Source: Arion vulgaris
Taxonomy: Eukaryota > Mollusca > Gastropoda > Stylommatophora > Arionidae
Assembly: GCA_020796225.1 (NCBI GenBank)
Contig: CM036762.1
Coordinates: 12,946,414 to 13,010,413, forward strand
Direction: 5' to 3'
Length of the DNA: 64,000 bases
Below the pieces are notes generated by a model that was not told the origin of the DNA, ran no database searches, and worked only from the letters and a program-made list of their open reading frames with translations. This document shows, piece after piece, positions 1 to 64,000 of this stretch. The stretch's first letter is position 1. Every line of letters begins with the position of its first letter. The translations under genes were made by a program, and so were the position numbers.

Positions 1-1201
1 GACCTATTGGTGTTGCCTGTCCAGATATTTTCAGCAAGGTCTGCGTTGGAACTGTAGCTATTCTGCCTGGAGCAGAGTTGTATCTTAAAAGAGGGAGACG
101 ACTTGGAGACAACGGTTGGCTACCCATTCTGACAGTCCCTAATCTTTCTGAAGAGAACCCTCGAGGCAAACTTCGACTGTCGTAAAAGGGCTCATCAGTC
201 CTCAGAGTACTTGTATTTGGACAAGTTAAACTAGAATTATCATTATTCATCAACATGCTAGTCTCTGCTACAACTGGTTTACGACCTTTCAAAGTAGTTA
301 TAGGTTGTGGTTTCCGTATTGGAGATCGATCTTTTGACTTTAGTAATGCGTTTGTTTGCTCTAACAGTGTTTGCAATTGCCGTTGTCTTTCTTCTTCGGG
401 TTTCTCTACGTAAGTTGGTCCATTGGCCGTAGACAGGATGCAGCTAGTTTTAACGCCTGAATCAGTGCTTGTTCTTGCAGTAATAAAATTTGTTCCAAAG
501 AAGGAATCATTGTCTGCTGATTTTTTAGCAGGGGGGCTATTTAGTTTCTCAGAGACACTTCGAAGTTTTGAAATACATTTAATTATTTTTCCATCAATTT
601 CTGTTGCTTCTGTTTCCACTCCTACGCTTTTCTTCTCTGCCCTTGTCGTCATGGTGATCTTATCTTCAGATTTTTTCTTTGTTACACTAGATCCAGTGAT
701 GATACGAGCTTGGTTGAGAGTACTAGTAGATTTATCCATCTTAGATACGAAGATGGTCATAGCACCTTTACTAAATAGATGCCTGTTTGATGTCGACGTC
801 TCTTTGTCAAAAGTTGCTTTTGATGATGTGTTAATCCCAATACTGACAAAATGTTTTGAGAGTGAACTTTCGATCATGTTTTCCAAGTTAATTCCTTGAC
901 TTTGAACCATAGATTTTATTATCTCTCCTATACTCTTATTTCCTGTACTATCTGTCATAGAAGGTATGCTACTATCACAACTACCTACTACGTCGTCAAG
1001 TGATATAAGAGTCTGTGTACCAGCTTCTACAGACTGCAGAAAGTCTGTGCTGGTCTCGTCGTCGATCATTATAAGCTCATACTCAGAGTCTGTGTCAGAT
1101 ACAAGATCAAATGCTGCTTCAGGTACGACGATCAGCTCGTCCACATCAATCTCACTCAGCAGACCAATATAAGGCAGCGATTCAGTGGACGTAGCCGCAT
1201 C
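1..1201 (-). CDS. TRIM-family E3 ligase, exon 5 (partial, continues past window edge)
   Basis: The minus strand is open in one frame from an acceptor atctatttccatag|GATGCGG (first base 1201) to the window edge, 400 codons. Phase 0 matches the donor of the preceding exon. It begins DAATSTESLPYIGLL and continues Ser/Thr-rich, with further QT motifs (EAGTQTLISL, VPTQTLLKIS), an acidic patch (DTDSEYELIMIDDE), a Gln-rich helix-like stretch (EEERQRQLQTLLEQTNALL) and basic residues near SKDRSPIRKPQP. I see no recognisable domain in this part. TRIM proteins of this layout often end in NHL, B30.2 or beta-propeller domains, but that part lies outside the window, so the class cannot be assigned. No start codon is expected because it is an internal exon. 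Confidence 0.85.
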
Positions 1202-1379
1202 CTATGGAAATAGATAAACACATATATATGGACAGATTCGAACTTTCTATACATATACGAATTCAATGTTTATATACATATATCATTGTACCATTTGCTC
1301 AACATGCTTTTTGAAAGATAAATTGCGGTCAAATCTGATTCTAACTTACTTATGCCTTTCGGGACAGCCAATGCACGGA

Positions 1380-1573
1380 TAAATTCGTTAGAAAAAAATT
1401 AAATATAAAATTCCTACAAAATATCTTCATCATCTTCAAAATTACATCGGGAACCCCCGTCGGTGCTGCGGTGTTCGTGCACTGCAGCTGAGATCTTCAT
1501 GTGTAAGAAAGCGATCGGAGCACACAGAGTTACTCACTCAAGTGTAATGATAATGGACCTTTCAATCAATCAA
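1380..1573 (+). mobile_element. SINE G, 3' part with (TCAA)n tail
   Basis: Clearly similar to 35425-35615 on the same strand: shared blocks include cttcaaaattacatcggg, gcactgcagctgagatcttc and the end tggtcctttcaatcaatcaatc. The tail is a short (TCAA)n, as expected for an RTE-mobilised element. Confidence 0.7.
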
Positions 1574-2144
1574 TCTAATTAATGAGACAATCACGCGCTC
1601 GATAGTCTGATAATCGGTGGTGGCTACGGGTACGTCAACCTTGAATATCTAAACCACATCACAACGTATTTATGATAATTAAGTCAAATCACAAAATCAT
1701 CAAATGTGGTTTGTAAGTGATTATTCTAGAGTGAGAGAGAACAAAACAGAGGAAGATGCAGAATATCTGTTTTCTTGGTGGTAGTTGGTGGGGAAGGGTA
1801 GAGTGGGAAAGATGCATTGGGCAAATTGAAAAGTCATCTATAGCATCAGCGACAGTATACTAAATAAGTTTATACTCCCCGTGTACACGGTGGTCAGGAA
1901 CCAGGCTGCATCTGTGCAGTCTGGTAAAGTGTTATGAACCTGGAAGAAACTACAATTTAAAAAATTATTTTTCAAAGTTGTTAAAGACAAAAAAGAAAGG
2001 TACAATTGGATTCAGTAAAGTTTCAACAAGTTTCCCCTAGTACACGACTTGATCGCACTAATGCTACCGTAAGTGGAAACGTCATACAAACGTGTCCCCA
2101 GCAGGTTTCAGACCGATATGTCAACGATCGTTAATCGGTTTTTT

Positions 2145-2385
2145 TAAAGCCGAAGGATTGACTTCATTGCACCGGGTTTTACCCCATATGGCTCGGTCCT
2201 CTCCACAGAAATGGTACGCCACCTGCCGTAGTATTGCACAAAGCACGAACTACGTAGCTCCGGCAACAATCCTAGGGGTCTCTGGAAAAAACGACACTCG
2301 TGAACAGAAGGCCGCGGTCCGGATTCGAACCTACGACCTTCGACTCGCAAGGCAAAGGACTTAACCACTCAGCCACAGAGACCCC
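2145..2385 (-). mobile_element. SINE C, full copy with tRNA-like head
   Basis: On the minus strand the 5' end reads as a tRNA-like promoter: GGGTCTCTGTGGCTGAGTGG then GGTTCGAATCC, matching pol III A and B boxes. A body of about 170 bp follows, ending near gcaatgaagtcaatcc. The body recurs at 14395-14550 and, diverged, at 53275-53447. The anticodon arm and acceptor stem do not fold into a normal tRNA, so this is a SINE head and not a tRNA gene. Confidence 0.8.
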
Positions 2386-3418
2386 CAGATCGTTATATGT
2401 GTAAATCCCATCAATGACTGCCTTGTAGTGTACAACATAAAGATGAAGTGGATACCAATACTAAAATTGATAAATATCTCAAACAAAAATAATAGTGAAA
2501 CACACTTAAAACAATTTTCTAGAGAAAGTGCATCTTTTTATGAGTTTGTTGTTATGATCTTATTAAATCACTCTGGGCATGGGTTCTAAAATGTCGCCCT
2601 TTTCGCTGCTCACAGAACGGAAACACCAATGTTTAATCTTAAATGGTGATGCTCGACTTAACCTGACACTTTGTTTCAACAACAAAAAATCATCACAGTT
2701 CCATGTAACAGTAAGGGATAATCTTATTAAAATGATTGGCAGATTAAAACAAACTAAAATATTATTATATCCCTTAGTGTAAGTGAAGCTTGATTTAAAT
2801 GACTGGTAATGACAATAGAAAATGTGTCTAGAGGTTCCTGTTTACTTTCTTGTATGACCCAGTAGCCACCCATAAACCCTTACGGTTCAGATGTTTTCAC
2901 CTCACGACATAACAAACTTCGCCGTGAGAAGTTACGTCTTCAAAGTATTAAATACATTCTTCAGAAAACATTTCACAACGTTTGCAGGAAGAAGAGATTG
3001 CAAAACAAAATTCAATGCTTTTGGAACAAAAAAAACAGTTGTAACCATAGGGACTTTGATAAACTAACTATTATCACATGCACTACCAAATTTAAAGCAC
3101 GATGTGGCCGAATTAATTATGATAATTAATTATATTTTATTTACATTTTTCAACTTGAAAAATATGTTTCATCCAATTAAATTATTTTTCAAAATTCCCA
3201 ATTGGACCAAGATATAGAAATAAATAGATTTACTGTAAATAAAATTAGGAAATTTGATGAGAATTCGTAAAATTAGCACTAGTTTTACATGAAACAATGT
3301 TTGACGCAGTGTGCAGAAGTTAGGTTCATTTAATGTACAATTTTGACGCACCCTGCAACAGTAAGTACGAAATGAGTTAATATATAAAGCCTAGGTGCTA
3401 ACAAAATAGCCCCCTCAC

Positions 3419-6097
3419 CTGGTAATCCCTGCTGAGTGCACGCTCTAAAAAATCCAGATCAAGTTCGAAGGATGTTGCTGAGGACTTGTCATATAGTTTT
3501 GGAAGTGATGTTTGAATTGCCGTCTCGTGAAAATCGTGGAGACAAGTAACACAAGAGATTGCCATTGTACCAACATCTTGGGTGTACAAAGGCAACGGCA
3601 TGGTAGAATTATCCTTAAACTCCTTACCAGGTACACTAGAGATGTTTTCCAATTTGGATTCGCTACCAGAAACACTGTAACGCCCTGTAGCAGTACAAGA
3701 CTGCAACTCTTCAAAGCATATATGTCCGCAAAATGTGCATTGGCTCTGATTAGATGCAGTCTCTTTGTGTCTCCTTCTTCTTCTGGTTGTGCTCGTTTCT
3801 CTTGTCTGCAATGCTGGCTCCTCGTATTGTGTAGACTGAGTGCCGGCACTAACTGTCTCCCATGGGTTGCAATAGTCAGTCATTAAGCACTCGTCTGTAT
3901 TCTCTAGTTTGTCTGTCTCACATTGTTGATTATCTGTGCTGAATTCCATGCTAGTTTGAGCATCAGCGTGAGTGGTTGTTTCTGTCAGTGTTTCATTATC
4001 ACAAACGACAAGGATCGTTTCAGTATGTGAGTTTCTGTACGCTTTAACATCTGTACAAGTAGCCTGTTCATCTGTCAGTACAACATTAGTAGCCACACCC
4101 ACATCCACAGTGGCCGGAACAGGAGGAGTTACACCAGTACTTATAAGCTGAGGTGTTTGAGTCTCCGTCCATTGATCGACAGTTTTTGCTTCCAATGTAA
4201 CAGTTTCTTTATCCATATACTTGATGACTGGAGTCTCGGTAGATGATGTTACAGTTTTTATTGTGACTGTTTGAGTTGGTTTAGAACATGATGGATTCTT
4301 GATTGGATCAGTTGCCTTGTCGACAGTGATAATTATTTTCTTGATGGGCGATTGTGGTGGTGTTATGAAATCGACAGAACTTTCTAGCATCTCAGCTGCT
4401 ACTGGTATTTCTATATCTTTCTTGCCGTTCTCGATCTCCAGGTCCAAGTCTGGCATTGTTCCTTGTTCTGTTGTTTCAACAATTGTTTGAGACTCGTGGT
4501 CTGATAAGGAAATTGTTTGTGTATTGGTAGAGACTGCGTTAGCATATGGTTTTATTTGAACACCCATATCTCCAGTTTTAACAGTCATGGTTCCTGTAGA
4601 ACGGTCATGCATTGTCGTGGAAACAGTTGCTGTGGCCCTGTCAGACGTGGACACTGCCTCCGTCCATGTATTTTTATTCTCATATGATATAAAGGGCGTA
4701 GACGTGTTTTTATCACTCGTTACAACTGTTTGCGGGGATGTAGCTTTTAATAGATCACTATGGGTGTTGGTACAGGTATAAGAATCATCACATTTAGTGG
4801 CTCGTGTCTGTATGTCTATACTTGTTGAGTCACTACCTACACATACATCACGGTGATGGCATATGTCATGTGATGTTTCAGCGTCTTTCATATTAGACGA
4901 AGCCTTAACTTCAGCAGTAGTAGCCATGTCAGAATCTGCATATCTGACACGTCTTGGTCGATCTCTGAAACGGAAGTTAGTGGTCGCATTCTCTTGTTGG
5001 GCTTTCGCTTTGGTCGCCATCATCTGACTGTATACAATACTATTAACAAAGTCTTGGTCGGTTGACGTTGCTGTGGCTTCTACGTCCAATGCAGTTATCT
5101 CTGTCTGTATCTTGATACTTCTTATCTTGCGACCTGGCGTGTAAGCAAAAGCACTAACTCCAACTGTAGTTGGTAAAAGGTCTGGAGCCGGTCTGCAATC
5201 TCCTCTTACTGCTACTTGATGTGATGCAGTAGCGGAACTCTTTTCTATTTCAGGTTTAACTATATTTATCTTTGCAATCTTTTCGTCAGCATCAACAATT
5301 CTTGAATGTCCACGTTTTGTTGATTGCGGTGAAGACAAACTCCAAAGTTTCTGGTCTCTTGATGCTGTTTGACTGCAACTCTCAGTTTCGTTTTTCAATA
5401 AATTTCCAGCTGTCTCGTTAAATTGAGTTTGGTCGGTCTGGCATTTAAGAGATCGGACATCTGATCTTTCTGTCATTGTTCCTCTAGCCTTTACGTCGCT
5501 AACTTTCGCAAAACTCCTCTCTCTGGTCTCCACATGAATGGTAGAGGTATCTCTTGAAATAAGCGATTTGGTATCTGTCTGCGAGTTAGTGTGAGAGAAA
5601 GATGTCTTCATATCAGAACACATTGATGTGGAAATCTCCTTAGTTCGACATTTCTCAGTCTGTGATGTATCTGTTATAACATCAGGTTCAATCGTCTGTG
5701 ACAGGTACCCATCAATCGAATTATATTCTTCATGTTTCATCATTTTTAAAGGAATAATTTCTTCTAAGCTGTTACTATTTTCTTTCTCTTCATTGTTACT
5801 GTTAATAAAAAGACGACCCAAGACAACATCACCTGGAACAAATCGAATGTCATATTTTGGTTGGGCAGGTACACTTGGCAGAACTGGTTGCAGTAACTGG
5901 TTCATCTTACTTTCAATATCTTTCTTAATCAACAGAAGCTCTACACCCTTATCTTTTAACATGATATCTGTCAAGTTGCATGTGCTCTGTAGTTCGTCCA
6001 GGTTTTCCTGCAAGCATTGCTTCTGATCAACAAAGTCTGTATTTCACCTCCGTACTCATCTCGATTTTTTCAAAAGTTCCTTCTCTTTAACACGAAC
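3419..6097 (-). CDS. TRIM-family E3 ligase, exon 4 (coiled coil plus long S/T-rich QT-motif region)
   Basis: Fourth exon, 2,679 nt (893 codons), phase 0 at both ends. The acceptor is ccatttctaatcacag|GTTCGTG (first base 6097) and the donor is TACCAG|GTGAGG. The first part continues the coiled coil (VRVKEKELLKK, then KDIESKMNQLLQ). The rest is a Ser/Thr/Asp-rich, probably disordered segment with sixteen QT dipeptides, among them KPTQTVT, NTQTI, ETQTP, IQTEI, SQTIVE, IQTSLP, and GVQIK. It also has a basic run TTRRRRRRHK and two cysteine pairs near the end (CTFCGH, CVTCLHDFH). Read literally, a stretch of about 30 nt at 6035-6064 is out of frame with two TGA codons. One base short in the A6 run (6065-6070) and one base extra in the AAA at 6032-6034 would explain this, and the net length is preserved. 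This may be an assembly error rather than a pseudogene. Function of the linker is not known from the sequence. Confidence 0.85.
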
Positions 6098-6296
6098 CTG
6101 TGATTAGAAATGGCAGATGTCAGCATATAGATGTCACACTGGATATTAGAGAATATATATATATATAAAAACTGATTATATCATACAAGTGACAAGGCAT
6201 AGATAAGTACAAGACTAGAAGAAACAGATAAATAAAGATGACAAAGAAATTGAACCTGAGAGAACAGATATATCACAGAAATGAAAAATGAATGAA

Positions 6297-6482
6297 AATC
6301 GTGGCATATCCTTTACATAACTTTGTCATGAACAACAGTAAGCGAATCGTTCAGCTTTCTAAACAGTGAGGTCTATTTTTACCGTTCGTAAAAACTCACG
6401 GGAACAAATTTGCTTCCAAATTACCCATCGTGGTGTTTGAAGCAGGTACGCTTGGGTTGTGATCCAACTCACTACCGCTTCA
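6297..6482 (-). mobile_element. SINE B copy, degenerate
   Basis: Aligns with 18535-18768: shares gaaaatcgtggcatatcct, ctatttttacc, aatttgcttcc and the tRNA-like head region caggtacgcttgggtt...actaccgctt. The A-box part is decayed. Confidence 0.7.
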
Positions 6483-6689
6483 GTTATAAACGCAAACGAT
6501 AGATATATTGAAATGTGATTATATAATATAGATGTCAGGTTTATGCATAGAAAAAGGATTCGAAAATACAGATCTGTTGGCATATATGATATGTCATACA
6601 TCTTTAAGTAAGTTAAAGATCCCTAATGCTGTTATACAAGAAAACAGAGAATTAAATTAAGATTTGCAGACTGATATTATTTGTAATGA

Positions 6690-7110
6690 TTATTATTTAG
6701 TGTACTCCTCTCCTCGTAACGTTATACGTAACATAGGGCCTTCAAGCAATTTCTCAATACCGTTCTATCCAATTCAAGATTTGTAATTTCTTCTATGAAA
6801 GTGAGCCCTGATATTTGTCGTCTTTCTCAGTAACGTTCGATGTAGAGTTTACTTAAAGAGTTATTTCTGAGAACTTTTTGCTCCAATGCCTGTTTTATGA
6901 TTCTTTGATCATTTTGTCTCATATAATGCCCAACACATCTCCATCTTCTCTTTCTTACAATAGTTGTTACAAGTGGTTGACCAAACATGTATCTGATTTC
7001 ATCATTTCTCCTGAATTCGTCCCATTTTATGTTCATTATTTATCGCAGACATCTATTTTCAAATGTAATCAATTTGCTTTCTACGGCAGGCAGTTTGGTT
7101 CGCGTGGATT
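6690..7110 (-). mobile_element. LINE 3' fragment, WNEFRR group
   Basis: The minus strand encodes NIKWDEFRRNDEIRYMFGQPL followed by RWRCVGHYMRQNDQRIIKQAL. This matches the C-terminal region found at 61255-61870 and 41175-41515. The 3' end (tacgtaacatagggcctt on +) is shared with those copies. 5'-truncated and frame-disrupted. Confidence 0.75.
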
Positions 7111-7129
7111 TTTACCAATTTTTTTATTA

Positions 7130-7325
7130 TTTTGTTTTCCAATCCAGAAGCACTTGAGCTTTCAGCTCTTCGGCTCGGTGCCATGGACAACGTAACCCTT
7201 CGGTTCGATGCCACGAGCACCGTAAATCTTGAGAACATGTGGCTTTTCTGCCAGCCCGTGGAATTGAACCCGCTCTCATAGAGGGCTTATCGCCCGTCAT
7301 CCTACGCGATACGAACACACTGGGC
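7130..7325 (-). mobile_element. SINE D copy
   Basis: On the minus strand it reads cgtcgcccagtgtgttcgta, then a B-box-like ggttcaattcc, then the body ggcagaaaagcc...ccgaagggttacg...gctcaagtgcttctgg. It matches 36600-36790, 40100-40310 and 57535-57635. Confidence 0.78.
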
Positions 7326-7460
7326 GACGGGTTTTTACCAATGTTAAAAACAGATCTAATCGTTTAGAATTCAATGGCAAACTACTGAACGTATAAGCAG
7401 TGTTGCTGTGGTTGATGGTAAAGTTATGTAAATGATATGTCACGATTGTCATTAATTTCT
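7326..7460 (+). mobile_element. SINE core fragment (A/B type)
   Basis: Contains gggtttttaccaa and aatggcaaactactgaacgt followed by a degraded core ending atgatatgtcacgattg. This is the central core of SINE A/B without a tRNA head. It abuts SINE D. Confidence 0.6.
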
Positions 7461-7586
7461 ATACAGATTTAGTCATTTCCCAGTTGTCACTGATTGTACT
7501 TAATATCTAACTAATATTAATAAATACACATTTACATACAGTGACAACAAAACTATTATTGTGTTTTGTATTGTATTTGTAGATTG

Positions 7587-7828
7587 TAGAGTGGCGTCTG
7601 TGGCTTATGGAATAGTGACTCGGTCTATTAACCCTGACGTTCTGAGTTCGAATCACACTGCGGATAGTTTGGCTGCAAATTGTTTTGCGTGAATTTTTAT
7701 AAAAGAGCGATGACACCACCCGTTCAGAAAGCAATGGCAAACTACTGAACGTAATTAGAAAAATCACAAGCAGCGTTAAAAATATGGGGTTGATTCGCAG
7801 AGTCTTGTAAAGGATATGCAATTAACTT
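7587..7828 (+). mobile_element. SINE A, full copy
   Basis: tRNA-like head gtggcgtctgtggcttatgg with B-box gagttcgaatc, then a core with gcaatggcaaactactgaac and cagcgttaaaa, ending gtaaaggatatgcaatta. Other copies are at 12345-12578, 27995-28135 and 63300-63540, all in the opposite orientation. Confidence 0.8.
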
Positions 7829-7984
7829 GTTTAGAGATGCAGACTGTGACTAGTGTTAATACTTGCAGTTGGAGTCAAGGACTGTGTCGGATCTGGTATG
7901 TTGATGATGACAATGATACCATGTCATTAGCTTCGGCTTATACCTCACTTTTATATTCAATAAACAAGACTGTAAACATGAAAA

Positions 7985-8275
7985 ATAGACGTATACACTA
8001 ACAGGTGTTTTTCTGTGAGCTTTCGGAAGGAGAAAACTCCAATGCATACCTCTGCTCATAGATAAGCATGTACACAAGGTCTCCATAACGAATCTTTCTA
8101 ATGGTTCCACCAGCAAATGAAAAACTAGCTGATGACCGAGTTATGGGAAAATGTCACAGCTTTTGAAAAGAGATTCAGGGTAAGCTAAAGAGAAGAGAGA
8201 CAAGCGCAAATTCAGAAGTTGTCACATAAAACACTTTCTAATTCACCGCCAGTAAAGATGAAAAAAGCCATATAT
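7985..8275 (+). mobile_element. LINE 3' end, RIPKQMLF group
   Basis: Aligns with 41550-41930 and 48200-48555. It shares ttctgtgaactttcgga, aaaactagctgatgac, cttttgagaagagac and the end ctgtaaagatgaaaa...gccatatata. Frames are broken. An hAT-like MITE begins 10 bp downstream. Confidence 0.7.
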
Positions 8276-8284
8276 AAACAATAC

Positions 8285-8448
8285 CAGTGGCGGCTCGTGA
8301 TCATTTTTGTTGGTGGGGCCAGACATTTTTTCCGGATAAAACATGGTTTTGGGTTGCTATATTTAAATGTATAAATGAATAAATACAGGATAAACATTAT
8401 TTTTGGTAGGGCCCGGCCCCACTGGCCCTTAATGACGAGACGCCACTG
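8285..8448 (+). mobile_element. hAT-like MITE, family 1
   Basis: 164 bp with inverted ends cagtggcggctcgt / acgagacgccactg. It is flanked by near-identical 8-bp duplications aacaatac (8277-8284) and aataatac (8449-8456). Non-coding. Sister copies are at 34086, 43041 and 59813. The 8-bp duplication is the hAT hallmark; the superfamily is inferred. Confidence 0.85.
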
Positions 8449-8484
8449 AATAATACTAATTGAAAAAAAAAGCAAAATTGTTAC

Positions 8485-8757
8485 CTTAGAAATGTAACTT
8501 ATAGCCAGGTCTCGTATCTTTTCTTTCACGTCTTTAACAACAGTCTCATATTTATCTATGGCATTAAGTCTTGTGTTGACATCGCCAAGACGATTTTTAC
8601 ACTTTTCCAGCAGAGATTCTAAACTGTTTCTGTTCTTTGACGAGCCATCCTTGAAGGAACAAACTTCGTGCTCCTTGTGTTCTTGAAAAGCACAAACGAC
8701 ACATATACAGGCATCACAAGGTTCACAGTAAAAACGTACATATTCTTCTGGATGTGC
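8485..8757 (-). CDS. TRIM-family E3 ligase, exon 3 (B-box 2 and start of coiled coil)
   Basis: Third exon, residues 165-255, phase 0 at both ends. The acceptor is tttgttctgcag|GCACATCC and the donor is TCTAAG|GTAACA. It completes a B-box 2: C163-x2-H166, C175-x2-C178, C183-x2-C186, H191, H194, with the typical text RFYCEPCDACICVVC. From about residue 205 the sequence becomes heptad-like (SLESLLEKCKNRLGDVNTRL, then KYETVVKDVKEKI), which is the start of the TRIM coiled coil used for antiparallel dimerisation. The intron before it (8758-15858) is about 7.1 kb of transposon-derived DNA. Confidence 0.92.
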
Positions 8758-8819
8758 CTGCAGAACAAACATTTTAAAAGCATTACGTAACTATCAAATA
8801 TACTTAAGAGGTTTAATGT

Positions 8820-9310
8820 TCTGATTCATCATCATCATCATCAAATATCTTGTCCTGAGCAAGCAGAACTTTTCCACTCTAACAGTCTTTCGGAGTTTAT
8901 CTCTCTCTCTCTCTCTCTCATAAGCCAGATCGATCTTGGGTGGCACCACGATATTCTGTGCCTGCATTTGACAGCAAAAGACGTATTAGTTACATCCATG
9001 TTGTTGTGGGAGCAGAATTTAAGCAGTCTCTGTCCATTATCTTTGAAATTTCCAAAACCATGATGCTCCATACATACTGGCCATGGCTGGTGGCCAGATT
9101 TACGCGTGCATTTATCCCGTCTCTGCAGCCGTCATGAGCAAATCGTCATTCACATACTGAATCCATCTTTTCTGTGGTCTTCCTCTTGTCCACTTTGCCG
9201 GTATGCCTCATTGCATAATGTTCTTCTCCAACCCTTCGTGTCTCTGTATATGTCCAACATGCTTCAATTTTTCTCATTCTCATTTGCAGCATCAGTTATT
9301 TTTCTTTGAT
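8820..9310 (-). mobile_element. LINE 3' fragment, AGHLAYER group
   Basis: The minus-strand text matches 14690-15170: an end with gcagaacttttccactctaacag on +, a (TC)n-expanded tract around 8903-8920, and an upstream part gtcttcctcttgtccactttgccgg. Residual coding is WIQ-DV-type C-terminal LINE sequence, heavily decayed. Confidence 0.65.
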
Positions 9311-9499
9311 TTTGAGTTCTTTCTGAATAGATATTTGTAAAGTGATGATTGCAAACATTAATTGTTTGTCTATACAAATCTAACTGAAAATGTAAAATGA
9401 AGATTATAAACATAACATTTTTACGTTTATGAATACAAGACACAATATAAATGAGAGTCATATCATGCAACATAAATTGTTGCTTTTACTAGGTTTTGA

Positions 9500-9640
9500 G
9501 TCATTTCAGGTTATCAGTTATATGAGGACTATCATCATAGCACTCCGGACATGTCCATAGATGCTCCGTTCTCCGCCTCAACAAATCCAGCAGCGTCCAG
9601 CGGCCCAACATGCCAGTTCGATGTTGATTAATCAATCTCT
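9500..9640 (-). mobile_element. LINE C-terminal fragment, RNase H-type LINE
   Basis: The minus frame encodes KYAKRLINQHRTGMLGRWTL then RRRTEHLWTCPECYDDSPH. It is nearly identical to the plus-strand copy at 31920-32095 and related to 33240-33345, which directly follow an RNase H-like segment. Confidence 0.75.
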
Positions 9641-9689
9641 TTGCATATTTAGTATGTCGTTCTTTTTGGGAATATGATGAGTCATTTAT

Positions 9690-9898
9690 TTGATCCAAGT
9701 TTAATTTTTTTCTTGAGTCTCTATTTCTGTTCCTTTGGTAAAAATGTGGGAGTAGAGATACATAGAGAAGATATTTGGAGGCAGAGATTAACAATATACA
9801 TCAGAGCTAGGAGGGAGCTACAGGGAATAGCTAAAGATAAGAAGAGATGGCATGAGTTGGTTGAGGGCCTATGCCCCAGTCGGGTTAAAAAGGAATGA
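9690..9898 (+). mobile_element. LINE C-terminal fragment, KDKKRWHELVEG type
   Basis: The plus frame ends KDKKRWHELVEGLCPSRVKK and stop. A minus-strand relative lies at 63890-63965 (ELIEGICLNRVKK). Short and 5'-truncated. The exact LINE clade is not assignable. Confidence 0.55.
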
Positions 9899-10470
9899 GA
9901 GATTTAGAGAGATATTTCTGTTCCGTTTTCAAAGAAAAATGTACGTATGTTCGATTCCATTTTATATCTTCATACCTGATCTTTATTCAATTTATTCCGT
10001 GTTTAAGATAAAATAACATTGCAACGCTGGTGCACCTATTTGCTTCATTTTGTCTCAGCAGGTAGCGAAGTGTGAGTATGCTGATTGTTCCAGTTGCATG
10101 CTGGCTACTCATGCGTTTAAACCGTATTATCTTGCATTTCTTCCTGTTTGTCCCATGCTTTATTCAAAACTCCATAATCTCATCGCTGCAAATTCATCTC
10201 TTGTGGTGCCGTTCTCAGCGTACGACAATGAAATACCCATGCGTCTGTATGTCTTTCCTATCTATATTTCCAGACCTGGTCTTTAAAGTTTGTTCTAACA
10301 GTTTTATTGTTTCATCATTTCTTATCATCTCTTTGATAGCAAATATAGCAACTACGTTTGGCACATTATCAAATAGATGCGTAGGACAATACAAACTAAC
10401 ACTGACGATGAAGTCTTATTGTTTAATTAGCATTTACTGGGAAGATCTGTTTTTGGACAGCTATCTGTCG
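9899..10470. other. Intron sequence, no gene recognised
   Basis: AT-rich with scattered ORFs of low coding character on both strands. The minus strand has a short open stretch (about 10260-10370) without a recognisable motif. Possibly decayed transposon; nothing is assignable. Confidence 0.4.
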
Positions 10471-10600
10471 TGTTCTTAACAACGCTAGTGTGTTGTAGCT
10501 AGGCACATAGGTGCCGTAAGAAATTGTTCTTAACAACGCTAGTGTGTTGTGCTAGGCAAATCAACGCATGTTGTGCTAGCAAAGGTCCGTAAGAAATTAA
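10470..10600. repeat. Local imperfect duplication
   Basis: The block gttcttaacaacgctagtgtgttg...ctaggca...ccgtaagaaatt occurs twice in tandem (about 10474-10525 and 10526-10600). No coding sense. Confidence 0.7.
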
Positions 10601-10639
10601 TGTTTCTGGTTCAAATCCTGTGTTGGTAATATATTTTTT

Positions 10640-10950
10640 CCAAAAGATCCTATTACTTGTTCCAATACATGGTGGACATCTGGGAGCAGCTGGCCAAAGA
10701 CAGGCAAGCATGGCGAGTGGCAGTTAGAGGCGGCTCAAAAAGAAAAGAAGAAAAACAACATCACATGTGCAGACAAAAGAGAACGCAGAGAGAAGAGAGT
10801 ACATTCTATGTACCAGTTCCAGTTTCCAGTTTTATCTGCAGCAACTGTGGCAATGATTGTCACTCCAGAATAGGTCATTACAGCCACAAGAAACGTTGTG
10901 ATTCAGAGCAGAATTTACTACGTGACGTAAGACCTATTGTTTCCTGAGAC
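10640..10950 (+). mobile_element. LINE 3' end with C2H2 tail
   Basis: The plus frame reads WEQLAKDRQAWRVAVRGGSK then FICSNCGNDCHSRIGHYSHK. The C-x2-C...H-x4-H finger after the 'LAKDRQAWR' block is characteristic of the C-terminus of an animal LINE polyprotein group. A relative is at 38290-38465. 5'-truncated. Confidence 0.75.
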
Positions 10951-12049
10951 AAAGAGGCCAATGATGATGACATGGTGGATATAAACTAACTGATACAAGA
11001 GGGAATGGGCAAGTGCATTGTGCAGGGCGTGGAGTTTTTTTCTAGAAAGACAGACCAGCTTGAATTGAAAAGAGCCGTGTCTACACTCATAAGTCACATT
11101 TACACACTTGACTTATGACCTGTAAAGACACAACTGATATACATGTCATCTATTTGTCTACTCAAATTGTGCACATGTTGTTCTGCATCGCTTCTCTGCC
11201 TTTTAATTAAGATCAAAGTGTAGTCCCACTGATCGCACCAAATGGAGTGAGCCTTCGTAGAGCCAATATACAAATTAATACATGTTAAACAAATTCCGAG
11301 CAGCTCTCATTCGAAAGACTCACGACGCTCAGTTTTACACGTTCAACCGAAACTGGGTCTACTCGCTGCGACACTGCCTGGTAATTTCACACACACACAC
11401 ACACAAAAACGGAAAATGTTGTTCTGCAGAAGAGCTCCTACCTTTCCATATTTGATGTTCATGTTTTAGATATTATTTTATCAAATTAATTAACTGGTCT
11501 TTTTATACGCTAAATAAATTACTCACACATCCGCCACACCCCCCTTCCAGCACCGGAAAGAATGTCTAATACCAGATGTGTTCTATTTCATTTTTGAAAG
11601 GTCCATATCTGTCTGACCCTATCTATCAATTACTCTAAGCCGTGGGCATTTTTTTGTTAAACCTTGTCTACCTATTCCCATCTAAAATTAACAGAACTAA
11701 TTTCAGATCTGCTAAGAGTATGTTTCTCGTCTGTGGTATCCTAGCTGTCCAACGCATCACATATTCCGGTTGTGTTCTCACATCCTAGATAAGAGATAAG
11801 TGTATAATTATGGATATTTGATAACGTTGAAGAACGAATCTATCTTTAAAATAGAAAATTGATTTTTTTAGGGATGTTTGATAACGTCGTGTTGGTCGAA
11901 ACGCTAACTGCGGTGTTATCGTTTCTAAAAGTACACTAAGAAGGTTTACATCCAGTAAATAGATCTATCCAGAAATAACTCAAAATCAAAGAAAACTGAT
12001 TGATGTTACAAATAGAAATGAGAAAATTGAAGTATTTTTTTTACATATG
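10951..12049. other. Intron sequence, little recognisable
   Basis: AT-rich with a short (AC)n at 11390-11405. At 11874-11915 there is gataacgtcgtgttggtcgaaacg, similar to the ggtcgaaacg motif of the foldback elements elsewhere. No gene seen. Confidence 0.4.
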
Positions 12050-12265
12050 AAGGGATACGAAGGGTTGGAGAAGATCATTATGAAAGGAGACCTCCCGGAA
12101 AAGAAAAGAAGAGGAAGAAGAAAGATAGATTCAGGATGTGACGGATGATTTAAGAATGACGGCTTCAGAGGCGGAACAGCTGGACTATGAGAAAGACAGA
12201 AATTCAGACTGTTAGAGTAGCAACTTTCTGCTCATGACGAGCTATTTGATGAGGATGAGGTTCGC
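12050..12265 (+). mobile_element. LINE 3' end, AGHLAYER group
   Basis: Matches 14940-15150: gggttggagaag, gattcaggatgtgac, gagaaagacagaaattc, gagctatttgatgagg. Frames are disrupted. Confidence 0.7.
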
Positions 12266-12344
12266 ATCTAATATCTTGTAGATATTAATGTTCTTTAAAT
12301 ATATCAATTTAGTAGTAATTATGAACTAATAAAAAAGTTAAGTG

Positions 12345-12578
12345 CATATCATTTACAGGACTTTACGAATCAAAACCCAGCTTTGTAACGCTGTTTGTGA
12401 TTTTTCTAGGCATTATTACGTTCATAGTTTGTCATTGTTTTCTAAACGGGTGGTGCCATCGTCCTTTTGTAAAAATCCACGCGAAACAATGTGCACCCAA
12501 ACTGTCCGCAGAGTGATTCGAACTCAGAACGTTGAGGTTAATAGACCGAGTCACTAACCCCTAGGCCACAGACGCCAC
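12345..12578 (-). mobile_element. SINE A, full copy
   Basis: Reverse complement of the family: starts at ggtggcgtctgtggcctagg (head, right end), B-box as gagttcgaatc, ends atttacaggactttacgaatc on the plus strand. Confidence 0.82.
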
Positions 12579-12662
12579 CGTGAACTAGTAACACACACAA
12601 AATGTCTTGCGTTCTTTTCAAACGTTGGGGTATGAAGGGTATGTCACTTCTTTCATTTCATA

Positions 12663-12696
12663 TTTCTTCTTCTTCTTCTTCTTCTTCTTCTTCTTG
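12663..12696. repeat. (TCT)n microsatellite
   Basis: About eleven TCT units. The next 200 bp (to about 12910) share cagggcgcctgg...tttttgcgtgaa with 17790-17870, a short dispersed repeat. Confidence 0.85.
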
Positions 12697-12917
12697 CGTT
12701 GGTCCGATATAAATTCAGACGTACTCAGGGCGCCTGGTATAACGCTTCTGATTGATTTTTTTGCGTGAAGGCGTGCTTTCCCTTTTTAGCAGCATCCCTC
12801 GCCATACAGGCTGGTCTTCTCCGACTTTGGATGTAGTTTCACATTTCTAAGGCAGTGTGCAGGAGCTAGGTGGATGAATTCCGTTCCTTGTATGTGGAAC
12901 GTCGAGTGAGGAATTTC

Positions 12918-13180
12918 TTCTTCTTTGCGTTTGTTCTTTACGACCAATTTTAATCACTCTTTGTGATATGTTTGATCTTTGCCAAGAACGTGTATACGTT
13001 GCACATTAGTTTGGTAGGCCCCTAAACTCATAGACTTCTACATGTTTAGGACACATGCATCCGATTTCAGCCAAACCTCCTTAGTCGCCTCTTACGACAT
13101 GCTTGGCAGGTAGCAGTGCTTCTATTCTTTACACCCCAAATTTGGGCCCCGGTAACCACTCGGGCGAAGTGAGGAACTGA
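12918..13180 (-). mobile_element. SINE E copy
   Basis: On the minus strand it starts cgcccgagtggttaccgggg (A-box-like), has a core with gtaagaggcgactaaggagg, and ends attggtcgtaaagaac. It closely matches 20108-20370 and 51598-51840. The tail is GAA-rich. Confidence 0.8.
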
Positions 13181-13254
13181 ACCCCCAACTATCACGCTGA
13201 TCCGTGTTACAACTAATCAAAAGAACTATCATATTGATAATTATTGTAATATAC

Positions 13255-13570
13255 AACTATTGCTACTATTGTTACTACTATTACTACAACTATTGCTACT
13301 ATTGTTTCTACTATTACTACAACTATTGCTACTATTGTTACTACTATTACTACAACTATTGCTACTATTGTTACTACTATTACTACAACTATTGCTACTA
13401 TTGTTACTACTATTACTACAACTATTGCTACTATTGTTACTACTATTACTACAACTATTGCTACTATTGTTACTACTATTACTACAACTATTGCTACTAT
13501 TGTTACTACTATTACTACAATTATTGCTACTATTGTTACTACTATTACTACAACTACTACTGATATTACT
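13255..13570. repeat. 33-bp minisatellite of CTA/TTG triplets
   Basis: About nine copies of actattgctactattgtta plus ctactattactaca. It is built of triplets, so several frames stay open, but the products are Leu or Tyr homopolymer-like and are not genes. Confidence 0.92.
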
Positions 13571-13590
13571 ACTAACTAAGTTGTTAAAAC

Positions 13591-13851
13591 TACTGGGTGT
13601 TCAACTTAAAAGCAGCCAGTGAATAGAGCTAATCTGGCATATATGTATGTAAATGTGAAGGTTCAGTTATGACGTAGTATAGGTCAAGGTTGTGCGATGG
13701 TGTGTAATTGTATTGTGGGAAGGGCGATGAACAAATGTGACGTAGGACAAGCTAGTCAGAACCGGTTTAAATAGTAAATAGACGAGATGCAATGCGTACC
13801 TGGCAAATTTCTATTTATCACTGGGGCTGCTTTTAAGTTGAACACCCTGTA
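13591..13851. mobile_element. mariner-like MITE, copy 1
   Basis: About 260 bp with inverted ends ctgggtgttcaacttaaaag / cttttaagttgaacaccctg and TA at both edges. The interior (gctaatctggcatatatgta, ggttcagttatgacgtagta) matches 16440-16700. Confidence 0.85.
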
Positions 13852-14202
13852 TTTTTCTAGAAAACAGCTTAGTCTGGTTATGATACCCAAGCTTTAAGAA
13901 AGAACTTCTGTTCAGCGTTGGTGGAATTAGCTATTCGCTGTTGGTTTTCCTCTGTTGCTCTTCCTTTTTCTCTTATGTAGGGCCGTGCCATGTTATGATA
14001 CAGAGAGGCGGCCGCATCAGGCGATACCGTAAGAGGGCGGCATAAACATCAAAATCAAAATTACAATTGATGGTTATTTTAAGGAAAAAATATTTCAAAG
14101 ACTTGCATCATACTGAAAGAATATACCGCACGCTCCTGCTCTTATGTTTCCTAATTTTTCCTCAATCTCTAATCACATTTTGGTTCTCTCCAAATTTATC
14201 GA

Positions 14203-14232
14203 TTTCTCTCTCTCTCTCTCTCTCTCTCTTCT
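14203..14232. repeat. (TC)n microsatellite
   Basis: Run of TC dinucleotides, followed at 14310-14375 by two to three copies of a 26-30 bp unit tattcccagtcaaactatca. Confidence 0.85.
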
Positions 14233-14394
14233 TCATCTTCACTCCCACACCCTCAGTCAATTCAGCAATTTCACACAATACACCCCGTCAGACTACAAGT
14301 TACTATTCATATTCCCAGTCAAACTATCAGGTACTACTCATATTCCCAGTCAAACTATCAGGTACTACTCATATTCCTTTAATACATAAAAGAA

Positions 14395-14550
14395 AAAAAG
14401 GACGAAGAATTGACTTCATTGCACTTGGTGATACCCCAAATGGCTCGGTATCTCTCAACAGAAAGGGCACGCCACTTACTGAGAGTACTGCAAAAAGCAT
14501 GTACTCTGTAGCTCCGGAAAACAATCCTAGGGTTCTCTTGAAAAACGCAC
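14395..14550 (-). mobile_element. SINE C body, headless
   Basis: The plus strand reads gaattgacttcattgcactt...taccccaaatggctcggt...gtagctccggaaaacaatcc, the body of the 2145-2385 copy. The tRNA-like head is missing. Confidence 0.78.
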
Positions 14551-14689
14551 TTGTAAACTGAACGACGCGGCATGAATTCCGTCTTTTAATGCACTGTTAT
14601 TAACTAAAAATTACATTTGTTCTTGAACTGAACTTTCAAGGAATCAAACTATTGTGTTCAACCCCAAGCAAGGATAAGTTACTACTAAT

Positions 14690-15170
14690 TATTAGAATGT
14701 CTCTGTTTAGAGCATGCATACTCCCAGTGGCAGCGTATGGGTGTGAAGCATGGACAATTAATAAAGCATTGGAAAAACATATGTGCTTTCGAATGTTAGT
14801 ATTACAGAAGAGTCCTCCGTATATATTGGACAGAGAAGAGAACAAATTGATCTATCCAGAAAGAACTCAAAATCAAAGAAAACTGTCTGATGCTACAAAT
14901 AAGAAAGAGAAAATTGAGATATTTTCGACAGATAAAAAGATATGAAGGGTTGGAGAAGACCAAGATGGAAGGAGGCATACCGGCAAAGAGAAGAAGAGAA
15001 GACCACGGAGAATTGGATTCAGGATGTAACTGATGGTTTGAACATGGCGGCTCAAGAGGCAGGACATCTGGCCTATGAGAGAGAGAGAAATTCCGGAGGA
15101 CTGTTGGGGTGGCAAAGTTCTGCTCAAGACAAGCTATTTGATGATGATGGTCTGTTCAGACAATTAATCA
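14690..15170 (+). mobile_element. LINE 3' fragment, AGHLAYER group (best copy)
   Basis: Frames on plus encode LFRACILPVAAYGCEAWTIN, then after small frameshifts the sequence seen as WIQDVTDGLNMAAQEAGHLA. This is the post-RT region and C-terminus of an RTE-like LINE. The 3' end is aagctatttgatgatgatgg. It helps define the decayed copies at 8820, 12050, 16130, 24098, 36300 and 37360. Confidence 0.78.
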
Positions 15171-15219
15171 AAGAGCAGTAAAGTAAAGGAACTATTTCCA
15201 TACTTCAAAGTATATAGGG

Positions 15220-15830
15220 TAATATGGTGTTAGGCTAGTATTTTTCATTGACCGTCGGCACACGATGTGGGATGTGGTCAAGATCACACCGACCGCCTTT
15301 CCTTCCCAGTGCTTTTCTATCACAGCCAACTATAAACTCATGGGGACTGCGGACTCGGGTAAAAATTGTGATAAATCAGACCACAACAGGTCACGTGACC
15401 TCGCATTCCAATATTGTTGTATAAAGATGAATTTATTTTAAATCAACACAAAATGCTAAATCGAAGTTATATTATTCAACAAGTTAAGTTTAACAATAAA
15501 GAATATCAATATTATTAATATTTTTCCTTAAAAATAACCATAGACTCACAGAACTGAGTACAATTTCTAAAAAAACTTGCAGTGTTCTATCAAACATATA
15601 TAAATTCAGCTGCCCCCTCCCCAACTGAATCTAGGTCAAGGGTTCCCCGTCAATTGTATGGCCTAGTTATTTCGAGTTGATAGTATTTTCTCTATACTCA
15701 ATTGAGGCATGGTCAATCTGAGAGCTGTTACGGAACAAATATTCCACACCCACTGTGGGAATTAATCTCGGACCACGCGCTGAAGAATCGAGTACACTAA
15801 CAACTACACTACTGCGGCTCTCAATACAAA
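15220..15830. repeat. Dispersed repeat H and neighbour
   Basis: 15305-15655 matches 23310-23600 and the interrupted copy 48995-50650 (blocks: atcagaccacaac, cacgtgacctcgcattcca, aacacaaaatgctaaatcga, agttaagtttaacaataa). 15220-15300 and 15700-15830 match 39477-39665 (cggcacacgatg, gagctgttacgg...aaatattccac). No coding potential. Type unknown. Confidence 0.65.
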
Positions 15831-15858
15831 ATCAATAAAATTAGTAACAGAAACTCAC

Positions 15859-16048
15859 CTTGCATTGAATGTCTTTTTCTCCTTCCAGGTCAATAAGACT
15901 ATGATGTTGCGTGACTTTAGTGGACATGTGAAGACCGACACATGTTTTACATAATATCTTGCTACAGTCCAGGCACTTGCTGCAAGCGTCCACATTTGTA
16001 GCACGTAACGTAGAGCATATCTCACAAGGAGGGACTTTGGACACAGTC
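15859..16048 (-). CDS. TRIM-family E3 ligase, exon 2 (B-box 1)
   Basis: Second exon of the same gene. The acceptor is a pyrimidine-rich tract ending tctgtcccag at 16049-16050 and the donor is CAAG|GTGAGT at 15859/15858. It encodes residues 101-164. A B-box type 1 zinc finger is seen as C109-x2-C112, C122-x2-C125, C128, C133-x2-C136, H140 and H147/H148. It ends IQCK, so the cysteine at 163 is the first ligand of the second B-box, whose remaining ligands lie in exon 3. The phase is 2 into the exon and 0 out, matching both neighbours. Confidence 0.92.
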
Positions 16049-16129
16049 CTGGGACAGAACATGTCAAAGAAATTATATTATATTTTTATGATAAATATAA
16101 ACAATTAAAAAGTAATTATAAATGTTAGT

Positions 16130-16400
16130 TATGAGAAGATCCATCATCATCCTCATCAAATAGCTTGTTCTGAGCAGAACTTTGCCAGTCCTTCGGAATT
16201 TCTCTATCTCGTTGGTCAGATGTCCATCCTCTGTTGTCGTCATGCTCATATTATCTGTTACATTCTGAATATCTCTTCTACATGGTCTAACTCTTCTCCT
16301 CTTTGCCGGCAATCCTCCATCCACGATGTTCTTCTCCAGCCCGTCGTGTTTTTTTTTTAAATGCCAAATACTTGAATTTTCTAGTTCTTATTTGTAGAAT
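16130..16400 (-). mobile_element. LINE 3' end, AGHLAYER group
   Basis: The minus strand encodes DGGLPAKRRRVRPCRRDIQN followed by VTDNMSMTTTEDGHLTNEIE, the C-terminal LINE text. It lies in intron 1 of the TRIM gene. Confidence 0.75.
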
Positions 16401-16439
16401 CAGCCAGTTTTCTTTGAAATTACGTTATTTCTTACGTTC

Positions 16440-16700
16440 TACAGGGTGTTCAAGATAATTGCATCCCGTGAATGGAGCTAATCTGGCATATATGTATGGA
16501 AATGGAAGGTTCAGTTATGACGTAGTATAGGTCAAGGTTGTGTGACGGTGTGTAATTGTAGTGCGGGAAGGGGCGGTGAACAAATGTGACGTAGGACGAG
16601 CTAGTCAGAACCGGTTTAAATAGTAAATAAACACAACTCAATATCTACCTGGCAACTTTCAAATTGTCAATGGGGCTGAAATTATTTTGAACACCCTGTA
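16440..16700. mobile_element. mariner-like MITE, copy 2
   Basis: Flanking TA at 16440-16441 and 16699-16700, ends cagggtgttcaa / ttgaacaccctg, 261 bp, interior shared with copy 1. The short TIR and TA duplication point to the Tc1/mariner group. Confidence 0.85.
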
Positions 16701-16914
16701 TTTTTTCTCTTTTCTGTCCATGATTTACGCAGAATGTCAAACATTTCGTAAAAGTATATGTATTAATTTGTATTTATGTATTATGTAATGTGTTTCATGG
16801 AAAATCAAAAATAATGAAACAATGTAGTGAAATGATACTGATACGAGTATCGTACAAATTGTGACAGTATTAAGATCCTGTCATCAAAAACAAAATTATG
16901 ACCCAATGCTCACG

Positions 16915-17275
16915 CACACGGGGGTGCACACTTGAACGGAGACGTATGAACACATGGGGGCTCACGCACGCACACATATGTACGCACGCTCACACAGATA
17001 AACATATACACTGTTTATTTGTGCATGCACACGAGGGCGTACAACAACACACATGGGAGCATACCCACACACATATTTGATTGCGCATCACTACACACAC
17101 AGTAGCACACACACACACGGGGACGCGCGCACACACACACACACACATATATACAGGCATGGGCAACAAATACACTAACTCACACATACATACACGGGTG
17201 GAGGCATAGATACACACAAGGTTGCTCACATATACATACACACACAAACACACAAATACATTCGCAAGATACGAA
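16915..17275. repeat. CA-rich simple sequence
   Basis: Irregular CA-rich tract with cacgcacac and acacatata variants. The ORFs across it are low-complexity artefacts. Confidence 0.85.
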
Positions 17276-17324
17276 CATAATCAAAATTCAACATTGCAAG
17301 TAAGTCTTTTTGTTGAATATTCAC

Positions 17325-17626
17325 CTTTTTGCAAGGACTTCCGTTAAGTTGGAGACCAGAAAATTGTCTGGAAGTCGTTTCACACCTCCTGTTGGTAAAT
17401 CAGTCTTCTTCCTACACAAGGGGCATGTAACTTGTCTGTTGTATATAGAAATTGTATACCTTGTTGTCCTATTACTTACTTCCTGCTCATACTGTTGCTG
17501 TAGACATGAGCAGCAGAATGTATGTAGACAAGACAACGTCTTCGGATCTCGAAAATTTTCTAAACATATCTTACAACTCAGAAACTGGTTGTTGATTTCT
17601 TGCATTAAACGAGTTCCCGTAGCCAT
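17325..17626 (-). CDS. TRIM-family E3 ubiquitin ligase, exon 1 (RING domain)
   Basis: First coding exon of a minus-strand TRIM-type gene. The ATG at 17626 is the first after an in-frame upstream TAA and has a good context (CAAGATGG). Residues 1-100 hold a complete C3HC4 RING finger: C18, C21, C33, H35, C38, C41, C68, C71, with the family-typical text LSCKICLENF and CPLCRKK. In TRIM proteins the RING recruits E2 enzymes and carries the ubiquitin-ligase activity. The exon ends at a donor AAAAAG|GTGAAT, leaving two bases of a split codon. The first base of the next exon completes it as AGG (Arg101), which supports the junction. No TATA box or other promoter element was recognised upstream. Confidence 0.93.
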
Positions 17627-17779
17627 CTTGCTTGTTCTTGTTAATATTGTCTCGTTTTATGTTTTATTATTTTTCCTCGCTTCGTCCCGCACTTAGTTCG
17701 TTTTTCTAACTTCATTTTTGATTAAACTGTGCACTCTCTCACTTGGTCAGTCTATTTATTCATCGATATATCTTTTTAT

Positions 17780-18110
17780 TCTTCTACGTTGGCACGGAAT
17801 GAAATCAGGTGTAGTCAGGGCGCCTGGATTGGCGATTCTGACTTATTTTTGCGTGAATGCCTGCTATCTTTATTATCAGTGTCTCCTTACAAAACAAACG
17901 TGATTTCTGCGAATTCATAGGGAAATCAATATATCCAGTTGAAATTAAACAAAAATGTACTGTAAGTCTTGAGAATGCTGATTGTTCTACACTCCATCAA
18001 TATGTGCTCATATTGTGTTGCGACTCATCTGTAAGAAAGAATATATGTATTAGAGTACATAAGTTATAGAAAATAAATGTATGTAACATATGAGATCAAT
18101 TTTGATCTTT
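17780..18110. other. Upstream flank of TRIM gene; short dispersed repeat
   Basis: 17790-17870 shares gtagtcagggcgcctgg and tttttgcgtgaatgcctgct with 12715-12775. The rest up to 18110 is AT-rich with no recognised element. Confidence 0.5.
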
Positions 18111-18255
18111 TATGATGTCAAAGTTCTGCTCAGGACAATCTATTTGATGATGATGTATATGATGATGATGATGATAATGATGATGATGATAATGATGATG
18201 ATGATGATGATAATGATGATGATGATAATGATGATGATGATAATGATGATAAATG
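18111..18255 (+). mobile_element. LINE 3' tip with expanded (GAT)n tail
   Basis: caaagttctgctcaggacaa...ctatttgatgatgatg is the end of the AGHLAYER-group LINE. It runs into about 100 bp of imperfect (GATGAT/AATGAT)n, suggesting that the LINE's GAT-rich 3' terminus seeded the microsatellite. Confidence 0.7.
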
Positions 18256-18430
18256 TGATCTGTTTTAGAAAATGATATATCATCTTATATACATAAAGAA
18301 GCAGGGACCTTCCTAAACATTCTTTGAAAACTATCTCTATATGTTCGTGCTCTTAATAACGTGATATTAATTACTTATGCACAAAAACCATTTAGACCAG
18401 GTCAGATCCTTTCTAATTAGTGAGTGGAAG

Positions 18431-18462
18431 GGTGTGTATGTGTGTGTGTGTGTGTGTGTTTC
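18431..18462. repeat. (GT)n microsatellite
   Basis: Dinucleotide run tgtgtatgtgtgtgtgtg. Confidence 0.9.
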
Positions 18463-18534
18463 AATTTCAGAGGGGGTATTCGTTTTATGACAGTTAGCAT
18501 GCGCTTGCATTTTATTATGAAAATGAAAATCGTG

Positions 18535-18768
18535 GCATATCCTAAAGGAGATAGTCATCAAGCACAGTAAACGAGTCGTTGATTTTCTAGGCATCACTTA
18601 TACGTTCAATAGTTTGCCATTGTTTTCTGAAGGGTGAGGTCTATTTTTACCTTTTTGTAAAAATCCAGCGGAAACTAATTTGCTTCCCAAATTTGCCCAC
18701 CGTGGGGTTTGAACCAGGTACGCTTGGGTTTGTGATCGAGCGCACTACCGCTTGAGCTACAGACGCTC
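18535..18768 (-). mobile_element. SINE B, full copy
   Basis: The minus strand begins gtgagcgtctgtagctcaag (A-box), then gtacctggttcaaacccc (B-box), then a core with aatggcaaactattgaacgt, gcctagaaaatcaacgactc and a terminal gatatgccacgatttt. The core is shared with SINE A although the head differs. Confidence 0.82.
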
Positions 18769-18849
18769 ACATTTTATTACAGATATACTTTTTAATTACT
18801 ACGTAAAGTTATCTTTTAATTAAAAAAATATGATTTATCTTTCAAGTAA

Positions 18850-19030
18850 TAGCATGTCACTTGCGGAACGTCGATTTCTTCACAGCCTGCCTGAAAAAAT
18901 TCCTTGTCTCTTGCAGGTTCTCCCTCCTCGTTCAAGGTTTCTTTGATGTCCTACTGCCACCTACCTCTTGGTCGTCCCCTGCCTCGTACTCCAGGAACCA
19001 TTCCTCCATTGCCGCTCTCTGTAGATTATT
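18850..19030 (-). mobile_element. LINE C-terminal fragment, LQDIKETMN group
   Basis: Minus-strand frames give GRGRPRGRWQ, DIKETLNEEGEPARDKEFF, related to the better copies at 24890-25205 and 35815-36017. Frameshifted. Confidence 0.6.
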
Positions 19031-19174
19031 TATCTACTGCAGAAATATGTGCATTTAACAACACTGTTTCTCTATCACGCTCAATTATAATTGTAAAACT
19101 GCGTAGAAGCATTCTATTTCTGAGTTAATAACATTAAGTAGCTCCTAATGAGGGGGTATCATGTTTATAATTAT

Positions 19175-19285
19175 TAGGTTTTTAACAAACAAAAACGTAT
19201 ATATGTACATATCAAATTGTAGCAAACAAAAACGTATATATGTACATATCAAATTGGATAACAAAAACGTATATATGTACATATG
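19175..19285. repeat. Short tandem repeat, about 34-bp unit
   Basis: Three copies of aacaaaaacgtatatatgta followed by catatcaaatt and spacer. Confidence 0.85.
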
Positions 19286-19289
19286 AAAT

Positions 19290-19550
19290 TTGAACAGGCA
19301 CTTTAAACAATAGCACTCAATAACATGAGGAGGGAGGTTTAGAACACATTGTGGCAACTGGTAAAATCGAAGCAAGCGAGACAGAGGAAGACAGAGGAAG
19401 ACAGAGGAAGAACGTTTTAGACAGCCTGACTTCATGGAACGGAAGAGCGTCAACATCCGAGATGATAGCAAATACAGGGGACATAGATTTGTGGAGATCC
19501 ATGATTGTCTACGCCAGCCGGCACGGCACCTGATGATGAAGACCCAATAA
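19290..19550 (+). mobile_element. RTE-like LINE 3' fragment
   Basis: Plus frame: LDSLTSWNGRASTSEMIANT then WRSMIVYASRHGT and stop, as in the C-terminus at 57690-58010. The tail after the stop is gatgatgaagac. Confidence 0.75.
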
Positions 19551-19649
19551 CAAAGTATAACTCTATGTGGCACAACAGAAAACATTTCAAAGTAGCACTT
19601 CATTAACTAGATCATACTGAACAGTTACAATAACCATAATATCAAAAGG

Positions 19650-19975
19650 TGTGTGACTGCTCAAATGACTAATATTGAGGTGCTGAATGAGATCAAGACA
19701 CAGCGAAAGCGTATCATCAATATAAGAAAGAGGCAGCCATCATTTTTCGGGCATGTGATGAGGAGGTTAGGTTTAGAACACATTGTGATAACCGGTAAAA
19801 TCGAGGGTAGACAAGACAGGGGAAGATAGAAACAGAACATTTTGGATAGCCTAACTTCATGGCACGGTAGAGCGTCAACATCTGAGTTGATAGCAAACAC
19901 CAACGGCAGAGATTTGTGGAGATCCATGATCGCCTACGCCAGCCGAGACGGCACCTAATGATGATGATGATGATG
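19650..19975 (+). mobile_element. RTE-like LINE 3' fragment
   Basis: The plus strand reads SFFGHVMRRLGLEHIVITGK, then after a stop LDSLTSWHGRASTSELIANT, ending YASRDGT. It is a second copy of the same subfamily as 19290-19550. The tail is (GAT)n. Confidence 0.78.
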
Positions 19976-20107
19976 TGTGTGTTTGTTCTTGCGTGTTGAT
20001 GGCTCACATAGTTTGTATATAGCTGTTCAATAGTGTACACTTCTTGTGAGCTATCATCAAAGTCATATTTATTACTATTATGTTTTTATGGAGATTTAAA
20101 TATTAGA

Positions 20108-20370
20108 TTCTTCTTCTTCTTCTTTGTGTTCGTTCTTTACGACCAATTTTAATCACTCTTTGTGATATGTTTGATCTTTGTCAAGAACGTGTATACGTTG
20201 CACATTGGTTTGGTAGACCCTAAACGCATAGACTTCTACACATTTAGGACACGTGTATCTGATTTCAGTCAAACCTCCTTAGACGCCTCTTACGACATGC
20301 GTGACAGGTAACAGTGGTTCTATTCTTTACACCCCAAATTTAAGCCCCGGTAACCACTTGGACGAAATAT
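20108..20370 (-). mobile_element. SINE E copy
   Basis: Near-identical in layout to 12918-13180, from the GAA-rich end gaagaagaagaa to the head cgtccaagtggttaccgggg. Confidence 0.8.
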
Positions 20371-20394
20371 TAACACAGAGCACATCCTGCAGTC

Positions 20395-21440
20395 ATGTCC
20401 ATCATACATCAATCAAGTGCCATTCCTGCCGGCGTAGGCGATCATGTCTCTCCACAACTCTCTTTGCTTGGTGCATGTAATCAGTTCTGACGTCGATATT
20501 TTGTCGAACCATGATGTCAAGCCATCCAACATTTTCTCCCTCTCCTTCCCTGAATTTTACCTGTAGTCACCAAATGTTCTAAACCTTCTCTTCGCATTAT
20601 ATGCCCGAAGAACCTTGATTGTCGGATTCTTATTCTTTTGATAAGGTTTCTTTGTGTGCAGACCTGATTTAAAACCTCCACGTTTGTTTTCTTTGCTGTC
20701 CATGGAATTCTCAACATTCTTCTGTAAAACCACATCTCTGTGGCTTCCAATGATCGTATTGATTGTTTGTTCAGTGTCCATGATTCGCTGCCATACATAA
20801 GAATTGGTTCAATATAGCATTGGAGTACTCGTTTTCGCAGTGTCATTGGTAGTGAGTTCACGCATAGTGTGTTCTTCATTTTCATAAAAGCTGCTTTCGT
20901 TTGAGCTATTCTACTCCTAATCTCTATTGTACATCTTCCATCTGGTGTTAAGAATGTTCCTAGATACTTGAATCGATGGACTTGTTTCAGTGTTGTGTTA
21001 TTTATTTTGATATTGCATGTTGGTGTTTCTTGTTTCTTGGAGACAACCATAACCTCTGTTTTCTTTATATTCATGCTTAATCCTTTCTTTTCACTTTCTC
21101 TCACTAGTATGTCTATCAAGTCTTGCAGATCGTGTTCATTTGTAGCCATGAGAATTGTGTCATCAGCGTACCTTAGGTTGTTTATATTTTGTCCACCGAC
21201 TGCTATTCCTGTCTTTTCTTCTATAGATCTCATGATGTTTTCGCTATATAAGTTGAATAGGTCTGGTGAGAGTACGCACCCTTGTCGTACTCCTAACTGT
21301 ATCGCCTGATAGATTCCAATCTTACTCTCTAGTCTAATGGCTGCGGTTTGTTGCCAGTACAAATTCTTGATCAGCCTAAGATCAAGTCCATCATACATAC
21401 ACAAACGAAACAAAACATGGCCTCATGAACGAAGCTTTCA
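20395..21440 (-). mobile_element. RTE/BovB-like LINE, 5'-truncated, reverse transcriptase and C-terminus
   Basis: The long minus-strand frame (20517-21413) encodes the RT palm and thumb. The motif [20 protein letters not shown] corresponds to RT block 4, [11 protein letters not shown] is the catalytic YADD block, [12 protein letters not shown] follows, and [12 protein letters not shown] is the thumb. After these come [22 protein letters not shown] and [14 protein letters not shown]. The last about 35 codons (20410-20520) are in another frame and end GRHGT-like. KAF-type sequence near 21437 marks the 5' break, so the endonuclease and RT fingers are absent. Both aspartates of YADD are intact, but the truncated and frameshifted copy cannot encode an active element. 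The C-terminal text is very close to the plus-strand copy at 57690-58010, implying recent activity of the family. Confidence 0.9.
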
Positions 21441-21597
21441 GAGCAAGCTATGGGAAACTCTCGAAGAACTCCAACTAATATGCAGCTTCATAGAGGCAAC
21501 CCGTCTCACGCTGTAGACGAGCATACGAAACCTAACTCAAAGAGGAAGAAGAAGAAGAAGAATGATATTGACTTGTCTAGTACATATTATTGTTGCT

Positions 21598-21700
21598 CAT
21601 TAAAACTAGGTAACTTAACTCGAGTTGCATAAAGATTCTTAGTCTAAGCATTAAAACTAGGTAACTTAACTCGAGTTGCATAAAGATTCTTAGTCTAAAA
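21598..21700. repeat. 51-bp direct duplication
   Basis: cattaaaactaggtaactta plus actcgagttgcataaagatt plus cttagtctaa occurs twice in tandem, essentially identical. Confidence 0.9.
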
Positions 21701-21864
21701 TTTAGGCGGTGTGGATGTGACAGGTAAATGCAAGTATTACAAGAGCAAAGAAAAATAAATAATTAATTATGAAAAATGACAACACTTGACGTTTCTCTCG
21801 TTATCTCTCGTCTAATTTAGAGATTGTGACACTATTTTGTGGGAAATTATATTTTTAATCTGTC

Positions 21865-22110
21865 TAATGAATTTTGTCCGACAGCGGCTTTCCATCATAC
21901 TCTTCTCCATTCTGAACTTCCAAAGGTTCTTTTACATGCCTAAATTGAACAGGAAGCCAACGTTTTATCGTCGGTCTCCGATAGAACTAGAAACTCATTT
22001 TCACCTACACTGAGATCATAGATCATAGATCTCTGTAAAATTATCCCGATAGCTCCACGAGGAAGCGAACAAAGTATCTTTGAAACGAACACCTAACTTC
22101 TACATTGGCT
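21865..22110 (-). mobile_element. SINE G, 5' and middle part
   Basis: Reverse complement of 35185-35420: shared cctcgtggagc-atcgggata, gatctcagtgtag, tatcggagac, ggaagttca. The head end gaagttaggtgttcg resembles an A-box. Confidence 0.7.
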
Positions 22111-22690
22111 CCATGAGGGAGTACCTATGGAACTAAAGGCTAGCACGTAACCTCTATACTACATAGATCCTCCTAAACCGGCCGGCATGAAACGTAGATA
22201 GATGTTGAACGAAAGAGAGCAAGGAGCAAACTAAGTATACAAAGATTTATGTTTTTACTTCTGTAAAGAGATGAATCATCGCCACAGTTTTGACACCTCT
22301 CCAACAGTAATCTGACAGCATGTATTACTCCCACTGAGAATAACAACAAGTGTTACTGTTCTCCCACCTTTCAGGGACGCCCACGTTATCTCGCTCACTT
22401 GTTCTTTAATTCCTACCTTACACAAGGCGTTCTCAAACCATATCGCTGCTATCAGAACTTCTTGCAGATGTTTATAACATTGTATTGAATGTCCAAAGAT
22501 ATGAATATATGAATAAACTATACGTCTGTTATTGTGTACATAACTGTGTGTGTATGCTTATGTGTGTGTGTGTGTGTGTGTGTATAGATATGAATTTATA
22601 TATGCGTATGTGTATGTATTTGTGTGTTTGTGTCTGTGAGTGATCTTGCACGCATCAACCTTCACATACTTCAATTCCAAATATTGCTGG
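22111..22690. other. No gene recognised; (GT)n at 22555-22585
   Basis: AT-rich unique-looking sequence with a TG microsatellite and no coherent coding frame. Confidence 0.5.
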
Positions 22691-22698
22691 TCAGCCTT

Positions 22699-22970
22699 CT
22701 TCTTCTTCTTCTTCTTCCCCCCCGAACGCTCCACTTGTTAACAATTTTGTATGATTTGTATGTGATCTGAGTCTAAGAGCGATTGTACGTTGTGTCAGGT
22801 ATGCGCCCACAAGTAGGCCAGCACATCCGATTTCTGCGATCCTTTTTATTTACTAGTGTAGCATCCCGTGGTCTTAAATCAGCCGCCTCTTACGACATGC
22901 TTTGTAGATCTCAGTTGTACTTTTCTTTGCTTCCCTTGCGGATCCCGGCACCACACGAATGTTGCTGGCC
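22699..22970 (-). mobile_element. SINE F copy
   Basis: The plus strand runs from (CTT)n through gaacgctccacttgttaac, gatctgagtctaagagcgat, gccgcctcttacgacatgct to cggatcccggcaccacacga. It matches 28553-28818, 29806-30052 and 62145-62345. The block cgcctcttacgacatgc is shared with SINE E. Confidence 0.8.
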
Positions 22971-23027
22971 AGTCGATTTACTATTCCTTTAGAACATTAA
23001 CATGTTCAAAACCACATCTTAGTATTG

Positions 23028-23032
<5 letters not shown>

Positions 23033-23068
<36 letters not shown>
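23033..23068. repeat. (TC)n microsatellite
   Basis: About 17 CT units. Confidence 0.9.
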
Positions 23069-23070
<2 letters not shown>

Positions 23071-23289
23071 ATTATTTAATCTTTTATCTCAAACTCTACA
23101 ACCACTTTCACCCCACCATCATTCCAGTCTTCTACCACAACCTTTATTTCCATTAACCATTTCACTCTTCTGAGTCAATACATTGACTCGGTATAATTTT
23201 TTACATGACGCAAAGCCAATATACTGTCTCATTAACGGTACATTGCAATATGAGTGCATCCGGGAGTAACATAAATTACGGAGCTAAAT

Positions 23290-23600
23290 GGTTCAACTGT
23301 GGTCTCAGATAACATAGGCCGACAGTATCAGGTAAAAATTCTAGAAAATAAGACCACAAGTGTTGCGAGATCCTCACATTCCAGTCTTGTTGTATAGAGA
23401 CTAAGTTATATTAAAAGGGACACGACATGTTAAATCAAGGTTATATTATGTTACAAATTAAGTTTAACACTAAGGGATATCAGTATTATTAACATTGTTC
23501 ATCAATAAATAACCAGGAACGCATAGAATTGAGTAAACTTTCAGAAAAGCGTACAGTGTTTTATCAAACATATACATAAACTACCCCCATTAAATATAAT
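23290..23600. repeat. Dispersed repeat H, copy
   Basis: Aligns with 15305-15655: agaccacaag, gttatattatgttacaaatt, aagtttaacactaagggata, gtgttttatcaaacatatac. Function unknown. Confidence 0.65.
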
Positions 23601-23989
23601 TTTTCTATTTCTCCTCTGATCTAGTCGGCATTATGTTGCTGGGGACCACGGTTAAACATAGCGTTAATAACAAAACAGAACAGTATTTGTTAAAAGAGAT
23701 TTCGTTAAATTCTATCGAATAAACAGCAGGAAAAACAGTTAGAAACTATCGGCTATATTTATCAATCAAGCACAATTTTATCCAGACAGACTGAGCTCTT
23801 GTGAAGTTGTTCATACAGAGGAAGATAACGTGTAAACCTGTTCTGTATGACGAACATTCTAGATTTCAGTTAGAAGTTATAAACTGTTTACCGAAGCTAA
23901 GAAGCTAAGAAAAGATTATGACGTACATCTACAGGTGGAGTCATTAAAACTACAAATAATGTGGATGTTGACCGCTATAGATGGAAGCA

Positions 23990-24500
23990 CAAACATTTGG
24001 ATTAGAAATCAAGGAGTTCATCTGTCCTGTCTGGAACATGTAAAAAAATGTGTGCTCTACTTTTTGGAAAACGTCAAGAAAATGTGTGCACTACTTTCTG
24101 GAAATCATCATCATCATCAAATAGCTTGTCTTGAGCAGAACTTTGCCACCCCAACAGTCCTTCGGAATTTCTCTCTTTCGTAGGCCAGAATGTCCTGCCT
24201 CTGCAGCCGTCATGTTAAAACTATCAGTTACATCTTGAATCCATCTTCCCGTGGTCTTCCAGAAAAACATCAAAGAAATGTGCGCACTACTTTCTGGAAA
24301 ACATCAAAGAAATGTGTGCACTACTGTCTGGAAAAAGTCAACGAATTTAGCACTTGTGAAACCCTAGTAGAATTTGTGAAACGATGGAAGGACTCACAGA
24401 ACCCTAGAGGAATGTGTAGCACCCTAGAAGGATTTATGCAACCTTTTCTGCAAAACTTCAAGAAATATATGTACTTTTGTATGAAAGACGTCAAGGAACA
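23990..24500. repeat. Degenerate tandem repeat interrupted by a LINE fragment
   Basis: Units of about 35 bp around tggaaaacatcaaagaaatg and tgtgcactactttc before 24100 and from 24262 on. Between them (24098-24260, minus strand) lies the 3' end of an AGHLAYER-group LINE (VTDSFNMTAAEAGHS). Repeat sequence resumes on the far side. Confidence 0.75.
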
Positions 24501-24889
24501 AAACATTTAACAAACTCCAGTCAGCATGCAATGACTCACATTAAAATTAACATAGATAACATAGAGAATACTGAAGTAATGAGAACAGCACATCCAATAA
24601 CTACATCTGAAAAGATCATTTAAAGCTAAAGACTTTACATATCTGGAAATCATTTCATTTAGCCAATTTAAGAAAAACTAACAAAAACAACGTAGATACA
24701 GTTTTAAAACAGTTGTTATCGTCTACCTGTGTATGTACAAATAATATACCAATGATCTATACAATACAGGTAAAATAAGTCTTAATCATTTCAACTTAAA
24801 AGTCTTATTCAAATGAAACTCGTTTATATTAAAACCAACTTGAAATAATCGTGATGTATACAGTAAAATTAGATACTTTAGTTACATCA

Positions 24890-25205
24890 AGCGTCACGAT
24901 AGCCTGGGGAAAACAATATTAGAGGGCAGGGTCCCAGGATGCAGAGGCAGACCAAGAAGAAGATGGCTACAAGATATTAAAGAAACCATGAATATGACCG
25001 TCAACGAAGTGAGTGAACTGGCTAAATAGCTGAACACGTAAAAACAAAGTACTACAGTTTTACAAAATACATAAACAGTGACGATAAACAGCAACGTTTC
25101 GACCAAAAGGCCTTGCCTCAATAGTGAACTGGCTAGAGATAGAGTGAATTTCAGATGCGCTGCAAAGAGAGCAACGTCCTATAAAAGACACGCACCTTGA
25201 TGATG
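24890..25205 (+). mobile_element. LINE C-terminal fragment with a nested insertion
   Basis: The plus strand encodes KTILEGRVPGCRGRPRRRWL then QDIKETMNMTVNEVSELAK, is interrupted at 25025-25122, then resumes SELARDRVNFRCAAKRATSY. It matches the uninterrupted copy at 35815-36017. Confidence 0.85.
25025..25122. mobile_element. 98-bp insertion with 13-bp target-site duplication
   Basis: agtgaactggcta is found at 25012-25024 and again at 25123-25135. The insert holds gttttacaaaatacataaac and agcaacgtttcgacc, the terminal sequences of the foldback element at 47530-47825 and of 35660-35815. Confidence 0.88.
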
Positions 25206-25310
25206 ATACTCTTTCCATATGTGCTTCGATCTCTTTCTTACACAGGAAGCTCCAGGACCAGTGAGCGAACTTTTTAACACCAGAAATGGTCCTCAATGTC
25301 ATTTTTAAGA
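25205..25310 (-). mobile_element. SINE G 3' fragment
   Basis: On the minus strand it reads gagcttcctgtgtaagaaag then agatcgaagcacatatgg, like 35520-35570. Short and diverged. Confidence 0.5.
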
Positions 25311-25569
25311 CGTTGACTCAATCAAATGAAATTTGTTTATAGCAAAACCAACATGAAACAATCATGATGAATACTCTTTTTTCTTAAACTTAATGAAGAC
25401 AATAAATATATATCTAAATGTTGTGATAAAGCCAAGAATGTTGGAGTCATTTTGACCTCGAATATCTGCTGATGCAGAGATTATATCAATCCTTCTGCTA
25501 CTGCCAAGCCTCTGCCTACGTTGCCTACGTTGTCTACGTTGTCTACGGTATCTTCTTATCGAAGAGTTA

Positions 25570-25915
25570 CAATATCACAACGTAATCTGATATCTTTTTT
25601 TTTAAATATTTTTCTCCAATGAAGTTTTGCCTCACAGCGTCATGAAAAGAAGAGATTTCTAGAAATAGCCCTTCATAAACAGTGTCTTTCATCGCCTCTG
25701 TTCTTTCTGAGATCTACCGTTTTCTTGACCGGCCTTTTGCTTTATATACATTGTATTGGAGCAACATTGCTCTTTGAGGTGCACTGTTTTTTGTTAATCT
25801 GCTTATGTGGCCGAACCATTTAATTTGTTGTTTCTTGATGAAGTTCACTACTGATGTTGTACACACTTTTTTCTTGATGTCTTCATTTCTCAACCGGTCT
25901 CTTCTTGTTTTTGAT
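25570..25915 (-). mobile_element. LINE C-terminal fragment, WFGHISRL group
   Basis: Minus-strand frames give DRLRNEDIKKKVCTTSVVNF, IKWFGHISRL, QRAMLLQYNVYKAKGRSRKR. Relatives are at 39690-39960, 53075-53265 and 62600-62990. Confidence 0.7.
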
Positions 25916-26162
25916 GTTTATTTATTGTTAAAGAAAATTGTCATACAAGAACACCTTAGTTTTGCCGAACTCATTTAAAGGTCTGTATGAAACAGAAATA
26001 AAAACTATTATTTACAACGTTATGTTGATCAGAGAACTCGAGGGTTTTGTTTTCTAGTTTATTTTCTCACTACTATTTACAGCATGTGTTTGTTTTTTTA
26101 TTGACTGGCCCTACTTGTGTAGATTATTGGTTATTTGTAACTTAACCGACGTCATTTAATTT

Positions 26163-26757
26163 CGGGCAGACACATTTGTGATCAGTTTCCCCCAGCTGAT
26201 ATTGAAGGGTGTTCATACTGATAGTTCTGGTGGCTCGTTTGCTTAACATACTTGTCACTTTATGATCAGTTTCCAGCTGATATTGAAGGTGTTCACTGAT
26301 AGTTCTGTGCGCGTTTGCTTACATACTCGTCACTTTGTGATCAGTTTCTTCCAGCTGATATTGAAGGGTGTTCACACTGATAGTTCTGGTGGCGCGTTTG
26401 TTAACATATCGTCACTTTGTGATCAGTTTCTTCCAGCTGATATTGAAGGGTGTTCATACTGATAGTTCTGGTGGCTCGTTTGCTTAACATACACGTCACT
26501 TTGTGATCAGTTTCCCCCAGCTGATATTGAAGGGTGTTCATACTGATAGTTCTGGTGGCGCGTTTGCTTAACATACTCGTCACTTTGTGATCAGTTTCTT
26601 CCAGCTGATATTGAAGGGTGTTCACACTGATAGTTCTGGTGGCGCGTTTGCTTAACATACTCGTCACTTTGTGATCAGTTTCTTCCAGCTGATATTGAAG
26701 GGTGTTCACACTGATAGTTCTGGTGGCGCGTTTGCTTAACATACTCGTCACTTTGTC
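26163..26757. repeat. About 85-bp minisatellite, 7 copies
   Basis: Unit starts gtgatcagtttcttccagct, passes gatattgaagggtgttcaca and ends catactcgtcacttt. Copies vary by small indels. A minus-strand frame of 28-residue repeats stays open because 84 is divisible by 3. No start context or flanking coding. Confidence 0.92.
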
Positions 26758-27290
26758 CCTCAGGCATCCACTTCTATCTGTACAACATACATTTTTTTTT
26801 AAAACTCCTAAATGCTGGATAGATTCAACAACAGTTTTAGTGTTCTCATCAAACAGCCGTTATCCAAATGACTGAAGAACATCCACCGCCACCCATCCAT
26901 CTTCAACTCACCGATGATCAATGTTGTTGAGCAAGAATATCCGCATTTTACCGCTAAATACCGTGCCTAGGACAAGAGATTCCTGTCTACTTGTATCTCT
27001 CTCTCTCTGTCTTTCTCTCGATCTCATGCTGCTTGTACAAATGGACCCAGTTGCACCTATCTAACCAATTCCATTTATAATTATGATAAAATACCTCAAG
27101 ATGTTTAACGTAGAATAATTTGAAACCTGTTACGTCTTTCTGTGTTGAAAACAGTTCAATACAAATATATATTTCGTTTCCGTATTTAGTCACATATTTT
27201 TATTTAATGGCCGTTATGGATTTGTTGTCTGATTGTATATGTTATGTCAGCAGTATAAGAAGTCTGAATCTCTTCACCTATATTCTATCA
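26758..27290. other. No gene recognised
   Basis: AT-rich, with a short CT-rich tract near 26995-27020 and nothing coding. Confidence 0.45.
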
Positions 27291-27294
27291 ATTG

Positions 27295-27385
27295 CGTGAT
27301 AATAGTTTTTTTGGTCGAAATGTCGCTGCATATTGTTCTTTGTAAAACTACAGTACTTTGTTTTTACGTGTTGCTGTATCATCAT
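27295..27385. mobile_element. Foldback/Penelope-like terminal fragment
   Basis: gtgataatagtttttttggt, cgaaatgtcgctgcatattg, ttctttgtaaaactacagta, ttacgtg: the right arm of the 47530-47825 element, single-armed here. Confidence 0.55.
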
Positions 27386-27790
27386 CATCAAGTAGCTTGT
27401 CCCTTCCGGAACTTGACTCCCATGGCAGCAGTCCTGGAAAAAATCGCAATTCTGTGCAAGTTGACCGACGTCAATAGCAATCAATGACATCTTGCACACA
27501 TCGTATTCTTGGTCTTCCTCTTATTCTCCTTCAAGACATCATTCCTCCAAAATTATCTTCTCTATGCACTCATGTCGTTTGATGTGTCCGAAATATTTAA
27601 GTTTCCTTGATTGTATGCACTTTAATAGCCAACTCACTTTAATATCAAGCTGTTGCAGGGAAAAAAAGCATTTGTTTGTTCTTTGTCGTGATATTCTAAG
27701 TACTCTTCTGTAGCATTTACACTCAAATACCTTACTGATTTTCTCCTCTGCCTTGTCAATGTTTCATGTCTCACAACCACATGCTGCCAA
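27375..27790 (-). mobile_element. Decayed LINE fragments
   Basis: The minus strand starts with an AGHLAYER-type 3' end (atcatcatcaagtagcttgt on +), followed by a LINE-like stretch in which a phrase like 'GHIKRHECIEK' can be read at 27560-27590. Frames are broken. Confidence 0.45.
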
Positions 27791-27994
27791 GTTTATTTGC
27801 TACATAGTTTTACAGAAATCTTCATTTATATCGATAATACAAATATATATCGAGTTATGCAGTATATTTTAGAGGCATGAAGATACTAAAATAAAATTGA
27901 AACCGTCAATAGTGGTCAATAGATCTCATATTATTGTACAATTTGAATTAGATTACCACAGATAATACAATTTAAGTTAAAATTAATTGTATAT

Positions 27995-28135
27995 CCTTTA
28001 CAGGACTTTGCGAATCAACTCCAGCATTTTAACGCTCTTTGTAATTTTTCTAGACATTATTACGTTCAGTAGTTTGCCATTGCTTTCTGAACGATGGTGC
28101 CATCGTCCTTTTGTAAAAATCCACGCGAAACAATA
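27995..28135 (-). mobile_element. SINE A core, headless
   Basis: The plus strand has ctttacaggactttgcgaat, cattattacgttcagtagtt, tgccattgctttctgaacg, gtaaaaatccacgcgaaaca and then stops before the tRNA head. Confidence 0.75.
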
Positions 28136-28431
28136 ATACAATTTACAAAATGTAAATAGTGATTCAAACTTGCAAGATGACCGTTTCGCTGAAATGTCTT
28201 TCCTGCTTATCTTGAATGAAGTTTCTGGAATGTGGCAGTTCTTAAGATAATTTAGTGTTGCTTTCACTTTTGTTATGACAACGTTGGCGGTGTCACTGAT
28301 ACCAAACTGTGTAGGCTACTACCACTACCTTGGAAGTAGTAGTCACGTGAAGGACGGCATTAAGTCGAGTGAACAACAATGCATGAATCTAAAACTCTAC
28401 CCTAGCTCACGATATGGTTTTGGTTTCTCGT

Positions 28432-28464
28432 TCTCTCTTTCTCTCTCTCTTCTCTCTCTTCTCT

Positions 28465-28520
<56 letters not shown>

Positions 28521-28535
28521 ATGTGTGTGTGTCTT
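28432..28535. repeat. (TC)n-(TA)n-(TG)n compound microsatellite
   Basis: Three adjacent dinucleotide tracts. Confidence 0.92.
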
Positions 28536-28552
28536 TCTTGCATAACATGAGC

Positions 28553-28818
28553 AACTTCTTCTTCTTGGAATGCTTCATATCGACCACATGTCAACCACTC
28601 TGTGTGATTTGTATGTGATCTGACTCTAAGAGCGATTGTACGTTGTGCCAGTTATGCGCCCACAAGTAGACCAGCACATCCAAGTTCTGCGCTGCTTTTT
28701 ATTTACTAGGGTAGCATCCCTAAGGCCTACATCAGTCGCCTCTTACGACATGCCTTGTAGGTTGCAGTGTTACTATTCTTTGCTTCTCTTGCGGGCCCTC
28801 CGGCACCACACGGGCGAA
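28553..28818 (-). mobile_element. SINE F copy
   Basis: Full-length match to the family from cttcttcttggaatgcttca to ccggcaccacacgggcg. Confidence 0.82.
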
Positions 28819-28917
28819 CATGAGCAAGTAAAATAGGGAACTCGCATTGTCCATCTTGCATATATCTGTCTCGATCCTACTGTTTTCGCATATTTAATAT
28901 ATGAATATACAAATAAA

Positions 28918-28986
28918 TAAATATATATATATATATATATGTGCGTGCGCGTGCGTGTGCGTGCGTGCGTGTGTGTGCGTGTGTGA
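28918..28986. repeat. (TA)n-(TGCG)n microsatellite
   Basis: TA tract followed by gtgcgtgcgcgtgcgtgtgc. Confidence 0.9.
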
Positions 28987-29805
28987 ACGGATTATCATAA
29001 TGCATAAGAGTTCATCAAGATACTACACCACAAGACATTTGTGAGCTCATTCCCACACTCCACGTTTCATGCGAGGAAAGGAATTGGTTCTCCTACCTTC
29101 TGCACACCAGGATTAGAAATGTGAAGTGACAGACACGTCATACCCTAAAATCTGATAAGACTACGGGACATTTTTCTATTATTATTATTTTATATTTATA
29201 TATATGTGTGTGGGTTTCTGTGTATGTGTGTGTGTTTTTGTGTGGTGTGTGATGTAAAGTACTTATCCCATTCAAACGTAGCTAACTGCGTTTTATGCTT
29301 TTTCACCTGTTGAAGAACACACCTAATCTCATTAGCAGACAGGTAAACGTGGGATTGTTCCATTACTAATCTGGTGTTGGCTTTTTTCAGAAGGTAGTTT
29401 TGAAGAAAAATACAGTTCAGGTGTGCTGCAAGGAAGAGCAAGTGCCGGTGCCAGGTCATGCACCAGTACACACTGTACATCTTCCCACCATTCATGTTTT
29501 ATATATGTCTAAAGAAACCGTTATGCTTTTGTCAAAGTAACACTATATTTTATCTTATTTTAATGACATCATCTCTCTTTCTGAAGTACATTTCTTTATC
29601 AAGCCTACAACATTCTTTTACTTCATTTGTCGTCTTATCATGATCGTTTAATTTGTTTCCAGTTCCTTGATAATTTATCTCATGTCTCTTCTCACCTTTT
29701 TTTGGTTCTTTCTTGTTTCTCCTTTACAATATACTGTTCTACATTAAAAATTGACAATTTAATATAATATTTTTTTTTTAATTTAGATATGTTTGTATGC
29801 TTATT
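28987..29805. other. No gene recognised; traces of a dispersed repeat
   Basis: 29070-29120 (gaggaaaggaattggttctc, ctaccttctgca) resembles 34560-34600 and the complement of 51310-51350, a small dispersed repeat. The rest is AT-rich. Confidence 0.45.
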
Positions 29806-30052
29806 ACTTTTTCTTCTTTGAACGCTCCATATCGACCACTTGTTAGCCACTCTGTGTGATCTGTATGTGATCTGAGTCTAAGAGCGATTGTACATTGTGC
29901 TAGTTAGGCCAGCACATCCGATTTATGCTACGCTTTTTAGTTACTGGGGTAGCTTTTCTAGACTCCTACCTCAGTCGCCTCCTATGACATACCTTGTAGG
30001 TCGCAGTGGTACTATTCGTTGCTTCCTTGTGGGCTCCGGCACCACACGAATA
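29806..30052 (-). mobile_element. SINE F copy, small internal deletion
   Basis: cgctccatatcgaccacttg, gatctgagtctaagagcgat, gtcgcctcctatgacatacc, gctccggcaccacacgaat. About 20 bp of the middle is missing relative to 28553-28818. Confidence 0.8.
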
Positions 30053-30424
30053 ATATGCTTATTACAATAATTATCACGATTTCTGGGAATTTGTTTGGAA
30101 TAATTTTGTAGACATTTTCTTTTTGCTGTATATTTGTACATCAAGGCTTTAGACAATCACATATCAGATGCAAGACATGGCTGTATGTATGTCCAATCCT
30201 GATAAAAACGCAGAAAAAGAAAAGATGGAAGAAACTAACAGCGGTTAGTAACGTAAAATTAAGACGTGCAAATTATATTGCAAAAGTGCCAAGCATAGAT
30301 AATCGATATTACTTTACATAATAACAAATGGGTGTTCATTGTTGTCCAACAGAACTAATTTTGTTCCGAATCATAAAGAAATAATAGTTTACTAACGAGC
30401 ACACAACTACAAAACAGAACTCTC

Positions 30425-30512
30425 AACCCTCTAATAGCAGCACAGAAGAGGAATAAGCTGCAAGCAACTCCTCTAATGACAGCACAGAAGAGGAATAAGC
30501 TGCAAGCAACTG
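30425..30512. repeat. About 41-bp direct duplication
   Basis: Block agcacagaagaggaataagctgcaagcaact present twice. Confidence 0.85.
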
Positions 30513-30519
30513 CAGGCAA

Positions 30520-31090
30520 AATGGTCTTCTCACTGACTCACTGTCAACAATACAAGCCCTGGAGGTGAAATCAGCTTAGGAAATAAAAAGACAGAAATTC
30601 ACTTCTAGAAGGATTCCATCTCACTGTGCCATTGCAGGCATTGATAGTGTCGATGTCTTGGCCAAGGAAGTCAGTGCTAACGAAGAAATTTACTAACCAC
30701 TGTCTTTTCAAGGGTTAAAACCTCATACATAGAAAATCTACAGTATACTGAAAGACAAACACTGGATATGATTATAGAAAGACTTCCACAAGGACCTCAA
30801 CAGAACAGACCATGTCATTATAATTCGAATACGTACCAGACACTGCAGACTCAACAGACACCACTTACTTAGACTAGAATAAGTTAAACAGCTCTATGTC
30901 AGTGTCAGAAGGCGGAACAGACACTGAAACATGTTCTGGAAGACTGTTCTCTCCTAGATCAGCTGAGAGAACTTAGTCGTTCTTAAAACTTAGCTTGGGG
31001 GAAACCTGGCAGAACTGAACATCACTGTCTATTTTGAGGTTCACAGAAAATGAAGCGCATGACCAGAGATCGCAGAAGAAGAAGAACACA
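30520..31090 (+). mobile_element. LINE ORF2 C-terminal remnant (post-RNase H zinc-knuckle region)
   Basis: Broken plus frames read IRIRTRHCRLNRHHLLRLE, then CQCQKAEQTLKHVLEDCSLL and DQLREL. This C-x1-C...H...C cluster follows the RNase H domain in Jockey/I-like LINEs. Multiple stops. Confidence 0.6.
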
Positions 31091-31915
31091 TAAATAATGC
31101 ATTTGTGTTAACATTGTTTTACAACCTGTTTTCTCTCACCTGTTCAATATACACATCATCTCCTAGTTTGAAGAAACTGGGATTAAACATTTCTGCAAAC
31201 ACTCACCAAGTACAGATTATCAATTTCCAAATTCCTGAACTAAAAACACAAGCCTAAAATTGCATGAAACAAATACAGTAATTTAACAGCAATGAAAGCC
31301 TGTAATGTACTTTATACATACTGACCTATATTCATAAACGTTCTTGTAAATTATCTTCAGAAAGAATCACAGAGCTTCGTGTAACAAAACTACCTTACAA
31401 ACACCACTCACATGCACACATAACAGGCACCGACTCAGAAATACTCCGGAATGAATGCACGCGCGGAAATATATGTGTATTTATATATACAAACGTGAGC
31501 GCTATTTTCAAACTGGAAATGACGTCTCCCCACGCGCACACATCTACAGCATATCACTAGTTAAGTTTGTCAGAGATGGTACATGATCTTAAATATAAGG
31601 TCAGGAAGTATGAAGATGGTGCAGGAGGTTGGAAAAGTCTGTCATAACTGCTATTTACTATTAACATCAAGTTAGATATGTAATTATTATTAGATCTTGG
31701 ATCTAGTAGGATAATGGTGGTGCAACAATATATGTCCTTATTGCAAACCACAATAAGTAAAGTAATTCAACTATTCCTGTCGCTGATGCTGTTACATCAA
31801 GGGAGCTGCAATGATCCGAAAAGACATTCTTAACGCACTGAGAGGTTCTTTTCGAACAGAAGCGTTTAAAGATTGAGATTCATACTCGCTGATCAGACAG
31901 AGAGATACTTGTCAA
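31091..31915. other. No gene recognised
   Basis: AT-rich, no coherent frame and no clear repeat match. Confidence 0.45.
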
Positions 31916-31919
31916 TATT

Positions 31920-32095
31920 GGTACTGCCCAAAAAGAACGACATACTAAATATGCAAAGAGATTGATTAATCAACATCGAACTGGCGTGTTGGGCCGATGG
32001 ACGCTGCTGGGTTTGTTGAGGCGGTGATCCGAGCACCTATGGACATGTTCGGAGTGCTTTGATGATAGTCCTCGTATAACTGATAACTAAACTGA
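31920..32095 (+). mobile_element. LINE C-terminal fragment, RNase H-type LINE
   Basis: Plus frame AQKERHTKYAKRLINQHRTG then SEHLWTCSECFDDSPRITDN. Same element as the minus copy at 9500-9640. Confidence 0.75.
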
Positions 32096-32167
32096 TAACT
32101 GTTACATAGGTTTTTTTATGCTATGATAGTGTTGCTAGCCCTATGCATAATCTGCATTAGTCTAACT

Positions 32168-32539
32168 CATAGATTCCCAAACTTGTTCGCACACTTTGCA
32201 AGACATAAGCTTTGTTATCCCCCTCTTCATTATAACAGTTTGTCAACACCACCAACCTCCCACACCCCATATATATGCATGCTCTATTCTCTCTTTGGCA
32301 TAGAAAATTGATATATATTTATGTCCCACTTGGTCAATTTTCTAATGATTAAATAATTCAATCGCAAAATCACGAAAATAATGTATTGTTAAATATATAT
32401 TATTAATTTCTTCTTTAAGCAGCCACCAACCCCTAATCACCGCCCAGATGCTTCTGAACCCCCTATCGATCCCCCCCCTCCGCCCCCCGAATGCTCCAGC
32501 GCCCACTGGGGGCGGTGCCATCCACTTTGGGAACCTATG
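32168..32539. mobile_element. hAT-like non-autonomous element, family 2
   Basis: 372 bp with ends catagattcccaaactt / ccactttgggaacctatg. Flanked by gtctaact (32160-32167) and gtctagct (32540-32547), a 7/8 match. Interior is C-rich with cgcccactgggggcggtgcc. Relatives at 42185-42651 and 62389-62480. Confidence 0.83.
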
Positions 32540-32715
32540 GTCTAGCTTTATAATAAGTTGCGCTTGCTTGTGTTTGATATAGAGTTTATGATGTGCAGCT
32601 GTGACGTGTCCCTTCTATGCTCATTTCACTCCCTGCCCCACATCCATCTCCTTCACTATGGATGGGAATGGCAGATTTTAAAATGTTTTGAAAGTTATCT
32701 ATATGACTTGCTTTT

Positions 32716-32815
32716 CTCCCGTGTGTTGTCGGGGCCCGCAAGGGAAGCAAAGAATAGTACCACTACGACTTACAATAGAAATCGGATGTGCTAGTCTACT
32801 AGTTATAGCATACCT
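32716..32815 (+). mobile_element. SINE F 5' fragment
   Basis: cccgtgtgttgtcggggccc, gcaagggaagcaaagaatag, taccactacgac, aaatcggatgtgct: the head and early core of the family on the plus strand. Confidence 0.7.
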
Positions 32816-32827
32816 GGCATAACGTAC

Positions 32828-32975
32828 TCTTCTTCTTCTTCTTCTTTGCGTTCGTTCTTTATGACCAATTTTAATCACTCTTTGTGGTATGTTTAATCTT
32901 TGCCAAGAAGGTGTATACGTTGCACATAGGTTTAGTAGGCCCCTAAACGCATAAACTTCTACACAATGGACTGAA
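32828..32975 (-). mobile_element. SINE E 3' fragment
   Basis: ttctttgcgttcgttcttta, ttttaatcactctttgtggt, gtgtatacgttgcacatagg, then truncated where LINE sequence begins. Confidence 0.78.
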
Positions 32976-33345
32976 TCACTACAAGAGTCAACAATTTGCA
33001 GAATCACACTTATCTTCGTTTCGGGGCACATGGGTGTCGTTGGCAATGAGAGAGCAGACAGGCTGGCTGGCTCTGCCACCATATCAGAGGGTCAGCCAAT
33101 GGATAGAGCTGATATTTTGAACGCCCTCATAGAGTGTGGTCGCAAAGAAGATTTTCATTTAAACCTATCCACGTCAACTTCTAGATTGCAGGAGCTGGGT
33201 TTGAAGATTGGAGTAGCAAGAAAAGAACAGCATAACAGGTACGTGAGTAGGCTCATCAATCAAAATTGAACTGGTACGGTCAGTCGTTGGACGCTGTTGG
33301 AGATATTGCGAAGGAGATCGGAGCACCTATGGACATGTCCTGAGT
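32976..33345 (+). mobile_element. LINE fragment, RNase H end and C-terminus
   Basis: The plus frame has GHMGVVGNERADRLAGSATI. The xGNxxAD block is the last conserved motif of RNase H1-type domains in LINEs. It is followed by a linker, RYVSRLINQN, and after one stop WTLLEILRRRSEHLWTCPE. The 5' side is cut by SINE E. Confidence 0.8.
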
Positions 33346-33400
33346 GATCACAAAGAGATGTCAGCAAGTGTTGGATATGGAGCGTTTGAAGAAGAAGACA
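33346..33400 (+). mobile_element. SINE F 3' tail
   Basis: gatcacaaagagatgtcagc, aagtgttggatatggagcgt, ttgaagaagaag: the 3' end of the family with its GAA tail. Confidence 0.65.
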
Positions 33401-33414
33401 TCCATTTTTATCCG

Positions 33415-33582
33415 TTTTCACCCTTGCCTAGAAAATCAACGACTCGTTTATCACCCGTGCCTAGAAAATCAACGACTCGTTTATCACCCGTGGCTAGAAA
33501 ATCAACGACTCGTTTATCACCCGTGCCTAGAAAATCAACGACTCGTTTATCACCCGTGCCTAGAAAATCAACGACTAGTTTA
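33415..33582. repeat. 33-bp minisatellite, 5 copies, SINE-derived
   Basis: Unit cctagaaaatcaacgactcg plus tttatcacccgtg. The first 25 bases match the SINE B core at 18570-18595 (reverse strand). The sequence after the array (cctgtaaagggtatgcc) resembles the SINE end. No spacers, so not CRISPR-like. Confidence 0.9.
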
Positions 33583-33599
33583 AAATGTGGTTGCTGGCG

Positions 33600-34077
33600 A
33601 CGTCCTGTAAAGGGTATGCCCCCATTTTCATTTCAAGCTACCAAGCATTTTTATTTGCATTCTTTTGTAATTCCCTGCCCTTCCCTCCCATCTAGGAAAC
33701 ATTTATGTGGACGCCCATGGACGCACGTCTTAGTAGAAAAGCTGGTTCCCTACTTTTTCTTCACCAATACAGTCATGTTTACATTCAGTTTTCGGAAAGA
33801 ACACCAAACTGCACAGCAGCCATTACAAATGAAAACAAAACCTTTCTGATTTACCCCATTTTATCTTTTGTTTCGTTGCACGTACCACTTTTTACTCAAA
33901 GGAAAATGTCAAGGTCTTGAACTTTGTTCTTTTTGTTCCCTTTAGTTTTTTAAACTGAACTATTTCTTTTGTTGTTTCCGCTTCTATCATTCTTCAAGAT
34001 ATCAATATTTACATCTACCAGTATATGAAGCAATTTCCTTATTTTCTATGTTCATTTGATTTGATAACTTTTCCATA
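33600..34077. other. No gene recognised
   Basis: AT-rich. The ORFs crossing it are random. Confidence 0.45.
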
Positions 34078-34085
34078 CACAAACA

Positions 34086-34248
34086 CAGTGGCGGCTCGTT
34101 ATTAGGGCCAGAGGGGCCGGCCCCACCAAAATAATTTTAACGTGTATTTATTATTTAATGGATTAAAATATAACCTAACCCAAAACCATGATTTTCCTGA
34201 AAATGTGTGTCTGGCCCCACCAACAAAATCGATCACGAGCCGCCACTC
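34086..34248 (-). mobile_element. hAT-like MITE, family 1
   Basis: 163 bp, ends cagtggcggctcgt / cgagccgccactc, flanks cacaaaca (34078-34085) and tacaaaca (34249-34256). Inverted relative to the other three copies. Confidence 0.83.
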
Positions 34249-34349
34249 TACAAACACATACACATATAAATGCACACACACACTCAAGAACACCTATGAG
34301 AAATGTATGTCCTATCTGTCGGGTTTTGTTTCTGAAATAACGTCCATTG

Positions 34350-34475
34350 CGTGTGTGTGCGTGTGTGTTTATATATGTGTTTGTAGATGATTATATGTGT
34401 GTGTTTATGTGTGTATGATTGTGTGTGAGTGTGTTTGTGGGAAAGAAAGAGAAAGAGAGAGAGAAAGAAAGATTG
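34350..34475. repeat. GT-rich then GA-rich simple sequence
   Basis: (TG)n with interruptions followed by gaaagaaagagaaagagaga. Confidence 0.85.
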
Positions 34476-34739
34476 GTGGATTAGCACAGACTGAAGATCG
34501 TTCGATTTTCGTAAAAGACATACAAATGTTGCAGACCCTTTTTCTGTACCTGATGTTTCGCAAACGAGGAAAGTAATTGGCCTTTCTGCCTACTGCATGC
34601 ATGGATTTGGAAAGGGAAATGTTGGAACTGTAATGAGAAGTGAAAATGCCCGCACCCTGCAGCTGGCATCAATTCTAATGACTGGACATTTTCATTTTTC
34701 AACGTGTAACTTAACTATCTTCAAGAGAACATAATAGTA

Positions 34740-34870
34740 GTGGTAAGGATGAAATCAATTTTCACATTAAGAAAACAAAATAGTATCATAACTAGACAGA
34801 AAAACATGAAGAAAATAACAAAACATAAAACTAAGTGGGACGGACATGTAACAAGTAAAACGAGTCTGAT
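34740..34870 (+). mobile_element. Possible LINE trace
   Basis: Plus frame has KKITKHKTKWDGHVTSKT, reminiscent of the 'KWAGHV' block of LINE C-termini. Too short to place. Confidence 0.35.
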
Positions 34871-35184
34871 GTACTACTATATACGCTATATAACTTTTAA
34901 CATGAGCTGGCATGCGATAATCCTCCTGGTTATTTATAGATAATATTTACTGACGGAAAGTTTACAGGTAACATTTGTCGTTACATTCAGCTTCATCAGC
35001 ATTCCTTAAGCGTGGGACCAGCGGTTCTAAAGATATATCAGGAGAACTCACTGTCTAAAAATTGCTCCACTGTAATTATCTATTCGTTTAAAGCACTAAT
35101 AACTAAATCATCAATACCCAGCACACTCGTGTAGAAAGAAAATCTTATATTGTTATAATTGAAAAATCGAGATCTATGTAGCGT

Positions 35185-35615
35185 ATAGGGTTAGGTGCTT
35201 GCCTCTCGTGCTAAAGGTAACCGGTTCACTCCCTCGTGGAGCCATCGGGATATCTTTCCAGAGATTCCTGATCTCAGTGTAGTTGAGATCGAGTTCCATG
35301 TCCTATCGGAGACGAACGATAAAACGTAGACCCCCATGTTCAATTTGAACACGTAAAGGAACCATTGGAAGTTCACAATCTAGAAGAGCAAGCTGGAAAG
35401 CCGCTGCCGGGGAAAAAAATTCATTAGAAAAAGATTGGAAATAAAATTTCTACACAATATTTTTACCATCTTCAAAATTACATCGGGGTCCTCGCCAGTG
35501 CTACAGAGTTTGTGCACTGCAGCTGAGATCTTCCTGTGCAAGAAAGAGAGTGGAGCACACATGGTTATTCACCGAAGTGCAATGATGATGGTCCTTTCAA
35601 TCAATCAATCAATCA
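35185..35615 (+). mobile_element. SINE G, longest copy
   Basis: tRNA-like head: gtatagggttaggtgcttgc (A-box) and aaccggttcactccc (B-box). Body then cctcgtggagccatcgggat, gatctcagtgtagttgagat, gtcctatcggagacgaacga, ending tgcactgcagctgagatctt and a (TCAA)n tail at 35598-35615. Partial copies at 1380, 21865 and 25205. Confidence 0.78.
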
Positions 35616-35659
35616 ATTTAAAATACGTCTTATTCCTTCTTGATATTATGATATGGTTG

Positions 35660-35815
35660 AATTTTTAGCGAAATACGTAACAACAAAGTACTCTAGTTTT
35701 ACAAAATACAAAAACATTGACAATACACAGCAACGTTTGTCAAAGTCTATATATAGTATACTGTGATATTCGTCACTTTTGTTGTATCGTTTGCTTGATA
35801 AAGGCCATGTCTTTG
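35660..35815. mobile_element. Foldback/Penelope-like terminal sequence
   Basis: Left: cgtaacaacaaagtactcta, gttttacaaaatacaaaaac, cagcaacgttt. Right: gtttgcttgataaaggccat. It matches both arms of 47530-47825 with a shorter middle. It abuts the LINE at 35816. Confidence 0.65.
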
Positions 35816-36017
35816 GCAAGATGGCTTGGAAAGAACAATACTAGAGGGCAGGGTCCCAGGACACAGAAGCAGAGGCAGACCAAGAAGAAGAAGGCTACAA
35901 GATATTAAAGAAACCATGAATATGACCATCGACGAAGTGGGTGAACTGGCTAGAGACAGAGTGAATTTCAGATGTGCTGCAAAGAGAGCAACGTCCTATA
36001 AAGGATACGCACCTTGA
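35816..36017 (+). mobile_element. LINE C-terminal fragment, LQDIKETMN group (intact frame)
   Basis: Plus frame ERTILEGRVPGHRSRGRPRR, RRLQDIKETMNMTIDEVGEL, ARDRVNFRCAAKRATSYKGY and stop, with a (GAT)n tail at 36015. It is the undisturbed reference for the interrupted copy at 24890-25205. Confidence 0.8.
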
Positions 36018-36299
36018 TGATGATGAGCCAGTATATTGGCTGGGTGGAGAGAATAGGTTAATCAATAACACTTTACCATCTACAAATTCAATGAAATACT
36101 CCAGAATCCACCAGTAAAGATTGACACATGAATATATCACATATAGATAGACATATAGGTTTGTGAGCTATCTCACTAAAGCAACATAATCAGAATGATC
36201 TATATGCAACCTTTAAGTTCCGCCAGATGCTCGTTACGTTCCTACTGATAAGCAAGATCAGCGGTTCTCAAGCTAGAGCGTTTCTAAACCAAGTGTTAC

Positions 36300-36590
36300 A
36301 TGGGCAATAAACAAGGCAGTGAAAAGGCATATTTGGGATTTTGAATAAAAGTTTTACAGAAAAATTCTCCGTATACCATCGACAGAGAATAAACAAATAG
36401 AACTGATAAGAAAGAACTCAGAATATAGGAAAACTAACTAATGTTACAAATAAGAATGAGAAAATTGAAGCATTTTTAAAATAAAAAGACATGAAGTGTT
36501 GGAAAAAACCATTCGGGAAGAGTCATCCTAGAAATAAGACTAAGAGACAGATCATAGTAAGGATGGAATAAGGATGTAACTAAACATTTG
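36300..36590 (+). mobile_element. LINE 3' fragment, AGHLAYER group
   Basis: Matches 14755-15040 (gaaaggcatattt, cagaaaaattctccgtatac, agaactcagaatataggaaa). Heavily decayed. Confidence 0.6.
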
Positions 36591-36599
36591 AGTATTGCC

Positions 36600-36790
36600 C
36601 GCGTGTCCAGCGTGTTCGTAGCGCGTTTGACTACGGGTGACTAGTCCTCTGGTTCAACTCTGCGGACTGGCAGAAAAGCTACAGGATCCCCAGATTTACG
36701 GTGTTCGTGGCACCGAACCGAAGGGTTACGATGTCCATGACACCGAGCCGAAGAGCTTTAGCTCAAGTGCTTCTGGATCGGAAAAAAAAA
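36600..36790 (+). mobile_element. SINE D copy
   Basis: Head gtgttcgtagcgcgtttgac, B-box ggttcaactc, body ggcagaaaagctacagg...acggtgttcgtggcaccgaa...gctcaagtgcttctgg, ending in an A-rich run at 36781-36795. Confidence 0.82.
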
Positions 36791-36799
36791 AAAAGATTT

Positions 36800-37355
36800 G
36801 AGTGTGACGACAAGTAGAAGCGGGACATTTACCCAGGAAAAGAGAAATTGTCGAAGGACTGTTACGAAGTACCTATTCCCTAGCGTCTTAGCTTATGCGA
36901 AGTTTAATGTTCCAGTAGAGCATCTTGACTACCACGTTACAACTTTAAGATATTATCTTATTGTCAGTCCAGGTCATTTTAATTAACTTTACATCGATCA
37001 TGTGTTGAAATGTAAATAAAGGGAGAATAACCACTGAAGCATACAAGTCGTTCATGCATAGCGTTAACTTGATGAAAATTCAGGAAATGCACATTGAGAA
37101 AGAAAGCAGAAGTTTATTTTTACTTTTGATTCATCTAACTCATTGCGATATGTGTGTAATTAAGACTATTTTTAGGATATGAAAACAAAAAGACGTCAAG
37201 TTCACATGTTTCATATTGTCTACACTATGTAAGCTACTAAGTGTCAAATTTTAGATCTGTAGCATGTCTGTAATTATGTTACACATTTCGCAATGACACA
37301 TCAACATACACACACAGAACACAGATCACACATAGACAGAGCCACATATGTGTCT
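36800..37355. other. No gene recognised
   Basis: AT-rich, no clear homology to the other families here. Confidence 0.45.
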
Positions 37356-37359
37356 TAAA

Positions 37360-37700
37360 TATATCATCTTCAAATAGCAGGTCCTGAATTGAACTTTGCA
37401 ATCTTAATTAATTTCGAACTTCTCTCTCTCTCTCTCTCTCTCTCATAGGCAAGATTTCATATGTCCGCCACTGCAGTTATCAAGCTCAAATCATTAGTTA
37501 CATCATGGATCCATCTTCTTCGTGGTCTTCCTCTTCTATTCTATACCTGGATGTTTCCTTACATAATTGTCTTTTCCGACCCTTCTTGTCTTTTATATGT
37601 CAAAAATACTTCAATTTGTTCATTCTTATTTAGTTGTACCAGCCAGATTTCTTTCAAGTTGAGTTCTTTTTGGATAGGTCGATTTATTGTCATCTTTCTC
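37360..37700 (-). mobile_element. LINE 3' fragment, AGHLAYER group
   Basis: Reverse-strand homologue of 14840-15130, with a (TC)n run at 37423-37443 inside, as in the 8820-9310 copy. No intact frame. Confidence 0.65.
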
Positions 37701-37997
37701 CATGATATACGCATTTCACTTCTGAAATATTTATGCATTTATAACACAAGTATACGCTTTTCCACTGACTTGATTCCCACCCATACGTTGCTACTAGGAA
37801 TATGCATTCTCTTTGTATTCTCATTTATGTTTTCCTATCAGTTACATTGCAGACTGTTTTTCATTTGTTAATTTTTTGTAAGGTTGTGTTTTGTTTTCTT
37901 TTAATTTCCTTTGTCCCATTTCAATTTCATATTTGCAGTAAACCGAGTAATTAACAAATGTTAACTTCTATATTTTTATGTTGATAAAAATATTTGT

Positions 37998-38022
37998 TCT
38001 TATATATATATATATATATAAC
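37998..38022. repeat. (TA)n microsatellite
   Basis: TA dinucleotide run. A (GTTAT)n run is at 38128-38152. Confidence 0.9.
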
Positions 38023-38149
38023 TCATCACTGGACTCTTTGTCTCTGGAGACAATAGGTGTTGCGTCACGTAGTTTGTTCTATGCTTAATCACAACGTTTC
38101 TTGTTGCTGTAATGGACTATTCTGGAGTTATGTTATGTTATGTTATGTT

Positions 38150-38465
38150 ATGCGATCGACGTCACGGCACCTTGGGCATTCCCATGTTTGCTCTGTCCTC
38201 CGCTGCAGCAGCCATCCTAAAGTCCATTTGCTCAACGTACCCATGAGAAGTTGATTACTATATCTTCTCTCTCTACCACGAAGACGACACTTTCTGGAGT
38301 GGGACTCCTTGCCACAGTTGCTGCAGGTAAAACAGGATACTGGAGATGATACATAGGATGTTCTCTGCTCTATTTTGCCTCCACTGTGATGTTGTTTGTC
38401 TTTTTCTTTTGAGCTGCCCTTCATTGCCGCCTGCCATGATTGCCTGTCTTTGGCCAGCCGCTATA
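38150..38465 (-). mobile_element. Chimeric LINE remnant
   Basis: On minus, a C2H2-tail LINE (KEKDKQHHSGGKIEQR, then CFTCSNCGKESHSRKC) passes in frame into the RNase H-type LINE C-terminus (RYSNQLLMGTLSKWTLGWLL, QRRTEQTWECPRC). These two parts belong to different LINE groups elsewhere in the window, so the open frame joins two fragments. Confidence 0.7.
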
Positions 38466-39028
38466 TATATATATATGTAAAGCTGACACATGGTATGCTG
38501 TTTGTAAGAACAAAGAAAAAAATATGAACTGCACAGTCTGAAACTAATAGCTTACCTTACTAATCAAGAGGTCGTATACCACTGACGTAACTGCTGCTCT
38601 TGACGAGATTATATAACAGAAAAGTGTAAAAGTTTTCGACGTGTATGGTAGACATCTGGACACACGCTCAGAGATCAAGTCAGTTGTATATTGGTAGTCT
38701 TCGTAAATAGAATAAGCTGCAGTGGTTGATTCTTTGATAACATTAAACTTAGCAAGTTTTTTTGTTTTTAAAATTAATGTTACTTTGTTGTTAATAAAGA
38801 AAAACATGGTAGAACACGACGTTTATGCCGTCGGTGCATGGCTATAAGTGCTAAGTCAATGTCAGCTAACATAACTAGTTAACTGCGACCGAGCTGTAGG
38901 TCCTACATATTCAGACATAGTGTATATACAATGATGTAAGCAGAGTGCTGGGGTATCAAGAACATAGTGTATATACAATGATGTAGAGAGTGCTGGGGGT
39001 ATCAAGAAGGGACCGGTTTAGAAATTAA

Positions 39029-39450
39029 ACATCAAGAAAATTAGGTACAACCTCAGTACTGAACTGTATCCAAAAAACAAAGGAAAATATTAGGTACAAC
39101 CTCAGTACTGAACTGTATCCAAAAACAAAGGAAATTAACAACCTCAGTATGAACTGTATCCAAACAAAAGAAATTAGTACAACCTCAGTACTGAACTGTA
39201 TCCAAAAACAAAGGAAAAAATTAGGTACAACCTCAGTACTGAACTGTATCCAAAAAACAAAGGAAAATATTAGGTACAACCTCAGTACTGAACTGTATCC
39301 AAAAACAAAGGAAAAAATTAGGTACAACCTCAGTACTGAACTGTATCCAAAAACAAAAGAAAAATTAGGTACAACCTCAGATGACTGTATCCAAAACAAA
39401 AGAAATTAGTACAACTCAGTACTGAATATCCAAAACAAAAGAAAAAATCG
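39029..39450. repeat. About 50-bp minisatellite, 8-9 copies, LINE-derived
   Basis: Unit ggtacaacctcagtactgaa plus ctgtatccaaaaacaaagga. The first copy is preceded by agaaattaaacatcaagaaa, which aligns with LINE coding at 62715-62790 (gacatcaggaaaaaagtgga). The array thus amplifies part of a LINE ORF. Later copies decay by deletions. Confidence 0.85.
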
Positions 39451-39454
39451 GAAC

Positions 39455-39690
39455 CCTTTCCATATCTAGAGGTATATTTGGGGAATACAGTGTTAAACAC
39501 ATATTTTTCACTAGACCGGCACACGATGGATATTATAGTCAACATTACAATGGCCGCCTTTACTTCTCAGTGCTTTTCCTGCTACCAGATTAAGGCTGGG
39601 TCGACCTGAGTGCTGTTACGGTCGGCAAAATATTCCACGTCAGTTGTGAAATTGAACCCAGACCACAAGTTCACTAACAACTTTGCAACT
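39455..39690. repeat. Dispersed repeat shared with 15220-15830
   Basis: cggcacacgatgg, ccgcctttacttctcagtgc, gagtgctgttacgg...aaatattccac. Function unknown. Confidence 0.6.
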
Positions 39691-39960
39691 GGGGCTATCC
39701 AGAGAAGAAAACAACTAGATCACATTCTTTCATTTCACGTTATTAATCAAGAAACAACAAATTATATTTTTGTAGACATGAGCCGATTATCAACAGACAG
39801 TGCGCCTCAAATGGCAATGTTTCTCCGATACAGTACATACAAAGGAAAAGGTCGTATATGCCAAAAGTGGACCACAAAAACATAGGAGCGAAATACACCT
39901 TGAATGAATCGCACACAAGAGCACGTTCTAGAAAGATTTTTTATTCTAGCGCTACGAGAC
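39690..39960 (+). mobile_element. LINE 3' fragment, WFGHISRL group
   Basis: agccgattatcaacagacag, tgcgcctcaaatggcaatgt, cagtacatacaaaggaaaag matches 62800-62990 closely. Likely the continuation of the LINE whose upstream part was amplified at 39029-39450. Confidence 0.7.
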
Positions 39961-40099
39961 AATAGATGAATGAAGAATAAAACAATGACTATGGTGTTTG
40001 ATCTTGTTTACAAGCTAAATGACACAAGCATCGATATTACAGCAAACAAAATCAATACATCGATGTTCACTCTATTTCAACATGGTTTGACTAGAAGCA

Positions 40100-40310
40100 C
40101 TCGCTCGCCTGTACAGTCTGTTCGTAGCGCGTTGAATGGAGGATGACAAGTCCTCTGTGAGTGCTGGTTCAATTCAGCGGACTGAAGAAAAGCCATAGGT
40201 TCTCCAGATTTACGGTGTTCGTGGCAACGAACCGAAGGGTTACGATGTCCATGGCACAGAGCCGAAGAACTGAAAGCTCAAGTTCTTCTGGACCAAAACC
40301 ACAAAAACTA
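40100..40310 (+). mobile_element. SINE D copy
   Basis: cgcctgtacagtctgttcgt, agtgctggttcaattc, aaaagccataggttctccag, acggtgttcgtggcaacgaa, gctcaagttcttctgg. Confidence 0.82.
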
Positions 40311-40696
40311 GAAGCACCGACGACACAGCTTGTTGTCTGGGTTTTCACGCTATGCTTCTAAATCTACTTCCTTAGTGTAGTCTCCAGTTGCAGCTGGGCC
40401 TACCGTACGGTACAGCAATCAATATATTTTTGCGTTGAGATATCAGAAATTAAACCAAAATTACGTAATTAATGATTTTTAGAATTCCTATTCTTCAGGG
40501 TTCACTAACTTATAGAGAAGAGTGTGGTCAAGTGATTGGAACTCCAGCTTCTTAGTTTCTAAAGTCTAGTTACAATCCAGTAGTAGTGTAAAACCTTAAA
40601 TACCCCCTAACCCTGTCGACGCTATATTAAAGTTTGTTTTTACATATTACCACTCTCCACGCTCCACATCAGCCTACTTTATCGTGGTTGGAGGGG
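40311..40696. other. No gene recognised
   Basis: AT-rich. Nothing assignable. Confidence 0.45.
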
Positions 40697-41095
40697 GTTT
40701 GTGCACATCCAACTCTAGGTAACTAGAAGTTTATAGTTGGCTCTGGTTTGTGCACATTCAACTCTAGATAACTATAAGCTTATAGTTGGCTCTGGTTTGT
40801 GCAGATCCAGCTCTAGATAACTATAAGCTTATAGTTGGCTCTGGTTGGTGCAGATCCAATAGATAACTATAAGTTTAAAGTTGGCTCTGGTTTGTGCAGA
40901 TCCAACTCTAGATAACTATGAGCTTATAGTTGGCTCTGGTTTGTGCAGATCCAACTACAGATAACTATAAATTTATAGTTGGCTCTGGTTTGTGCAGATC
41001 CAACTTTAGATAACTATAAGTTTATAATTGGCTCAGGTTTGTGCAGATTCAACTCTAGATAACTATGTTTATTGTTGGCTCTGGTTTGTGCGTCT
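40697..41095. repeat. About 49-bp minisatellite, 8 copies
   Basis: Unit ctctggtttgtgcagatcca plus actctagataactataagct and tatagttgg, with small indels. Each unit contains a short palindrome around aactataagcttatagtt. Confidence 0.9.
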
Positions 41096-41174
41096 TGATA
41101 ATCTCTTTGATATCTTACCGAATGTAATGTCTGCAATACCTATTTGTGCGCTGTTCATCGTAGTTCACTATATA

Positions 41175-41515
41175 AATAATAATTATTCATCTCGTATCGT
41201 TATACGTTACAAAGGGCCTGCAAGTAATTTCTCCATACCGCTCTATCCTGGGCAACTCACTCAATCTCATCCATGGAACTGAGACCGATATTTCTTGCCT
41301 CTCTCAGCAAAGTTCGTTTCAGGGTCTCCTTAGGTCGTCCTTTCTTTCTTGAACCCTTCGTATCCCACTTTAATGTCTGCTTTGATATTCGTTGATCATT
41401 TCTCCTCAAGGTGTGCTCAACATATCTGCATTTTCTTTTTCTTATAACAGTTGTGACTAGTGGTTGACCTGATACGTCTCTGATTTCATCACTTCTCCTG
41501 AATTCGCTCAAAAGT
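41175..41515 (-). mobile_element. LINE 3' fragment, WNEFRR group
   Basis: The minus frame reads EFRRSDEIRDVSGQPLVTTV, then TLRRNDQRISKQTLKWDTKG and GRPKETLKRTLLREARNIGL. Better preserved than 6690-7110. The 3' end adjoins (AAT)n. Confidence 0.8.
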
Positions 41516-41519
41516 TGTA

Positions 41520-41945
41520 ACCAACTCTGAAGTACTACAACGTGCAAATCTGCCTTCCATCATGGGCATGCTCAGCAGTAGACGACTAAGATGGTTGGGA
41601 CATGTGAGAAGAATGGAAACTTATCGCATACCAAAACAAATGTTGTTCTGTGAACTTTCGGAGGGAAGAGGCACCAGGGCAGACCACTGCTCAGATATAA
41701 AGATGTCTGCAAAACCTCAATGAAAAACTTTTCTATAGATCCCAGCACATGGGAGGGACTAGCTGATGACAGAGTTGTGTGGAAAGCCAAATTACGGAAG
41801 GGCGCAGAGTCTTTTGAGAAGAGACTTATGTACGAGCTGAACGACAAGAGAGAAAAGCGAAAACTCAGAAGTTGTCACAGTAAAACACTTGCCTACTGAC
41901 CGTCTGTAAAGATGAAAAGGGCCATATATATATATATATATATAT
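41520..41945 (+). mobile_element. LINE 3' end, RIPKQMLF group, with (TA)n tail
   Basis: Broken plus frames: MGMLSRRRLRWLGHVRRMET, YRIPKQMLFCELSEG, DRVVWKAKLRKGAESFEKRL, KREKRKLRSCHSKTLAY. The 3' end runs into (TA)n at 41922-41945. The same end is seen at 8275 and 48560. Confidence 0.78.
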
Positions 41946-42184
41946 TATTACATAATTATACATCACTCTATTTCACTCTCTCTCTCTCTTTCTCTCCCGG
42001 TCACTTATCTCTCTTTCTGTGCACACTGAATAGAAGACACTGTACTACATGTTAAATGTCCCTGCCAAAATCAACAATGACTGACAATTTACCTTTCTAT
42101 TACCACCTTCATCCCAGAAGGAAAATCTCCTGTCATGTCTGTTGCTGGAAGCAGAATTTATCATACAGCAAGATATCTCTAGGG

Positions 42185-42651
42185 CATAGATTCCCAAACT
42201 TTATCTGCCCACCGCCCACTTTGCACAACATAAACTTTGTAACGTCCCCTCCACATTATAACAGTTTGCCAACGCCCTCCTCCCACATATATACATGCTC
42301 TATTTTCTCGTTGACATAGAACATTGATATATATTTATGTAATACATGATCAATTTTCAAATGATTATATGCTTGATATAGAAAGTTGATGAAAAAATAG
42401 ATCGTGTAAGATGGGCATAGAATGAATTATAATGCAGAATTCAAGTTTGAAATGATTATTCAATCGCAAAATCATGAAAATAATTTATTTTCAAAAATGT
42501 ATTGTTAATTTCTTCGTTAATGAGCCACCTACCACTACTTGCCTGAGCACCCTTCCAAATTCTTCTGCATCCACTAACGCCCACCCCCTCCCTTCCCTAG
42601 AACGCATCAGCGCCCACTGGGGGGCTGTACCGCCCACTTTGGAAAACGCTG
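42185..42651. mobile_element. hAT-like non-autonomous element, family 2
   Basis: 467 bp between perfect 8-bp duplications ctctaggg (42177-42184 and 42652-42659). Ends catagattcccaaacttt / ccactttggaaaacgctg. No transposase frame. Confidence 0.86.
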
Positions 42652-43040
42652 CTCTAGGGTAAGCATTCACATCTGTGTTCTGTTCCTGTTATCTTTTTCA
42701 TATGCTGTAGCAGGACAACTCAGTAGATGCATAAGCGATGAAGAGAGTGATGCAGTTTGGTATCAAGTATGAAACGAGCAGGTGGTTGAGGCAACGCTAG
42801 AGTTAAACCCTTAAGTATTAGGCGCATGATCAAGGCGCATGATCAAGAACAATCACATGCATACACTATGCAATATTATGTTGAAGGTTGAGCACAAGGG
42901 TCTGCACAGTAGACAATCATGTTGGTTCTTAAAGGGACACAGGACCAACAGTTCCTAACTTTCTTATTGCTCAGTAAAATAAGATAATAATTATCGGGTA
43001 GTATCAGGGCGGTCTGAGATGAAAGATTATATAACTTTCA

Positions 43041-43205
43041 CCAGTGGCGGCTCGTGATCATTTTTGTTGGTGGGGCCAGACAGATATTTTCGAAAAATCA
43101 TGGTTTCGGTTAGGATATATTTTAATGTATAAAATAATAAATACACGTTACACCTTATTTTTCGTGGGGCTAGCCTCACTGGCCCTTAATAACAAGCCGC
43201 CACTG
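43041..43205 (+). mobile_element. hAT-like MITE, family 1 (perfect duplication)
   Basis: 165 bp, perfect 8-bp duplications actttcac at 43033-43040 and 43206-43213. Ends cagtggcggctcgtga / aacaagccgccactg. Confidence 0.9.
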
Positions 43206-43257
43206 ACTTTCACATTAATTACTTGTCGTGATGCTATGAAAAGTGAGGCCATGTTGG

Positions 43258-43637
43258 ATTATAAACATTATCGTAAAGTCTCCAAGTATAAATATTATCG
43301 TAAAGTCTCCAAGTATAAACATTAACGTAAAGTCTCCAAGTATAAACATTAACGTAAAGTCTCCAAGTATAAACATTATCGTAAAGTCTCCAAGTATAAA
43401 CATTATCGTAAAGTCTCCAAGTATAAACATTATCGTAAAGTCTCCAAGTATAAACATTATCGTAAAGTCTCCAAGTATAAACATTATCGTAAAGTCTCCA
43501 AGTATAAACATTATCGTAAAGTCTCCAAGTATAAACATTATCGTAAAGTCTCCAAGTATAAACATTATCGTAAAGTCTCCAAGTATAAACATTATCGTAA
43601 AGTCTCCAAGTATAAACATTATCGTAAAGTCTCCAAA
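43258..43637. repeat. 27-bp minisatellite, about 14 copies
   Basis: Unit tataaacattatcgtaaagt plus ctccaag, nearly homogeneous. As 27 is divisible by 3, three frames stay open (for example FILGDFTIM repeats). These are not genes. Confidence 0.94.
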
Positions 43638-44057
43638 AATAAAAACAACTGTCATTACTGTCTGTAGTACCACTGTTTAGGGCAATGTAGGACAGTGGGG
43701 TGAACCTGAGGAATGTAATGGTCGCATGGCTAATCAAGTCGCCGCGAAGTTGTTCAGGCTAGGATTTTTCATTTATGCCCATAACAGAAAAAAATCCCTG
43801 ACCTTATCGTGAATTGAACATGTATTTGAAAGTATTTGAAAATATATATTATTAATTTCTTATAAATTGAAGTGCTTAAAAAGCCAAAGTTCTAAGTAAT
43901 TGGCAATTTTAAATTGTTCTGGAACCTATAACTGAGCACTAGAAGTGAAGGTGGTTGGGGGTGGCGTTAGAGAATAGTTATATGCGCATAATTAGCAAAC
44001 GAGCATCATCATGCATACTTTGCAATATTCTTGCTGGTTCAGATTACATACAGATCA

Positions 44058-44110
44058 CAAAGTGTGGTTAACAAGTGGTCGATATGGAGCACTTGACGAA
44101 GAAGAAGGAT
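44058..44110 (+). mobile_element. SINE F 3' tail
   Basis: cacaaagtgtggttaacaag, tggtcgatatggagcacttg, acgaagaagaagg. Confidence 0.65.
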
Positions 44111-45290
44111 TAGAAAAGTGTTTTGTTTAAGTTGTTAAAAAATAGTGATCATAGTTATTTTGCCGATATTAACATATGTCATATAAGGGGAATTATGTTT
44201 CTGACAAAGAATTCATTTAGTTTTAGTTTCCATAAGTTTAGTACATTATGCAGATGATGTGTAGCTTCACTCCAGGATGTAGTTCCTTCTCGTGAGACCT
44301 GCGTTACTGGTCACGTGTGAGAACTATGACGGCGATGTACGGAAACCTACAAATCTGAGGTGGTCAGAGCGGATCAGATCAGATCTGGAGAAAACCTAAA
44401 GGTGGCTGCGGTGATACGTAATAAATTGACGTTTTGTGATAAAGACACGTATGTATGGTATCATATAAGCAAGCAAAATGAATAATCCAATCATAAAACT
44501 AACAAAGATCCAACGTTTCGACTATACGTCTTTGTCAAGAAACATGAACACATACACAATTAATAATACTAAACAAACTAAATCATGGATATAACTAGGA
44601 TAAACACACATATTGTTATAGTAAAGAAATATAATCACACACATTATTATAATAACACACTATATTCACACATATTGCGATAAAACAATATAACCACACA
44701 TATTTTGATAATAAAAGACTTTAAAACATTCATGTTGTAATTTCTACGAATTAAATTTGGCATTAAACAGAAAATGATGTTCACTGTCCAATGCACATTA
44801 CGACATTTGTTTATCAACCAATCAGTCTGGTTATCACAGGAAAGTGTACTTCTTAACGATGTCAGATTGTCGTGAGAGAATAAACAATCATGGGATATGA
44901 TTTTAACAATGAAATAATTGTACCTTATCGTTGTGTATGTATTCATTGCCAAGTCTTGTTACATAATTTCGTTTTGTGTTTCTTATTGCAGATAATACAC
45001 TGGTATAGGATTACCTCCAGCACGAAATTAAGCTGTTTATTTGATTTGGAGAGGAGGGGGAGGTGACAACAATTATTCACTTCATTCCCATTAAGTAACA
45101 ACAAACACTGAACTTATTAATTTTTTTTAAATAACTTTCTCAAGCTCATCCTTCAGTTTCCTCGAGTTGAGAGGGAAGGAGAGGGGGAAGGGAGAAGGAG
45201 AGGGTGGGGGGAGAAACCTGGATAAATAGATATCTAGTTTAAGAGTTATATTTTTTATATTATATTTTTTTAAAACCTGTTTATTCTTCT
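44111..45290. other. No gene recognised; one foldback-like motif
   Basis: 44512-44540 reads caacgtttcgactatacgtc, similar to the gaaacgttg motif of the foldback family. Otherwise AT-rich, with a polyG/GGA tract at 45165-45215. Confidence 0.45.
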
Positions 45291-45305
45291 TCTTCTGCGT
45301 TCTCA

Positions 45306-45560
45306 CTAGATTGGGATTTCGGATTCTCTAATAAAGGCAGCCGTCTGCCTCAGTTTATCAGCCACGTCATACAGTTTGTCTTGGACGCTAGTGTAAGTAG
45401 GCCACCTCTTTCTTCTCAAGTCTGCATACTGGGGGCAGTTCTGTAGGATATAATTCTTGTGATTTCTGCTTCCCGTTTGTGCAGACCTCTTCCCAGTAAG
45501 TTTTGGCCACCCTCGTGATGGTAGGTCTGACACCTTACTGCGTGGCTAAATTTCTGAGTC
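45306..45560 (-). mobile_element. LINE C-terminal fragment (HILQ-CP type)
   Basis: The minus frame has NYILQNCPQYADLRRKRWPT followed by YTSVQDKLYDVADKLRQTAA and FIRESEIPI and stop. This is the known post-RNase H tail of a group of RNase H-bearing LINEs. The tail after the stop is GAA-rich (45285-45298). Confidence 0.78.
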
Positions 45561-45689
45561 AGATTGGACCGTAGAATCCGTTTCGCTCATAATTCCTGAT
45601 TATGAGCGGTCGTTGCACCTTGTTATACGACGTACGGCCTGGTGCATCCGTTTTCTGCAAGCATTTTTTCAGGTTAGCATTCCCTAGCA

Positions 45690-45812
45690 GACCCGTGCAT
45701 CCGATTTCAGCCAAACCTCATTAGTCGCATCTTACGAAATGCGTGGTAGGTAACAGTGGTTATATTCTTTACACCCCAAATTTGAACCCGGTAACCACTC
45801 GGGCGAGACACG
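45690..45812 (-). mobile_element. SINE E 5' fragment
   Basis: catccgatttcagccaaacc, tcattagtcgcatcttacga, tttacaccccaaatttgaac, ggtaaccactcgggcg. Confidence 0.78.
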
Positions 45813-46619
45813 TTTATTCCTGCGTTGTGCTACCAGAGCGAAACATGAACAATGACCAAAGCACAGAAACAGAAAATAACAACATATGAAATGTGATGTC
45901 TCTGAAAGATCCTACACAATACAAATGCTAGTATCAAAGAGAAGGTTTGCGGAAGATCCCGGTTAAATGAAGTCGAAAAACATCAAATGAAATGGATTGA
46001 CAACCAAGTTAGAGTTAGACCACACTGTCTATAGAACCTTCTACAGCAGAACATATAATTACAAAGTACTGTGTAGCAGTAACGAGTCTAGTCAATTTGT
46101 GGGGGGGAGAATATCCTGGTCACTGCACCATTTTTCAATACCTGTAACAGTAAGGGGACTAGGGTGAAGAAATGGATGGGGGAGTATCCTAGTCACTGCA
46201 AGACATAAAAGGTACCGTGCTAGTGTGGGTAGTCGTGCCAACACCGAGCACGGTAAAGCAAGAAAGAGAGATCTGTGTCCTGGTCACTAGTATATCTCAA
46301 TCATTCGTATCCACATGCTCTCTCTCTCTCTGTCTTACTCAAGTCGATATTTAAATTTATATGTTTATTTAACTATTCTTCAACAACAACGAAAATACAT
46401 GGTTTTTATAACATGTATAATACATTATTACAACTAACATAAACCCAACAACAAAATTAGTATATATAAACAAATATTTAACACCTAAAAGAATATCTCT
46501 AACTTAAGTAGTTTCTAATATAACGTACCTAACGTTCCACTCTGGCTTATATCCATATGAAGTATAACCACAACTTGATCTATTCCTAAACAAGTCTATG
46601 TGTCCAGTACTGTGGGTTC

Positions 46620-46832
46620 TCTGAAGATGATGATAATGACCTCAAAGTCATTAAGGAGACAGATGTCCATCGGATGTTCTCACGAAGGTCTATTCTTCTA
46701 GAACTGCTGATGATGAAGACTTCAAAGTCATTTGGGAGACAACATGTCTCAGCGATGTTCTCACGAAGGTCTATTCTTCTAGAACTGTTGATTATGACGT
46801 CATAGTCATTAGGAGACAGTATGTCTCAGGTC
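46620..46832. repeat. About 96-bp tandem repeat, 2.5 copies
   Basis: Unit agtcattaggagacag...atgtctcagcgatgttctca...cgaaggtctattcttctaga...actgttgatgatga. The flanks up to 47180 are CT-rich low-complexity. Confidence 0.82.
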
Positions 46833-47529
46833 TGGACCGTATCTAACGTATACCTACTGGAGTTCTCTACTGGTTTTCTTATTCTGCGCTAGTGTCTGTG
46901 CCAGAGTTATCTGCTTCTGTCTATGCCAGAGTTCTCTTGACTGTTCTCTGTCCGTCTTCTGTATGACCAGACAGTATCTTGTGGTGACTTCTAATTTACT
47001 GGCTACTGGCTCTCAACCAGACTCTACCTCTGTGTGGTTACTGGCCTCCTCTCTATCTGTTCTACTTTTCTGGCCTCACTATCTAACTCTGCTGTCTGTG
47101 GCCCTTTCTATCCTCTCTGTCTTCTCAGTTTTACCTCTCTCTCTCTCTCTCTTCTCAGTTTTACCTCTCTCTGCCTGTGCTAGACCCTGGTATATATATA
47201 TGGTCCCGTTTCCTTTGATTCACGAAATCAAAGACATCAATGAATTATCAGATGTCACCCAGATTGTCGCCAAATAGTCTGGACTTCAGTTACATTTTCA
47301 ACACTCACTCATACCCTCATAAGCCAAAAATACAACACGATTTGACAGTCTCTGTGTATGTACGCTGACAACTTCCTGTTTTTGAATTGAGATCAAGAGA
47401 CAATTGCCGCACTACAACAATATTTCTGCGCAGCTGTCAACGCCCGCCATTACTGGGAAACATTGTCGAAATAAGTTACGATTACTCCCGATGGAGGAGA
47501 TGAGAGAACTGGCCTAGCAATAACACTAT

Positions 47530-47825
47530 TACAACTGTAGTTTTACAAATTACAAAACAATGACAATATACAGCAACGTTTGCCAACAGGCTTTATCACA
47601 AACGAACAACAGGAGTGGTGAATTTTAAAACAAACAATTACATATGGACGACTAGATACGGAGACATTCAAACGTTTCTAATATCTCCGTATCTAGTCGT
47701 CCATATGTAATTGTTTTAAATCGTCAATCCTGTTGTTCGTTTGCTTGATAAAGGCCTTGTTGGTCGAAACGTTGCTGTATATTGTCATTGTTTTTGTAAT
47801 TTGTAAAACTACACTAGTTTGTGAT
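47530..47825. mobile_element. Long palindrome (foldback) element, Penelope-like ends
   Basis: Left arm about 47534-47664 and right arm about 47682-47815 are reverse complements (outer gtagttttacaaattac; inner ctagatacggaga / tctccgtatctag), with a loop of about 18 nt. The right arm has gcttgataaaggccttgttg followed by gtcgaaacgttgctg. This resembles the catalytic-core layout CTGATGA-stem-GAAAC of hammerhead ribozymes found in Penelope-like elements, but G8 is replaced, so activity is doubtful. Confidence 0.8.
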
Positions 47826-48199
47826 TACGTGTTTCACCAATCAAATAGTTTTACTGTAGTCTCATCTATTTTGTGATTATTACAACAGAACATCAGATTG
47901 AAGTAGTTCATTGTAACTAAACACGAGCAACAACTACATGATCGGAGATGGTTTGTGGAGATATGTAGTTTATTGTCACACAGAACAGAAAGTTACTACA
48001 TGAGTTCGTAACGTTTAGTGTAAAAGTAAAATAATATACTTATAAAATAATATAATGTATACAAATAAGGATATAGTTATTAAATATTAATATACTTATA
48101 AAATAATAATTATATGCTTATAAAATGATTCCAAACGTATATAGACTGTCTTTCCTTTGGATGAACCAGTAGGGTAGAGAGGGGGTTTGTGCAAAAACG

Positions 48200-48553
48200 G
48201 GCAAGGCACATTCTCCATATCAGCTGACCAGGCTAGGCACAAAGAGAGACGAACTTGTCAGATACCAAAACAAATGTTGTTCTGTGAACTTTCGGATGGG
48301 AAAAGGCACCAGGGCAGACCACTGCTCAGATATAAAGAAGTCTGCAAAGTCTCAATGAAAACTTTTCTATAGGTCCCAGCACATGGGAAAAACTAGCTGA
48401 TGACAGAGTTGTGTGGAAAGCCATATTACATAAGGGCGCAGAGTCTTTTGAGAAGAGACTTATGTATGAGCTGAACTAAAAGAGAGAAAAGCTAAAACTC
48501 AGAAGTTGTCACAGTAAAACACTTGCCAATTGACAGTCTGTAAAGACGAAAAG

Positions 48554-48587
<34 letters not shown>

Positions 48588-48590
48588 AAT
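48200..48590 (+). mobile_element. LINE 3' end, RIPKQMLF group, with (AT)n tail
   Basis: cagataccaaaacaaatgtt, gttctgtgaactttcggatg, ccactgctcagatataaaga, closely matching 41610-41930. Tail (TA)n at 48558-48585. Confidence 0.78.
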
Positions 48591-48849
48591 AATAGTTTGA
48601 AAATTCATAAAAAATGTTGACTCCCAGAATTCTGATATTTCAAAGATGTTTATAAAATAAAAGATGGCTAAAGATTGTCAAGTCTGGAAATTCCTTTTCG
48701 TCTAGACATTTCTAATCGTCTGGAAAAGTAAATAACAGCACATATCAGTAAAACTAGGGCAAGAAATTGTGGAGTTCGGGACCCATATGTCAAGAAGCAC
48801 AATATATCATGATAACTGAAATAGTGATATTTCGGTCCAAGTTAACATG

Positions 48850-49010
48850 TAAAATAAAACACAGTAAGCTATAGCAATGTGTGTGTTTAAATGTAAATGT
48901 CTGTGTTTGTATTTGTGTGTTTAGTGTGTCTGTATGTGTATGTATTTGTTTATTTCGTGTATTTTTGTAGATATATGTTTGAATGTGTGTTTGTCCGTGT
49001 CTCATTGGGT
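48850..49010. repeat. TG-rich low-complexity sequence
   Basis: Irregular tgtgtttgtatttgtgtg. ORFs across it are artefacts. Confidence 0.8.
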
Positions 49011-49137
49011 TATGTCAGAGCCAACTATAAACTTATGGGCCTTCGGACTCAGGTAAGAATTATGAGAAATCAGACCACAACTATACCACGTGACCTCGCA
49101 TTCCAGTATTGGTGCATATAGACTAATTCATTTTAAA
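48995..49137. repeat. Dispersed repeat H, left half
   Basis: agccaactataaacttatgg, aatcagaccacaac, cacgtgacctcgcattccag. Interrupted by the LINE at 49138-50415 and continued at 50416-50650. Confidence 0.75.
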
Positions 49138-50415
49138 TTGTCTATTGTTTATTCCCAGGTGGAAGATGTAGTTGGCTGTTCACTCTTGCCGTTAAGCGTA
49201 AGGATGGGAGCTTTAATTTGCGTTCTAGGGCTAGATGAGTCGCCCTTGTTGTATAGTATCCGTGTTTATGTAGTATGGTCTTGATATTGTCTATCATCTT
49301 TTTTTGGTCTTCCTTAGCTCTAGTACCAGATCTCTTTTTATTGTATGCTGTTATTGGTTGTTGGTTGTATTTCCTTCTCATTAAATGTCCAAACCACTGC
49401 ATTTGTTGTCTTTCGATGTATTCGATGCATGAAGTTATGCCCACTTTGCTTCTGATGTCTTCATTTCGTAGTCTGTCTTTTCTGGTGACTCCACTGCCTT
49501 CCTCAAGCATTTCATTTCACACTGGTGAGCTTTCTGTGATGTGTTGCTGTAAGAGACCAAATTTGTCACTGGTAACAAAGTGTTGGTAGGAAAATACTTT
49601 TATCATCTGTCTTTTCACTTCCATCTTGATCTTTGGGTGTTGTAGTAATGGTGCCAGCTGAGAGAGGTGCAACAGCACACGTCTGAGATTATTGCCATCA
49701 TCGCTTGCGATGGACGGCCATTATTTCTCTATCGAGTTTTCCGTCCTCTGTGAAAATGCTGCCTAAATATTTGAATTCAGAAACTTGCTTTTCTCTGGTG
49801 TTATCTATTTGTATGCTTGCTTGGCTTGGTGTTCTGCTGATTTTCATGGTCTCGGTATTTTGTTTGTTGATTTTCATGTTGTACTTTCTACATGTTATTA
49901 GCAGTGAATTCATGTGATGTTGTAGCTGATCTTCATCTTCATAGATTAAACTTTGGTCGTCCGCAAAAAGCAATTCGTTGATTTCTTTGTTTAATTGGTC
50001 GTCGTGATCGTTGTCTATGTCAATAAGGTCTTTTTCGCACTGTGCCTCTTTCACTATTCTGTCGATATATATGTTGAACAGAAGAGGTGAGAGCACACAA
50101 CCCTGTCTTACTCCTGATTTTGTTTCGAATGAGTCTGTCATTCCGTCTGTTGTTCTTACCACACTGTGGCTATTTGTGTATATTGCTCTGATATTGTCTA
50201 GCAGTTGTCCCTTGATTCCATAGTTTTCTAGTGTTTCCCATAGAATACTTCTATCTATTCTGTCGAATGCCTTTTTTTGATCGATGAATAATAAGTGTAG
50301 CTCTTTATTATATTCTATTGATTTTTCACTCAGTTGTCTCAGAATGAATAGAGCGTCTGTGCATCCCACTCCTCTTGTAAATCCAAACTGAGAGTGGCTT
50401 ATTTGTGGGTCAGCG
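49138..50415 (-). mobile_element. LINE insertion (FADD-motif reverse transcriptase), 5'-truncated, with target-site duplication
   Basis: Flanked by the 12-bp duplication attcattttaaa (49126-49137 and 50416-50427). The minus frame 49698-50369 encodes RT: LFIDQKKAFDRIDRSILWET (block with the first catalytic Asp), [38 protein letters not shown] (FADD catalytic block), KYNMKINKQNTETMKIS, FKYLGSIFTEDGKLDREI. After a frameshift near 49690-49510 the C-terminus follows in 49142-49510: RKDRLRNEDIRSKVGITSCI, MQWFGHLMRRKYNQQPITAY, and a stop about 5 nt from the element end. The endonuclease is missing, so the copy is dead on arrival. The very short 3' UTR resembles RTE-type elements, but the clade is uncertain. 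Confidence 0.9.
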
Positions 50416-50650
50416 ATTCATTTTAAAATCAACACAAAATGCTAAATCGAAGTTATATTGTCCAACAAGTTAAGTTTAACAATAAGGAATATCAATATTA
50501 TAAATATTTTTCACCAATTAAAAACCATAGACTCACAGAATTGAGTAAAATTGCAAAAAAAGCTTGCAGTGCTCTTTCAAACATATGTACATTTCAGCCT
50601 CCTTCTCTGATCTCGGTCAGGATTTCCGTAAATTGTCTGGCCTAATTATC
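50416..50650. repeat. Dispersed repeat H, right half
   Basis: aacacaaaatgctaaatcga, agttatattgtccaacaagt, agactcacagaattgagtaa, continuing the copy begun at 48995. Matches 15430-15600. Confidence 0.75.
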
Positions 50651-51590
50651 TAGAGTTGGATGTGGTAATGGAGTGTGTGCTTATTTGGATACTATAAACA
50701 GAAATAGCATCGTCGAAGCACTTACCCAGTTGCTCCGATTGCGTTATGCTGGTAGATCACTGGTTATTAGTTATTAACCGACTACTTAGCACTGTGGACA
50801 GACACATAGGTGCTCAGTCTCCCAGTAAATCTCCAAAGGTATGTGTACTGATGATCCAATGGATCGCTTTTTAGACACACTCCTCATTTTGCATTTCGGA
50901 CGCTCAGCTTAGCTTTCCCCACGTGTATTTCAAAGCTCCTTAAACGTTGTATAAACTTCAGATTCAATATTTTCATCCAACAGGCGTTTGCTCAACAACC
51001 CTGGAGCGTCTCCGCTATCAACCTTTAATACAACGACTTTTGATGCTATTAATGAAAATACGTATATTCTCTAGTTACCGCAAACATAGGCGTATCAAGA
51101 AAGTATATCCACGAAAATACATGGGGGTTAATAGAAATTAACTATAGTCCACTCACTTAGAAATTCAGATACAAAATTTCAACTTGGTAGACACATGAAT
51201 TGATAGTACAATAATTTTAGCGCTTATAAGTGAGGATTATTTTTTTTTAAATGCCCTGCAGCCTTTTCATACCTTAGGGTAAGAAGTGCCTGTTATTTCA
51301 CATTCGATACCCTTGTGTGCTGGAGATAGGAAACCAATTCCTTTCTTCACGTGTGGAACGTCGTGTGGAATTAAACCCAAGCTAATGCATTACGTTAATC
51401 ATATTTTTTCTCTTCTGCGATAAACTTCTGCAATGCGACTACTTCGGTATGTATCATAAACAGTACATGGTAAACAATGAGTTCTCGCAACTGAAGGTGA
51501 TTCATCAGCATGTTGGTGAAAGGTACTGAGCTGCTCAATGTCATGTAGCAAAGTCTCCGGCAGAGGAAACTGCTATTCAATAGACCGGGA
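50651..51590. other. No gene recognised; trace of small dispersed repeat
   Basis: 51310-51360 resembles the complement of 29070-29120. Otherwise AT-rich. Confidence 0.45.
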
Positions 51591-51597
51591 TTACATT

Positions 51598-51840
51598 GAC
51601 CCCACCCGAGTGGTTACAGGGGCCCAAATTTGTGGTGTAAAGAACAGAACCACTGTTACCTGCCACGCATGTCGTAAGAGGCGACAAAGGAGGTTAGTCT
51701 GAAATCGGATGCATTGCTAAAAGTGTAGTTATGTTTAGGCCTAAAACTAAGTGCACGTATACACGTTCTTGAAATATCAAACATATACAAGAGTGATTAA
51801 TTTGGTCGTAAAGAACAACGCAAAGAGAAGACGACATTGG
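51598..51840 (+). mobile_element. SINE E, plus-strand copy
   Basis: acccgagtggttacaggggc, aaatttgtggtgtaaagaac, cgcatgtcgtaagaggcgac, ttggtcgtaaagaac, gcaaagagaagac. Confirms the orientation of the family (A-box-like head first). Confidence 0.82.
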
Positions 51841-52024
51841 CACCGGCAACTAATTTGAGTTAAATCTAGTCTGTAGTTCTTGTTTAAGATCTAAAACATT
51901 CACTAATGAACATACTCAAGTACTCATGAGCATGATACAGAAGATCAAGACCGGTTATGTACGAAGGCAGATGATATAATTAATACAAAATGCAACAATC
52001 CAGATACTTACCTTCATCTTGGTT

Positions 52025-52165
52025 CCATTGTTTGTGTGTAATGAACGGATTAAGCTCTTTAGTCGAGGCACGCCTTTCAACCTAAGGCGAACTTTTTGGT
52101 TATATCAGAGCGTGGCAAAAACATGAAAATAAAATTAACTCTTGGAGAATCCAGTAGTTATTACT
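52025..52165 (-). repeat. Dispersed repeat J, copy
   Basis: ggcacgcctttcaacctaag, gcgaactttttggttatatc, agagcg is the reverse complement of 61975-62125. Possibly a SINE. Confidence 0.65.
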
Positions 52166-52545
52166 CTTCTTGGTTCCAGATCATTTACGGGTGAAGGGTA
52201 ATGAGAGAGCGGATGCACTAGCGAGCAATGCTGCGATCGAGAATGGACATTTTATGGACAAAAGCGACATCACCAACGATCTAAGAGAAAACAAACGCTC
52301 TGAAGATTTCAACGAAAAAGATAACGGGTATGATATATTTCTGTTGCGCAAGTTATTTATACCGATAGCTGGGGCAAGACGGGAAAACCAGTAGAGAAAC
52401 ACCAGTAGATAGATCAACCAACACAAAACGGAAGTTGTTAGGCTAAGCAAACTGAAATACATGCTTGAGATTAGATCGGATCAGTTATGGACATGTCCGA
52501 TGTGCTATGAAGATGATCCTGCAATGAACAATGAACAAGATGTTT
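52155..52545 (+). mobile_element. LINE fragment, RNase H end and C-terminus
   Basis: The plus frame VKGNERADALASNAAIENGH carries the RNase H GNxxAD motif. Later DQLWTCPMCYEDDPAMNN is the C-terminal 'WTCPxCxxD' block, in a shifted frame. Same group as 32976-33345 but diverged. Confidence 0.75.
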
Positions 52546-53070
52546 AAAAAAACAAATTAATATTTTCAAAGAAAACAGCAAATATGTATTTTGTCTGATC
52601 GGAGAACAGAAGGAAGCCTGAACACAATTTATTTTGGGATTGTTCAATTATAATGGCGTATCGTTCAGACAAGTGTTATTCTTTCAGAATAGAGATATGG
52701 CTATTGGTTAGTGCAACTTAACCAGATGGTATATTGTAAAACCGAGACAAACAAGAGACAAGAAACAATTTTTATGCAAAACAATGTCTGCAAAGTGAAT
52801 AAAAAAAGGTATATCAACTATATATCTAAATGCGAAACTAAAAATGTCAAAGAATGAAGGTGGAACAGTCTACACGGGCTTTGTTAATAAACAAACGGAA
52901 TTAAAATAAACACATGGAGATAAAGTATTCTCAGGTTCTGCCAGAAACAACAGCCACATTACATAGTAACGTCAGCACATTGTTATAATGTTTTGTCAAG
53001 GATTCTGCTCTGAAACTACAGAGATAAGTCTTCATCTTTCAATTATCCAATCATGTTTTGCTCACTACGT
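52546..53070. other. No gene recognised
   Basis: AT-rich, no element assigned. Confidence 0.45.
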
Positions 53071-53074
53071 CAGA

Positions 53075-53265
53075 TAGAAGAGATTTCAGAACGAGCCTGT
53101 GCGCTCAAAGTAGTGTCTTTCGTTGTATTTCGTGGTCAATTATTGCATTGCGGCTTTTTTTTACCCGTTGATCGTGTATATTCTTTCAGAGTAACGTCTG
53201 TTGGCTAATTTTTAGTGATCGAACTATTTATTTGTTGTTTCGATGGTTCAGTATTGTATCAAAAC
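53075..53265 (-). mobile_element. LINE fragment, WFGHISRL group
   Basis: The plus strand shares agaagagatttc, gtgtctttcg, ttatttgttgtttcg with 25650-25840. Minus-strand frames are broken. Confidence 0.55.
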
Positions 53266-53269
53266 CGAA

Positions 53270-53447
53270 GGCGACTTATGACCGGTTTACATATGGACAG
53301 TCCTCTCTGCATAATACGATACTTGCAGTATTGCCCAAATCGAAAACCAGTAGCTTCAACAATCTAGGAATGGAAAAAATGCACAGTGAACGAAAGGTGG
53401 TCAGATTCGAAACCACGACTTTGAACGCTAAGGCAAAGGTTAACCAA
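53270..53447 (-). mobile_element. SINE C, diverged copy at the edge of the large minisatellite
   Basis: The plus strand has caatctaggaatggaa, ggtcagattcgaaaccacga (B-box complement), ctaaggcaaaggttaaccaa and then agcccacaggagactcc, aligning base by base with 2265-2385. The tRNA-like 5' end leads straight into the array. Confidence 0.75.
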
Positions 53448-55965
53448 GAGCCCACAGGAGACTCCACAGAGACTCCACGAGATTCTCCAGAACAAGAGCC
53501 ACAGACATGAGATCACAGAACTCCACATGAATTCATCAGAGACTCCCCAGAGATCTACAGAGACTCTCAGACTCTTCAGGATTCTCCACAGGACCCTCAG
53601 AGACTCACAGAGACCACAGAGACTCCCAGAGACCCTGTTCCCAAAGAAGGACTCCACAGAACTCCCACAGGCCACCAGATCCCAGAGACTCCAGAGATCC
53701 TACAGAACTCCACAGAGACTACACAGAACTTTCAGAGACCCAAGTGACTCCAGAGACTTCCACAGGACTCAACAGAGACCCAGACAGTACTACAGAACCC
53801 CAAGAGACTCTCATGACTCCCACAGGACTCACGAGACCCCCAGAGATCCCCAAGGCCACAGAGACTCCCAGAGAGATTCCCAAGAACCCCACAGAGACTC
53901 CCAGAGACCCCAAGAGATCCCAAAGAGACTCACAGAGATCCCACAGAAGCCCACAGGACCACAGAGATCACAGGACTCTCACGGATTCCAAGAGCCACAG
54001 ACTCACAGAGACCCCACAGGATTCCACAGAGACTCAAGAGATTCCACTAGCCACAGAGACTCCCACAGAGACTCCCACAGAGACTCCACAGAGATTCCCA
54101 CAGAGACCCCCACAGAGACTCCAGGCACAGAGACTCCCACAGAGACTCCAATTCCACAGAGACCCCACAGACACAAACTCCCACAGAGACCCACACAGAG
54201 ACTCCCACAGAGACCTCCACAGAGACTCCCACAGAGACTCCCACAGAGACTCCACAGAGACTTTCACAGAGACCCAGAGAGTGACTCCAGAGACTCCCAC
54301 AGAGACTCCAACAGAGACCCAGACAGTGACCCCCACAGAGACCCCACAGAGACTCCACATAGACCCCACAGAGACTCCCACAGAGACCCCACAGAGACCC
54401 CACAGAGACCCCACAGAGACTCCCACAGAGATTCCCCAGAGACCCCCACAGAGACTCCACAGAGACCCCACAGAGATTCCCAAGAGACTCCCACAGAGAT
54501 TCCCACAGAGACCCCACAGAGACTCCCACAGAGACTCCCACAGAGACTCCCACAGAGATTCCCAGAGACCCACGAGACTCCCACAGAGACCCCCGCAGAG
54601 ACTCCCACAGAGACTCCCACAGAGATTCCCACAGAGACCCCACAGAGACCACAGAGACTCCCAGAACTCCAGAGACTCCCACAGACCCACAGAGACTCAC
54701 ACCACAGAGACCCAGGTGACTCACAAGCTAGAGACTCCAACAGACCAGACAGTGACCCCCACAGAGACTCCCACAGACCAGACAGGACCCCCACATAGAC
54801 CCCACAGAGACTCCCACAGAGACTCCACAGAGACCCCACAGAGACCCCCACAGAGACCCAGACAGTGACCCCACAGAGACTCACACAGAGACCCCACAGA
54901 GACCCCACAGAGACCCAGACAGTGACCCCCACAGAGACTCCCACAGAGACTCCCACAGAGACCCAGACATTGACCCCCACAGAGACTCCCACAGAGACTC
55001 CCACAGAGACCCAGACAGTGACCCCACAGAGACCAGACAGTACCCCACAGAGACTCCCACAGAGACCCCCACAGAGACCCCCACAGAGACCCCCACAGAG
55101 ACTCCCACAGAGACCCCAACAGAGACCCCACAGAGACCCCACAGAGACCCAACAGTGACCCACAGAGACCTCCACAGAGATCCTACAGAGACTCCCACAG
55201 AGATTCCCACAGAGACCCCACAGAGACTCCACAGAGACTCCCACAGAGACTCCACAGAGATTCCCACAGAGACCCCCACAGAGACTCCACAGAGACTCCA
55301 CAGAGATTCCCACAGAGACCCCCACAGAGACTCACACAGAGACTCACACAGATACTCCCACAGAGACTCCACAGAGACTCCACAGAGACTCCACAGAGAC
55401 TCCACAGACTCCCACAGAGACTCCACAAGACTTCACAGAGACCCAGAGAGTGCTCCACAGAGACTCCCACAGAGACTCCACAGAGACCCAGACAGTGACC
55501 CCACAGAGACCCACAGACCCAGACAGTGACCCCACATAGACCCCACAGAGACTCCCACAGAGACTCCCACAGAGACCCCACAGAGACCCCACAGAGCCCA
55601 GACAGTGACCCACAGAGACTCCACAGAGACCCACAGAGCCAGACAGTGACCCCACAGAGACCACAGGACTCCCACAGAACCAGACATTGCCCACAGAGAC
55701 TCCACAGAGACTCCACAGAGACCAGACAGTGACCCCACAGAGACCCAGACAGTGACCCCACAGAGACCCCACAGAGACCCCACAGAGACCCACAGAGACC
55801 CCACAGAGCTCCACAGAGACCCCAACAGAGACCCCACAGAGACCCAAGAGACCAAACAGTGACCCACAGAGACCTACATAGAATCCTACAGAGACTCCCA
55901 CAGAGACCCACGGAGACTCCCACAGACACCACAGAGACCCCACAGAGACCTACAGATACAAGTAG
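53448..55965. repeat. 2.5-kb minisatellite of 11-13 bp (CACAGAGACTCC)-type units
   Basis: About 200 units, mainly cccacagagact, ccacagagaccc and ccacagagattc. A higher-order variant cagacagtgacccccacaga recurs roughly every 60-130 bp in 54.3-55.8 kb. Units of different length interleave, so no single frame is maintained, and long ORFs exist in several frames on both strands simply because the units lack stop codons. There is no start context, splice site or flanking exon. Confidence 0.95.
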
Positions 55966-56042
55966 ACCTAGAAGACAGAAAAAAATTAACAGAAGACAAC
56001 CATTGTCAAGACATTCTTTTCAAGAAAACAAAAATAACAGTG

Positions 56043-56064
56043 TTAGTCTTCTTCTTCTTCTTTT
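56043..56064. repeat. (CTT)n tract
   Basis: cttcttcttcttcttttg. A (CT)n tract follows at 56206-56258. Confidence 0.85.
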
Positions 56065-56249
56065 GTCGTCCCACTGTTACCGGGTTGTTGCCCAGTGTGG
56101 TAGTTTTCTGTTTTTTCTTGCGCTGTTCTATTGGGCTGGGTGATAGGTTTTTTTCTTTTTGACATCCTATTCGTGGTATCCCTTTCGCCTTCCTTCCTGC
56201 TGTTTTCTCTTCTCTCTCTCTCTCTCTCTCCTCTCTCTCTCCCCACTCT

Positions 56250-56490
56250 CTCTCTCGATCGTTCTTTTACGGCCGTTTTTATCATTCTAATTGTGATATA
56301 TAAACAGCCTAACACCAAGAACGAGTGTACGTTCACAATCTTCAATACCATTTGGAGCTCTGGTACCTATCCTTCGGTGTTCTGTTTGGTTTCAACCAGC
56401 GTTTACTGGGCTCGCTCTCCGTCAACCTATGACTGTCCCCATCCAAACCTGCAAGGCAGCAGGTTCCTGCAGTTCTATTGTAGAAGAATA
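56250..56490 (-). mobile_element. SINE E-like variant
   Basis: Minus strand: head part ctgctgccttgcaggtttgg, then ggagagcgagcccagtaaac, body aacaccgaaggatagg, and 3' part ggctgtttatatatcacaat, tagaatgataaaaacggccg, taaaagaacgatcgagagag. It matches 59400-59620 on the opposite strand. Its 3' end is a variant of the SINE E 3' end. Confidence 0.7.
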
Positions 56491-56579
56491 TATATACAGT
56501 GGAGTTTGGTTGCATTTTTAAGTTGCCGAACCACTTCATTTGAACCTCTAACAATGTTAGTCACATATGATATGTAGAA

Positions 56580-57530
56580 AAGGATATGCTATGTTAACAC
56601 TTTCGCTTCTACATACTTTCTGAAGGCTGAGCTAAAAATAGCTACTCTTTGTTTCTATGTCACAAACGTGAATGTACGCCTAAAGCAGTGACAGTAGCAA
56701 TGTATAACGTGTTAACACGTCTTTAGCCCACAGAGAGAGATAATAACAGACGTGTTAATGCGTCTTTAGAAGTGAATAGGAAAAACGTATATATACGTCC
56801 TTAGCAGCTAAAGGGTTTTAAGAGAGTAGAACCTGAACTAGAGAAATATATTCCCGGCTGAGTTCCTTTATTAATCCAAACTGAATAAACCAGGTACAAA
56901 AATACAATCATATCGACTGGTGTGTTTTTAAATTGCAAACTGTTCGAATATATTTTGTCGAAGTCATGGCTTCAAACACTTCTCTGCAACGGCAGTGCAT
57001 TGTGTGATTTTTTCTTCGTGCCATTGTTACATAGATAGATGCTTATACTGTCAGGTGTGTTCTTATGACGATGTCAACTGTTGTCTAGAGCTCTTCTCTG
57101 GGGACGTGTAATGTTGAATATATTTTTGAGTTTTTGGGCCAGTATTCATTTCTAAGGCCACTCTTGCAGGATATATTGCGTGGTTTAGTCAAAGTTAACA
57201 CATGATCACATTGGGAATACAGTCATTCCTAGCCTGTGCTTGTATTTGTTTAGTATGGTATGTCTTGTCCTGAAAAGTAGAATAATGATCTGTCCATGCC
57301 TGTCAAGTGAAAAATAACCCTCGTCGTGCAGATTCTGGGTTTTATTTTTGCACTGCCCTATCAAAGAATATTTGTCTCCTTTAAAACGTGGTGAAATCAT
57401 TATAGAAGCCCATTTGATTTTTGTGTTGACTGCTCTTGAATCGATTTTTAAAAAGCACATAAATATATAGTTTATTGTGCGTATGCTAAAAGTTAAGTAA
57501 ATATCTACAGAAATTAAAGAACTATGCTTG
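56580..57530. other. No gene recognised
   Basis: AT-rich sequence. 56700-56820 has repeated acgtgttaacacgtctttag-like phrases. No coherent frame. Confidence 0.45.
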
Positions 57531-57534
57531 AAAC

Positions 57535-57635
57535 TATGCTCGGTGCTATGGACATCGTAACCCTTCAGTTCGGTGCCACGAACACCGTAACTCTGGAGAA
57601 CCTGTGGATTTTCTGCCAGCCAGCGGAACTGAAGG
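57535..57635 (-). mobile_element. SINE D body fragment
   Basis: gctcggtgctatggacatcg, taacccttcagttcggtgcc, acgaacaccgtaactctgga, ttctgccagccagcgg. Confidence 0.75.
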
Positions 57636-57689
57636 GAGGCTTGAATAATCTTGATGCCTTTGTTTAATGTGACAATCATTTGGCAATCA

Positions 57690-58012
57690 TTCCATGGACA
57701 GCAAGGAAAACAAACGTTGAGGTTTTAAATCAGGTCTGCACACAAAGAAACCTTATCAAAAGAATAAGAATCCGACAATCAAGGTTCTTCGGGCATATAA
57801 TGCGAAGAGAAGGTTTAGAACATTTGGTGACTACAGGTAAAATTCAGGGAAGGAGAGATCGTGGAAGACAGGGGGAGAAGATGTTAGATGGCCTGACATC
57901 ATGGTTCGACAAAATATCGACGTCAGAACTGATTACATGCACCAAGCAAAGAGAGTTGTGGAGAGACATGATCGCCTACGCCGGCAGGCATGGCACTTGA
58001 TTGATTGATGCT
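57690..58012 (+). mobile_element. RTE/BovB-like LINE 3' end, intact C-terminal frame
   Basis: Plus frame [40 protein letters not shown], then [20 protein letters not shown], ending DMIAYAGRHGT and stop at 58000, followed by (TTGA)n. Nearly identical to the corresponding part of 20395-21440. Strongly 5'-truncated, so a recent retrotransposition product. Confidence 0.88.
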
Positions 58013-58096
58013 TGAAACTGTACAAATAATGAGACAAACGATCAATGCGCATTTAGTCAGTTTCGCTTACGTAAGTAATATCACAACATGTGCAAA

Positions 58097-59400
58097 TTTC
58101 TAGACTATTAGAGGGGTCAAAGGCCCAAGGAAGCGGCGCGCCAGGATTAGGGAGCTGGCTCTAATCTCTGCTCTCACCTCCACGTGGTGACCCTGTTAAC
58201 TGACAGTAGTTCCGGTCTGGCTAAGAGGGCATGTGCCGTGGGAGAACTACTCTGGGGCAAGTAGAGATGCAAAGGTAGTCACGATAGATGGAATCCGCTC
58301 GCAACACAAACGAGCGAACTCCCAGAGTTGCTTTTAATGCTCGCCTCTCTCGGCCGATGGGAAAAGCTTAAAGGATAAAAGTGGAACCGCGTGTGGTGAA
58401 ACTCGGGGCCCGCGCATGCTCTCTCTTGAGTCCTCTCTCTTGAGTAGATGAGTATGCTGGGAGTCGAATTGAACTGCACGAGGGACAACATAGGCCGAAA
58501 CTCGGGCCCCTATCTCACGGATGGGGGCACGATTATAAGTCATCGAAGTTGACCCACGCGGTGGGGGGCAATTCGAGTCCGTGTATGCTCTCTCTTGAGC
58601 CGGTGAGTATGCTGGGAGTAGGGTTGAACTTCACATGAGTCCACATAGGCGGATCGAAAAGACGTTGACCTCGTACGGGCGTAAGTCGGAGCCCGTGCAT
58701 GCTCTCTTTTGAACCCACTCTCTTGAGCCGATGAGTATGCTGGGAAACGAGCGGAGCTGCACGCGGGTCCACACGGACTGCCTAGGAAAATGTGAGCACG
58801 GTTGGAATGGACGGAAATGGTGAGGTAGGCACCATGGCAGAACGAGCAAGCATATGGACGTTGCAAGGGTGGGCCCATATGGGGCGAAACCTGTGACCCC
58901 ATCTCATGGGTGGGGGACCGGGTTGAGTCACAGGCGGGGACATCCCAGGCAAATGTGAGCACGATACGGAAGGCGCGGAAAATGTGAGCACGGCAAAAAC
59001 TAATGGTGACCAGGTACCAGAGCAGAGCTAGCAAGCACGCTGGCAAAGCTACAGTGGGCCCCCGAGGGCAGGCAGCATGGCATGCGCATGCACGCCATGC
59101 ACGCCAGGCACGGCAAGCGGGGCACGACAGCGGCAAGCATGGCAGGCAAGAGGGTGTGCGTCCCATCCTAATGTGCAGAACAACTGGAAAGCTCAGCAGA
59201 GGTAAAACCAGTGCGCGTTTCCACTCGCATGGAACTACTGCTGCCTTGTAGTTTGATTGGGGACAATTAAAGTCTAGCGGAGCAAACCGTACACAAGGCT
59301 GGACGGGAGGCAAACCAAGGTGTCCACTAAAACGACCGGTTTTTCTGGGCAGATGGCGCTCATAAGCCCGGGAGGGCAGACTGTCTAAGGGTCGTTGCTC
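58097..59400. repeat. GC-rich region with diverged internal repeats, origin unknown
   Basis: Markedly more GC-rich than its surroundings. The phrase catgctctctcttgag plus gagtatgctggga recurs at about 58415-58455, 58585-58620 and 58697-58742, each followed by a 'gaactgcacg/gagctgcacg' type sequence and 'tccacataggc/tccacacgg'. A second phrase aatgtgagcacgg occurs at 58788, 58950 and 58980. Minus-strand ORFs of 324 residues and less have no recognisable domain. I cannot say what it is. Confidence 0.6.
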
Positions 59401-59620
59401 TAAAAGAAAATGGCAACCTGCTGCCTTGTGGGTTTTAGCTAGCGGAGAGCGAACCGCACACAAACGCTGGTTGAAATCAAACACACCACCGAAGGATAAG
59501 CACTTGAGCTTCAATTGGTACTGAAGCTGTGCACGTACATCACGTTCTGATGTTTGGCTGTTTATATATCACAATAGAATGATAAAAACGGCGTAAGAAC
59601 GATCGCGAGAGAGAGACTAT
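59400..59620 (+). mobile_element. SINE E-like variant
   Basis: cctgctgccttgtgggtttt, agcggagagcgaaccgcaca, accaccgaaggataagcac, tttggctgtttatatatcac, aatgataaaaacggcgtaag, aacgatcgcgagagagag. The head half is also present once more, truncated, at 59228-59300. Confidence 0.7.
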
Positions 59621-59744
59621 TAAAGTAGCAGGATTTACATATAGAACAATCTCTAACAGCTGAAATTGTATGTGATGTCTGTTAAATTATCACTCAAAAT
59701 CTAAACCACTACACGTTGATTATCATATATACACAATACTTCTG

Positions 59745-60430
59745 TATACTAGGTAGGACAAAATTCCAGATACTGAAGTCCTCACAAGAACAAAGATCCC
59801 AAGCGTCAACACCAGTGGCGGCTCGTGATCATTTTTTTTTGGTGGGGTCGAACACAATTGTTTGGAAACATCAGGGTTTTTTAGTATTTACTATTCCGGG
59901 CAGTTATCCCCCGTTTCGATTATTGGTAGGGCCATGCCCCACTGGCCCTTAATGACAAGCCGCTCCTGGTCAACACCCTGTTGCAGAAGGCCCAGGCAAG
60001 ATGGGACGGTCACGTTGCTCGAATACCTGATAAACGCATCCTAAAACAGTTGAATTATGGCGAGCTTGAAAGGGGCAGACGTTCAGCTGGTAGACAGAAA
60101 AAACGTTTTAAAGAGACTTAAAGTGTTTCTGAAATGCTTCGATATAGACACCACGTGCTGGGAATCCCTGGCGCAAAATCGCCAAATGTGGCGCTGTAAC
60201 AACACAAGAGGAACTCGCATAGCAAAGAATCGTCGGGCCGTTGAGACACACAGAAAATGAGCTGTGCAAAAAGACAGAACACACAACACCCACATGTCTA
60301 ACCGAGATCATGTTTGCCCCACCAGAGGTAGGGGATTGTGTTCTAAGTTTGGACTCTACATTCTCCTCCGCATACACCAGGGAGGTGCAACAGCACACGT
60401 CTGAGGCTGTTGTCATCATCACTTACGATG
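59745..60430 (+). mobile_element. LINE C-terminal region with C2H2-like tail, interrupted by a MITE
   Basis: Plus frames read KFQILKSSQEQRSQAST before the MITE in the present phase, and in the alternative phase KIPDTEVLTRTKIPSVNT, which continues across the MITE as LLQKAQARWDGHVARIPDKR. Then come YGELERGRRSAGRQKKRFKE, FDIDTTCWESLAQNRQMWRC and a decayed finger CPTRGRGLCSKFGLY. The 3' end resembles 49660-49700 on the other strand (gcaacagcacacgtctgag). Confidence 0.8.
59813..59968 (+). mobile_element. hAT-like MITE, family 1, inside a LINE
   Basis: 156 bp with perfect 8-bp duplications gtcaacac at 59805-59812 and 59969-59976. Removing the MITE and one duplication restores the LINE sequence. 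Confidence 0.9.
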
Positions 60431-61250
60431 GACAGCTATTAATTCATACACAATACTTCTTTATACTAAAACAGCGGCACCTTTATTTTCCCCGCTCCTT
60501 GGGACGGATAAATATTATTAATGATGTCTAGGTGCAAAGCGATAAACATATCACAGTGCTAACAACAAATATATATGTACAGAAATAACTCATGTTTAAC
60601 ATGCGAATGAATGAAGGTTTGTGCGTCTGATATATGTCTTCTTGTGCGATCTAACAGTACTATAAATATACAACACATCTAATTATCTCCCCAAGTTACA
60701 AATATTATTTGTACAATGACGTCAAAAAAACATGCGTTCATGAAAGCTCTATAGATTATTTACCTGGTTCTACAAGGCGTATGTGTGTTTTATCTCAAAC
60801 TTGAAAGAGATAATGTCTCTCTAGAACTAAAAGTGCGCATTAATTCTTCACATTTATGTCATCCTTGTTTTTTTAAAAATCTTTCTCACCCTCATATTAT
60901 TTGCATGCCCATGGCATAAGACGGACGACTGAAACTATATCACACGCACAAGAGAACGTCTTGCCGAATGAATTAGAGGGCGGGGTTCCATTCGGGAAAC
61001 CCTGGTTCGATCCCCAGTAAAGCCAAGAAGATTTTCTGTCTGGGGCATAAAGAAAATTCCCTAACCTGAATAGTTTCACGATGAATGCAGTAGACATGCA
61101 ACCATTAAACTCACCAGGTTCATGTCCCCCCCCTTTCCCTCCGTCCTACACCGCCCTTAGAAGCGGTAACACAGGCAGAAAAGACACTTTTTTATTTTTT
61201 ATGCAAGACGAGATATTTTTAGAACTCCGTGATATATATATATATAATAA
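60431..61250. other. No gene recognised
   Basis: AT-rich, with a run of C at 61127-61133. 60960-61020 has a ggttcgatccccag phrase like a B-box, without a matching A-box. Confidence 0.4.
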
Positions 61251-61254
61251 ATAA

Positions 61255-61869
61255 TAATTCCTCTCGTACCATTATTCGTTACATAGGGCCTGCAAGTAAC
61301 TTCTCCATACCGCTCTATCCTGCGCAACTCGCTCAATCTCATCCAAGGAACTGAGACCGATACCTCTTGCCTCTCTCAGCAAAGTTCGTTTCATGGTCTC
61401 CTTAGGTCGACCTCTCTTTCTTGAACCTTTGCATCTCACTTCAATGCCTGCTTTGATATTTGTTGATCATTTCTCCTCAAGGTGTGTCCAACATATCTCC
61501 ATCTTCTCTTCTTATAACAGTTGTCACTAGTGGTTGACCAGACATGTCTCTGATTTCATCACTTCTCCTGAATTCGTTCCATTTCATATTCATTATTTTT
61601 CGCAGACATCTATTTTCAAATGCATTCAACTTGCTTTCTATATCTTTAGTCATTTTCCAACTCTCGCTGGCATATGTTAGGATTGATACAACATTTGAAT
61701 TAAAAATTCGTAATTTAGTTTTAATACTATATAACTTGCAGTTCCATATTTTATTTAGACTTTTAAAAGCTGATATTGCCTTGTCAATTCGTATCATAAT
61801 TTCTTTTTAACATTTCCTGTGCAATCAAAATTGCTACCTAAATAGGTGAACTGCTCTGTTATTTTTATC

Positions 61870-61870
<1 letters not shown>
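61255..61870 (-). mobile_element. LINE 3' region, WNEFRR group (best copy)
   Basis: On minus: QFTYLGSNFDCTGNV (thumb 'YLGS' block), then IRIDKAISAFKSLNKIWNCK, LYSIKTKLRIFNSNVVSILT, YASESWKMTKDIESKLNAFE, NRCLRKIMNMKWNEFRRSDE, followed after frameshifts by RPKETMKRTLLREARGIGLS. RT catalytic blocks are missing (5'-truncated at an (AT)n tract, 61873-61905). Confidence 0.85.
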
Positions 61871-61907
<37 letters not shown>

Positions 61908-61974
61908 AGTGATGTACCAATAACATAGTCGATATTTGAGATTATATAAGGGAATAGTATTTGTCTCTTTCATA

Positions 61975-62130
61975 TTAGTGGTACTTGGATTCTCCGAAAG
62001 GAGTTAATTCTTATTTTTCATGTTTGTTGGCCTACACGCTCTGATATAACCAATAAAAGGTTCGCCTTAGGTTGAAAGGGCGTGCCTCGGCTTAAAGAGG
62101 CTTAATCCCCTACTTAACAAACAAACAAAC
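61975..62130 (+). repeat. Dispersed repeat J with (CAAA)n tail
   Basis: ggattctccgaaaggagtta, cacgctctgatataaccaat, ttcgccttaggttgaaaggg, ttaacaaacaaacaaac. Matches the complement of 52025-52165. Confidence 0.65.
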
Positions 62131-62144
62131 TTTCATATTCTGCT

Positions 62145-62345
62145 TCATCTTCGTCGTTGAAAAGTCCATATCGACCACTTGTTAAACCACTCTTTGTGAT
62201 TTGTATGTGATCTGAACCTAAGAGCGGTTGTATGTTGTGCCAGTTATGCACCTACAAGTAGACCAGCACATCCAATTTCTGCGACGCTTTTTTTACTAGG
62301 TAGCTTCCTAGGCACCTACCTCAGTCGCCTCTTACGATATCCCTA
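62145..62345 (-). mobile_element. SINE F copy, truncated 5'
   Basis: catatcgaccacttgttaaa, gatctgaacctaagagcggt, gtgccagttatgcacctaca, cagtcgcctcttacgatatc, then lost. Confidence 0.78.
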
Positions 62346-62388
62346 CACCAGCTACAAGAGCATACAACCTGAAAATGGAATCATCTAG

Positions 62389-62480
62389 CGTTTAGATTCC
62401 CAAACTTTGTCGTCCCACTGCCCACTTTGCACGCCATAACCTTTATAACGCCCCCTCACCATTATAACAGTTTGCCAAAA
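62389..62480. mobile_element. hAT-like element family 2, left-end fragment
   Basis: gtttagattcccaaactttg, ctgcccactttgcacgccat, ccattataacagtttgcc. Right end absent. Confidence 0.7.
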
Positions 62481-62599
62481 CGTGAACCAAGAAAAAACAC
62501 AAATAAAACTAAAGTAATATGGATAAGCAAGAGTACCGGTGGTTTCTGAATCTCTGAATCGCAGTTAAAGCTACTGCAAAAGTGCTCTGATGATGACAT

Positions 62600-62990
62600 A
62601 TTCATCAATACGAAATAAACAAATGACATATTCTAAACTTTGAGGGAGATGATTTCGACACTAGTCACAACAGAGAGGAAGTGTCTGCGTAGAATGATGG
62701 GAGTATCAAGAAGATACCGGTTTAAAAATGAAGACATCAGGAAAAAAGTGGATACCTCGGCATTTCTGAACTTCAACAAAAACAAAAATTAAAAATTTCG
62801 TTTATAAGCAGATTACCAACAGACAGTGCGCATCAAAGAGCAATGTTACGCCGATACAGTAGATACAAAGCAAAAGGCCTTCTCGCAAAAGGTGGCCTTC
62901 TGAGATAACAGAGGCTAAGAAAAACACTGTTTATGAAGCATGCACAAAATCCCGTTCTAGAAGTCTCTTCTTATCCTGACAATGTGAGAG
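62600..62990 (+). mobile_element. LINE 3' fragment, WFGHISRL group
   Basis: Plus frames: CLRRMMGVSRRYRFKNEDIR, KKVDTSAFLNFNKNK, then tacgccgatacagtagatac and cccgttctagaagtctcttc matching 39690-39960. Provides the unamplified form of the LINE segment repeated at 39029-39450. Confidence 0.7.
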
Positions 62991-63005
62991 AAAACAGGAT
63001 TAGAG

Positions 63006-63292
63006 AAAAAAAGACTTTGACTCTTACTAGTGTTTCAGTTTAGATGTTGGTTTCTATATTACCTGATACTCACTTGAAAAAAAGACTTTGACTCTTACTA
63101 GTGTTTCAGTTTAGATGTTGGTTTCTATATTACCTGATACTCACTTGAAAAAAAGACTTTGACTCTTACTAGTGTTTCAGTTTAGATGTTGGTTTCTATA
63201 TTACCTGATACTCACTTGAAAAAAAGACTTTGACTCTTACTAGTGTTTCAGTTTAGATGTTGGTTTCTATATTACCTGATACTCACTTAAAA
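63006..63292. repeat. 71-bp minisatellite, 4 near-identical copies
   Basis: Unit aaaaaaagactttgactctt, actagtgtttcagtttagat, gttggtttctatattacctg, atactcacttg. Almost no divergence between copies. Confidence 0.93.
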
Positions 63293-63299
63293 GTTAAAG

Positions 63300-63542
63300 T
63301 TAATTGCATATTCTAAACAGGACGCGAATCAACTCCCAGCTTTTTAACGCTGTTTGTAATTTTTCTAGGCATTATTACTTTCAGTAGTTTGTCATTGCTT
63401 TCTGAACGGGTGGTGCTATCGTTCTTTTGTAAAAATCCACGCGAAACAATTCGCAACCAAATTGTCCGCAGCGTGATTCGAACTCAGAACGTTGCGGTTA
63501 ATAGACCGAGTCACTATCCCCTAGGCCACAGACGCCACCGAT
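63300..63542 (-). mobile_element. SINE A, full copy
   Basis: Plus strand from gcatattctaaacaggacgc to taggccacagacgccacc. The best-preserved member with 12345-12578. Confidence 0.83.
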
Positions 63543-63889
63543 AATCACTTACAGAGCAGAAATATGCTACCCAAAAAACAAACATGAGTCACTACCTGTT
63601 ACCAGATCTCACCTCGTCTCTATCAACAGGTACAGATTTAGTTTTGTGAACCTGATGTCAGAAGTATGTTTGATACCTGGTGCACTTACGCAAGCATATG
63701 CAGATCGGTGAATATTCTGGGTCAGGTAGGACAATATTTTAGGAAACCCGATAAGAATAGTTTTGCCTTCACGTGCACTATACTCAGACATTACGAAGAT
63801 TGTGGGTTCACCTTTAGCCTAAATAAGACCAAGGTGAAGGACCAAGGCACAGGACATTCACGCATTAGCATATATATTTACATATTCAC
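63543..63889. other. No gene recognised
   Basis: AT-rich, no assignable element. Confidence 0.4.
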
Positions 63890-63965
63890 TCATATCTCGT
63901 GTGCCTTTTTAACCCGGTTAAGGCATATGCCCTCAATCAACTCATGACAAGTCTTCCTATCTTTA
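63890..63965 (-). mobile_element. LINE C-terminal fragment, KDKKRWHELVEG type
   Basis: Minus frame ELIEGICLNRVKKAH preceded by SLKDRKTCH. Related to 9690-9898 on plus. Confidence 0.55.
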
Positions 63966-63975
63966 AGCTATCTCT

Positions 63976-64000
63976 TGCCCGCCTGCCCAGTGTGTTCGAA
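63976..64000 (+). mobile_element. SINE D, start of a copy cut by the window edge
   Basis: cgcctgcccagtgtgttcga equals the head seen at 7325 (minus) and 40103. Confidence 0.6.

What the first reader, a model, noticed from the sequence alone, without database searches (positions are those of the whole stretch)
3419..6097. TRIM E3 ligase with a giant linker rich in QT motifs: candidate multivalent dynein light chain (LC8) hub
Between the coiled coil and the unseen C-terminus this TRIM protein has about 1,200 residues of Ser/Thr-rich, apparently disordered sequence. It has sixteen QT dipeptides in exon 4 and at least two more in exon 5. Several fit known LC8 (DYNLL) anchors: KPTQT matches KxTQT, NTQT/ETQT/GTQT/PTQT match the TQT core, and GVQIK resembles the GIQVD class. 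Many are also SQ/TQ sites, as in the SQ/TQ-cluster protein ASCIZ/ATMIN, which binds LC8 multivalently. A RING/B-box dimer with an LC8-binding array would be an unusual architecture. The function is inference; the motif density is seen directly.
Basis: partly seen in the sequence, partly recalled or inferred. Interest (0 to 1): 0.8.

Follow-up and report, generated by a model that had tools for sequence, protein, structure and literature searches.

The report
TRIM protein with 12-residue motif ladder
A snail ubiquitin-ligase-type protein carries a very long floppy stretch in which a short motif, resembling the one that grips the dynein light chain LC8, returns every 12 residues, an arrangement kept from snails to clams, octopus, a brachiopod and a worm.

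Summary
The finding is real but mis-described. The gene (minus strand: RING, B-boxes, a long helix, then a disordered linker of about 1,200 residues, open at the window edge) belongs to a family found in molluscs, a brachiopod and an annelid; several members are filed as mucins or adhesins. QT is enriched in this species, but only 6 of 19 are kept in at least 30 of 35 relatives; KPTQT, NTQT and ETQT are kept in none. SQ/TQ is not enriched. What is unusual is a degenerate motif, [DESN]-[KRV]-[GAES]-[TVI]-x-T-[DEP], about 35 times in the window protein, in a 12-residue register (16 linkers: 155 motif pairs at lag 12, 15 at 11, 3 at 13). It matches the published LC8 consensus except at the central Gln, which is 9% here in molluscs and 1% in the nine most divergent members. 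Canonical QT sites cluster just after the coiled-coil part. Ser is nearly absent at both anchor Thr positions, against phosphosites; AlphaFold predicts no fold. A solved LC8 complex (worm SAO-1) has two sites exactly 12 residues apart, one without Gln. Best reading: LC8-type ladder, confidence 0.45; an unknown partner is nearly as likely.

The parts
17325..17626 (-). exon 1: start codon and RING finger
   Evidence: Pfam zf-C3HC4 E 6.8e-9 on the joined exons 1-3; splice donor by reading
15859..16048 (-). exon 2: first B-box-like Cys/His cluster
   Evidence: splice sites and Cys/His pattern; not matched by Pfam, called by eye
8485..8757 (-). exon 3: second B-box and start of the coiled-coil part
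   Evidence: Pfam zf-B_box E 3.9e-8; splice sites
3419..6097 (-). exon 4: end of the coiled-coil part and most of the disordered linker with the motif ladder
   Evidence: AlphaFold mean pLDDT 39.8, no strands
1..1201 (-). exon 5: rest of the linker; runs off the window, C-terminus not seen
   Evidence: open frame of 400 aa; acceptor; aligned by relatives
6028..6070 (-). two compensating frame breaks with two in-frame TGA in the coiled-coil end (assembly error or allele)
   Evidence: the relative P0001 reads through here
5654..5674 (-). coil-proximal canonical-like site TDTSQTE (aa 397-403)
   Evidence: QT in 33 of 35 relatives
5099..5122 (-). canonical-like site RSIKIQTE (aa 581-588); by eye 6 of the 9 divergent members have a [KR][KR][VIT]QT[DE] site
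   Evidence: QT in 33 of 35 relatives; sites of the divergent members listed
4799..4822 (-). site SIDIQTRA (aa 681-688)
   Evidence: QT in 30 of 35 relatives
4577..4714 (-). run of four motifs at exact 12-residue spacing (aa 717-762)
   Evidence: spacing kept in 32/32, 35/35 and 34/35 relatives
3932..4249 (-). core run of nine motifs, spacing 12 with one step of 11 (aa 872-977); no central residue is Gln in the window
   Evidence: exact spacing in 35/35 relatives for six of its seven 12-residue steps and 30/35 for the first; no fold in AlphaFold
3548..3613 (-). two motifs 12 apart (DNSTMP, DVGTMA; aa 1084-1105)
   Evidence: spacing kept in 31 of 35
3506..3526 (-). site ETAIQTS (aa 1113-1119)
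   Evidence: QT in 35 of 35 relatives
1184..1201 (-). motif DAATST at the start of exon 5
   Evidence: 36 of 36 keep T.T
998..1063 (-). two motifs 12 apart, DDETST and EAGTQT (aa 1195-1216)
   Evidence: spacing kept in 32 of 35; QT of EAGTQT kept in 34 of 35
710..844 (-). run of four motifs (SIGINT, DKETST, SKGAMT, DKSTST; aa 1268-1312)
   Evidence: spacing kept in 35/35, 35/35 and 32/35
602..664 (-). two motifs (DKITMT, SVGVET; aa 1328-1348)
   Evidence: spacing kept in 35/35

Best explanation
A TRIM E3-type protein, presumably dimeric, whose disordered linker is a long array of short beta-strand motifs of the LC8 (DYNLL) client type. A few canonical QT sites just after the coiled-coil part, plus a few kept further on, would bind LC8 dimers strongly. 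The following 12-residue-register motifs, mostly without the Gln, would be occupied weakly by further LC8 dimers through avidity, stapling the two linkers of the dimer in register into a beads-on-a-string ladder that extends and rigidifies the linker. Shown here: architecture, predicted disorder, register, conservation, match to published LC8 preferences. Inferred: LC8 binding itself, dimerisation, and any dynein or microtubule role.
For: 12-residue register: 155 motif pairs at lag 12 against 15 and 3 at lags 11 and 13; 295 of 561 successive gaps are exactly 12. Motif make-up follows the published natural LC8 consensus [D/S]-4 K-3 x-2 [T/V/I]-1 Q0 [T/V]+1 [D/E]+2 (PMC3078936) at every constrained position but 0, with V the commonest residue at -5 (17%) and G/A at -2 as in the phage-selected set. 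Gly at -2 goes with V/I at -1 (70 of 156) more than other residues do (83 of 464), as in the LC8 GIQVD class. Flank log-odds lean to published binders (repeats 0.84, binders 2.24, nonbinders -0.03, shuffled -0.69; without position -4: 0.72, 2.66, -0.68, -0.73). LC8 partners without the Gln are known: myosin 5a TMT, Pak1 TSP, GRINL1 IGV, fly ASCIZ TMT, worm SAO-1 VAT. SAO-1 residues 187-VAT-189 and 199-CQT-201 hold two DLC-1 dimers in a crystal, exactly 12 residues apart. Coil-proximal [TVISC]QT[DEPST]: 43 of 52 members, 64 sites against 4.8 in shuffles. Ser nearly absent at -1 (0.6%) and +1 (1.5%) against 11.5% background, as expected for buried Thr. Array unstructured on its own by prediction.
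Against: Gln at position 0 is only 58 of 620 motifs (9.4%) in 18 mollusc proteins and 5 of 355 (1.4%, a third of background) in the nine most divergent members. The core run has conserved central E (26/36 and 29/36), L (33/36) and Y/H/C with no LC8 precedent that I found, and an invariant Trp at -2 in one slot (36/36), where tight LC8 binders have no bulky aromatic. Motifs with unprecedented central residues are enriched as well as those with precedents (window 6 against 1.5, and 5 against 0.6; annelid 13 against 2.5, and 3 against 0.8). The strict natural consensus has 0 matches in the window linker and in 9 of the 10 linkers tested, and loose canonical sites are not enriched in the annelid, octopus and P0061. 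Nonbinder peptides also fit the true register best, though less well (0.30 against 0.45; 0.26 with two more nonbinders), and fit column +2 better than binders do (0.61 or 0.46 against 0.22). In phage selection the two motif classes mix freely and Asp at -4 is absent, so two of the resemblances are not required by LC8 binding. The spread of the log-odds is large (sd about 3.6). No binding experiment or co-fold was possible.
Confidence: 0.45

Rival explanations
1. The 12-residue array is a docking ladder for a different, unknown strand-binding partner; LC8 at most uses the few conserved canonical QT sites.
For: Position 0 is mostly S/G/N/E/A/T rather than Gln in the nine most divergent members and is slot-specific and conserved in molluscs (W 30/36, L 33/36, N 36/36, S 35/36). 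The register and the D, T and T positions are common to both sets while Gln is not.
Against: The agreement with LC8 preferences at the other positions and the 12-residue SAO-1 precedent would then be coincidence. No other partner with this preference could be named.
Confidence: 0.33
2. The repeats form a beta-solenoid or stacked beta fold with 12 residues per turn, as in the TxT insect antifreeze protein (recalled).
For: Exact 12-residue period with a T.T pair per repeat.
Against: AlphaFold gives no strand and low confidence for exon 4 (mean pLDDT 39.8) and for the core run alone with 58 sequences (52.1). Runs are short and interrupted. The alignments are shallow, so this is not decisive.
Confidence: 0.07
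3. The Thr-rich motifs are phosphorylation or glycosylation sites, and the linker is a regulatory or mucin-like spacer (several public names say mucin).
For: Thr and Ser rich; D or E follows many motifs. Names in public records.
Against: At both Thr positions Ser is almost never used (0.6% and 1.5% against 11.5%) while V, I, M, P and A are. The exact register is not needed for this. The protein starts with RING and B-box; no signal-peptide predictor was run.
Confidence: 0.1
4. The register is only the residue of an old tandem duplication without function.
For: A 12-residue unit is most simply made by duplication; copy number differs between members (27-73 motif hits).
Against: No such tandem repeat is left at DNA level in exons 4 and 5. 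Motif pairs 12 apart in the window keep exactly 12 in 93% of pair-by-relative cases, intervals outside runs in 67%, and the two Thr columns are the best kept (mean identity 0.67 and 0.70, non-slot linker 0.25).
Confidence: 0.05

Closest known systems
Multivalent LC8 clients: ASCIZ/ATMIN, Nup159, Chica, 53BP1
   Same: disordered chain with several strand motifs; a TMT-type weak site occurs in fly ASCIZ (PMC10046861, PMC5963919, passages read)
   Different: fly ASCIZ sites start at 251, 274, 285, 323, 340, 354 and 374, not periodic; as many as 11 sites are reported for ASCIZ (PMC12017986, passages); ASCIZ sites are mostly TQT; ASCIZ has zinc fingers, not a RING/B-box part
C. elegans SAO-1 bound to DLC-1
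   Same: two LC8-type sites exactly 12 residues apart, one with the non-Gln anchor VAT (PMC9630320, passages read)
   Different: two sites only; GYF-domain protein, not a TRIM
TRIM56-like RING/B-box proteins
   Same: N-terminal RING and B-box, then a predicted long helix; some relatives are named TRIM56
   Different: no B30.2 or NHL domain in the four long relatives scanned; instead the ladder and short conserved C-terminal motifs
TRIM69 (microtubule-linked TRIM)
   Same: a TRIM connected with microtubules; one study reports that it induced co-localisation of MST2 with DYNLL1 (PMC10602929, passages read)
   Different: no LC8 motif array in the passages read; orthology not tested

Membership tests
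TRIM (RING, B-box, coiled coil) | RING finger | tested here: met
   Pfam zf-C3HC4 35.9 bits, cut-off 21
TRIM (RING, B-box, coiled coil) | B-box | tested here: met
   Pfam zf-B_box 35.4 bits, cut-off 24.1; the first B-box only by eye
TRIM (RING, B-box, coiled coil) | coiled coil after the B-box | tested here: inconclusive
   long helix at the start of exon 4 (model residues 8-51, block pLDDT 59-76); no coiled-coil predictor was run
TRIM (RING, B-box, coiled coil) | ubiquitin ligase activity | not testable with these tools
   needs an assay
LC8 multivalent client | motifs in a disordered region | tested here: met
   by prediction only:
LC8 multivalent client | nearby dimerising part | not tested
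   canonical sites lie next to the presumed coiled coil, but dimerisation was not tested
LC8 multivalent client | canonical anchor with Gln at position 0 | tested here: inconclusive
   six QT sites kept in at least 30 of 35 relatives and coil-proximal sites in 43 of 52; not met for about 90% of the array
LC8 multivalent client | flank preferences (-4 D/S, -3 K/R/V, -2 small, +2 D/E/P) | tested here: met
   column +2 alone fits nonbinders better
LC8 multivalent client | direct binding to LC8 | not testable with these tools
   no complex prediction or binding data
SQ/TQ cluster protein (ASCIZ-like) | excess of SQ/TQ over composition | tested here: not met
   16 against 12.2 expected, 274 of 2000 shuffles reach it
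12-residue TxT beta-solenoid | folded beta structure | tested here: inconclusive
   no strand predicted, but low confidence and shallow alignments

The most novel reading that the evidence does not exclude
The linker is a strictly periodic 12-residue LC8 ladder, about 30 to 70 strand motifs per chain, far beyond the 11 sites reported for ASCIZ. It would be built mostly from Gln-less motifs that bind only by avidity once LC8 has zipped the chains together at the coil-proximal QT sites: a length-set rod on a ubiquitin ligase, kept from brachiopods and annelids to snails.
Probability: 0.25. Interest if true: 0.82.

Novelty: new variant of a known kind. Interest (0 to 1): 0.6.

Why it matters
Disordered linkers are usually thought free to drift in length, yet here an exact 12-residue register is kept while most other residues change. 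If LC8 is the partner, it suggests that Gln-less motifs can form ladders and that spacing, not the anchor, is the conserved code. If another protein is the partner, the motif is the bait to find it. It also corrects a family of TRIM proteins of which several are now filed as mucins and adhesins.

Tried and rejected
SQ/TQ cluster idea: rejected by shuffles. Phosphosite or glycosite array: judged unlikely mainly because Ser is lacking at both Thr positions. Beta-solenoid: no support from two AlphaFold runs; no fold search was run because the models are of low confidence. PDB sequence search with a 35-residue piece (three repeats): no hit up to E 10. Rfam over the window at gathering scores: nothing. 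ARAGORN on the window: no tRNA.

Literature searches (listed of found): TRIM with LC8/DYNLL1 (12 of 73), TRIM with mollusc and 12-residue repeats (2 of 2), TRIM and Lophotrochozoa (10 of 85), LC8 with E3 and TQT (4 of 4), LC8 with mollusc terms (8 of 1,205), TRIM with threonine-rich, tandem repeats or SxIP (6 of 85). In the listed titles and abstract starts I saw no description of this family or of a TRIM LC8 array; most hits were not opened. Ankyrin-B 12-residue repeats (recalled lead): none of the 5 papers listed holds that phrase.

Limits of the scoring. The LC8 set is small: 18 of 19 binder rows (one duplicate left out) and 26 of 43 nonbinder rows of tables 1 and 2 of PMC6607443; the 4 weak binders were left out. 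The 17 nonbinder rows left out include two with SQT or TQT anchors (UBN2, DDX1); with these added the result holds. LC8Pred itself was not available. The motif model was trained on 16 of 24 linkers (close relatives left out) and counted in the same ones; the shuffle control (49 hits against 577) and the model-free lag count guard against that. In one search exon 5 was read one base off; from then on it starts at 1201, and no exon 5 number here comes.
Full report
What is there. On the minus strand a TRIM-type gene runs from 17626 to beyond the window start: exon 1 17626-17325 (RING), exon 2 16048-15859 (first B-box-like Cys/His cluster, by eye), exon 3 8757-8485 (second B-box), exon 4 6097-3419, exon 5 1201 to the window edge. 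The junctions seen are AG|exon|GT and in phase. In exon 4 two compensating frame breaks with two in-frame stops lie at about 6070-6028, inside a segment that the relative P0001 reads through. As the remaining 875 residues of exon 4 and the 400 of exon 5 are open, I take this as an assembly error or allele, not gene death.

Family. A protein search with the linker found 31 proteins. A second with the chiton protein and a third with an alignment brought the set to 68, of which the last two (P0067, P0068) are not family members. Organism names in the records include gastropods, bivalves, a chiton, an octopus, the brachiopod Lingula and the annelid Paralvinella (classes from my own knowledge; many records are unnamed). 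After P0066 (E 1.4e-157) the next hit is a coral TRIM2-like protein at 7.5e-25 with no array, so the family looks lophotrochozoan as far as these searches show. The closest is the land snail Bradybaena similaris (59% over the query). Public names include mucin-5AC, mucin-4, mucin-17, serine-rich adhesin and TRIM56. In four long relatives Pfam finds only RING and B-box models above cut-off; two sub-threshold hits lie over the coiled-coil part.

The observation. Sixteen QT in exon 4 is right. QT and TQT exceed composition in the window linker (19 against 6.6; 4 against 0.86, 22 of 2000), SQ/TQ does not. Conservation of the 19 QT up to aa 1444 among 35 long relatives: at least 30 of 35 for six (aa 401, 586, 685, 969, 1117, 1211), 17-21 for three, 9 for one, 0-1 for nine; KPTQT, NTQT and ETQT are among the nine. 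QTs are on average kept more than other xT pairs (0.40 against 0.23).

The main feature. D..T.T is 13 against 1.4 in shuffles. A motif model seeded on D..T.T converges on [DESN][KVRA][GEAS][TVI]x[T][DEP], 577 instances in 16 linkers against 49 in shuffles, 35 in the window protein. Successive instances are most often 12 apart: 295 of 561 gaps; and without any model 155 motif pairs at lag 12 against 15 at 11 and 3 at 13, with peaks at 24, 36, 48 and 60. Slots 12 apart in the window keep exactly 12 in 93% of pair-by-relative cases, against 67% for 12-residue intervals outside runs (one pair, aa 1023-1035, keeps it in only 5 of 30). Mean identity to the window is 0.67 and 0.70 at the two Thr columns, 0.48 at the central residue, 0.25 in non-slot linker. 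No tandem repeat of this kind remains in the DNA of exons 4 and 5. The nine most divergent members (two named: Lingula and Paralvinella) have 27-73 instances against 4-7 in shuffles, with 12 the commonest gap in each.

What the motif says. In 620 instances from 18 mollusc proteins (position 0 not used for detection) -1 is T 73, V 19, I 6%; +1 is T 78, P 8, A 4, M 4%; Ser is 0.6% and 1.5% there against 11.5% background; -4 is D 49, E 18, S 12%; -3 K 25, V 13, S 11, A 10, R 10%; -2 G 25, E 19, A 16, S 14%; +2 D 18, E 16, P 12%. This resembles the published natural LC8 consensus (abstract and sections 3, 6 and 11 part 1 of PMC3078936 read), with small residues at -2, K/R at -3 and, as in the phage-selected set, Val at -5. 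Gly at -2 is coupled to V/I at -1 as in the GIQVD class, although in phage selection the two classes mix freely. The exception is position 0: S 19.5, M 11.6, E 10.5, N 9.5, Q 9.4% in molluscs, and S 22, G 13, N 9, Q 1.4% in the divergent members. Q, M, S, A and G have LC8 precedents (myosin 5a, Pak1, GRINL1; ASCIZ; SAO-1); E, N, L, W, T and C have none in what I read. In molluscs the central residue is slot-specific and conserved, and one core slot has an invariant Trp at -2 (36 of 36), which tight LC8 binders avoid.

LC8 tests. Flank log-odds trained on 18 binders and 26 nonbinders (PMC6607443 tables 1 and 2; section 5 part 1 and sections 8, 9 and 23 read): repeats 0.84, binders 2.24, nonbinders -0.03, shuffled -0.69, spread about 3.6. 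With two more nonbinders and without position -4, which was part of the seed: 0.72, 2.66, -0.68, -0.73. Register test on non-anchor columns: binders 0.45 at the true register against at most 0.16 elsewhere; nonbinders 0.30 against 0.11, or 0.26 against 0.16 with two more; position -3 favours binders (0.71 against 0.03 or 0.06), +2 favours nonbinders (0.22 against 0.61 or 0.46). Pattern counts in the window linker: loose canonical 7 against 1.5; strict natural consensus 0; precedented anchors (Q, M, S, A, G) 5 against 0.6; unprecedented 6 against 1.5. In ten linkers tested the strict consensus occurs once (Pecten), and loose canonical sites are not enriched in the annelid, octopus and P0061. 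So the array is LC8-like in its frame but not selected for LC8-known central residues.

Where canonical sites sit. In the first 110 residues after the conserved PGxVxLG element that follows the coiled-coil part, [TVISC]QT[DEPST] occurs 64 times in 52 of 53 non-redundant members (P0054 could not be placed), in 43 of the 52, against 4.8 in 200 shuffles with a maximum of 11; per 110 residues 1.23 there against 0.36 in the rest. P0060, for example, has DVDVQTE, EIHTQTE and RRKVQTD there. LC8 clients often have motifs beside a coiled coil (PMC3078936).

Spacing. Worm SAO-1 residues 187-189 VAT and 199-201 CQT each hold a DLC-1 dimer in one crystal (PMC9630320, passages): exactly 12 apart. Known two-site structures have 3-9 residues between motifs (PMC12797016, passages), and fly ASCIZ sites lie 11 to 38 apart without a period (PMC5963919, passages).

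Structure. AlphaFold with 25 sequences: a helix at the start of exon 4, array pLDDT about 28-49, no strand. Core run with 58 sequences: mean 52.1, no secondary structure. The alignments are shallow, but nothing suggests a solenoid.

Mechanism proposed. TRIM coiled coils are antiparallel dimers (recalled), so two linkers would leave the same rod. LC8 at the coil-proximal QT sites would pair them; the 12-residue register would let further LC8 dimers stack on weak motifs. A conserved SxIP-type motif (SPSKIP and variants, 23 of 35 long relatives) lies in the C-terminus outside the window and is a hint, no more, of a microtubule plus-end link (SxIP as EB1 ligand is recalled). LC8 binding, stacking and any cytoskeletal role are inference.

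Verdict.

Noticed in passing
window 6028-6070: Two compensating frame breaks with two in-frame stops inside the conserved coiled-coil end of exon 4, with an open frame after them: assembly error or allele.
   Followed up: partly
P0001, P0014, P0016, P0031 and others (C-terminus, outside the window): Conserved short motifs after the linker: SPSKIP (SxIP type, 23 of 35 long relatives), GFMQRLLSKKKK and RPFVYVRQRIFSIQQDN.
   Followed up: partly
P0003, P0008, P0011, P0014, P0037, P0041: Public records name these proteins mucin-5AC, mucin-4-like, serine-rich adhesin for platelets or mucin-17-like although their domain columns begin with RING and B-box (P0041 scanned).
   Followed up: partly
window 53452-55950: 2.5 kb minisatellite of about 11-12 bp units (CCACAGAGACC), GC 57% in 54001-56000, that gives long spurious open frames on both strands.
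   Followed up: no
window 20520-21422 and 49701-50417, minus strand: Reverse-transcriptase fragments (Pfam RVT_1, E 4.4e-19 and 2.2e-30), probably retrotransposon remains.
   Followed up: no
window about 2280-2400: Sequence that looks tRNA-derived by eye (boxes A and B like a SINE) between exons 4 and 5; ARAGORN reports no tRNA.
   Followed up: partly
window 13252-13556, 26175-26756, 43260-43643, 63005-63292: Further tandem arrays with 33, 84, 27 and 71 bp units, 92-99% matches.
   Followed up: no
window exon 4, aa 602-627: AlphaFold gives a lone helix of fair confidence (model residues 329-354, block pLDDT 51-80) inside the disordered linker, just after the conserved IQTE site.
   Followed up: no
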